The notes beneath the pieces were generated by a model. It had not been told where the DNA came from, ran no database searches, and saw only the letters and a program-made list of their open reading frames with translations. From Candidatus Uhrbacteria bacterium RIFOXYB12_FULL_58_10 (lineage in GTDB: Bacteria > Patescibacteriota > Patescibacteriia > UBA9934 > GWF2-40-263), in assembly GCA_943354165.1 (NCBI GenBank), contig CALRBH010000009.1, positions 1 to 35,180 on the forward strand: a stretch of DNA of 35,180 nucleotides. Direction: 5' to 3'. The translations under genes and the position numbers were made by a program. Numbering within the stretch: the stretch's first letter is position 1; every line of letters starts with the position of its first letter. Below are positions 1-35,180 of this stretch, piece by piece.

Positions 1-2
1 GG

Positions 3-344
3 CTCGTGCTGTCGCTCGGGATCGCCGTGGATGCGAACGTGCTCATCTTTGAACGCATGAAGGACGAGTACCGCTCCGGCCGCGACTTCTCGCTCGCGAT
101 TGAGGAAGGGTTCCGCCGCGCCTGGGCGCCGATTCGGGACGGGCACATGACCACGTTCATCTCCGCCGCAGTACTGTACGCGTTCTCCTCGAGCTTCGTG
201 CGCGGGTTTGCGCTTACACTCGGCGTAGGTGTGGTGCTCTCGCTTTTCACGGCGATTACCGTGACGCGCACGTACGTCCGCGTCGCTGCCTCGTTTGAAA
301 CGCTCCGCAAGCCGGGTCTGTTCGCATTTAAGCGTAAGGTCTAG
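3..344 (+). CDS. secD: SecD, C-terminal part (partial at window start)
   Basis: This is the last ~114 residues of the SecD subunit of the SecDF accessory complex, which uses the proton-motive force to help Sec-exported proteins leave the membrane. The visible part carries the conserved helix with [15 protein letters not shown], the GHMTTFISA loop and the final transmembrane helices, all typical of the SecD/SecF RND-type C-terminal domain. The reading frame is open to the window edge, so the true start lies upstream. It ends with TAG six bases before secF, so the two are surely cotranscribed. Identification is firm from motifs and synteny. Confidence 0.95.
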
Positions 345-350
345 TCCTAT

Positions 351-1268
351 ATGACACTCAACTTTGTCGCCAATCGCAAGATCTGGTTTGCCATTTCCGC
401 CGTCATGATCGCCGGCTCCATCGCCTCCTTGGCGATTTGGGGACTGCGGTTCGGCGTGGACTTTACGGGCGGATCGCTCATGGAACTCTCTTTTGGGGAG
501 GCACACTCCACTGCGGAAGTTTCTTCGGCGCTTACGGAAATCGGCTTCGGTTCTGCAACGGTGCAGTCAGCCGGAGAGCAGGGAGTTCTGATCCGCTTGC
601 CACCGCTCACGGAAGATGAACATCAGAAGATCCTCGCGTCCCTCAAGACGACGTTCTCGACGGATACTGCGCTTACGGAACAACGCTTCAATTCCGTCGG
701 TCCGGTCGTCGGAGCGGAATTGCGCAAGACGGCCATGACGGGCGTGTTGGTAACCTTGCTTCTCATCGGTCTTTACATCGCCTGGGCGTTTCGCAAGGTG
801 AATGATCCGGTGCCGGGGTGGAAGTACGCCGTGCTCGTGGTCGCCTGCGCCGCGCACGACGTGATCGTGCCGCTCGGCGCCTTCGCTGTCTTTGGGCATT
901 TCTACGGATGGGAAGTCGGTGCTGCGTTCGTGGCCGCCGCGCTCACCATTCTCGGGTATTCCATCAGCGATACCGTGGTGGTATTTGACCGTACGCGTGA
1001 AAATCTCCTGAAGGACCCTGGCGTTCCGTTTGCAGAGACGGTGGAAAGGAGTATCCGCGAGACGTTTATTCGTTCCGTAAATACGTCCGTCACCGTGCTG
1101 CTCGCGCTTTTCGCTATTTTCTTCTTCGGCGGGGAAACCACCAAGCCGTTCGCCCTCGCGCTCATCATCGGGATCGCGGTCGGAACGTATTCGTCCATCT
1201 TCTTCGCAAGCCCGGCGCTTGTGGCGTGGGACGATTGGGGGAAACGGAAGGGGAATGGAGGGCGGTAA
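351..1268 (+). CDS. secF: Protein translocase subunit SecF
   Basis: SecF, 305 aa, the usual length, partner of SecD in the inner-membrane SecDF complex that supports late steps of Sec export. The N-terminal helix is followed by the family signature FGVDFTGGSLMELSF (about residues 30-44), a periplasmic P4-type domain, and a C-terminal bundle with GYSISDTVVVFDR and RSVNTSVTVLLALF. The start ATG lies 6 nt after the secD stop. The last residues (KGNGGR) are encoded by the first part of a G-rich intergenic repeat that continues past the stop, so the C-terminal tail may have been rewritten by that repeat. Confidence 0.97.
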   Translation: MTLNFVANRKIWFAISAVMIAGSIASLAIWGLRFGVDFTGGSLMELSFGEAHSTAEVSSALTEIGFGSATVQSAGEQGVLIRLPPLTEDEHQKILASLKTTFSTDTALTEQRFNSVGPVVGAELRKTAMTGVLVTLLLIGLYIAWAFRKVNDPVPGWKYAVLVVACAAHDVIVPLGAFAVFGHFYGWEVGAAFVAAALTILGYSISDTVVVFDRTRENLLKDPGVPFAETVERSIRETFIRSVNTSVTVLLALFAIFFFGGETTKPFALALIIGIAVGTYSSIFFASPALVAWDDWGKRKGNGGR

Positions 1269-1371
1269 GGGTGGTGAGGGTTGTAAGGGAAAAGATCGGG
1301 TCGACCGATCTTTTTCGTTTTCCCCTTACCGCCCTTACAACCCTTATAGACCTAACCGCCCTAACCGCCAT
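1259..1371. repeat. G-rich/C-rich intergenic inverted repeat
   Basis: Runs built from GGTAAGGG, GTGAGGG and TTGTAAGGG on the left are mirrored on the right by CCCCTTACCGCCCTTACAACCC, then CTAACCGCC twice. The two arms flank the secF terminator, giving a near-palindrome of about 100 nt. The same word family (GTTGTAAGGGCGGTAAGG) recurs at 18168-18270. The left arm overlaps the secF stop codon. No protein is encoded. I see this as a dispersed, degenerate repeat family of the genome; origin unknown. Confidence 0.8.
1290..1315 (+). terminator. Rho-independent terminator after secDF
   Basis: A 9-bp stem AAAGATCGG/CCGATCTTT with a 5-nt loop is followed by TTTTT. It lies 22 nt after the secF stop, in the centre of the larger inverted repeat. 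The outer arms (GGGAAAA/TTTTCCC) can extend the stem. It ends the secDF transcript. Confidence 0.8.
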
Positions 1372-1391
1372 ATGATATACTCGAGCGAGCT

Positions 1392-3026
1392 ATGTCTTGG
1401 ATAAATGAACTGTTGCAGCGGCCCATCGAAGAGACGTTATATACGCTCACGGTGATCTTTGGCTGGGTCTCCACCACGGCGGTGCTGGTGTCGGGATTTT
1501 TGAAGGTGTGGCAGAACCACCGGCAAGGACAGTTCGTCCAGACCATCAATAACGTCCTGCTTTCCATTTCCGTTCCGGGGAACACGGAGCAGACGCCTAA
1601 GGCCATCGAATCGCTGTTCGCGAACCTTTCGGGCTGCTATTCGAATTTCAACTGGAAGGAACGATGGGTCGTCGGCAAGGTGCAGCCCACATTTTCCTTC
1701 GAAATCGTTTCCATCGAGGGGTATACCCAGTTTCTCGTCCACACGCAGACTAAATTCCGCGACCTCATCGAGGCCGCCATTTACGCCCACTATCCTGAAG
1801 CGGAAATTTCCGAAGTGGAGGATTACGCCCATATTGCCCCGCACCATTTCCCGGACGACCAGTACGATGCCTGGGGCATGGAGATCACCCTCAAGAACGA
1901 CGAGTATCTTCCGATCCGCACGTACGTGGATTTCGAGGACAAGATCGCCGGCGAGTATAAGGATCCGCTCGGCCAGATCCTTGAAATGCTTGCCAAGATG
2001 CGTCCGGGCGAACACTTCTGGTTCCAGATTCTTGTTCAGGCTCGGGACAACGATTGGAAGAAGGCCGGCCTGAAGTACATCGACAAGTCGTACGGCGTTC
2101 CGGAGAAGCATTCCAAGAGTGCCGTCTCCACGGCCATCGAAGCCGCGTTGTGGCTTCCTAACGAAGTGGCGAAGCAGGCGTTTGACCTCGGTGTCCTCCC
2201 AGATGAACACGCGCAGGAACAGGATCCGTGGAAGGCGTTTAAGCTTACGCCGGTTCAGAAGGAACAGGCAGAAGGCGTTCTCGACAAGATGGGGAAGACG
2301 GGGCATGCCACAAAGCTGCGCATCGTCTATTTGGCGCGCAAGGAGGCGTATAATAAAGGCGGTCGTGCGGCGATGATCAAGGGTCTGTTGAGTCTGTATG
2401 CGCATCAGAACCTGAACGCGTTCGGTCCGCATTCGGCCTCGATTCCGAAGGATGATTATTTCTGGCAGAAATGGTCTTACACGGCAAAACAGTCCAGACT
2501 GGTGAATGCGTATGCCAAACGCTCATGGGGAACGGGAGCTACGCCTAAGGTTCTCAATACGGAAGAGCTTGCTACGCTTTGGCATTTTCCGGCTATCGGA
2601 GTGAAGGCGCCGCTCGTGCAGAAGGCCGAGGCCCGCCGCGGGGAACCGCCAACTGGCTTGCCGCTTGGGCTTGATAGTACGGATGATCTGGTGCCACCAC
2701 CGCCGCTTGCAATGGCTTCCATGAAGAGTCATCCGCCATCTGGTGGACATGGCGACCATGGGAGTAGAAAGGTGCTGATTCCATCACATCATCTCAGTGT
2801 GGAATCTATGTCAGAAGGTCCAGATGTTTCTTTGCCACCAATGGATCATAAGGTTCATGTCTACGAAGAAGAAGAAACAGAGGCTGGGCTTGATGCGGAT
2901 GATATTCCAGGACCACCGGCGGACATAGAACTCCCTGGCCCGCCATCCATGCGGATGCCTAAGTCTGCGCCTGTCATGGTTTCAGATGAGGCTGACGACG
3001 AGACGCCTCCGAACCTGCCCGTCTAG
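1392..3026 (+). CDS. Large membrane-anchored protein paired with T4SS-like ATPase
   Basis: 544-aa protein with one clear hydrophobic segment near the N terminus (about residues 18-38, containing TVIFGWVSTTAVLVSGF), then a long soluble region and a Pro-rich, acidic, low-complexity tail (about 430-544). No catalytic motif is visible. In CPR genomes a protein of this kind regularly precedes a VirD4/TraD-like or HerA-like ATPase; from memory it resembles the DUF8128-type family, which I cannot verify here. A -10-like TATGAT at 1371 precedes the start and the stop is 1 nt before the next start, so the two genes are cotranscribed. I infer a membrane platform for the downstream ATPase in DNA or protein transfer; the exact function is unknown. 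Confidence 0.8.
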   Translation: MSWINELLQRPIEETLYTLTVIFGWVSTTAVLVSGFLKVWQNHRQGQFVQTINNVLLSISVPGNTEQTPKAIESLFANLSGCYSNFNWKERWVVGKVQPTFSFEIVSIEGYTQFLVHTQTKFRDLIEAAIYAHYPEAEISEVEDYAHIAPHHFPDDQYDAWGMEITLKNDEYLPIRTYVDFEDKIAGEYKDPLGQILEMLAKMRPGEHFWFQILVQARDNDWKKAGLKYIDKSYGVPEKHSKSAVSTAIEAALWLPNEVAKQAFDLGVLPDEHAQEQDPWKAFKLTPVQKEQAEGVLDKMGKTGHATKLRIVYLARKEAYNKGGRAAMIKGLLSLYAHQNLNAFGPHSASIPKDDYFWQKWSYTAKQSRLVNAYAKRSWGTGATPKVLNTEELATLWHFPAIGVKAPLVQKAEARRGEPPTGLPLGLDSTDDLVPPPPLAMASMKSHPPSGGHGDHGSRKVLIPSHHLSVESMSEGPDVSLPPMDHKVHVYEEEETEAGLDADDIPGPPADIELPGPPSMRMPKSAPVMVSDEADDETPPNLPV

Positions 3027-3027
3027 T

Positions 3028-4827
3028 ATGTCCGCTTACGACCACGAACACGAACAAGAGATTACGTACTTCGGTCGTACCAACTTCCGCAATCAACTGC
3101 GGAAATTTGGTATTAAACAGGATGACCGTCGTCGGCATACGTACGTGATCGGAAAAACCGGCATGGGAAAGACCGTGCTTCTGGAAAACATGATGCTGTC
3201 CGACATCTATGCGGGGCACGGCGCGTGTTATGTGGATCCGCACGGGGACACCGCCGAGCGCCTCATCGACTTCATTCCAAGTTGGAGAATAAATGACGTC
3301 GTATATTTCAACCCGGCTGATCTTGAATTTCCGATGGGGTTCAATATTCTTGAAGCCGTGGACGAACGTCACAAGCACCTGGTTGCGTCTGGGATGATGG
3401 GTGTCTTCAAGAAGATTTGGGTGGACCTGTGGAGTGCGCGCATGGAGTACATTTTGAACAACACTATTTTGGCGCTGCTCGACAATCCAGGATCCACGCT
3501 GCTCGGGATCAACCGCATGTTGTCGGATGCGGACTTCCGGAAAAACATCATTAGCAACGTGAAGGATCCGATCGTCAAGCAGTTTTGGCTGGTTGAGTTC
3601 GCGAGCTATAACGAAAAGTACGCGCAGGAGGCCGTGGCGCCGATCCAAAACAAGATCGGTCAGTTCTTGTCGGCGAGCATCATCCGCAACATCGTGGCGC
3701 AGGTGAACTCCACCTTCGATATCCGCAAGCTCATGGATGAAGGAAAGATTTTCATCGTGAACCTCTCCAAGGGCCGCATCGGGGAAGACAGCTCGCGTCT
3801 ACTTGGAGGGATGCTCATTACGAAAATTCAGCTTGCCGCCATGGAACGCGTGGATATGGCGGAAGCGGATCGCAAGGACTTTTACCTGTACGTGGACGAG
3901 TTCCAGAACTTCGCCGTCGATTCCTTTGCGGGCATTTTGTCCGAGGCACGCAAGTATCGACTTTGTCTGACGATCGCCCACCAGTACGTCGCACAGCTTT
4001 CCGACGAGGTGCGCGAGGCCGTGTTCGGAAACGTCGGGACGATCATTTCGTTCCGTGTGGGCGCACCGGACGGGGAATTCATGGAAAAGGAATTCACGCC
4101 ACGATTTCTCGTCGAAGACATCATTAACCTGCCGAAGTACAACGTGTACTTGAAATTACTCATCGATGGCGTTACGAGCCAGCCGTTCTCCGCGTTGACG
4201 CTGCCACCAATCGCCAAACGCACGCACAGCACGGATAAAGTAATCCGCGTCTGCCATGAGCGTTACAGCGTACCGCGCGCAAACATCGAAGATAAAGTGA
4301 TGAAGTGGAGCGGCATGGAGGGTGTGTCCGATGAACAGCTTTACGAAAAGGCGGCGGAACGGAAGTCGGCGGCCAAGGGATCCAAGAAGCCGCAACACAA
4401 GTACAACTGTACGCGCTGTACTAATGAAATCATTTTACCAGTTGAACTCGATAGGAGTCGTCCGATCTATTGCGAATCCTGCATTGAAATTGTTCGCGCG
4501 GAACGGAAGTCAGGGAAGGTGACGCCTGTTGTGCCACCGGTTGTTTCGTTGGTGCCAGCCGTATCGACTCCACCGATAAAACCGATGGTCGCAGCAATGC
4601 CCGCACTTAAACCAGCGATGCCAAAGCCGGCCATGAAGCCGACACCAAAACCGATGTCTCCAGCTAAACCCGTTCCTCCATCAGCACCTGCCGGCGAAGC
4701 GTTTGGCGGCCGGCCACGGATCGTGAAGGAAGAGACACCCAAGCACGTCGAGCATCTTGCCCCTGAATCCATCGCGCCGTCCGGTCCCATCGTTCTAAAG
4801 CCAAACGAGGAGATTCGATTCGATTAA
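3028..4827 (+). CDS. VirD4/TraD-like (T4SS coupling) ATPase with zinc ribbon tail
   Basis: 599-aa P-loop ATPase. Walker A GKTGMGKT is at residues 42-49, and CYVDPHGD follows. A Walker B-type strand FYLYVDEFQNF lies about residue 290 and matches TraM-recognition/TraG-D ATPases of type IV secretion. After the ATPase core comes a four-cysteine zinc ribbon (CTRC, then CESC, about 465-490) and a long Pro/Lys/Ala-rich disordered tail. The start was chosen at 3028, just after the previous stop and shortly before conserved sequence; an upstream in-frame ATG at 2986 lies inside the preceding gene. In characterised systems such ATPases move DNA or proteins across the envelope; with its membrane partner upstream this one probably does too. 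The substrate is unknown. Confidence 0.85.
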   Translation: MSAYDHEHEQEITYFGRTNFRNQLRKFGIKQDDRRRHTYVIGKTGMGKTVLLENMMLSDIYAGHGACYVDPHGDTAERLIDFIPSWRINDVVYFNPADLEFPMGFNILEAVDERHKHLVASGMMGVFKKIWVDLWSARMEYILNNTILALLDNPGSTLLGINRMLSDADFRKNIISNVKDPIVKQFWLVEFASYNEKYAQEAVAPIQNKIGQFLSASIIRNIVAQVNSTFDIRKLMDEGKIFIVNLSKGRIGEDSSRLLGGMLITKIQLAAMERVDMAEADRKDFYLYVDEFQNFAVDSFAGILSEARKYRLCLTIAHQYVAQLSDEVREAVFGNVGTIISFRVGAPDGEFMEKEFTPRFLVEDIINLPKYNVYLKLLIDGVTSQPFSALTLPPIAKRTHSTDKVIRVCHERYSVPRANIEDKVMKWSGMEGVSDEQLYEKAAERKSAAKGSKKPQHKYNCTRCTNEIILPVELDRSRPIYCESCIEIVRAERKSGKVTPVVPPVVSLVPAVSTPPIKPMVAAMPALKPAMPKPAMKPTPKPMSPAKPVPPSAPAGEAFGGRPRIVKEETPKHVEHLAPESIAPSGPIVLKPNEEIRFD

Positions 4828-4832
4828 GACGT

Positions 4833-5615
4833 ATGACCATCCTTCAAGCCGCTGTTCTCGGGATCGTACAGGGAATGACGGAGTTTCTTCCGGTTTCAAG
4901 CTCCGGTCACCTTATCCTCGTCCCTGCCTTGTTTGGATGGTCGGAGCATCCCGTGGCGTTTAACGCGGCGATTCATCTTGGGACGCTACTCGCCGTGTTC
5001 ATCGCCTTGCGCGAGGACATTGTGCGGATCCTGCGAGGACTTTTTAAAAATGACGAGTGGGGGAAGCTGGGTTGGATGATCGCGATTGCCACGATCCCCA
5101 CGCTGTTCGTTGGTTTTCTGATTAGTGAAGTGCTGACCATTGATTTCAACACTCCAGAAATCATTGCAGGCACGCTCGCATTCTGGGGCGTTGCTCTCTA
5201 TCTTGTCGATCGATATTCCGCCACGACCGTGCAAGACATGCGTGCGACCGGTTGGCGGCGCGTGATCATCATCGGATGTGCGCAGGTTCTCTCGCTCATT
5301 CCCGGAACGTCAAGAAGCGGTGTGACAATTACGGCCGGACGCGCGCTTGGGCTTTCCCGCGAAACCGCGGCGCGATTCTCCTTCCTCCTTGGCATCCCAG
5401 CGATCACGGCTGCGGGATTCCTTTCGATGGCGCAGATTTACAAAGGCTCGGCGCCGGTTGAGACGCTTCCGCTCATGGTCGGCATCGCCGCATCATTCGC
5501 TTCCGGACTTTTTGCGATCTGCATGCTTCTGAAGCTGATGAAATCGACTTCGTACGCCCCGTTTGCGGTCTATCGCATCCTTCTTGCCATGGTGGTCGTA
5601 ACTGTGCTTCTCTAG
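4833..5615 (+). CDS. uppP: Undecaprenyl-diphosphatase UppP (BacA)
   Basis: 260-aa integral membrane phosphatase that turns undecaprenyl diphosphate into the monophosphate lipid carrier used for peptidoglycan and surface polysaccharides. The family motifs are intact: EFLPVSSSGHL near residues 17-27 and PGTSRSGVTI in the second half, both contributing to the active site. Several hydrophobic helices follow and the length is normal. It starts 6 nt after the ATPase gene, so it sits at the end of that operon, though it is functionally separate. It matches the polysaccharide locus at the other end of the window, which needs the same lipid carrier. Confidence 0.97.
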   Translation: MTILQAAVLGIVQGMTEFLPVSSSGHLILVPALFGWSEHPVAFNAAIHLGTLLAVFIALREDIVRILRGLFKNDEWGKLGWMIAIATIPTLFVGFLISEVLTIDFNTPEIIAGTLAFWGVALYLVDRYSATTVQDMRATGWRRVIIIGCAQVLSLIPGTSRSGVTITAGRALGLSRETAARFSFLLGIPAITAAGFLSMAQIYKGSAPVETLPLMVGIAASFASGLFAICMLLKLMKSTSYAPFAVYRILLAMVVVTVLL

Positions 5616-5634
5616 AAGTAATCAACGTCTACAC

Positions 5635-6455
5635 ATGAAATATTTACTCTCTTTGCGGCGTTCGCAGCCGCGGGAAGGATCACCCAAGCTCCACTTACGG
5701 TTTCAGATATATTTAATGCAGATAATACTCTTACGGTAGAATAGGGCAGCGTGGCAGTTTCGCGGGCAGAAGGGACGAAAGAAACCGTCACGACCGCTAC
5801 GACCGTCGCTCCTGGAGACAATCTTACGGTTTCCAATGACGGATTCGCATCGATTCAGTGGTTCGATGATTCCGTGAGTCGGTTGAAAGCCGGAACCATC
5901 ATTCGCATAACGGCGACCGATTACAATCCGGACGACATCAGCCAGACCAAGGTAAACTTTGAAGTTGTGACCGGAACCGTGTGGTCTAAAGTGATGGATC
6001 TCGTGAATGGAGAGTCCTCGTTCTCTGCACAAGGTGGAGGCGTGGTCTCTGTCGTTCGCGGAACGGTTTTTAACATGACTATTACGACCGATGCGGTGCT
6101 TGTTGATGCCATTGAACACGCAACGTTTGTAAAGATGGAAGGCGAGGAAACCCGTGATATCGCCCAGGGGGAAAGCGCCTAGCTTCCTCCAAAAAACCAT
6201 CCAGAACGGAAACTCGGCATGAAGGCGATGCGTTTGTCTTCGACCTTAAAAGCGAAGGTAGATTCTGCCTGGTTCAAGAGTAATGGCGCGGAAGATACGC
6301 GTGATGCCGGAAGGATTCGTGAAAAGTTCCTTCCGCGCATGGAAGCGTTAGAGAAGAGTGCAAATCCGGATGTTCGTTTGAAATTATTGCTTCTGAAACG
6401 GATCGGCGAAGAATTTATCATGGAGGCGCCTAAAGATTTCTCCTGCTCCCCTTGA
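5635..6455 (+). pseudogene. FecR-domain protein, broken by frameshift and two TAG stops
   Basis: The frame around 5637-6182 encodes a FecR-like beta-rich domain: LTVSDIFNADNTLTVE before a TAG at 5742-5744, then GSVAVSRAEGTKETVT and GGVVSVVRGTVFNMTI. The same frame holds a hydrophobic stretch (TLFAAFAAAG) that could be a signal peptide, but the only nearby ATG (5635) is in another frame. A second TAG (6180-6182) cuts off a helical tail (KAMRLSSTLKAKVDSAWF onward) that stays in frame to 6455. Both stops could come from CAG by one C-to-T change. An intact product might start at GTG 5751 (143 aa), but the signal peptide would be lost. The adjacent CHASE2-cyclase gene is also broken, which supports decay of the whole locus. 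Confidence 0.75.
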
Positions 6456-6485
6456 AATCAAGACGATTTCACCTACGCGTTAATT

Positions 6486-7390
6486 ATGGCAACTCTTGGC
6501 CTGTTTCGCCGCCTGAACCGCCGTGCACGACGTGTCGCGGCGTTTTGGCTGCTTGCGAGCCTTATATTCGGCAGCCTTCTTGCGGGTGCGGCTTACACCG
6601 GACGGCTTGCTTCGCTCAACCAGACGCTTTCGAATTATCTTTACGTTCGCCCAGGAGCCGTTCCTCCGGGGAACGTGGTGATCGTCGCGATGGATGACAA
6701 AACGCTTGATGCGCGTCCGACGTCCGAGCTTGGGACGCTCCGTTTGCCCAAGGCTGATTATGCCCGCGTGATTTCGGCGGTTCGATCAGCCGGTGCGGCG
6801 GCTATTGGTGTAGACATCATCCTCTCCGAATCTTCCGATCCGGCGGACGTCGCTGCCTTGCAGGACGTGCTTGCGGCGGTGGACGATACGGTGCTTGCCG
6901 CACGTCCGGGGGATTCGGCAATCGCAGCTCTTTTGCCACTGAAGGCGCTAGGGGCTTCGCGGATCGGAAGCGTACTGTTTGCTCCGAACATTGATGGTGT
7001 CGTGCGCCGGGAGCGTCTCATGTTTTCTGACGAAAATGTGCGCCTTGCGTTTCCTCTCGCCGTACTCGACGCGTATTTCGCCCAACCATCAAATCCGGAC
7101 CGTCGTGAAGGGGAAGAATAAGCATGTGCGGATTTTTGAGCTGCTTGGCGAACGCGGAACGCTGAGCAAATCGTCACGCAAGACGGTCGTATCCTTATAA
7201 GGAAGGGCTCGAGGCGTACCGGGCGGCCCGGTTCGAGGACGCGGAGCGATTCTTCCTGGAAGCGCTGCGGATTACGCCAGATGACGGGTCGTCAACGGTG
7301 TTTTTGGATCGATGCGCCTCGCTGCGCGCGCAGGGGATTGTTACGGGTTGGGACGAGGTGTATCGTGCCAAGGAGAATAGGATAGATTGA
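6486..7390 (+). pseudogene. CHASE2-adenylate cyclase gene with deleted catalytic core
   Basis: The 5' part (6486-about 7100) encodes an N-terminal transmembrane helix and a CHASE2 sensor domain, with VVIVAMDDKTL, KADYARVISAVRSAG and AIGVDIILSE. Normally three membrane helices and a class III cyclase domain follow. Here, around 7100, the sequence jumps in another frame to what looks like the very end of a cyclase (VVKGKNKHVRIFELLGERG). After one more frame change near 7193 it gives the usual cyclase C-terminal tail (YKEGLEAYRAARFEDAERFF, then GWDEVYRAKE) to a stop at 7388. The GGDEF/cyclase core is missing. This points to an internal deletion plus frameshifts. A 211-aa CHASE2 fragment (6486-7121) could still be made. 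Confidence 0.8.
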
Positions 7391-7465
7391 CATTCTCCCC
7401 GGATTTCGTTACCTTCCAATGGTTCCATTTCGGAACTATTGCGCTACCTGCGCATTGAGGTTCGT

Positions 7466-7984
7466 ATGACCCAGCCAGATGTTCCTTCCTCGCCCGCTCA
7501 AGTACCTGGCACAGACGTCCCATCTCCTCCGTCGCAGTCGACTGTGAAGATGAGCGTCGCTGTGAACCAGCCGCCAGTGATCCAGTTCACGCGTGGCCAA
7601 CTCAGCTTCGGCCTCTTCATATTCGTGGGGACGATTGCGCTCCTGGCGTTGGGGTTCTGGAACAAGGTCGAAGCGTTTCGGCCCGCGCCTGAGGTGCGCA
7701 TCGAGCGCGTCCTCATGATCTCGGATGACGAGTGTTCCATCATTATGGGCGACTTCGACTCGCTCTGCGCCGCGTACACGGAGCTCAGGGCTGATCTTAA
7801 GAAAGAGCAGGCCGAAGTTCTATACCTGCGTATGGAGAACATAATGGCGCTGGCCGAATTGCGCCGGCATAAGATCGCGTTCCCTTCGTTCTATCAGGAG
7901 CCGATGCAGTTCCGCGTGCTCCACGAGCCGATGGATATGGACACGGCCGAGACGATCTTTGACCTGAAGGGAGGTACGCAGTAA
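7466..7984 (+). CDS. Single-pass membrane protein of unknown function
   Basis: 172 aa from ATG 7466, preceded by GAGG at a suitable distance; an upstream in-frame start at 7439 lacks such a site. The layout is a Pro/Ser/Thr-rich cytoplasmic-looking N terminus (about 1-45), one transmembrane helix (about 53-72, LFIFVGTIALLALGFW), then a soluble region with a helical, coiled-coil-prone segment (YTELRADLKKEQAEVLYLRM). No known domain was recognised. It opens an islet of three small unrecognised genes whose sequence reads as richer in GC than the flanks. Confidence 0.65.
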   Translation: MTQPDVPSSPAQVPGTDVPSPPSQSTVKMSVAVNQPPVIQFTRGQLSFGLFIFVGTIALLALGFWNKVEAFRPAPEVRIERVLMISDDECSIIMGDFDSLCAAYTELRADLKKEQAEVLYLRMENIMALAELRRHKIAFPSFYQEPMQFRVLHEPMDMDTAETIFDLKGGTQ

Positions 7985-8018
7985 AATATCGGCACTCAAC
8001 CCGCATCTGGAGTGCCTC

Positions 8019-8267
8019 ATGATCGTGACTTCGTTCCTTTCTCCACCCAACACCATCACCATTTCACCCGGCCCAACGAACGCCGTGCCCATGCCTCGTG
8101 TGCCGCCGCGTTCCATCTGCGAGGGAAGCTGGCGTCCTCCGCAGGAAGCCGAATGCGACCGACTCGCGCGGATCACCGGAGAGCCCTGGTGGAAGTTCCG
8201 CCAGCCTGGCACCGGCAAGGGTGTCAGCAAGGTCGTTCGCGTCATGCGAGCCAACGCCCGGCGATAG
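8019..8267 (+). CDS. Small hypothetical protein
   Basis: 82-aa reading frame beginning at ATG 8019 with GGAG nine bases upstream; a GGCACTC/GAGTGCC dyad precedes the start. The N-terminal half is rich in Pro, Ser and Thr; the C-terminal half is basic and could form a helix (KGVSKVVRVMRANARR). I do not recognise a family. A clean terminator 23 nt after the stop argues that it is a real transcription unit. Confidence 0.45.
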   Translation: MIVTSFLSPPNTITISPGPTNAVPMPRVPPRSICEGSWRPPQEAECDRLARITGEPWWKFRQPGTGKGVSKVVRVMRANARR

Positions 8268-8289
8268 CCCAGCTGCTGCAGCGTTCAAT

Positions 8290-8320
8290 AGCCCTCGGTT
8301 CTACGAGGGCTCTTCTTTTT
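8290..8320 (+). terminator. Rho-independent terminator
   Basis: 8-bp stem AGCCCTCG/CGAGGGCT with a 6-nt loop, followed by CTTCTTTTT. It ends the transcript of the 82-aa gene. Confidence 0.85.
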
Positions 8321-8410
8321 CTGTGAGCCCGCACCCATTGACATTTTGGCTGAACTCACCAGACTCCGGCCACCCATGGGTTCAGGAACCCATCATAACA
8401 AGGAGAAAAC

Positions 8411-8770
8411 ATGGGTCGTTTGAGTGTGTTCATTCCCATTGTCGCGCTGGCAAGCCTCACGGCTGCCTGTCCGACACCAACCGTCAACAACATCACCAAC
8501 GTCGCCGCGCCGGAGGATCCTCCTCCGGACGACGACACGCCGCCACCCGCCGAGGTGGTCTGTGAGCCACGCCTGCAACCGGGCACGGCCGACCTCACCG
8601 GGTCGACCGCCTGGTCCATGGACGAGCTCAAGACCACGTCCACCCTGGGCGCCCCTGCGCTTCTGCGCACGGTCGCGAACAGCCCTAGCCGGCTCACAAG
8701 AGCCACCTCGACGATAGCGGTCTCCCTCGAGACCGCTTTTTCTATTGAAAAAATGGCTGGATATTGCTAG
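8411..8770 (+). CDS. Putative lipoprotein, reading frame runs through a terminator
   Basis: 119-aa frame with a strong AAGGAG Shine-Dalgarno 5 nt before the ATG. Residues 1-20 look like a lipoprotein signal: hydrophobic core, then lipobox LTAAC with the Cys at position 20. An acidic, Pro-rich stretch follows (PPPDDDTPPPAE), typical of a surface linker. The frame has no stop before the intrinsic terminator at 8716-8743 and closes only at 8770, so the last residues would be encoded beyond the expected transcript end. A TAG in the +1 frame (8715-8717) abuts the hairpin, which suggests a recent frameshift. No function is recognised. Confidence 0.55.
   Translation: MGRLSVFIPIVALASLTAACPTPTVNNITNVAAPEDPPPDDDTPPPAEVVCEPRLQPGTADLTGSTAWSMDELKTTSTLGAPALLRTVANSPSRLTRATSTIAVSLETAFSIEKMAGYC
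8716..8743 (+). terminator. Rho-independent terminator
   Basis: 9-bp perfect stem AGCGGTCTC/GAGACCGCT with a 4-nt loop, followed by TTTTCT. It separates the lipoprotein gene from mnmA but lies inside the open frame of the former. Confidence 0.85.
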
Positions 8771-8781
8771 GATCTTTCGTT

Positions 8782-9885
8782 ATGTCAGAACGCAAGCCAA
8801 AAGTCCTTGTGGGCATGAGCGGCGGGGTGGATTCGTCCGTCACCGCGGCGTTGCTATTGGAACAAGGGTACGAAGTGATTGGTGCCTTCATGAAGAACTG
8901 GTCGGGGACGGTGGAGGGACCTCGATGTGTGGACGAAGACAAGGTCGGTGAGGAGTTTGCCGAGTGCGGATGGAAGGAAGAGCGGCGTGACGCGATGCGT
9001 GTGGCGGCTAAGCTCGGGATTCCGTTTCTCACCTTCGACTTTGAAAAGGAATATCGCGCGCTTGTGGTGGAAGAGATGTTCCAGGAGTTCGAAGCAGGCC
9101 GCACGCCGAATCCGGATATTTTGTGCAATCGGTACATCAAGTTCGACTTGTTCATGCGCGAAGCAGACAAGCTCGGTTGCGATTTCGTCGCAACAGGTCA
9201 TTACGCTCGGACGTCCCAACTACCAAATGCCAACTACCAAATACTCCGCTCTGTCGACGAACTCAAGGATCAAACCTACTTCCTCTGGGCCATCGATCCA
9301 AAGGTTCTCCCACGAGTTCTGTTTCCGGTCGGCAGCATGACAAAGCCTGAAGTGCGCGAGAAGGCGCGTGAGCTTGGACTCAGCACGGCGGACAAGAAGG
9401 ATTCGGTCGGGATCTGTTTCGTCGGGGAAGTGAACATGAAAGAGTTCCTGCAGGCGCGCATTCCGAAGAGTCCTGGGAAGATTGTCACCACGGAAGGGAA
9501 GGAAGTTGGTGAGCACGAGGGACTTTCATTCTATACGATTGGCCAGCGCGATGGAGTTGTCACGGCTGGTGGAGGGATTCCGTATTACGTCGTCGAAAAA
9601 CGCCGGTCGACGAACGAGCTCATCGTCTCAAGCAATTTCCACCCGTTGTTGTTTCGATCGACATTGAGCGCAGCTCGCCCTAATTGGTTCCATCGTCCTG
9701 ATGAGGGCGCGAAGGTTCGTGCTCGCATTCGCCATCGCGGCGACCTGATGCCTGCGACGATTCAGCACACCGCGAACGGATTTACCCTTGCATTTGACGG
9801 TCAGGCTCGTGCGGTGACCCCTGGACAATCGGTTGTGATTTATGATGGGGAAGCGGTGCTGGGCGGAGGAATCATTCAGGAATAA
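8782..9885 (+). CDS. mnmA: tRNA-specific 2-thiouridylase MnmA
   Basis: 367-aa enzyme that adds sulphur to U34 of Lys, Glu and Gln tRNAs, using ATP and a persulfide. The ATP-binding loop GMSGGVDSSV is at residues 11-20. The first catalytic cysteine is in PDILCNRYIKF and the second in VGICFVGE. A C-terminal beta-barrel-like region follows with GQRDGVV and AVTPGQSVVIYDG. Length is standard. The start at 8782 fits the family; a TTG-initiated extension to 8764 is unlikely. A 14-nt tandem duplication at 9217-9244 encodes part of the loop after GHYAR. The A-run of the opposing gene's terminator touches the stop codon. Confidence 0.97.
   Translation: MSERKPKVLVGMSGGVDSSVTAALLLEQGYEVIGAFMKNWSGTVEGPRCVDEDKVGEEFAECGWKEERRDAMRVAAKLGIPFLTFDFEKEYRALVVEEMFQEFEAGRTPNPDILCNRYIKFDLFMREADKLGCDFVATGHYARTSQLPNANYQILRSVDELKDQTYFLWAIDPKVLPRVLFPVGSMTKPEVREKARELGLSTADKKDSVGICFVGEVNMKEFLQARIPKSPGKIVTTEGKEVGEHEGLSFYTIGQRDGVVTAGGGIPYYVVEKRRSTNELIVSSNFHPLLFRSTLSAARPNWFHRPDEGAKVRARIRHRGDLMPATIQHTANGFTLAFDGQARAVTPGQSVVIYDGEAVLGGGIIQE
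9217..9244 (+). repeat. Short tandem duplication inside mnmA
   Basis: CAACTACCAAAT occurs twice with a 14-nt period (9217 and 9231). It encodes the Gln/Asn/Tyr-containing loop between GHYAR and the LRSVDELKDQ motif of MnmA. Because the flanking motifs line up, the frame is preserved. It resembles the short-word repeats found elsewhere in this window but may be coincidental. Confidence 0.5.
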
Positions 9886-10346
9886 AAAAAGTGAGCGACA
9901 CATCGTGTGCCGCTCCATCTAGCTGGACCGTAGAGTGAGAATGCTTGAAAGGGCAGAGAGGGAAAGCACATGCCGGTTTGTCTCCACCCGTCGCTGAGCG
10001 GGTTCTTTGCGGCGGAACCGTTGCGGATCCGACTGACGTCATCAGGAAGCAGGACAACGATGTTGAGCATCTCCCTTGGACCGAATGGATCCTCTGGAAT
10101 GCAAGGTACCGGGCCGATCATCTCCTGCTGAGCGAGAAAGAGTCTTTCCAACTTCACCTTGTTTTCGCGCAGCAATGTGTAGGCATCGCACATGGCATAT
10201 CGTACTTCTGCAAATGGAGCATCGATCTGTTTTTTCGATTGTTTGCGGTAAATGTGGTGTGGGATAAAAACAACGCAATCTCCAATCGCGGCGGCAAGTT
10301 TTCCGACCGCCTCCATTCCGGAGCGGCATTGGAACATTTTGTTCAT
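9876..10346 (-). CDS. Hypothetical protein, frame overlaps its own terminator
   Basis: 156 aa on the minus strand, starting at 10346 where a strong GGAGG lies about 8 nt upstream; a longer in-frame start at 10388 is less likely. The N-terminal two thirds read as a plausible soluble protein with GMEAVGKLAAAIGDCVVFIP and a Lys/Arg-rich helical stretch. No family is recognised. The frame crosses a minus-strand terminator (9884-9916) and stops only behind it, while a TAG in another frame sits just before that hairpin. The 3' end may therefore be frameshifted and the annotated C terminus wrong. Confidence 0.5.
   Translation of the reverse strand: MNKMFQCRSGMEAVGKLAAAIGDCVVFIPHHIYRKQSKKQIDAPFAEVRYAMCDAYTLLRENKVKLERLFLAQQEMIGPVPCIPEDPFGPREMLNIVVLLPDDVSRIRNGSAAKNPLSDGWRQTGMCFPSLPFQAFSLYGPARWSGTRCVAHFFYS
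9884..9916 (-). terminator. Rho-independent terminator (leftward)
   Basis: Read on the minus strand: GAGCG, a 2-nt bulge, ACAC, loop GAT, GTGT, CGCTC, then a short gap and TTTTTTT. It ends the transcript of the minus-strand hypothetical gene and abuts the mnmA stop codon. Confidence 0.75.
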
Positions 10347-10408
10347 GGCTATCCTCCAGGTAAAATTATTTCGTGCACGAACAGCCAAGTATGGCCGAAA
10401 ATCTCGGT

Positions 10409-11065
10409 TTAATCAAGACCGGCGGCCTCAAGGAAACGCCTATAGAACGGCGCGGTCGCGCCTGTGGCTGGGTTGAAGGAAATGTCCTCGGTCCCTGGCG
10501 GAGTCCACCAGTAGACGTAGTTAAATGGGGAGGTGGCTACGAACGAATCCGTCCCTTCGAGTAATGCGGTAACGGACGTTCCAATCGGCGCCACAGAGAC
10601 CGTGCCCTTGGTGAGGTCGTGGAAGACGGAAAGCCAGCCCGTGCCGAAGACCGTAAATTCTGCTGGCCCGGCGTGCACGGTGAATTTTTTCATGTCGGGG
10701 TGGGGGGCCACAGCCATCCGTCCGCGCAGGAGGCGTACCTCGATGCGTTCTCGTTTCAGAGAGACAATTTCCAGGTCCGTATTCGCATCGAGGCTCACTA
10801 TCGTTCCTGTTCCCCCGAAGTCGAGATCAACGTACCCATCGCCAATATGAATAATTTCTCCACGTTTGGGGTGGTCAGGGGTTCCGAGGAAGCGCATGGA
10901 TCCAGCATGCTCCACACGGACATCAGTATCATTCGCGGCCACAACCGTCACCTGCACTGGCGGCACATATCCATCGCCACCCGCCCAGGTAAACCCAAAC
11001 TGCGCTCCGATGAGCATCGTGGCCAGGATGAGGGCTAGGACAATTGGGACGATACGGTTCGGCAT
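10409..11065 (-). CDS. FecR-like domain protein with N-terminal membrane anchor
   Basis: 218 aa. One hydrophobic helix near the N terminus (VPIVLALILATMLIGAQF, residues 5-22) is an anchor or signal peptide. A FecR-like beta-rich region follows (about 60-165): GGTGTIVSLDANTDLEIVSL, then RGRMAV, FTVHAGPAEFTVFGTGWLSV and GTVSVAP. In general FecR domains are extracytoplasmic sensors or cell-surface scaffolds; no sigma factor or TonB receptor is nearby, so classic iron signalling is not implied. It is transcribed toward the unknown minus-strand gene (63 nt gap). Unlike the FecR copy at 5635-6455, this one is intact. Confidence 0.75.
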   Translation of the reverse strand: MPNRIVPIVLALILATMLIGAQFGFTWAGGDGYVPPVQVTVVAANDTDVRVEHAGSMRFLGTPDHPKRGEIIHIGDGYVDLDFGGTGTIVSLDANTDLEIVSLKRERIEVRLLRGRMAVAPHPDMKKFTVHAGPAEFTVFGTGWLSVFHDLTKGTVSVAPIGTSVTALLEGTDSFVATSPFNYVYWWTPPGTEDISFNPATGATAPFYRRFLEAAGLD

Positions 11066-11084
11066 GGGGAATATGGTAGCATGG

Positions 11085-11360
11085 ATGGCATATATGTCTC
11101 ATCTCCTCGAATTCTACGGCACCGAATGCCCGCATTGCGTGAACCTCATGCCGATCGTTGATAAGCTCATTGGCGAGGGAATTGCCATTAAGAAGATGGA
11201 AGTCTGGCACGATGAGAAGAACGCTGAGGTGATGGCCAAGCATGATAAAGGGCTCTGCGGCGGCGTGCCGTTTTTCATGAATACGGAATCCAAGCAGTTC
11301 ATTTGCGGGGAGACGGACGAGGAGACGCTTAGGAAGTGGGCGGCTGGCGACAAAGTTTAG
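11085..11360 (+). CDS. Thioredoxin-fold (glutaredoxin-like) protein
   Basis: About 91 aa. A beta strand leads into a CxxC redox motif (EFYGTECPHCVNLMPIVDKL), then a conserved-looking GGVPFF segment with the cis-proline typical of the thioredoxin fold and a C-terminal helix. The likely role is a cytosolic thiol-disulfide oxidoreductase. The start is uncertain: in-frame ATGs occur at 11073, 11085 and 11094, none with an ideal Shine-Dalgarno; 11094 would begin with MSHLLEFYG. Upstream is the divergent FecR gene. The stop is directly followed by a short-word inverted repeat. Confidence 0.8.
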   Translation: MAYMSHLLEFYGTECPHCVNLMPIVDKLIGEGIAIKKMEVWHDEKNAEVMAKHDKGLCGGVPFFMNTESKQFICGETDEETLRKWAAGDKV

Positions 11361-11449
11361 TACGTAGAACGTAGTGCGTAGTACGTAGGAAAAGTATATG
11401 AATTTTACGAATGTCAAACCCTACGCACTACGCACTACGAACTACGCAT
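11358..11449. repeat. Inverted repeat of TACGTAG/CTACGCA words reaching into a gene
   Basis: Left arm: TACGTAGAACGTAGTGCGTAG and a further TACGTAG (11360-11390). Right arm: CTACGCACTACGCACTACGA then ACTACGCA (11422-11449). The right arm lies inside the following lipoprotein gene and encodes its residues 9-17 (YALRTTNYA) in frame. The spacer contains the start codon of that gene. The arms could pair over about 25 nt with mismatches. Confidence 0.8.
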
Positions 11450-12114
11450 TCGCGCTAGCAGCTTTGCTGCTCCTGGGCGTCGGCTGCGTGCCGCTTGATT
11501 TGGGCGGCAAGCCGGAGGAAGCTGCGCTTGATCTGGATGCAGAGGTCGGTATGGAACTGACGCTTCGTCATTCGGCGTTCGGCGTTGTTGGAACGATCGT
11601 TGAGGCTGTGGGGAAGGGCGCGGGCAGACGGACGGTTACGATCAATGCGGAAGATGAATCGCATACGTCCCTTTCCGATCTTATCGTCTTATCGCCCGCC
11701 CAGTTTGCCGAGCTGAAGGAAAACAAAACAACCCATATTTCTTTAGGGTTGTTTGATGACTCTATTGCGAAGGGCGTTGCCACCATTGCGTCGCTCAATG
11801 CGTTGCTCGCCAAGATTCCTGGAACGACTCCCGTGCAAAGCACGAATTTTGACGCGACGCTCATGACAGTCACGCTTCTGCCTGGGACGTTCAATCTTGT
11901 GATCGACGGGAAGGTCGCGACCGTGCAGACCATCGAAGCGGGGAACTGGTTTGGTCGCGTGAGCGTGCTCGACAATCCGGACTTTCCGCTCGTGCTGTCG
12001 GTTCGGCTCACTCCGGCCGCTTATGGCCCGGATGGAATCCTCTCTCCTACAAAAACTCTTTCTGAAGGATCATCGTACGAAGTTGTATCGCTTGACACCA
12101 CCCCCAACCCATGA
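11398..12114 (+). CDS. Putative lipoprotein of unknown function
   Basis: 238 aa with a lipoprotein signal peptide: hydrophobic core FALAALLLLGVG and Cys at about position 30 (LGVGC). The mature part is beta-rich with no recognised domain; a segment near ADLIVLSPAQFAEL and later LLPGTFNLVIDG reads as a secreted globular fold. The N region of the signal peptide (residues 9-17) is encoded by the right arm of a short-word inverted repeat, so the original N terminus may have been different. The start at 11398 lies inside that repeat with no good Shine-Dalgarno. No homologue is named with confidence. Confidence 0.7.
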   Translation: MNFTNVKPYALRTTNYAFALAALLLLGVGCVPLDLGGKPEEAALDLDAEVGMELTLRHSAFGVVGTIVEAVGKGAGRRTVTINAEDESHTSLSDLIVLSPAQFAELKENKTTHISLGLFDDSIAKGVATIASLNALLAKIPGTTPVQSTNFDATLMTVTLLPGTFNLVIDGKVATVQTIEAGNWFGRVSVLDNPDFPLVLSVRLTPAAYGPDGILSPTKTLSEGSSYEVVSLDTTPNP

Positions 12115-12120
12115 TAGCTT
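12092..12120 (+). promoter_or_regulatory. Putative promoter reading toward the CRISPR array
   Basis: A perfect -35 (TTGACA, 12092-12097), 17 nt, and a weak -10 (TAGCTT, 12115-12120) lie at the 3' end of the lipoprotein gene. A transcript would start near 12127 and cross the structured 12130-12480 region into the array. The -10 matches poorly, so support is modest. Confidence 0.4.
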
Positions 12121-12480
12121 CTTTTGTCACCCAATCCGCAAGGAGGTCGGTGATCAAGGCTCCAGAGGTCGACTCTGGGATTCGTGACAGTCTTGCCTTC
12201 GAGGAGGTGCCAGCGGATTCGTCCGATGGCTGACCTCATCTCCGGAGGAAAACTCAACTGCAAAGCAGTCGCCCTGAGCTAGTCGAAGGGCGTCTATGAG
12301 CAGGTAAAGAGCTGCGCTCTTTCACTAGTCTGGTCTTTTCATGGATGACACGTTTGGCATTACCGTGACCAAGGAGGCCTGGTAGCCAAGAGCAGGGATG
12401 CATCGGCACCCCCTAAACTCTTGACTACTTTTTGACGGATGAGTATCGGAAACGTTCCTCAACCGAGCCAAAAAGTCTCT
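12115..12480 (+). other. Structured non-coding region upstream of CRISPR array (leader candidate)
   Basis: 366 nt with no convincing gene. It contains several hairpins: CCAGAG/CTCTGG at about 12163-12179, GCCCT/AGGGC within a REP-like element (12271-12291), and a perfect AAAGAGC/GCTCTTT with a 3-nt loop at about 12305-12321. A 27-codon open frame starting GTG 12150 follows AAGGAGG very closely. At 12428-12442, CTTTTTG-acg-GATGA is complementary to CAAAAAG and TCATC of the CRISPR repeat with a 3-nt bulge, so a tracr/scout-like RNA is possible. A second TTGACT (12421) has no clear -10. Leader function is inferred from position relative to the first intact repeat. Confidence 0.45.
12271..12291. 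repeat. REP-like palindrome
   Basis: GCCCTGAGCTAGTCGAAGGG plus C forms a short stem. Its reverse complement shares CCCTTCGACT and GCTCAGG with the element inserted in the GT4 gene at 30840-30860. Two copies in one window suggest a dispersed family. Confidence 0.65.
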
Positions 12481-12698
12481 AGTCATCCAAAAAGGCCAGA
12501 ATAGGATGAGTGGTCACTCCGATATCCCCGACGCTTCCGTGCGGGAGTCATCCAAAAAGGCCAGAATAGGATGAGTGGTCACTCCGGACAGTATACACTC
12601 CTCGCGCATCGGCAAGTCATCCAAAAAGGCCAGAATAGGATGAGTGGTCACAAAAGCCAAGCTCCCGTGCAGAGGGCAGCAGTCATCCAAAAAGGCCA
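12481..12698 (+). CRISPR. Short CRISPR array, three spacers, degenerate last repeat
   Basis: Three identical 37-nt direct repeats lie at 12481-12517, 12546-12582 and 12615-12651. Each starts AGTCATCCAAAAAGGCCAG and ends GGATGAGTGGTCAC. A fourth copy at 12681-12698 matches only the first 18 nt. Spacers are unrelated and 28, 32 and 29 nt long (12518-12545, 12583-12614, 12652-12680); the first two both begin TCCG. The repeat can fold through TCATCC/GGATGA (6 bp, 15-nt loop). Rightward transcription is inferred from the degenerate repeat at the right (trailer) end and a rightward terminator 20 nt further on. I found no match of the spacers elsewhere in the window by eye. Confidence 0.93.
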
Positions 12699-12718
12699 AT
12701 TCCTTTTCCCTCTTCTTG

Positions 12719-12750
12719 AAACCCTGATTCGTCAGGGTTTTTTGCTTTTT
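12719..12750 (+). terminator. Rho-independent terminator after CRISPR array
   Basis: 9-bp stem AAACCCTGA/TCAGGGTTT closed by a TTCG tetraloop, followed by TTT G C TTTTT. It terminates rightward transcription from the array and overlaps the 3' end of the convergent cas1 gene. Confidence 0.85.
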
Positions 12751-13493
12751 GTATGTGTACCGAAATGTACGGTAGTCCTCCATGCAACATTGTTTATCAC
12801 TGCCTTTTTGTATTCGCGTATTTCAAAGATGCAAATATCTTTTAATGGTATTCGAGTTCCGTGATAGGAATATTCTTTCTCCCAACGTCTCAATAGAGCA
12901 TGAATGATGTTCTTGGTCGTAATAGAGTCAACCCGTTTCCTTCGAGAAAATAAAGGGATTATCGCCGCATCGACCATGGGTTGCCGGAACAGCTCCATCA
13001 AGTCGTAAACAAGCGCTTCTTTCTGGACGCGTGGAGTATGGAGGCACCCGATGCCAGGGTCTAGACCTGCATTCACAATAGATGTTCGAATGAGGTTCGT
13101 GAGCATAGTGTAGCCCACATTTAATGCTGCGTTCCATGGATCGGTTGCGTGGGGATATATTCGAGACCAACCCCGCAGTGCTTTTACAAGTATTGCAAAT
13201 GCTTTCCAGTAGCTTTTTGTCGCTTGAGCTTCAATCAGCATGAGTTCCTGGCGGGTAGAAACAGCCTGTATTCGACGGCTCGCTGAGAAGATGTCGTGTG
13301 TAGACCTTGAAAGAGTATGAGATATTTTAGGTGCAGACTGGAGTCGGTAAGGGAGGTAGAGCCGAATAAGCGCCGCCATGTTTTTGCATTTGGAACGGAT
13401 TACAGCCCTGGCTGTTGAGAGGGAGACGTCAGATTCCCAATACCGTGTCTGGGCAAAAGAAACCGGGACATTTTGGCTTGACATATTGCCCAT
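12732..13493 (-). CDS. cas1: Cas1 integrase, N-terminally shortened
   Basis: 253 aa. The helical C-terminal domain is clear. A helix with VIRSKCKNMAALIRLYL matches the Cas1 iv-K-NQ helix. LIEAQATKSYW holds the first catalytic Glu, LNVGYTMLTNLIRTSIVNAG is the core helix, and GCLHTPRVQKEALVYDLMEL carries the catalytic His and the acidic residues. Cas1 inserts new spacers into CRISPR arrays. The protein starts at VPVSFAQTRYW, so most of the N-terminal beta domain (about 80-90 residues in typical Cas1) is missing; a TAG stands in frame 6 nt upstream. No Shine-Dalgarno is visible and the effector promoter overlaps its 5' end. No cas2 or cas4 is present. It may be inactive, which would fit the tiny array. 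Confidence 0.88.
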   Translation of the reverse strand: MGNMSSQNVPVSFAQTRYWESDVSLSTARAVIRSKCKNMAALIRLYLPYRLQSAPKISHTLSRSTHDIFSASRRIQAVSTRQELMLIEAQATKSYWKAFAILVKALRGWSRIYPHATDPWNAALNVGYTMLTNLIRTSIVNAGLDPGIGCLHTPRVQKEALVYDLMELFRQPMVDAAIIPLFSRRKRVDSITTKNIIHALLRRWEKEYSYHGTRIPLKDICIFEIREYKKAVINNVAWRTTVHFGTHTKSKKP

Positions 13494-13506
13494 TTTACGC
13501 TATCTT
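13478..13506 (+). promoter_or_regulatory. Near-consensus promoter for the Cas effector operon
   Basis: TTGACA (13478-13483), exactly 17 nt, TATCTT (13501-13506). The predicted start near 13513 coincides with a 6-bp dyad, GTCTGT (13512-13517) and ACAGAC (13533-13538), in the 5' leader, which could be an operator or an RNA hairpin. The -35 lies inside the divergent cas1 reading frame. Confidence 0.8.
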
Positions 13507-13564
13507 GTGCGGTCTGTCTGCCATGGTGGTTCACAGACAATGTCCTCTCACAATCGAGGTTAAA

Positions 13565-13843
13565 ATGGGTGAAAAGAAACTCAAGCGGCCGCGGCCGGCC
13601 AAGTGCCGGATACTGCCGCCAGATGCGCCGTCGCTTGTCCAAATGGTGACCGGGCTCACGAGGAAGATCTGCCGCAAGGCCGATCATATGAAGCAGGAGC
13701 CGCATGACGGACGGGCAAGGCGTGCCTATCAGATGCTGTTCGATCAGCGAGCAGCGGCCTTTGCCCGGTTGGGCGAAATGAAAGGCGAATGCGCGCAAAC
13801 CTTGGCCGATGAACTCGGCCTCAACACGGAGGTGTCACAATGA
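13565..13843 (+). CDS. Small basic protein coupled to the Cas12-like effector
   Basis: 92 aa from ATG 13565, with GAGG 7 nt upstream, directly behind the promoter and dyad; an upstream in-frame start (13415) lies before the promoter and is rejected. The sequence starts with a Lys/Arg/Pro-rich stretch (MGEKKLKRPRPAKCR) and then predicts two or three helices (VTGLTRKICRKADHM, RRAYQMLFDQRAAAFARLGE). Its TGA overlaps the effector ATG (ATGA), so translation is coupled. I do not recognise a family. It might be a nucleic-acid-binding partner, a detached N-terminal piece of the effector, or a regulator. Position and coupling make a role in the same complex likely, but that is inference. Confidence 0.75.
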   Translation: MGEKKLKRPRPAKCRILPPDAPSLVQMVTGLTRKICRKADHMKQEPHDGRARRAYQMLFDQRAAAFARLGEMKGECAQTLADELGLNTEVSQ

Positions 13844-15828
13844 GCTGGTACCAACAGCCCGCCTCCGGTGAGGAGCGGGGGTTCGTCGTTGTGGAAGCAA
13901 AGATCGGCGCCTCTCGCGCAGAAAAAGCTCTACCTGCGTGGAAGCAAAAGGTGTTTTCGCGGGTGAGTGTGCTTGTGAGCGTCGCGCTCGCGGCCACGAT
14001 GGAGGCACTCAAACGTGCCCTCACAGTGACCATGATCCGCGCAGACGAGTTGGAAACGGCTGTGCTCGCGGATCCTTGGGAGCCTAAAGGGCAATGGTTC
14101 GTGGATGCGGTCCGACTGCAATTCATGGTTGATGCGGAAGGTGCAGAGCGCATCCGTGTCTTACTCGCCCAGCCTGAGAAACCGTATGGGTACACGAATG
14201 CTTATCGCTTTGTGCGTATCTCAGATACGCCCACTTCGCATGGCAGATTCGTCGTCCAGGCGGAAATCGCCCGTGGTGAATGGAAGGATAGGAAGGGAAA
14301 GGACGGCGTCGTACGCGTTCACGGACTCTCTGTGATTGAGTCGACGACCGGCCTTCAGCGTATGTTGACCTCCTACCTGAAACCGATTGAACTTGAAGCT
14401 GTCCCACGCGCCCTGCGTGATGGGGTGGCTCAAGAGGCAGCCCAACAGATGACCAGTTATATCGGCCAGCTCGAGAGTGCTAAGGTGAAGGGCGACACGG
14501 CATATCCCACTGTCGAGGACCGCGAACCTGTGCGGCGCCGTACGGCATTTGAGACCGCCGTCGATCATCTACGGTGCGACGTGCGACCACTACAGTATGC
14601 GAAAGCTCGGGATCTCGATCCTGGCGCGTATGCTGAAGACGACAAGCGCGGCAACCGGCTCGTGGCAAACGATGAACGATGGCTTGCTGTCGTCCGTTCG
14701 CCGGACCCGCGTCCCATCCCCCTGTTCTTTGTGGACGGAGGACAGGTACGGCTCGACCGGCTGGAAACTGTGTTCGATGCAGGTGTCTCAAAAGTGAACC
14801 GGCACCGTGGCAGGCTCGAACCGTCTGAGCAGGTTCGCTCAAGTCGTCCACAGGCCGTTCAGAAGAAAGGGTTCACCTGTCTTCGATCCATATACGCACT
14901 TCTCCCCCTTCTCGATTCCGACGATGCAGACCTACGGGCGATTCTTACGGATCGCGATGCAGGTTTGAACGAAACGAGCGCAGGGAGATTAGCGAAACAT
15001 GAGCGTATGTCCGTTCCGCTGCAGGACGGTCCTGCAAAGGTCCGAAAACACGACGTCCGCGTGCCGCTCTCGTTTGATGCCGCACGATTCGGGAAGATCC
15101 TCAACCGGGGCGATCTTGAAATCGCCTGGGCGAAGGTCGTCTGCTCACAAGGTGAATGGTATTTGCAGCTGACCGTGCGTGTGCCGTTTGCGAAACCAGT
15201 CGGCGTGCGCAAGGTGCTCGGTGTAACCTTTGGCCTCGATGCGATCGCAAGTTGGTGCCTCACAGGCGAGGATGGGAAGGTCATCGAGACCGGCTCCATC
15301 GCGCCAAACCCCCAGATCGTGAGGTACCTCAATGACAAGCTGACGGTGGAGTGGGATCAGGCGAAGGAGCGATGGGTCGGTGGCACGCGGTTTGCGCCGG
15401 CACTCGAGCATATCACCCACCAGGTGAGCAACAAACTCGTAGAGCTTGCGAACTCATTTGGCGCGGTCCTTGCGGTCCATGATGTGCAGTGGGTTAAGAA
15501 GTCCGGGAAGGATGGAACACTCAACCGACTCTTCACAGCATGGAACTACGGCCAGCTGCGTCGGTACCTCGAGTACAAGTCGCCGCTCGCCGGACTCGGT
15601 GTCCCAGCCTGGTGCGGGGACTACTTGGTCAATATGACCTGCCCTGTGTGTGGAGCGATTCGTGGTAAGAACGAGACCCCAGAGAAAGCGAAGACCTGGC
15701 GGACAAACGGGACTCTCCATTGCCGCGCCTGCGGATACGAGGGGACCGTGACGGGAGCAGAAAACGCTCATCGCGTGGCTTCACATGGTCTCTCCGTGTG
15801 GAAGAAAGCGTGGGCAAAGGAAGCTTGA
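13840..15828 (+). CDS. Cas12/TnpB-like effector with substituted RuvC active site
   Basis: 662 aa, GGAGG 8-9 nt before the ATG. The C-terminal part is a TnpB/Cas12-type RuvC domain. Motif I reads VLGVTFGLDAIASW (458-471), with Thr463 at the usual Asp. Motif II is HQVSNKLVELANSFGAVLAV then HDV, with His547 at the usual Glu. LRRYLEYKSPLAGLGVPAW leads to a zinc ribbon (C601, C604, C628, C631), and motif III is TGAENAHRVASHG with Ala640 at the usual Asp. All three catalytic acids are thus replaced while the fold motifs remain. The N-terminal ~450 aa resemble nothing I can name and would hold the WED/REC regions. Size is like Cas12k, Cas12m or Cas12f, but no tns genes are present. The expected role is crRNA-guided DNA binding without cutting. 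Adjacent cas1 and CRISPR support a type V assignment; the subtype is unresolved. Confidence 0.85.
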   Translation: MSWYQQPASGEERGFVVVEAKIGASRAEKALPAWKQKVFSRVSVLVSVALAATMEALKRALTVTMIRADELETAVLADPWEPKGQWFVDAVRLQFMVDAEGAERIRVLLAQPEKPYGYTNAYRFVRISDTPTSHGRFVVQAEIARGEWKDRKGKDGVVRVHGLSVIESTTGLQRMLTSYLKPIELEAVPRALRDGVAQEAAQQMTSYIGQLESAKVKGDTAYPTVEDREPVRRRTAFETAVDHLRCDVRPLQYAKARDLDPGAYAEDDKRGNRLVANDERWLAVVRSPDPRPIPLFFVDGGQVRLDRLETVFDAGVSKVNRHRGRLEPSEQVRSSRPQAVQKKGFTCLRSIYALLPLLDSDDADLRAILTDRDAGLNETSAGRLAKHERMSVPLQDGPAKVRKHDVRVPLSFDAARFGKILNRGDLEIAWAKVVCSQGEWYLQLTVRVPFAKPVGVRKVLGVTFGLDAIASWCLTGEDGKVIETGSIAPNPQIVRYLNDKLTVEWDQAKERWVGGTRFAPALEHITHQVSNKLVELANSFGAVLAVHDVQWVKKSGKDGTLNRLFTAWNYGQLRRYLEYKSPLAGLGVPAWCGDYLVNMTCPVCGAIRGKNETPEKAKTWRTNGTLHCRACGYEGTVTGAENAHRVASHGLSVWKKAWAKEA

Positions 15829-15834
15829 AGCAGA

Positions 15835-15870
15835 AGGAGCCGGACAAACTTGTCCGGCTCCTCTTTAATT
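15835..15870 (+). terminator. Strong terminator between effector and era
   Basis: A 13-bp perfect stem (AGGAGCCGGACAA and its complement) with a 2-nt formal loop is followed by CTTTAATTT. It starts 6 nt after the effector stop and lies between two convergent genes, so it could act in both directions. Confidence 0.85.
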
Positions 15871-15879
15871 TCTCAGACG

Positions 15880-16785
15880 CTACTCCATCCGATCCGGCCA
15901 GTGCGAATCCACTTCAACCGTGAGGTCGATATATACCTTGCTTTGCATCACCATCTCAAGTTCATGGCGTGAGGAAAGGCCGATTTCTTTGATACCCTGG
16001 CCACCCTTGCCGATGATCATGCGTTTGTAGCGTTCATCCGTGGTGATAACGTACGCCTTGATGTAGATGAGATTGTCTGTGCGACGTTCAATCGATTCAA
16101 CTTTTACCGTGACAGAATACGGAACTTCCTCGCGCAGGCGAAGGAAAAGTTTTTCACGGATCAGCTCAGCCACCCAGATCTCACTAGGCATGTTGGTGAG
16201 CTGGCCTTCTGGATAGTATGCGGGGCCTACGGGGAGCTCTTGGAAGATGCGTTCCTTGAGTGCCTCAAGATTGTGCCCCTTGAGCGCAGATACCTCGAAT
16301 GTTTCCCGATAGTCGGGAGAAAGGTCGCGATAGTAGCCGATAAACGGAATCTCGTTCTCTGGGAGGTCGGCCTTGTTGATGATGAGGAACTTTGGCTTCT
16401 TGATAGGAGCGATGAGTTGCATCACTGCTTTTTCTTCCTCGGCAATGGAACGGGTAGGGTCCACCACATACAGAACCACATCGATGTCCTGAAGGGACTG
16501 CATGATGGATTCCGTAAGCTTCTTGGTGAGCCGATCGCCGCCTTTCTGCATGAGCCCAGGGGTGTCGACAAACACAGCCTGGCCTTCTTTAGTGGTCAAA
16601 ATCCCCGTAACCGGAAGACGGGTAGTCTGCGGTTTAGGGGTTGTAATCGCAACCTTTGACCCTACGAGGGCATTAATCAGGGTGGACTTGCCCACGTTGG
16701 AGCGTCCAACCATCACAACAAAGCCGGATTTCTTTGTTGGGGCTGCGTCTTCTGCGGATTCTTCTGAGGTAATCGAGGTAGTCAT
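15880..16785 (-). CDS. era: GTPase Era
   Basis: 301 aa, the usual length. Era is an essential GTPase that binds the 3' end of 16S rRNA and helps 30S assembly. G1 is GRSNVGKST, the G2 region is TTPKPQTTR, G3 is DTPGLMQ, G4 is NKADLP and G5 is VSALKG. The C-terminal KH domain carries MIIGKGGQGIKEIG. The start at 16785 gives a short Ser/Glu-rich extension before the G domain; the open frame goes further upstream but only as overlap with the next gene's 3' end. No clear Shine-Dalgarno was seen. It is probably cotranscribed with the methyltransferase gene upstream on the same strand. Confidence 0.97.
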   Translation of the reverse strand: MTTSITSEESAEDAAPTKKSGFVVMVGRSNVGKSTLINALVGSKVAITTPKPQTTRLPVTGILTTKEGQAVFVDTPGLMQKGGDRLTKKLTESIMQSLQDIDVVLYVVDPTRSIAEEEKAVMQLIAPIKKPKFLIINKADLPENEIPFIGYYRDLSPDYRETFEVSALKGHNLEALKERIFQELPVGPAYYPEGQLTNMPSEIWVAELIREKLFLRLREEVPYSVTVKVESIERRTDNLIYIKAYVITTDERYKRMIIGKGGQGIKEIGLSSRHELEMVMQSKVYIDLTVEVDSHWPDRME

Positions 16786-16829
16786 ATGTGCGCAGAGGTT
16801 AGCAGGATTTCCAGATATTGTCACGCCAT

Positions 16830-18167
16830 TTAGGCTTTCCTCACCAACTTGAACACACACTCCACATGTGGCGTATGCGGAAATAGGTCGAGTGCGACGG
16901 CGGATTCGAGCGAATACTTCTCGCCGAGCTTTGCGAACTCTTGGATGAATCGTGTGTAGCTGCATGACACGTAAACGAGTACTGGGGGAGCTACGTTGAG
17001 AATGGTTTCGATAACTTTAGGATGCATCCCGCCGCGCGGTGGGTCGAGGATGACGACGTCTGGGTTGTAGCCCTTCCAGTTGAATGATTCGGCGGTTGAG
17101 GCGAAGTATTCTGCGGTTACGCTGTTTGTCGTGGCGTTCTCTTTCGCACACTCGATGGCTTCGGCGGAAAGTTCAATTCCCATCGTTCGCTTTGCTCCTT
17201 TTGCGAGGGCGAGGGAAAAGAATCCGCTGCCGCAGTAGAGGTCGAGAAGTGTCTTGTTCGAAAGATCGCCGCAGTAATCGCGAACGGCGTCCTGAAGTTT
17301 GGCGGCCATGATTGAGTTCGTCTGGAAGAATGCGTTCGGTGTGATCTTGTAGGAAACGCCGTTCACGGTTTCATGAATCCAAGCATCGCCCTTGAGCGGG
17401 ATGATTTCTTGGGCGATCGACAGGTCTGTTACTGATGCATTGATTCCCCAGACGACGCTCGTTGCGAGATCACCAAGTATATTCGAGAGCTCGTCAAAAG
17501 CCCCGACTACCGACTCCCGACCCCCGACTACCGGCCCCGTGACGATCATTACCATTCGTTCGCCCGTGTTCTTGCCTTCGCGAATCACGCAGTAGCGAAA
17601 GAATCCTTCTTGCGTTTTTGCGTTCCAGAAGGGGAGACCAGTCTTCCTGGTCCACTCGCGAACACGTTTAAGAACTTCGACGGATTGTTCGGATAAAAGA
17701 AAACATGTCTCGAGGTCGAGTGTCGCCCACCACTTGTTTGGCATCTTGAGGCCGAGCTCGCCGTCCTTGCCGAAGACGTAGTCCATTCGGTTGCGGTAGT
17801 AGAACGGTTCCGGGCATGGCATTACCGCGTCGATCGGACACAGGAGGTTTGCTTCTGTGAATGCATTATTGATGCCATGGAGTTTCTCGGTGCGCTGGCG
17901 GGTGTAATCGACGTGCTGCCATTTGCAACCCCCACATGTTCCGGCGTATGGGCAGCGAGGGACGACGCGGTCGGGTGATGGCGTGGTAATCGATTCTAAT
18001 TCCGCGCGCATGCCATCCTTGGTGCGCTTGAACGGCTTCACTTGCACCTCTTCGCCAGGGATGGTTCCGTAGGCGAGAATCGGCTTGCCCTCTGGACGCT
18101 GAATCACACCTGCGCCATCATGCGCAAAGCGTTGGATGATTCCGGTGAGGGATTGGAGGAGTTTCAT
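16830..18167 (-). CDS. RlmD/RumA-type RNA m5U methyltransferase
   Basis: 445 aa. An N-terminal TRAM-like beta domain (about 1-60) precedes a four-cysteine Fe-S cluster motif (CPYAGTCGGCKWQHVDY plus a preceding or later Cys). The C-terminal SAM-dependent methyltransferase has LLDLYCGSGFFSLALA, VILDPPRGGMHP and the catalytic VYVSCSY. The family methylates C5 of uracil in 23S rRNA or tRNA; which site is modified here cannot be told. Between about residues 209 and 221 the sequence VVGGRESVVG is encoded by a GTAGTCGGG-type short-word repeat that appears to have entered the gene in frame. It overlaps no neighbour; a G-rich repeat lies directly upstream of its start. Confidence 0.92.
   Translation of the reverse strand: MKLLQSLTGIIQRFAHDGAGVIQRPEGKPILAYGTIPGEEVQVKPFKRTKDGMRAELESITTPSPDRVVPRCPYAGTCGGCKWQHVDYTRQRTEKLHGINNAFTEANLLCPIDAVMPCPEPFYYRNRMDYVFGKDGELGLKMPNKWWATLDLETCFLLSEQSVEVLKRVREWTRKTGLPFWNAKTQEGFFRYCVIREGKNTGERMVMIVTGPVVGGRESVVGAFDELSNILGDLATSVVWGINASVTDLSIAQEIIPLKGDAWIHETVNGVSYKITPNAFFQTNSIMAAKLQDAVRDYCGDLSNKTLLDLYCGSGFFSLALAKGAKRTMGIELSAEAIECAKENATTNSVTAEYFASTAESFNWKGYNPDVVILDPPRGGMHPKVIETILNVAPPVLVYVSCSYTRFIQEFAKLGEKYSLESAVALDLFPHTPHVECVFKLVRKA
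17500..17542. repeat. In-frame short-word repeat in the uracil methyltransferase gene
   Basis: On the plus strand CCCCGACTACCGACTCCCGA is followed by CCCCCGACTACCGGCCCC. The words CGACTACCG and CGACTCCCGA repeat with small variation. Read in the gene this gives VVGGRESVVG. It looks like the other degenerate short-word repeats of the window. Confidence 0.65.
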
Positions 18168-18270
18168 AAGTGTGCGGTTTGGGTTGTAAGGGTTGTAAGG
18201 GCGGTAAGGTAAGTAAGGGGAACAAAGTTCCCCGACAGCCCATTACAACCCTTACTCCCCTTATCACCCC
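18168..18270. repeat. G-rich/C-rich intergenic inverted repeat
   Basis: Left arm: GGGTTGTAAGGGTTGTAAGG then GCGGTAAGGTAAGTAAGGGG. Centre: GGGGAAC/GTTCCCC hairpin at 18216-18232. Right arm: CATTACAACCCTTACTCCCC then TTATCACCCC. It uses the same words as the element after secF (1259-1371). It fills the gap between the divergent methyltransferase genes, so both promoters must lie in or next to it. Confidence 0.8.
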
Positions 18271-18278
18271 ACGTTTTT

Positions 18279-18728
18279 ATGCAAATCATTGCGCACAACA
18301 TTCGTTCGCTCCACAACGTCGGTTCCGTCTTTCGGAGCGCGGATGCGTTTGGCGTTTTGAAAATCTACCTTACTGGATACACGGGAACTCCGCCACGGAA
18401 GGAGATCGCGAAGACGGCGCTTGGGAGTGAGGACCGGGTGGCCTGGGAACATCGAGAAGATGTGTCCGCTTTGATTACCGAACTTAAGGCGGCTGGTCAA
18501 ACGGTGTATGCGCTCGATAATCGGAAGGGGGCCATCGATATTCAAAACATTCCATCGAACGACAAGATCGCGTTGGTGCTAGGAAGCGAAGTCGAAGGGG
18601 TACCGGAAGACGTTCTCGCGGCCTGCGATGGGACCATCGAAATCTTGCTGCCTGGAGCGAAACGGTCGCTGAACGTGTCTGTCGCAACGGGCATTGCCCT
18701 CTTTGCCCTCACCAGCAAAAAAGAGTAG
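18279..18728 (+). CDS. SpoU/TrmH-family RNA 2'-O-methyltransferase
   Basis: 149 aa, near minimal size for the SPOUT fold. The three SpoU motifs are present: NVGSVFRSADAFG (residues 12-24), ALVLGSEVEGV (about 102-112) and LPGAKRSLNVSVATGIA (about 124-140). It transfers a methyl group from SAM to a ribose 2'-OH in tRNA or rRNA; the substrate is not predictable. The start at 18279 follows the G-rich intergenic repeat. The next gene begins 13 nt after the stop. Confidence 0.93.
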   Translation: MQIIAHNIRSLHNVGSVFRSADAFGVLKIYLTGYTGTPPRKEIAKTALGSEDRVAWEHREDVSALITELKAAGQTVYALDNRKGAIDIQNIPSNDKIALVLGSEVEGVPEDVLAACDGTIEILLPGAKRSLNVSVATGIALFALTSKKE

Positions 18729-18741
18729 GATAGAGGGAATT

Positions 18742-19446
18742 ATGCTGAGCATCGTTATCCCCACAAAAGATGAGGAAGCCTGTTTGCCACGGCTTCTTTC
18801 TTCTATTCGTGCGCAATCTGTCCCGCCACATGAGATCATTGTGGCAGATGCGGGCTCAACGGATAAGACGCGCGAGATCGCTATGAAGTTTGGGGCGCAA
18901 ATCGTTGAAGGGGGAATGCCAGGCCCAGGACGGAATACCGGAGCACGAGAAGCGACAAGTGATTTCGTTTTGTTTCTCGATGCCGATGTCGTTCTTGATG
19001 ATCCAAAGTTTCTTGAACAGGCCATGGAGGAGATGGTGCGCCGTGAACTCGATCTTGCAACGTGTGACGTGTTTCCCATTTCGGACTCCATGCAGGATAA
19101 GCTCATGCATTCGGCCTATAACAAGTATGTTCGCGCCGTACGGCCATTGATCCCGCATGCGCCCGGTTTTTGCATGCTCGTTCGTCGATCGACCCATGAA
19201 GCGATTCACGGATTCGACGAAACCGTCACGTTCTGTGAGGACCATGATTATGCGCGACGTGCCGCAAAAGTTGGCCGGTTTGGATTTCTCGATGTGAAGA
19301 TCCCTGTGTCAGTTCGTCGATTGAATCGCGATGGACGCGCATCTATCGCCATGAAGTTCATGCTGGCAGAACTACACCTCGCAACGCTCGGCCCGATTCG
19401 GCATGATGCGTTTAAGTATTCGTTCGGGCATAAGCAGAAGGGGTAA
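18742..19446 (+). CDS. Family 2 glycosyltransferase
   Basis: 234 aa from ATG 18742, with AGAGGG 5-6 nt upstream; an in-frame start at 18694 overlaps the previous gene and is not needed. GT-A fold signature: MLSIVIPTKDEEACLPRLL at the N terminus, VADAGSTDKT, and a DxD motif in FLDADVVLDD. The acidic FCEDHDYARRA fits the acceptor or catalytic-base region. It transfers a sugar from a nucleotide donor to a lipid or surface glycan. A weak hydrophobic segment in the C-terminal half could touch the membrane. It is isolated from the polysaccharide locus at 28801-34569. Confidence 0.9.
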   Translation: MLSIVIPTKDEEACLPRLLSSIRAQSVPPHEIIVADAGSTDKTREIAMKFGAQIVEGGMPGPGRNTGAREATSDFVLFLDADVVLDDPKFLEQAMEEMVRRELDLATCDVFPISDSMQDKLMHSAYNKYVRAVRPLIPHAPGFCMLVRRSTHEAIHGFDETVTFCEDHDYARRAAKVGRFGFLDVKIPVSVRRLNRDGRASIAMKFMLAELHLATLGPIRHDAFKYSFGHKQKG

Positions 19447-19493
19447 GCCCTCCTACGCTAAGGCTTCGGAGGGTAGACTGTTGTCTAGGGGAT

Positions 19494-20063
19494 ATGCAAG
19501 AAATCATTGCACGAATTCAATATCGTCACATCCATCTTTCCGCAGCGGACGTTGCTACGCTGTTCGGGCACGGTCATAAGTTTTCTGCACCGGTTCCGCT
19601 CTCGCACAAGGGACAATCCATCTATGCCGAGTCCGTGACGATTGTGGGAGAAAACGGTATGCTGGATGGGGTAAGGGTGCTTGGCCCTTCACGTGATGTC
19701 ACGCAACTTGAACTCTCCTCGTCCGATGCCTTCGCGATCGGGATCGATGCTCCGGTACGCATCTCTGGAGACCTGGGGAGAGCCGCCGCAACCGTCGAAA
19801 TACGGGGTCCACACGGAAAAGTTCGGCGCAAATGTGCCATCGTCCCAGCCCGGCACCTCCACGTGTCGGATGCGACCGCAAAAAAACTGAAGTTGGCCCA
19901 CCACGATGTCGTAACCTTGCAAACTCACTCAGGCACGCCGATCCTGCATGTTCTGGTACGAGTCCATTCTACATTTGCCAACGAGTTCCATCTTTCTACA
20001 GACGAAGCCGCAATTTTCTGGCTAGAAACCGGTGACGTTATCCATATCGCTCCCGAATTATGA
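19494..20063 (+). CDS. PduL-type phosphate acyltransferase
   Basis: 189 aa. Two related beta-barrel halves carry the His metal ligands: YRHIHLSAADVATLFG near the N terminus and PARHLHVSDATAKKL about residue 120. DAPVRISGDLG and LVRVHSTFANEFHLSTDEA are also diagnostic. PduL converts acetyl- or propionyl-CoA and phosphate to acyl-phosphate and CoA. No shell proteins or other Pdu genes are nearby, so the likely role is acetate fermentation (acetyl-phosphate for acetate kinase and ATP) rather than a microcompartment. Its TGA overlaps the ATG of the next gene. Confidence 0.9.
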   Translation: MQEIIARIQYRHIHLSAADVATLFGHGHKFSAPVPLSHKGQSIYAESVTIVGENGMLDGVRVLGPSRDVTQLELSSSDAFAIGIDAPVRISGDLGRAAATVEIRGPHGKVRRKCAIVPARHLHVSDATAKKLKLAHHDVVTLQTHSGTPILHVLVRVHSTFANEFHLSTDEAAIFWLETGDVIHIAPEL

Positions 20064-21319
20064 AACATGTCCTTCCGTACTTAGGCGCCCTCGCATTTCT
20101 CCTCATGGCCGCACCGGCCCAGGCGGCAACCATCGATCTTGGGATTACGGGATCTGACATTTCTTTCTCTACAAAGAAGCTGGTCACGGGTGATCATGTT
20201 CGGTTATACGCTGCGGTTCGCAATCATGGTAGCTCGGACGTTTCCGGTTCCGTTGCGTTTTTCCAAGGAACCATCCCTATTGGAGAGTCTCAGGTAATTT
20301 CGGTTCGTGCCGATGGGGTCGCGGAAGAAGTGTACGTGGATTTCGTCGTTCCGAAAGGATCGTTCAACATCCGCGCCGACATAAAAGGAACGGATCCGCA
20401 GGATGAAAATCCAACGAACGATTCAGCCATGACCGGACTTTTCACCCCCATTCTAGATGCAGATCACGATGGAGTTGAAGACGGAGCCGATAATTGTCCA
20501 AACGCGAAAAATTCAGATCAATTAGACGCCGATAAGGATGGGAAAGGAGATGTTTGCGATGAAGATGATGACAATGACGGGCTTTCGGATGATGTGGAGA
20601 AGGAACTTGGGACCAAACCTAATGTCGCTGACACGGACGGTGATGCCGTTTCTGACAAGCAGGATGCATTTCCTACTGATCCGTTGAAAACAAAGGAACC
20701 ACCACCTCCTCCTGCACCGGTCGTAAAGATTGAACCTAAACCGGCCTCTGGCCCATTAGTCGCGAGTGCTGCGACGATCACGGATGAGTCAACTCCAGCA
20801 GTGGTTTCCGTCCCGTCAGAGAAGCTGGAACCGAGTGCCATTAGCTTTTCGCCGTCAGCGGTATTTTCCTGGAAGCGACTCGCTTGGAACAAGTTTGAAC
20901 TGAAGGCGCTTACTCCGTTTGCTCCCGGCTATCGTTTTGAATGGTCGCTTGGAGATGGGGTCGTAAGCAACCGCCACACGCTTGAACACAAATATACGAC
21001 CTCCGGAGATTATGCCATTTCTCTTACCGTGACGGATCCAGACGGGAAGGTCACAAAAGATGAAGCCGTGATTAGTGTCCCATTCTTTATTCTTGAAAAC
21101 CGTGCCGTTCAAGCTATCGTCGGCGTTCTTGGACTGCTTCTGCTTATTGGGCTGTTGGTCGTCGCCCGTTTGGCCATGATGAGTCGGAGGGCACGTAAGG
21201 AAATGAGCGAGGATGCGGGAGATGAAGATGATGTCCAAGTCATTGAAGCATCTGAAATGACTGAGGACGAGGAACTTGAACCTAGCGTGCGCAAACTTCG
21301 CGTACGAGACGAGGGATAG
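20060..21319 (+). CDS. Surface protein with Ca-binding repeats, PKD domain and C-terminal anchor
   Basis: 419 aa. Signal peptide at 1-22 (LGALAFLLMAAPAQAA). Residues ~25-130 form a CARDB-like beta domain. Thrombospondin type 3-like calcium loops follow (DADHDGVEDGADNCP, DADKDGKGDVCDEDDDNDG, DTDGDAVSDKQDAFPTDP; about 133-215), then a Pro-rich linker. A PKD domain (FEWSLGDGVVSNRHTLEHKY, about 290-345) and a transmembrane helix (IVGVLGLLLLIGLLVVARLA, about 355-375) come next, with an acidic cytoplasmic tail. This architecture suits a cell-surface adhesin or scaffold stabilised by calcium. The start overlaps the pduL stop (ATGA) and the stop is 1 nt before murJ, so the three are one operon. Confidence 0.85.
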   Translation: MKHVLPYLGALAFLLMAAPAQAATIDLGITGSDISFSTKKLVTGDHVRLYAAVRNHGSSDVSGSVAFFQGTIPIGESQVISVRADGVAEEVYVDFVVPKGSFNIRADIKGTDPQDENPTNDSAMTGLFTPILDADHDGVEDGADNCPNAKNSDQLDADKDGKGDVCDEDDDNDGLSDDVEKELGTKPNVADTDGDAVSDKQDAFPTDPLKTKEPPPPPAPVVKIEPKPASGPLVASAATITDESTPAVVSVPSEKLEPSAISFSPSAVFSWKRLAWNKFELKALTPFAPGYRFEWSLGDGVVSNRHTLEHKYTTSGDYAISLTVTDPDGKVTKDEAVISVPFFILENRAVQAIVGVLGLLLLIGLLVVARLAMMSRRARKEMSEDAGDEDDVQVIEASEMTEDEELEPSVRKLRVRDEG

Positions 21320-21320
21320 C

Positions 21321-22943
21321 ATGGTGCTCAGGTTTCTCAATAATGAGTCTAAGACGATTGTGGGCGCCGCGAGCATCGTCGGCGTCCTTTCGCTTGTCAG
21401 CCGTGTATTCGGGTTCATCCGCGACCGCGTGCTGTCAGGGACGTTTGGGGCGGGGGATACGCTTGATGCGTATTATGCCGCTTTTAAAGTGCCGGATCTG
21501 TTGTTCGGACTCATTGTTGTTGGATCGCTCTCAGCTGGGTTCATTCCTGTTTTTACCCGCTCCTGGGGAAATTCGGCGACCCGCGCCCGCGCCTGGAGCC
21601 TCACGAATAATATTTTCACGCTCGTCATGAGTGCAATGGCAATTTTGTGTCTCGCTTTGGCCGTCTTTACGCCTGCGCTCGTGCCACTTATTGCTCCTGG
21701 ATTCGCGCCTTGGAAACAAGAATTGGTGGCACAGTTCATGCGCATCATGTTGCTTGCACAGTTCCTCCTCGGCGGTTCCCTTGTCTTTGGGAGTGCGCTG
21801 CAAGGAATGCGACGGTTCGCGCTTTATTCCCTGGCTCCCATCCTCTACAACATTGGTATTATTATCGGAGCCGTTTTTCTTGTCCCGCTGGTTGGAGCTA
21901 TGGGTTTGGCTTGGGGCGTAGTCATCGGAGCCCTCTTCCATATCGCGCTGCAAGCGTACGGGTTATTCGATGCTGGTTTCACGTTTCAACCGAAATTCGC
22001 TCTTCGTGACCGAGAACTTCGTGAAGTGATAGCGCTCACAGGCCCGCGAATGGTGGGGATCGCCGTTTCGCAATTTACTGCTTTTATTCTCATGGTGTTA
22101 GCCACCATGTTGCCTGGGGGGAGTGTGACCATGTTCCAGTTTGCCTACAACATTCAGTTTTTCCCTGTTGGACTGATCGGGGTTTCGTTCGCTATTGCTG
22201 CGTTCCCATCGTTTTCAGAACATCTTGAGAAGCGCGATCACGAAGGGTTCCTGCGCGTGTTCGGCAGCTCGGTTCGCCAGGTTCTCTTTTTCATCTTGCC
22301 GCTCACGGTGCTGTTCCTCGCCGTGCGCGCGCAGATCGTCCGTGTGGTCGTCGGAACGGGCGCATTCGATTGGGCCGCAACGATCGCCACAGCCGATGCG
22401 CTCGCGTTCTTCGCCCTCTCATTTGTCTCCCAGTGTCTGGTGTATCTCCTCGCCCGCGTGTTTTTCGCCCTGCACGATACTGTGACACCGCTTGTCGCCG
22501 GACTCGTGGCCGGGCTCGTCGGGATCCTCGCGGCCTTCACGCTGCGTGACACGCTTGGGATCGGAGGGCTCGCCGCGGCCTTTACGCTCGCGTCCTACGT
22601 GAACTTGCTCCTCTTATGGATTCCGCTGCGCCAACGGTTCGGTTCGCTCGGAGAAGCGTCGTGGCTGCCATCGGTTTACAAATCACTCGCCTCCGCCATC
22701 TTCGCGTTTATCCTCATGTATGGAACGAAGAACTTTCTTTCGTCTTTCGTGAACCTGGATACGTTCTGGAGCGTGTTCTTACATGGGTTCATTTCCGGCA
22801 TGGTCGGGCTCGCGGGCTACGTCCTCTCCGCACATCTCATGCGCAGCAGCGAACTTAAAGACGTCATCGCCGGCTTAAGACTCCGCATCCGCCGCAATGC
22901 CTCGCCGATCGAAGCCGTTGCCCCTGATACGACGGTGGTGTAG
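21321..22943 (+). CDS. murJ: Lipid II flippase MurJ
   Basis: 540 aa from ATG 21321, one base after the previous stop; a longer in-frame start (21276) lies inside the upstream gene. It is an MVF/MOP-superfamily membrane protein with about 14 helices. The N-terminal signature SLVSRVFGFIRDRVLSGTFG and the following DTLDAYYAAFKVPDLL and LSAGFIPVFTR are typical of MurJ/MviN. It flips lipid II across the membrane for peptidoglycan synthesis. alaS follows after 13 nt. A second MOP-type flippase at 28801 is more divergent and belongs to the polysaccharide locus. Confidence 0.95.
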   Translation: MVLRFLNNESKTIVGAASIVGVLSLVSRVFGFIRDRVLSGTFGAGDTLDAYYAAFKVPDLLFGLIVVGSLSAGFIPVFTRSWGNSATRARAWSLTNNIFTLVMSAMAILCLALAVFTPALVPLIAPGFAPWKQELVAQFMRIMLLAQFLLGGSLVFGSALQGMRRFALYSLAPILYNIGIIIGAVFLVPLVGAMGLAWGVVIGALFHIALQAYGLFDAGFTFQPKFALRDRELREVIALTGPRMVGIAVSQFTAFILMVLATMLPGGSVTMFQFAYNIQFFPVGLIGVSFAIAAFPSFSEHLEKRDHEGFLRVFGSSVRQVLFFILPLTVLFLAVRAQIVRVVVGTGAFDWAATIATADALAFFALSFVSQCLVYLLARVFFALHDTVTPLVAGLVAGLVGILAAFTLRDTLGIGGLAAAFTLASYVNLLLLWIPLRQRFGSLGEASWLPSVYKSLASAIFAFILMYGTKNFLSSFVNLDTFWSVFLHGFISGMVGLAGYVLSAHLMRSSELKDVIAGLRLRIRRNASPIEAVAPDTTVV

Positions 22944-22956
22944 GTTGTGCATTGAT

Positions 22957-24861
22957 ATGAACTCTACCGCCCAAGTCCGCGCCAAATTCCTCAACTACTT
23001 CAAGTCCAAAGGTCATGCGATTATCGCGTCGGCACCTTTGGTTCCGGAGAATGATCCATCGACGCTCTTTACCGGTTCCGGCATGCAGCCGATGGTTCCG
23101 TTTCTGCTTGGTGAGAAGCATCCGCTTGGAACTCGTATCGCCGATTCTCAGAAGTGTTTCCGATCGCAGGATATCGAAGAAGTGGGCGACAATCGTCACA
23201 CGACGTTTTTCGAAATGCTTGGGAACTGGTCGCTTGGTGATTATTTCAAGAAGGAACAGATTCCATGGATGTTTGAGTTCCTCACGGGCGAACTTGGGCT
23301 CGATGCCAGCAAGTTGTTCGTAACCGTGTTCCGCGGATCGCCTGATCTTGGGATTTCACGCGACGATGAGGCCGTCATGCTTTGGCAGGCCGCGTTTTCG
23401 TCGAAGGGAGTTGATGCGAAGGATATCGATCACTCGGAACGTGATGGCATGCAGGGTGGGCGCATCTTCTATTATCCAGAGAAGAAAAACTGGTGGAGTC
23501 GCGCTGGCGTTCCAGAAAAGATGCCGGTTGGCGAACTTGGTGGTCCTGACACGGAAATGTTTTGGGATTTCGGCGCCGATCGCGGGTTGCACGAATCTTC
23601 GGCTTGGAAGAGCGAGCCATGCCATGTGAACTGCGATTGCGGGCGTTTTGTCGAAATCGGCAATAACGTGTTCATGCAGTACATAAAGAAGGAGAGCGGC
23701 TTCGAGCTTCTTCCGAAGGCGAATGTCGACTTCGGAGGCGGGCTTGAGCGCATGGCGGCTGCGGTGAACAACGATCCGGATGTGTTCCGCATCGACCTTT
23801 TCGACGGGGCTCGCACGGTTCTCGAAGCGGCTTCGAGTAAGAAATACGGGGCCAATGAAGCGGATACGTTTGCGTTCCGCGTGGTGCTCGACCATGTCCG
23901 TGCTGCGACATTTTTGATTTGCGATGGCGTGTTGCCGTCGAATAAAGATCAGGGTTACTTCGTCCGCCGCTTGATTCGTCGCGCCGTGCGTTTCGCTCGC
24001 CGACTTGGCGTGTCTGGAAGCGTCGTGCGCGACGTCTCAGCTTCGTTTATCGATGTTTACGCCGATGCGTACCCTGACCTGTCGTCGAAGCGGGATGCGA
24101 TTCTCTCGGCTCTCGAAATGGAAGAGGGGAAGTTTGCGAAGACGGTCGAGCAGGGACTGAAGGAATTGAAGCGTGTTTTCGAAAAGACAGGCGGCTTTAC
24201 CGCTGTCGACGCATTCAACCTGTATCAGTCTTACGGATTTCCATTGGAACTCACGGTCGAGGAATTGCAACGCTCGCACAACCTCACGGTAGACGCCGAT
24301 GTGTTCCGTGCCGAATTTAAAAAGCACCAAGACCTCTCACGCGCTGGCTCCGAACAGAAATTCGCCGGCGGGCTCGCGGATCATTCTGCGGAGACGACGC
24401 GTTTGCATACAGCAACTCATCTTCTTCATCAGGCGCTTCGCATGGTGCTCGGCGATCATGTGCAGCAGAAGGGAAGTAACATCACTGCGGAACGGTTGCG
24501 CTTCGACTTTTCGCATCCGGAAAAAATGACGCCTGAGCAAATCGTGAAGGTGCAAGAGTTGGTGAATGGAGCTATCGCGAAAGATTTCCCGGTGAACTTC
24601 GAACTAATGGACACGGAGGCGGCAAAAACCGCTGGGGCCATCGGACTATTTGAAGATAAGTACGCGTCGATTGGTGGGAAGATCAAGGTGTATACCGTCG
24701 GTCACATGAATGGCGGAGAATGGTTTAGCCGGGAGGTTTGCGGGGGACCCCATGTATCCAGTACTGGAGAGCTCGGAACATTGACCATCCAGAAGGAAGA
24801 GGCTGTCGCTGCGGGGGTTCGACGCATCAAGGCAATCGTTTCCGGGACAATTACCGCTTAA
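22957..24861 (+). CDS. alaS: Alanyl-tRNA synthetase, short form
   Basis: 634 aa from ATG 22957; an upstream TTG-type extension within murJ is rejected. It charges tRNA-Ala. Class II core: FLNYFKSKGH, FTGSGMQPMVPFLLG, CFRSQDIEEVGDNRHTTFFE, EMLGNWSLGDYFK and GGLERMAA. The editing domain keeps HTATHLLHQAL and CGGPH, the zinc/deacylation residues. The protein ends soon after the editing domain, so the C-terminal oligomerisation/C-Ala region found in the ~875-aa E. coli enzyme is absent. Short AlaRS forms occur in reduced genomes such as CPR bacteria. Its stop is 43 nt before the ribosomal operon promoter. Confidence 0.96.
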   Translation: MNSTAQVRAKFLNYFKSKGHAIIASAPLVPENDPSTLFTGSGMQPMVPFLLGEKHPLGTRIADSQKCFRSQDIEEVGDNRHTTFFEMLGNWSLGDYFKKEQIPWMFEFLTGELGLDASKLFVTVFRGSPDLGISRDDEAVMLWQAAFSSKGVDAKDIDHSERDGMQGGRIFYYPEKKNWWSRAGVPEKMPVGELGGPDTEMFWDFGADRGLHESSAWKSEPCHVNCDCGRFVEIGNNVFMQYIKKESGFELLPKANVDFGGGLERMAAAVNNDPDVFRIDLFDGARTVLEAASSKKYGANEADTFAFRVVLDHVRAATFLICDGVLPSNKDQGYFVRRLIRRAVRFARRLGVSGSVVRDVSASFIDVYADAYPDLSSKRDAILSALEMEEGKFAKTVEQGLKELKRVFEKTGGFTAVDAFNLYQSYGFPLELTVEELQRSHNLTVDADVFRAEFKKHQDLSRAGSEQKFAGGLADHSAETTRLHTATHLLHQALRMVLGDHVQQKGSNITAERLRFDFSHPEKMTPEQIVKVQELVNGAIAKDFPVNFELMDTEAAKTAGAIGLFEDKYASIGGKIKVYTVGHMNGGEWFSREVCGGPHVSSTGELGTLTIQKEEAVAAGVRRIKAIVSGTITA

Positions 24862-24904
24862 TCTAGCCGAATAATTCATCCACAGCTCAGCCTGATGCAA
24901 TCCA

Positions 24905-24933
24905 TTGACACTCGGAAAGGCCGCGTATATAAT
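24905..24933 (+). promoter_or_regulatory. Consensus sigma-70 promoter of the ribosomal protein operon
   Basis: TTGACA (24905-24910), 17 nt, TATAAT (24928-24933): a perfect match to the vegetative consensus. Transcription would begin near 24940 and give a short leader of 40-60 nt before infA. It is the strongest promoter visible in the window. Confidence 0.93.
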
Positions 24934-25001
24934 GCGCGCACCTCACATAGCCCAGGTCAGCTTGCAACTTTTAGGCTCAGATGATAGGATTTCGCCGATC
25001 T

Positions 25002-25232
25002 ATGAGTCAATCAGAGCAGGCGACAAAACAGTTTATCGAAATGCGCGGAACGGTGGAGGAGCTCCTTCCGTCCGCAAGCTTCAAAATTCGGATTGAGAAC
25101 GGCCAGACTATTCTCGGCCATCTCTCCGGAAAGATGAGAATGAACCGCATTCGCATCCTTCCTGGCGACGACGTGAAAGTGGAACTCAGCCCGTACGACC
25201 TTACAAAGGGTCGCATCGTGTATCGGTTCTAA
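25002..25232 (+). CDS. infA: Translation initiation factor IF-1
   Basis: 76 aa from ATG 25002. Single OB-fold (S1-like) protein that occupies the 30S A site during initiation. Matches the family throughout: [40 protein letters not shown] and [17 protein letters not shown]. An in-frame ATG at 24981 would add seven residues; 25002 better fits the usual length of 70-76 aa, though neither start has a good Shine-Dalgarno. It is first in the operon, right behind the consensus promoter. Confidence 0.96.
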
Positions 25233-25293
25233 CCTTGCGTCTCGACCTGGATGTCTTCTACATAATCGGTATTGGTGAACCACACTTCTTGTT

Positions 25294-25407
25294 ATGAAAG
25301 TGCGCGCGTCCGTAAAAAGTGTTTGCCGTGACTGTAAGGTCCTTCGTCGTAAGGGCCGCGTTGTCGTTTCCTGCAAAAACCCGCGCCATAAGCAGCGTCA
25401 GGGGTAA
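25294..25407 (+). CDS. rpmJ: 50S ribosomal protein L36
   Basis: 37 aa: [20 protein letters not shown] at the start and [11 protein letters not shown] at the end. The C-x2-C, C, H zinc-binding set typical of L36 is complete (Cys11, Cys14, Cys27, His32). Its place between infA and rpsM is conserved in bacteria. Confidence 0.96.
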
Positions 25408-25419
25408 TCATCCTATATT

Positions 25420-25806
25420 ATGGCTCGTATCGCTGGTGTTACAATCCCTGCAAACAAGCGCGTAGTTATTGCGCTGACTTACATTTACGGTGTCGGTCTT
25501 ACCACGGCTAAGAAGGTACTTAAGGAAACCGGCGTGGATGAAAACATCCGCGTGAAGGACCTTAAGGAAGAGCAGGTGAACGCGCTCCGCACGCTTCTTG
25601 AAAAAGGACACAAGCTTGAAGGTGACTTGCGCCGTGAGGTGCTCGGAAACATCAAGCGCTTGCGCGACATCGTCTGCTACCGTGGAACACGCCACATGAA
25701 GAAGCTCCCAGTCCACGGCCAGCGCACACGTACGAACTCTCGTACGATTCGCGGAAACGTTCGCCGCACTACTGGATCCGGAAAGCGTATTCTGACCAAG
25801 ACCTAA
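25420..25806 (+). CDS. rpsM: 30S ribosomal protein S13
   Basis: 128 aa, full length. It begins [19 protein letters not shown] and has [17 protein letters not shown] (helix-two-turn-helix) and the basic C-terminal [20 protein letters not shown] tail that contacts the P-site tRNA. It follows rpmJ by 12 nt in the standard alpha-operon order. Confidence 0.98.
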
Positions 25807-25812
25807 GCCCCT

Positions 25813-26244
25813 ATGGCATCTGAAAAAAAGGAACAAGTTGAAGCCGTCGCTGTCGCGCCTAAGCCGCGCGCCAACAAGAAGGCCAAGGTCGTCCGATCTG
25901 TGCCCGTTGGCTGCTGCTACGTGCAGGCGACGTTCAATAACACGATCGTCACGCTTACGGATCTCAACGGCAACGTGCTCGCGGCTTCGTCCGCTGGTGC
26001 CTGCGGATTCCGCGGTCCTAAGAAGGCTACGCCTTACGCCGCTTCTGTCATCGTGAAAACGGTCACAGAGAAGGTGAAGGAGTCCGGCCTCAAGGACGTG
26101 AATGTGTTCGTGAAAGGTGTAGGAGGCGGCCGCGACAGTGCGGTGCGTGCGCTCAACGCCAACGGACTGAACGTCCTCAACCTGCGCGATGTGACTCCAC
26201 TTCCGCATAACGGCTGCCGCGCCTCTCGTGCGCGTCGCGTCTAA
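25813..26244 (+). CDS. rpsK: 30S ribosomal protein S11
   Basis: 143 aa. A Lys/Ala-rich N-terminal extension (about 1-35) precedes the conserved core: VQATFNNTIVTLTDLNGNVL, SSAGACGFRGPKKATPYAA and VKGVGGGRDSAVRALNANGL, ending in DVTPLPHNGCRASRARRV. It forms the 30S platform near the anti-Shine-Dalgarno region. It starts 6 nt after rpsM. Confidence 0.98.
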   Translation: MASEKKEQVEAVAVAPKPRANKKAKVVRSVPVGCCYVQATFNNTIVTLTDLNGNVLAASSAGACGFRGPKKATPYAASVIVKTVTEKVKESGLKDVNVFVKGVGGGRDSAVRALNANGLNVLNLRDVTPLPHNGCRASRARRV

Positions 26245-26252
26245 CCCCAGAT

Positions 26253-26870
26253 ATGTCTTCAAGGATTCGAAAACCTATCGCGAAGCTCTCCCGCCGCCTG
26301 GGCATCGTGCTCGGCAAGGAGAAGTACGTCCTTCGCCGCCCGTTCCCGCCTGGGGTACACGGTCCGGCCCAGGCCGCTCGCAAGCCAAAGCAGTCCTCGT
26401 ACGCGCTTCAGCTTCAGGAGAAGCAGCGCGCCAAGGCGCTCTACGGCATGCGCGATCGCCAGTTCCGCCGCACGTTCGAGGAATCGTCCAAGTTCAAGGG
26501 GAACACGGCCGAGACCCTCGTTCGCTTGCTGGAACAGCGCCTCGACAACGTCGTCTTCCGCCTCGGCTTCGCCACCACGCGTCGTCAGGCACGTCAGATG
26601 GTGACGCACGGCTTCTTCCTCGTTGATGGCGTGATGACGGACATCCCGTCCTTCCGCGTCGGCATCGGCACGGTCATCACTCTCAAGGAGAACAAGAAGG
26701 GCAAGGGGCTCATCACTGGTCTCTCTGAGCGGATGGCTAAAACCACTCCTCCAAAATGGCTCACCATTACGGCAGCCAGTATGGAAGGGAAGGTCACGGC
26801 CCTGCCAGAAGGTGAAGACCTGCGCACCGTGTTTGACCCGACACTGATCGTCGAATTCTACTCTCGCTAA
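26253..26870 (+). CDS. rpsD: 30S ribosomal protein S4
   Basis: 205 aa, full length. S4 is a primary 16S rRNA binder. The N-terminal domain has RRLGIVLGKEKYVLRRPFPP and QLQEKQRAKALYGM. The S4 RNA-binding motif is LVRLLEQRLDNVVFRLGFAT then TRRQARQMVTHGFFLVDG. The N-terminal zinc cysteines found in some S4 proteins are absent (zinc-free type). It starts 8 nt after rpsK. Confidence 0.98.
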   Translation: MSSRIRKPIAKLSRRLGIVLGKEKYVLRRPFPPGVHGPAQAARKPKQSSYALQLQEKQRAKALYGMRDRQFRRTFEESSKFKGNTAETLVRLLEQRLDNVVFRLGFATTRRQARQMVTHGFFLVDGVMTDIPSFRVGIGTVITLKENKKGKGLITGLSERMAKTTPPKWLTITAASMEGKVTALPEGEDLRTVFDPTLIVEFYSR

Positions 26871-26895
26871 ACCCCGTTGACCCCACCAAGCGTCT

Positions 26896-27606
26896 ATGGA
26901 GAACATTCTTCTCCCATCTACGATCCGTTTCGAAGAGGGATCGAAACACAACGAAGGCGTCCTCGTCGTTGAGCCATGTTTTCACGGCTACGGCAATACG
27001 CTTGGCAACGCGCTTCGTCGCGTTCTCCTGTCCTCATTGCCTGGTGCAGCGGTCACCGCGGTGAAGATCAAGGGCGTCACGCATGAGTTCCAGGGAATGG
27101 ACGGCGTCAAGGAAGATGTCCTTGAAATCATCCTCAACCTTAAGACTCTGCGCCTTAAGCTCCACACGGACCAGCCGGTGAAGCTTACGCTCAAGGCCAA
27201 GGGGGCCACAGTGGTCACCGCTGGGGACTTCGAAAAGAACGCCGACGTCGAGATTGTGAACCAGGATTTGAAGATCGCCACACTGACCGATCCCAAGTCC
27301 ACCATGGAAATGGAAATCACGGTCGCCCGCGGCCGCGGTTGGATGCCAACCGAGGAACGCTTGAAGGAGCCAAAGGATCTCGGAACCATCAATATTGATG
27401 CACTCTTCTCCCCCGTTCGTAACGTAGGTTACAAAGTGGAGAACACCCGTGTGGGTGAGATCACCAACTTCGACAAGCTCACCATGACCATCGAAACCGA
27501 TGGCACGGTAACTCCAGAAGACGCCGTCAAGCAGTCCGCCAAGATCCTCATTGACTATTTCTCAATTCTGCTTCAGAATCCCAACGCTTCAGAAGGGACT
27601 GAATAA
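26896..27606 (+). CDS. rpoA: RNA polymerase alpha subunit lacking the C-terminal domain
   Basis: 236 aa. The N-terminal assembly domain is complete: FHGYGNTLGNALRRVLLSSL (alpha dimerisation helix), VTHEFQGMDGVKEDVLEIIL, ARGRGWMPTEER, DALFSPVRNVGYKVENTRVG and the last conserved helix DAVKQSAKILIDYFSILL. It stops about where the E. coli linker begins (~235 of 329), so the whole alpha-CTD, which binds UP elements and many activators, is missing. There is no CTD-like sequence in another frame: rplQ starts 10 nt after the stop. This agrees with a strong -10/-35 promoter in front of the operon. Confidence 0.96.
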   Translation: MENILLPSTIRFEEGSKHNEGVLVVEPCFHGYGNTLGNALRRVLLSSLPGAAVTAVKIKGVTHEFQGMDGVKEDVLEIILNLKTLRLKLHTDQPVKLTLKAKGATVVTAGDFEKNADVEIVNQDLKIATLTDPKSTMEMEITVARGRGWMPTEERLKEPKDLGTINIDALFSPVRNVGYKVENTRVGEITNFDKLTMTIETDGTVTPEDAVKQSAKILIDYFSILLQNPNASEGTE

Positions 27607-27615
27607 TATCAGGGT

Positions 27616-27966
27616 ATGCGCCACCGGAAGAAAGGAAAATTGCTTGGACGTGAAAAGGCTCCGCGCGAAGCCCTGATTCGGAATCTGGTGGCGAGTGTTA
27701 TCCTGCACGAAAAGGTGAAGACCACCGAGGCTAAGGCCAAGGCGATCCGCCCATTCGTGGAGAAGATGATCACGGTCGGCAAGAAGAATACCCTTGCCAG
27801 CCGCCGCCAGCTCCTCTCGTTTTTCTACACTGACCACGCGGTCCGTAAGCTTCTTGAGGTCGTTGGTCCGCGCTATGCGACCCGCCCAGGCGGTTACACC
27901 CGCATCATTAAGCTCGGCCACCGCATGAGCGATGCCGCCGATGTGGTTCAGATCGAGCTTGTCTAA
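27616..27966 (+). CDS. rplQ: 50S ribosomal protein L17
   Basis: 116 aa, normal length. It begins MRHRKKGKLLGREKAPREAL, with LVASVILHEKVKTTEAKAK and GGYTRIIKLGHRMSDAADVV, all characteristic of L17, which lies near the peptide exit tunnel. It follows rpoA as in most bacteria. Confidence 0.98.
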   Translation: MRHRKKGKLLGREKAPREALIRNLVASVILHEKVKTTEAKAKAIRPFVEKMITVGKKNTLASRRQLLSFFYTDHAVRKLLEVVGPRYATRPGGYTRIIKLGHRMSDAADVVQIELV

Positions 27967-27970
27967 TCCT

Positions 27971-28330
27971 ATGGCTACCATTGTTCGCGCCACTCATATC
28001 ATCGATGCTGCAGGGAAGGCTCCTGGTCGTATTGCGACTCAGGCCGCTCACCTGCTCATCGGTAAGCACAAGACCACGTTTTTCCCTAACGTTGACGCTG
28101 GGGATTTCGTGGAGGTGATTAACGCTTCAAAGATCGCTCCTACCGGCACCAAGGGTGAGACCAAGGTGTACAGCCACCACACCGGTTGGCCAGGTGGTTT
28201 GCGTCAGAAAAAGATGCAGGTCGTTATGGATGCAAATCCTGGCGAGGTGATTGAGCGTGCGGTCAGCCGCATGCTGCCTAAGAACACCACGCGCGAGCAG
28301 CGCATGCTGCGTCTCACCATCAAGCCATAA
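27971..28330 (+). CDS. rplM: 50S ribosomal protein L13
   Basis: 119 aa from ATG 27971, 4 nt after rplQ; an in-frame start at 27932 lies inside rplQ. Core motifs: APGRIATQAAHLLIGKHK, DFVEVINASKI, YSHHTGWPGGLRQKKM and ERAVSRMLPKNT. It is about 20 residues shorter than E. coli L13 at the ends, as in other reduced genomes. Confidence 0.97.
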   Translation: MATIVRATHIIDAAGKAPGRIATQAAHLLIGKHKTTFFPNVDAGDFVEVINASKIAPTGTKGETKVYSHHTGWPGGLRQKKMQVVMDANPGEVIERAVSRMLPKNTTREQRMLRLTIKP

Positions 28331-28332
28331 GT

Positions 28333-28734
28333 ATGTCTGAACCTACTCACTACTACTACGGCCTTGGACGCCGCAAGGAAGCCTCCGCCAAGGTTCGCAT
28401 CATCCCCCAGGGATCTGGGAAGATGACCGTGAACGGCAAGGAGATGAAGGTCTACTTTCCGACCTTCCACCTTCAGCAGTCCGTAAACGCGCCTTTCATG
28501 GCAACGGGAACAAACGAAAAGTTTGACCTCGTCGCAGACGTTGAAGGCGGCGGCCAGCGCGGTCAGGCAGAGAGCGTGCGCCTCGGAGTTTCCCGCGCCC
28601 TCCTCGAGTTCAACCCTGAATACCGCGCGTCCCTGAAGAAGCTCGGCTTCCTCACCCGCGATCCACGCGTCCGCGAACGCAAAAAGTACGGACACAAGTC
28701 CGCACGTCGCTCCCCACAGTGGGCAAAGCGTTAA
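28333..28734 (+). CDS. rpsI: 30S ribosomal protein S9
   Basis: 133 aa. YYYGLGRRKEASAKVRIIPQ at the N terminus, GGGQRGQAESVRLGVSRAL in the middle and the C-terminal tail KKYGHKSARRSPQWAKR whose last Lys-Arg contacts P-site tRNA. It is the last gene of the operon, 2 nt after rplM, and is followed by a terminator. Confidence 0.98.
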   Translation: MSEPTHYYYGLGRRKEASAKVRIIPQGSGKMTVNGKEMKVYFPTFHLQQSVNAPFMATGTNEKFDLVADVEGGGQRGQAESVRLGVSRALLEFNPEYRASLKKLGFLTRDPRVRERKKYGHKSARRSPQWAKR

Positions 28735-28744
28735 ACAGAATCCA

Positions 28745-28774
28745 AAAACACCCCGTCGACAGATGGGGTGTTTT
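28745..28774 (+). terminator. Rho-independent terminator of the ribosomal operon
   Basis: 10-bp stem AAAACACCCC/GGGGTGTTTT with a 10-nt loop, ending in TTTT, ten bases after rpsI. Confidence 0.88.
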
Positions 28775-28800
28775 GATGTAAAAATAGGGGACAAATTGCT

Positions 28801-30282
28801 ATGTCTCTTGGACGAAATACCGCGTACTTAACACTTGCATCGGTGGCCCAGAAGGTCCTTTCGTTTTTCTATTTCCTCGTCGTTGCGCGGGTGATGGGGT
28901 CGGAGGATACGGGTGGGTACTTCCTCGCGCTTTCGCTGATTACGCTTTCGCAGGTTGTTGCTGACGCGGGGCTTTCGAGCGTTGTTACGCGTTCGGTCGC
29001 CTCGGAGAAGGAACATGCGATCGACACGGTTCGGCGGGCGATTGGGGTGAAGGTGCCGGCGTTGTTCCTTGCTTGCGTGGCGGCGATCGTTGCGTCTCAT
29101 GTGCTTGGATATGACGCTCAGACGCGCCTGTTGGTGCTTCTTGCTCTGCCGATCCTTCTGGCGGATTCCATTTCGATCCTGTGTTACGCCACGTTGCGTG
29201 GGCTTCATACGCTTGCCTACGAATCGATCGGACTTTTTCTTGGGCAGTTCACGACGCTCGTTGTCGGTGGGATTGCGCTTGCGATGTTTCCAGATACGCG
29301 CGTGCTTATCTTGGCGCTCCTGTGTGGAAGCGTCACGAATTTTCTTCTTTCGATTCATCAGATTAGCAAACGGCTCGGGTGGGGCGCCTTCAAGCCGGAT
29401 TTTCGCGCCGCATCTTTCAAGACAACGCTTCGAGAATCCGCCCCATTCCTTCTTGCAGCGGTGTTTGTGAAGCTCTACAGCTCCCTCGATGTTCAATTCC
29501 TCTATCACTACCTCGGACAGGCAGCGGTGGGGGTGTATGGAGTAGCCTATAAATTCACGTACGCGTTCCAATTCATTCCGCTCGCGTTTTCCGCGGCGCT
29601 ATTCCCGCAGCTTTCAAAACTGATTGGCGAGGACAAGCGTGGGGAAGCGGCGCTCATCTTGGAACGCGCGTTCCGGTACATGCTTATCATTGGGACACCG
29701 CTCGCGTTTGGGCTTGCAGCGGTAGCTGGGCCTGCCATCCTGCTTGCTGGGGAAGAGTATGCGGCCGGTGCCGCGGTGCTTGCAATCTTGCCGCTCGCGC
29801 TCATTCCATCGTTCTTGGATATCCCGGTCGGTAGCGTGCTGAACGCTGGGCATCGACAGGGAGTAAAGACGGCCCTCTTCGGTCTGACTCTTGTCGTGAA
29901 CCTGATTCTGAACGCTGTGCTCGTCCCGCGATTTGGCATGATGGGCGCCGCGTATGCGTCGATCGTGAGCCTTTACGTCCTATTCCTCTCCGGATTTTCC
30001 TTCGTTCCAAAGATTCTTCCGACGTTCCGACCTTCGCGCCTATGGCACATCGCCCTTCCAGCCCTCGTGTCTGGCGGAGTGATGTATGTCACCGTGCGAG
30101 CCTTGATTGCGGCCGTAGATTTTTCACCGTCACAGGAACTTTTGCTTGCGGTGCCGGTCGGTGGCATCGTCTTTGCCGTATCGATCTTCCTGACACGTGG
30201 CGTGCGCGCGCATGAGATCCGAAATCTCATGTCGACGCTCCGTCGCAAACCTTCCTATGCGCCTCCTGCTCCTGACGCTTGA
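28801..30282 (+). CDS. Polysaccharide flippase (Wzx/MOP family)
   Basis: 493-aa integral membrane protein with about 12-14 helices. The N terminus (NTAYLTLASVAQKVLSFFYF then LVVARVMGSEDTGGYFLAL) is the usual opening of polysaccharide-biosynthesis flippases, and the second half has GVYGVAYKFTYAFQFIPLAF and SALFPQLSK-like motifs. It would flip undecaprenyl-linked glycan across the membrane. Followed by three glycosyltransferases and a ligase/polymerase-like protein, it heads a surface polysaccharide locus. Its 3' end overlaps the next gene by 26 nt. Confidence 0.9.
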   Translation: MSLGRNTAYLTLASVAQKVLSFFYFLVVARVMGSEDTGGYFLALSLITLSQVVADAGLSSVVTRSVASEKEHAIDTVRRAIGVKVPALFLACVAAIVASHVLGYDAQTRLLVLLALPILLADSISILCYATLRGLHTLAYESIGLFLGQFTTLVVGGIALAMFPDTRVLILALLCGSVTNFLLSIHQISKRLGWGAFKPDFRAASFKTTLRESAPFLLAAVFVKLYSSLDVQFLYHYLGQAAVGVYGVAYKFTYAFQFIPLAFSAALFPQLSKLIGEDKRGEAALILERAFRYMLIIGTPLAFGLAAVAGPAILLAGEEYAAGAAVLAILPLALIPSFLDIPVGSVLNAGHRQGVKTALFGLTLVVNLILNAVLVPRFGMMGAAYASIVSLYVLFLSGFSFVPKILPTFRPSRLWHIALPALVSGGVMYVTVRALIAAVDFSPSQELLLAVPVGGIVFAVSIFLTRGVRAHEIRNLMSTLRRKPSYAPPAPDA

Positions 30283-31450
30283 TTTTCCGCCCATGCGCGG
30301 AGGTGTTGCGAGCTACTTGGATGGGCTCGCGCGGTTTTTTCGCGATCAGATTACGGTCGTCGCACCACCGCAAAAAGGTTGGGAAGGTTTGGGAGGTTTG
30401 GGAGGTTCGGGAGGTTTAGAAGGAATGAAGGAGTTCGATTTGACGTGTGGGTATTCGGTGAAGCGGATTTCGCTTTTGAATAAGTGGGTGAACCCGCATT
30501 GGTTTCCCACGATCTGGTATCTGGTTTCGAATCGATCGTCGTACGATACAGTGATAGTGAGCCATGTGCTTCCGATGGGGACGGCGGCTTGGTTTGCAAA
30601 AATGGTCACACGAAAGCCGTTCGTCATTATCGTTCACGGAATGGACGTTGCCCTCGCTCGACGAAATCCTTGGAAGCGCAGGCTTGCAGGAATGGTTTTG
30701 CGTGGAGCAAAGGCAGTGGTATGCAATACGAAGGCGCTTGAGAAGGAAGTGAAGGATGCGTTTGGTGTGAAGCAGACGATCGTCTGCTACCCGAGCGTTG
30801 CGGGGCTGATGCCAGAGTCGGCAACCTCCCCTAACCCCTCCCCTTCGACTCCGCTCAGGACAGGCTTGGCGAAGGAGGGGAATCAAGGATTACGGCTTTT
30901 AACGGTTTCGCGGCTTGTCGAGCGTAAGGGGCAAATGCGCGTGCTTGAAGCGTTGTCGAAACTGCGAACGGCCGGAAAGGGAGCGCTTTTCGCTTCGTAC
31001 ACGATTATCGGATCTGGTCCGATGGAAACAGAATTGCGTGAGGCGACAGATCGGTTAGGGTTGAACGATGTCGTCGCGTTCGCTGGGGACGTTGATGACG
31101 CTACGCTTCATACTGCGTATAATACTTGTGACGCATTCATTATGCCTACGATCGGTGGAGCGGCTGATCGTGAAGGGTTTGGGATGGTGTATGTCGAAGC
31201 GGCTCTGTGTGGGATCCCTTCGATCGCTTCGCATCTTCCAGGCGTTGATGAAGCGGTGTTGGACGGGAAGACCGGCATTCTGGTTCCCGATGGGGACGTC
31301 GACGCACTAGCTTCCGCGATAGAACGCCTTGCGAACAATCCCGTTGAACGTCGACAGCTGGGCGAAGCTGCGAAGATTCGTGCGACGTATGAATTCACGG
31401 CTGACAAGCAGTTTGGGAAATTAAGAGAGGCGTTAGGTGTTAGGCGTTAG
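30257..31450 (+). CDS. Family 4 glycosyltransferase with repeat-derived insertions
   Basis: 397 aa from ATG 30257. GT-B fold: LLLTLDFPPMRGGVASYLDG at the N terminus, IVHGMDVALARRNPWKR, VCNTKALEKEVK, then LLTVSRLVERKGQMRVLEAL and the donor-site ADREGFGMVYVEAALCGIPS with E7-type acidic residues. It transfers a sugar from a nucleotide donor during polysaccharide assembly. Two segments are unlike the family: a Gly-rich run at about residues 40-58 and a Ser/Pro/Thr stretch at about 190-210, both encoded by short-word or REP-like repeats inserted in frame. The last codons (ALGVRR) also fall in a GTTAGGCGTTAGG repeat. The gene still reads through, so the enzyme may be functional. Confidence 0.9.
   Translation: MRLLLLTLDFPPMRGGVASYLDGLARFFRDQITVVAPPQKGWEGLGGLGGSGGLEGMKEFDLTCGYSVKRISLLNKWVNPHWFPTIWYLVSNRSSYDTVIVSHVLPMGTAAWFAKMVTRKPFVIIVHGMDVALARRNPWKRRLAGMVLRGAKAVVCNTKALEKEVKDAFGVKQTIVCYPSVAGLMPESATSPNPSPSTPLRTGLAKEGNQGLRLLTVSRLVERKGQMRVLEALSKLRTAGKGALFASYTIIGSGPMETELREATDRLGLNDVVAFAGDVDDATLHTAYNTCDAFIMPTIGGAADREGFGMVYVEAALCGIPSIASHLPGVDEAVLDGKTGILVPDGDVDALASAIERLANNPVERRQLGEAAKIRATYEFTADKQFGKLREALGVRR
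30376..30427 (+). repeat. In-frame GGTTTGGGA repeat in GT4 gene
   Basis: The words GGTTGGGAA, GGTTTGGGA (twice), GGTTCGGGA and GGTTTAGAA follow one another in a 9-nt period. Because 9 is divisible by three the frame stays open, giving a GLGGLGGSGGLEG-type run. It is located between the first strand and the acceptor-binding loops of the glycosyltransferase. Confidence 0.8.
30824..30888. repeat. In-frame REP-like palindromic element in GT4 gene
   Basis: CCCTTCGACTCCGCTCAGG (30841-30859) is flanked by CTCCCCTAACCCCTCC on the left and CTTGGCGAAGGAGGGG on the right, which are partly complementary (CCCCTCC/GGAGGGG; CCTTCG/CGAAGG). It encodes residues ~190-210 of the glycosyltransferase (TSPNPSPSTPLRTGLAKEGN). 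A related core lies at 12271-12291 next to the CRISPR array. Confidence 0.8.
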
Positions 31451-31461
31451 GCCACAGGGAT

Positions 31462-32169
31462 ATGCCAAGAATTTCTGTCATCATTCCGACGTACCAGCAT
31501 GCCTCCACCATCGGGCCGTGTTTGGATTCCGTTCTCGCGCAGACGTTGAAGCCTTTCGAAATCATTGTAGTGAACGATGGATCGACTGACGGAACGGAAA
31601 AGGTGCTCGAAACCTATCGCGATCACGTGACCGTCATTTCGCAGGTGAACTGCGGATCGAACCCGTCGCGCAATACGGGCTGGAAAGCCTCTACGGGCGA
31701 CTTCCTGATCTTTTGCGATGCTGACGTCATCATGCAACCAAACATGCTGGAGAGGCTCGCAGGGGTGCTTGAGGAGCATCCGGAGGCTAGTTATGCATAT
31801 GGCGGATTCCGGTTTGGTTGGAAGGCGATGCCGGCCGCCTATTTCGATTCGGAACGATTGCGCAAGACGAATTACATTCACACCACAGCTCTGATTCGCC
31901 GCGAACATTTCCCGGGATTCGACGAGGCTATCAAGCGGTTCCAGGATTGGGACGTTTGGCTTACCATGTTGGAAGCGGGTCATGTGGGCGTGCAGCTCCC
32001 CGGCGAACTGTTTCAGATTATCGACGTGGCCGGGCGCGCGGGGATCAGCCAGTGGGTTCCGTCCATCGTGCTGAAATTCCCTTGGAAGTATGTGGGATGG
32101 ATGCCCGCCTCGGTGAAGAAATATCAGCAGGCAAGGGAAGTGATCGCGAAGAAGCACCATCTCGCATGA
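31462..32169 (+). CDS. Family 2 glycosyltransferase
   Basis: 235 aa. GT-A fold: ISVIIPTYQHASTIGPCLDS, VVNDGSTDGTE and the DxD motif in IFCDADVIM. FQDWDVWLTMLEAGHVG supplies the catalytic-base region. It is probably a sugar transferase for the polysaccharide made by this locus. The gap to the preceding gene is 11 nt and contains no promoter; its stop overlaps the start of the next gene (ATGA), so translation is coupled. Confidence 0.92.
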   Translation: MPRISVIIPTYQHASTIGPCLDSVLAQTLKPFEIIVVNDGSTDGTEKVLETYRDHVTVISQVNCGSNPSRNTGWKASTGDFLIFCDADVIMQPNMLERLAGVLEEHPEASYAYGGFRFGWKAMPAAYFDSERLRKTNYIHTTALIRREHFPGFDEAIKRFQDWDVWLTMLEAGHVGVQLPGELFQIIDVAGRAGISQWVPSIVLKFPWKYVGWMPASVKKYQQAREVIAKKHHLA

Positions 32170-33008
32170 TCTCAATCCTCACGGTCAACTATCGGACGAA
32201 GGCGTATCTCGAGCGCATGCTTGCGACGCTGTTTGCGCATCTTAAATGCGAGGCGGAAGTCATTGTGGTCGAGAACAAGTCCGGCGACGACCTTGTGGAC
32301 CTGGCGCACGACTATCCGATGGTTCGTATTCTCAAGAGCAAAATAAACTTGGGCTTTGCCGGAGGATGTCACCTCGCGGCGCAGCATGCCAAGGGCGACT
32401 ATTTCATTCTCGTAAATCCGGACATCGAGTTTACGGAGGACGCGGTTTGCACTCTCTCTAAACGGATGCGGAATGAACCCACTGTTGCGGTCGGCGGCAT
32501 TTCTCTCAAGAACACCGATGGCAGCCAGCAGTCTTGCGTCTGGGGATTCCCACGGCCAATGGATCAGCTCATGCTGCTTCTCAAGCTTCCGCATCTTTTC
32601 CCGAATCTCAAGCCAATTGAGCGGTGGCTTGCGAAGGATTTCGATTATTCTAAGACACAGGATTGCGATCAGGTGATGGGCGCGTTCTTTTGCGTCCGGC
32701 GCGACGTCTGGGAAAAGCTCAGCGGGCTCGATCGCGGATATTTCATGTGGTACGAGGAAGTGGATTTCTGCAAACGCGCGCGCAACGCCGGGTTCCGTAT
32801 TCGCTATTACGCCGACATCAAAGCGACTCATGCAGGTGGCAGTAGTTTTACGTCGCTTGGCACCTGGAGGAAGCAGGCGATGGTTCGCAGGAGTATCCGC
32901 CGGTACGCCCGTAAGCATTTTGGGATGGTTTGGTGGGCGATATTCCTTGTCCTCGAACCCGTGTTTCTCCTGATCGCCGCCGTCGCTTCAATCGTCAAAC
33001 CCTCGTAA
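32166..33008 (+). CDS. Family 2 glycosyltransferase (rhamnosyltransferase-like)
   Basis: 280 aa from ATG 32166, overlapping the previous stop. The open frame extends to 31818 but only inside that gene. GT-A motifs: ISILTVNYRTKAYLERML, NLGFAGGCHLAAQ, NPDIEF (DxD-like) and the WYEEVDFCKRARNAGFRI segment plus THAGGSS, typical of WbbL/RfbN-like rhamnosyltransferases. A C-terminal hydrophobic stretch (WWAIFLVLEPVFLLIAAVAS) could anchor it to the membrane. Sugar specificity cannot be set from sequence alone. Confidence 0.92.
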   Translation: MISILTVNYRTKAYLERMLATLFAHLKCEAEVIVVENKSGDDLVDLAHDYPMVRILKSKINLGFAGGCHLAAQHAKGDYFILVNPDIEFTEDAVCTLSKRMRNEPTVAVGGISLKNTDGSQQSCVWGFPRPMDQLMLLLKLPHLFPNLKPIERWLAKDFDYSKTQDCDQVMGAFFCVRRDVWEKLSGLDRGYFMWYEEVDFCKRARNAGFRIRYYADIKATHAGGSSFTSLGTWRKQAMVRRSIRRYARKHFGMVWWAIFLVLEPVFLLIAAVASIVKPS

Positions 33009-33012
33009 CCCT

Positions 33013-34569
33013 ATGTTCCGCGAACAATTTTTCGGGAAACCATTTTTGATAACCTTTGCGGGACTCGCCGCCTACTTCGGCCTCGCGATTCTGGTTTACA
33101 AAACACCATTCACGTTGATCCTCCTGGGCATCACAGCTCTCGTTGTTTTCTCTGTGTCGATGAAGCGCATGGAGTGGGGAATCTTCATTGCGATGGCCGA
33201 GCTGTTTGGAAACTCGCACGGACACCTCGTCGACGCTTCCGTCGGCGGGATCGTCGTTTCGCTGCGTATGGCGGTGTTCGCTGCGGTGATGGCGGCCTGG
33301 GCCGTGCATGCGATACGCGGTCGGCATCTTCCGTTTAAGAACGATCAACGCCTGTTTCCGTTCTTGTTGTTGGCTGCAGCCGTACTTATGGGCTTCGTCC
33401 GTGGATTTGGGGCGCATACGCCGATGGACGCGTTTCAGGATGGGAATGCGTACATGTATCTCGCTTACGCGCTTCCAATCGCGGGGATCGTTTGGAATCC
33501 TTCGATGAAACGGGAGTTGCTTCAGATTTTCATGGCCGCAGCGGCGTGGATGGCGGCCGTTACGCTCGGGCTTCTCTACGTGTTCACGCATCTTTCCGGA
33601 GAGACACTCGTGCCGATCTATAAGTTTATTCGGGATACGCGTACAGGTGAACTGACCCAGATGGATGGGGGATTGTTCCGCGTGTTCCTTCAGGGGCAGT
33701 TTTCTGTAGCGGTTGCGGCACTCGTGGCGTTCGCTCTTATGCTTTGGCAAAAGGGCGTTTCGCATGTGCGGAGTGATCGCCGCATTGTTTTTGCTGCGTT
33801 TGTCACCATCGTCGCCGCGCTTCTCATCAGTCAGTCGCGGAGCTTCTGGACGGGACTGGTTCCGGCTATTGCCTGTGTTCTTGGCCTGTACCTCTACATC
33901 GTTCGTCCGAAGATGAAGCTCTTCGTCCGTCAGATGGGGTTTGTCGCCCTTGCGGACATTTGTGGGCTCGTGGTGATGGTGGCGATTCTCCTATTCCCGA
34001 TTCCTTATCGCGCCGGATCATTCGAGGCCTTCCGATTATCATTTTCCGACCGAACGACGAATCTTGGCGATGTGGCCATTTCCAGCCGCTGGAATCTACT
34101 TCCTGAGCTGATGGAGGAAATCAAAGAGCAACCGATTCTCGGGAAGGGATTCGGGGAAGAAGTCGCTTTTGTGAGCGATGATCCTCGTGTGCGGGCCATC
34201 TATCCGGATGGAAAGTGGCGAACGTATTCACTTGAATGGGGCTGGCTCGATCTTTGGTTGAAGATGGGACTCCTCGGCCCCGTCTGTTTTGCCGTCGCGC
34301 ATTTTCTCCTTGGAAAGATGCTTTACGCCCGCGTGCGTGAGCCGGAAGGATGGCTTCATGCGGGGTTGATCGCCAGCCTCGTCTTTTTGGCCGCTACACA
34401 TGTATTTTCCCCATATCTCAACCACCCGCTCGGTCTCGGACTCCTTCTGCTCATCATCCCGTTCATCAACCGAAACGCGCCCCGGGTGGGAGCGCGTGCG
34501 GAGGAGGTTGAAGTATTAAAGGTTCCTGCGATCGGGTATATCGCGCCGATTCCGACCATGGAAGGGTAG
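33013..34569 (+). CDS. O-antigen ligase/polymerase-like membrane protein
   Basis: 518 aa with about 12 hydrophobic segments; a large loop in the second half (from about 330 to 400) contains DRTTNLGDVAISSRWNLLPE and ILGKGFGEEV, matching the periplasmic loop of the Wzy/WaaL (O-antigen ligase-like) family, where a conserved Arg takes part in glycan transfer. It joins or polymerises undecaprenyl-linked glycans on the outer face. As last gene of the locus it complements the flippase and glycosyltransferases. It is convergent with fmt (1 nt between the stops). Confidence 0.88.
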   Translation: MFREQFFGKPFLITFAGLAAYFGLAILVYKTPFTLILLGITALVVFSVSMKRMEWGIFIAMAELFGNSHGHLVDASVGGIVVSLRMAVFAAVMAAWAVHAIRGRHLPFKNDQRLFPFLLLAAAVLMGFVRGFGAHTPMDAFQDGNAYMYLAYALPIAGIVWNPSMKRELLQIFMAAAAWMAAVTLGLLYVFTHLSGETLVPIYKFIRDTRTGELTQMDGGLFRVFLQGQFSVAVAALVAFALMLWQKGVSHVRSDRRIVFAAFVTIVAALLISQSRSFWTGLVPAIACVLGLYLYIVRPKMKLFVRQMGFVALADICGLVVMVAILLFPIPYRAGSFEAFRLSFSDRTTNLGDVAISSRWNLLPELMEEIKEQPILGKGFGEEVAFVSDDPRVRAIYPDGKWRTYSLEWGWLDLWLKMGLLGPVCFAVAHFLLGKMLYARVREPEGWLHAGLIASLVFLAATHVFSPYLNHPLGLGLLLLIIPFINRNAPRVGARAEEVEVLKVPAIGYIAPIPTMEG

Positions 34570-34570
34570 G

Positions 34571-35179
34571 CTACGACAGAATTGTCCTATCGACATCCCC
34601 GAATCCGTTCAAGAAAGCTCCCGTATCCATGGGAGTTTTTCCTTCTGGCTGTATGCGGTTGATTTTGAGAAGGCCATGTCCGGTGTGCACGTGCAGGGTC
34701 GACCCGTGGATTTGCACCGTCCCAGGAGAAAGTGTTGCCGCTTCCCCGAGAACTTCGCATACATGGATCTTCAAACGCAGGGGGAGGTCGTGACGCTGCC
34801 AGACGGTCCAGGCGGATGGCCAGCCGGCGTAGGCTCGGACGATTCGGTCGATCTCGATGGCAGGTTTCGTCCAATCGATGCGTCCGTCGTCCTTTTCGAT
34901 CAACTTTGTGATGGTCGCCCTTGAATCGTCCTGGGGAACAGGGACAAGATTACCACTCAAGTAACGTTCCAGAGTGTCGACAAGCAGAGCGGGGCCTTGA
35001 AAACTAATTTTATTAGCGAGCGTTATAGAGGTCTCGCGTGCATCGAGCTCGATGTGGTCTTGGGCGAGGATCGAACCTGTGTCCATTCCGGCGTCCATTT
35101 TTATGATGGTGATTCCTGTCTGCGCGTCGCCGTTCAAAATTGGTGCTTGAATTGGAGAGGGACCACGGTACTTTGGCAG
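34571..35179 (-). CDS. fmt: Methionyl-tRNA formyltransferase, C-terminal part (partial)
   Basis: About 203 residues are visible; the gene runs off the window end. At the edge the sequence reads LPKYRGPSPIQAPILNG, continuing into DAQTGITIIKMDAGMDTGSI, the conserved end of the formyl-transfer domain. A C-terminal OB-like domain follows with DDGRIDWTKPAIEIDRIVRA, AWTVW and GLLKINRIQPEGKTPMDTG. It formylates Met-tRNAfMet for initiation. The N-terminal catalytic Asn-His-Asp residues are outside the window. Confidence 0.96.
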   Translation of the reverse strand: MPKYRGPSPIQAPILNGDAQTGITIIKMDAGMDTGSILAQDHIELDARETSITLANKISFQGPALLVDTLERYLSGNLVPVPQDDSRATITKLIEKDDGRIDWTKPAIEIDRIVRAYAGWPSAWTVWQRHDLPLRLKIHVCEVLGEAATLSPGTVQIHGSTLHVHTGHGLLKINRIQPEGKTPMDTGAFLNGFGDVDRTILS

Positions 35180-35180
35180 G

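Follow-up and report, generated by a model that had tools for sequence, protein, structure and literature searches.

The window, as we call the whole 35,180-nucleotide stretch of DNA analysed here, is one entire contig (C9) of a draft genome of 852.5 kb in 24 contigs, 98.4% complete. This genome is the sole representative of its genus here (n=1), and its family, represented by 43 genomes, includes Candidatus Uhrbacteria. Our comparisons are with G019 and G001 (Ca. Uhrbacteria bacterium RIFCSPHIGHO2_01_FULL_63_20, MGDT01000007), which both belong to the sister genus. Between two intact flanking genes, the window carries the remains of a FecR-like gene followed by those of a CHASE2-cyclase gene, with these features:

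4833..5615, + strand: UppP (undecaprenyl-diphosphatase-like, named by resemblance), intact 5' flank; 260-aa open frame, 61-64% identical to G001 and G019
5622..6455, + strand: FecR-like remnant; frame-3 homology, tblastn E~1e-44 to the 504-codon open frame of G019
5742..5744, + strand: in-frame TAG in the FecR-like remnant
6180..6182, + strand: second in-frame TAG in the FecR-like remnant
6486..7121, + strand: CHASE2 piece; open frame of 211 codons from ATG in frame 3, with an N-terminal membrane helix and the first half of CHASE2
7095..7110, + strand: deletion junction, with the join at about 7100-7106; ~397 codons absent relative to G019
~7102..7191, + strand: cyclase-domain end piece; frame 1, ~30 codons, 63% identical to G019 residues 770-799
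7191..7196, + strand: second frame change, a small indel
7196..7390, + strand: C-terminal TPR segment; frame 2 to TGA, ~61 residues, 64% identical to G019 residues 801-861
8764..9885, + strand: MnmA, intact 3' flank and conserved neighbour; PF03054 E=3e-74

Two open frames lie between the cyclase remnant and MnmA, one at 7439-7984 (181 aa, one apparent membrane helix) and one at 8411-8770 (119 aa, lipoprotein-like); both are without a Pfam match and are missing from the sister-genus loci. Elsewhere in the window, a 662-aa protein at 13840-15828 has Cas12f as its best PADLOC match (E=1e-39), and upstream of it, at 12481-12700, lie four short direct repeats at a spacing of 65-69 bases. Together, gene and repeats resemble a type V CRISPR locus in minimal form, here in a patescibacterial genome.

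The gene order in both G019 and G001 is SecF, an unknown 544-aa protein, a TraD-like ATPase, UppP, FecR-like, CHASE2-cyclase and MnmA. The neighbours on both sides match those in the window, and the intact FecR-like and cyclase pair sits between them, in the orthologous position UppP - FecR-like - cyclase - MnmA. The intact cyclase open frames are of 861 codons in G019 and 714 codons in G001, both being stop-to-stop counts that exceed the protein lengths. Both contain CHASE2 (E~1e-44) and Guanylate_cyc (E~1e-23), and TPR is matched weakly. In the alignment, the relatives' proteins carry FSDIAGFT, DK(F/Y)IGDAVMAFWNAP and DYTVIGDAVNL..RLE, which we take to be motifs of catalytic adenylate cyclases, and the metal-binding Asp, Lys, Asn and Arg motifs are present. 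Judged by these sequences, the relatives' genes (L012 8419-10497 and L013 8067-10142) would encode an apparently catalytic CHASE2 cyclase, in genomes where we find no cNMP-binding domain. The intact FecR-like open frames, 504 codons in G019 and 511 codons in G001, lie directly upstream of the cyclase.

A tblastn search with the 861-codon open frame of G019 finds three collinear pieces in the window, corresponding to residues 184-373, 770-799 and 801-861, the last of them at 7196-7378. When the whole genome is searched with the G019 orthologue, the pieces have E=1e-37, 1e-3 and 3e-20 and are adjacent and in order, so the match is not due to chance. The stop-to-stop frames agree with this layout, with one frame open around 6486-7121, a frame-1 stretch running to 7200, and a frame-2 stretch at 7166-7390. 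In the CHASE2 piece, homology covers about 200 residues and ends near 7101, from where out-of-frame codons continue to a TAA. The CHASE2 domain is recognisable as the initial annotation had proposed (PF05226, E=5e-19), but only about its first half survives, profile positions 11-142 of 257, and the window copy does not have a complete extracellular domain. The cyclase-domain end piece covers the end of the catalytic domain and the residues just behind it, and the C-terminal segment matches TPR_2 with E=7.5e-4, which is weaker than the curated cut-off.

The window sequence across the join is CGTCGTGAAGGGGAAGAA. Its left side corresponds to the NRREEG region of the relatives and its right side to their AVKGK region, which puts the loss at about 397 codons (~1.2 kb), from residue 374 to residue 770 of the open frame in G019. 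Gone with it are the remainder of CHASE2, almost the whole catalytic domain, and three membrane helices that we identified in the sequences of the relatives. The collinear homology is thus interrupted by one large deletion and two frame changes. The initial annotation had described, from the window sequence, a CHASE2 N-terminus and a cyclase C-terminal end joined in different frames near 7100, a further frame change near 7193 and a loss of several hundred codons, and it had proposed an alignment with intact CHASE2-cyclase genes of related genomes. That alignment, carried out with G019 and G001, recovers the deletion and the frame changes; the tblastn pieces place the join at 7100-7106 and the second change at 7191-7196, and the missing codons number about 397 relative to G019. 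Its description of the gene as a CHASE2-cyclase with the membrane and catalytic core deleted is borne out by the intact orthologues that occupy this position in both relatives. The short string CGTGAA is common to both sides of the junction and, the ancestral sequence itself not being known, suggests that the large deletion may have arisen between microhomologies.

Neither the intact orthologue nor PF00211, used as queries, finds the missing cyclase core anywhere else in the genome; PF00211 has no match in the whole genome, and with it a class III cyclase catalytic domain is absent. We reject programmed frameshifting or a split gene, since about 397 codons are absent and not merely out of frame. 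No cyclase can be produced from this locus.

The FecR-like gene, whose damage from about 5622 onwards the initial annotation did not mention, is also broken. The remnant is orthologous to L012 6915-8426 and adjoins the cyclase remnant as the intact gene adjoins the intact cyclase. In the alignment, its start region is damaged and most of its C-terminal half is gone. Its PF04773 match is weak and below the cut-off, and the G001 match is above it.

We conclude that the locus is, very probably, a decaying two-gene unit, FecR-like and CHASE2-cyclase, in which both genes have been disabled by deletions, stops and a frameshift. The ancestor would have had a FecR-like protein, probably secreted, and downstream of it a CHASE2 receptor adenylate cyclase, probably cAMP-making, with a C-terminal TPR. 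The ~1.2-kb deletion has cost the cyclase gene the rest of CHASE2, its three membrane helices and almost the whole catalytic domain, and the gene also carries the small frameshift; the FecR-like gene has two in-frame stops and lacks most of its C-terminal half. Relaxed selection on the sensor in the ancestor of this genome may account for these changes. These lesions are seen in a single genome of the genus, which is a draft assembly of 24 contigs.

That draft state, together with a junction that falls on a short match, would fit an assembly artefact, with an intact gene in the organism from which the assembler dropped about 1.2 kb. The shared string, however, is of ~6-13 nt, which is short for an assembly-graph collapse, and the flanking genes are uninterrupted. 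The separate frameshift, the two stops and the second deletion in the adjoining gene are independent lesions in two genes, and therefore we consider an assembly error improbable. The other reading to weigh comes from the CHASE2 piece itself, which still has a start codon and 211 open codons and could be translated, and whose codon-position base composition is still gene-like. A short CHASE2 protein (6486-7121) might thus have been kept and be working, for instance as an enzyme-less membrane-anchored binding protein, a sensor or a decoy. But such a protein would end within the CHASE2 domain, would be without the three membrane helices and any output domain, and would have a broken FecR-like gene for a partner, and similarity at the level observed is also expected under recent decay. 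We regard a retained function of this kind as very improbable.

For the decaying pair, the identities of the surviving pieces bear on the age of the decay. Over the CHASE2 part, the window is 45% identical to G019 and 44% to G001 (about 44-46%), and G019 and G001 are 51% identical to each other; in the same order, the TPR tail gives 64%, 39% and 43%. Taken together, what survives of the cyclase shares 39-64% identity with the relatives, which share 40-51% with each other over the same segments. Since the remnants are thus about as close to the relatives as these are to each other, they seem to have been constrained for most of the branch, and on these identities the decay of the cyclase looks recent relative to the divergence of the two genera. 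The last FecR stretch looks more eroded, with 34% and 20% identity and a GC content of 48% vs 55% for the window, and therefore the FecR-like gene may have decayed before the cyclase.

CHASE2 is present in 8 of the 43 genomes of the family, in three genera, and we find none in the other searched genomes of the order outside the family. The copies in the third genus are more distant, 26-29% identical over CHASE2, and are at other loci. In a sample of the class, CHASE2 occurs in 44 of 381 genomes; stops within the matched stretch are seen in this genome alone. The UppP-MnmA interval (window 5616-8763; L013, L148-L155) is a variable slot across the family: five genomes, G001 among them, have an HD-type protein there, G006 has a response-regulator-like open frame, G007 has, by eye, a transposase-like open frame beside the HD gene, and in G002 and G020 the interval is empty. 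In eight other genomes of the family, this interval has no FecR or cyclase remnants, only other genes or nothing, and a family-wide trend of decay at this spot is rejected on that ground. On the simplest history, the pair would already have occupied this place when the two genera diverged, and would then have decayed in this genus; its absence from the interval in other genera could reflect either a gain at the split or repeated clean losses.

The initial annotation had also seen here a snapshot of the loss of cAMP-type signalling in the lineage. It is correct that no Guanylate_cyc domain is left elsewhere in the 98%-complete genome, by profile and orthologue searches. But the cNMP_binding domain (PF00027) is absent even from the relatives, both G019 and G001, as it is from this genome (G000), and the lineage in question is one genome. 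The Crp-type HTH (PF13545) is absent from G000 and G001, and G019 has one short match just over the cut-off. We thus find no cNMP-binding effector in this genome. Since there is no cNMP_binding domain here nor in the relatives with an intact cyclase, a working ancestral cAMP pathway is not demonstrated, and "loss of cAMP signalling" goes too far as a description of the locus.

CHASE2 adenylate cyclases beside genes for FecR-domain proteins have been described in Campylobacterota, with horizontal transfer (PMC9239204). The likeness to those clusters (PMC9239204) is in the FecR-like gene beside a CHASE2 cyclase with a TPR element, and in the full CHASE2 and Guanylate_cyc architecture of G019 and G001. 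Unlike in those clusters (PMC9239204), the window pair is broken in both genes and has no catalytic domain left, we identify no cAMP phosphodiesterase gene beside the locus, and the TPR belongs to the cyclase and is not a separate gene. In a Burkholderia operon of FecR and a CHASE2 histidine kinase (PMC5192318), a CHASE2 sensor gene likewise adjoins a FecR-domain protein gene, but there the output is a histidine kinase and not a cyclase. The orthologous FecR-like and cyclase pair of G001 and G019 has the same locus and order and the identities given above; its copies are uninterrupted, whereas both genes of the window are pseudogenes. Our literature searches on adenylate cyclase pseudogenes in Patescibacteria and on pseudogenes in Uhrbacteria found nothing, and on Patescibacteria and cyclic AMP nothing relevant.

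Systems of this kind are therefore already known, and the window holds one of them in the form of two pseudogenes. In most respects this is routine pseudogenisation, real but ordinary gene decay. It is also a well-bracketed case of the decay of a sensor-cyclase unit in genome-reduced Patescibacteria, with intact relatives at the same locus, and it raises the puzzle of relatives that retain an apparently catalytic cyclase without a recognisable cNMP-binding effector.
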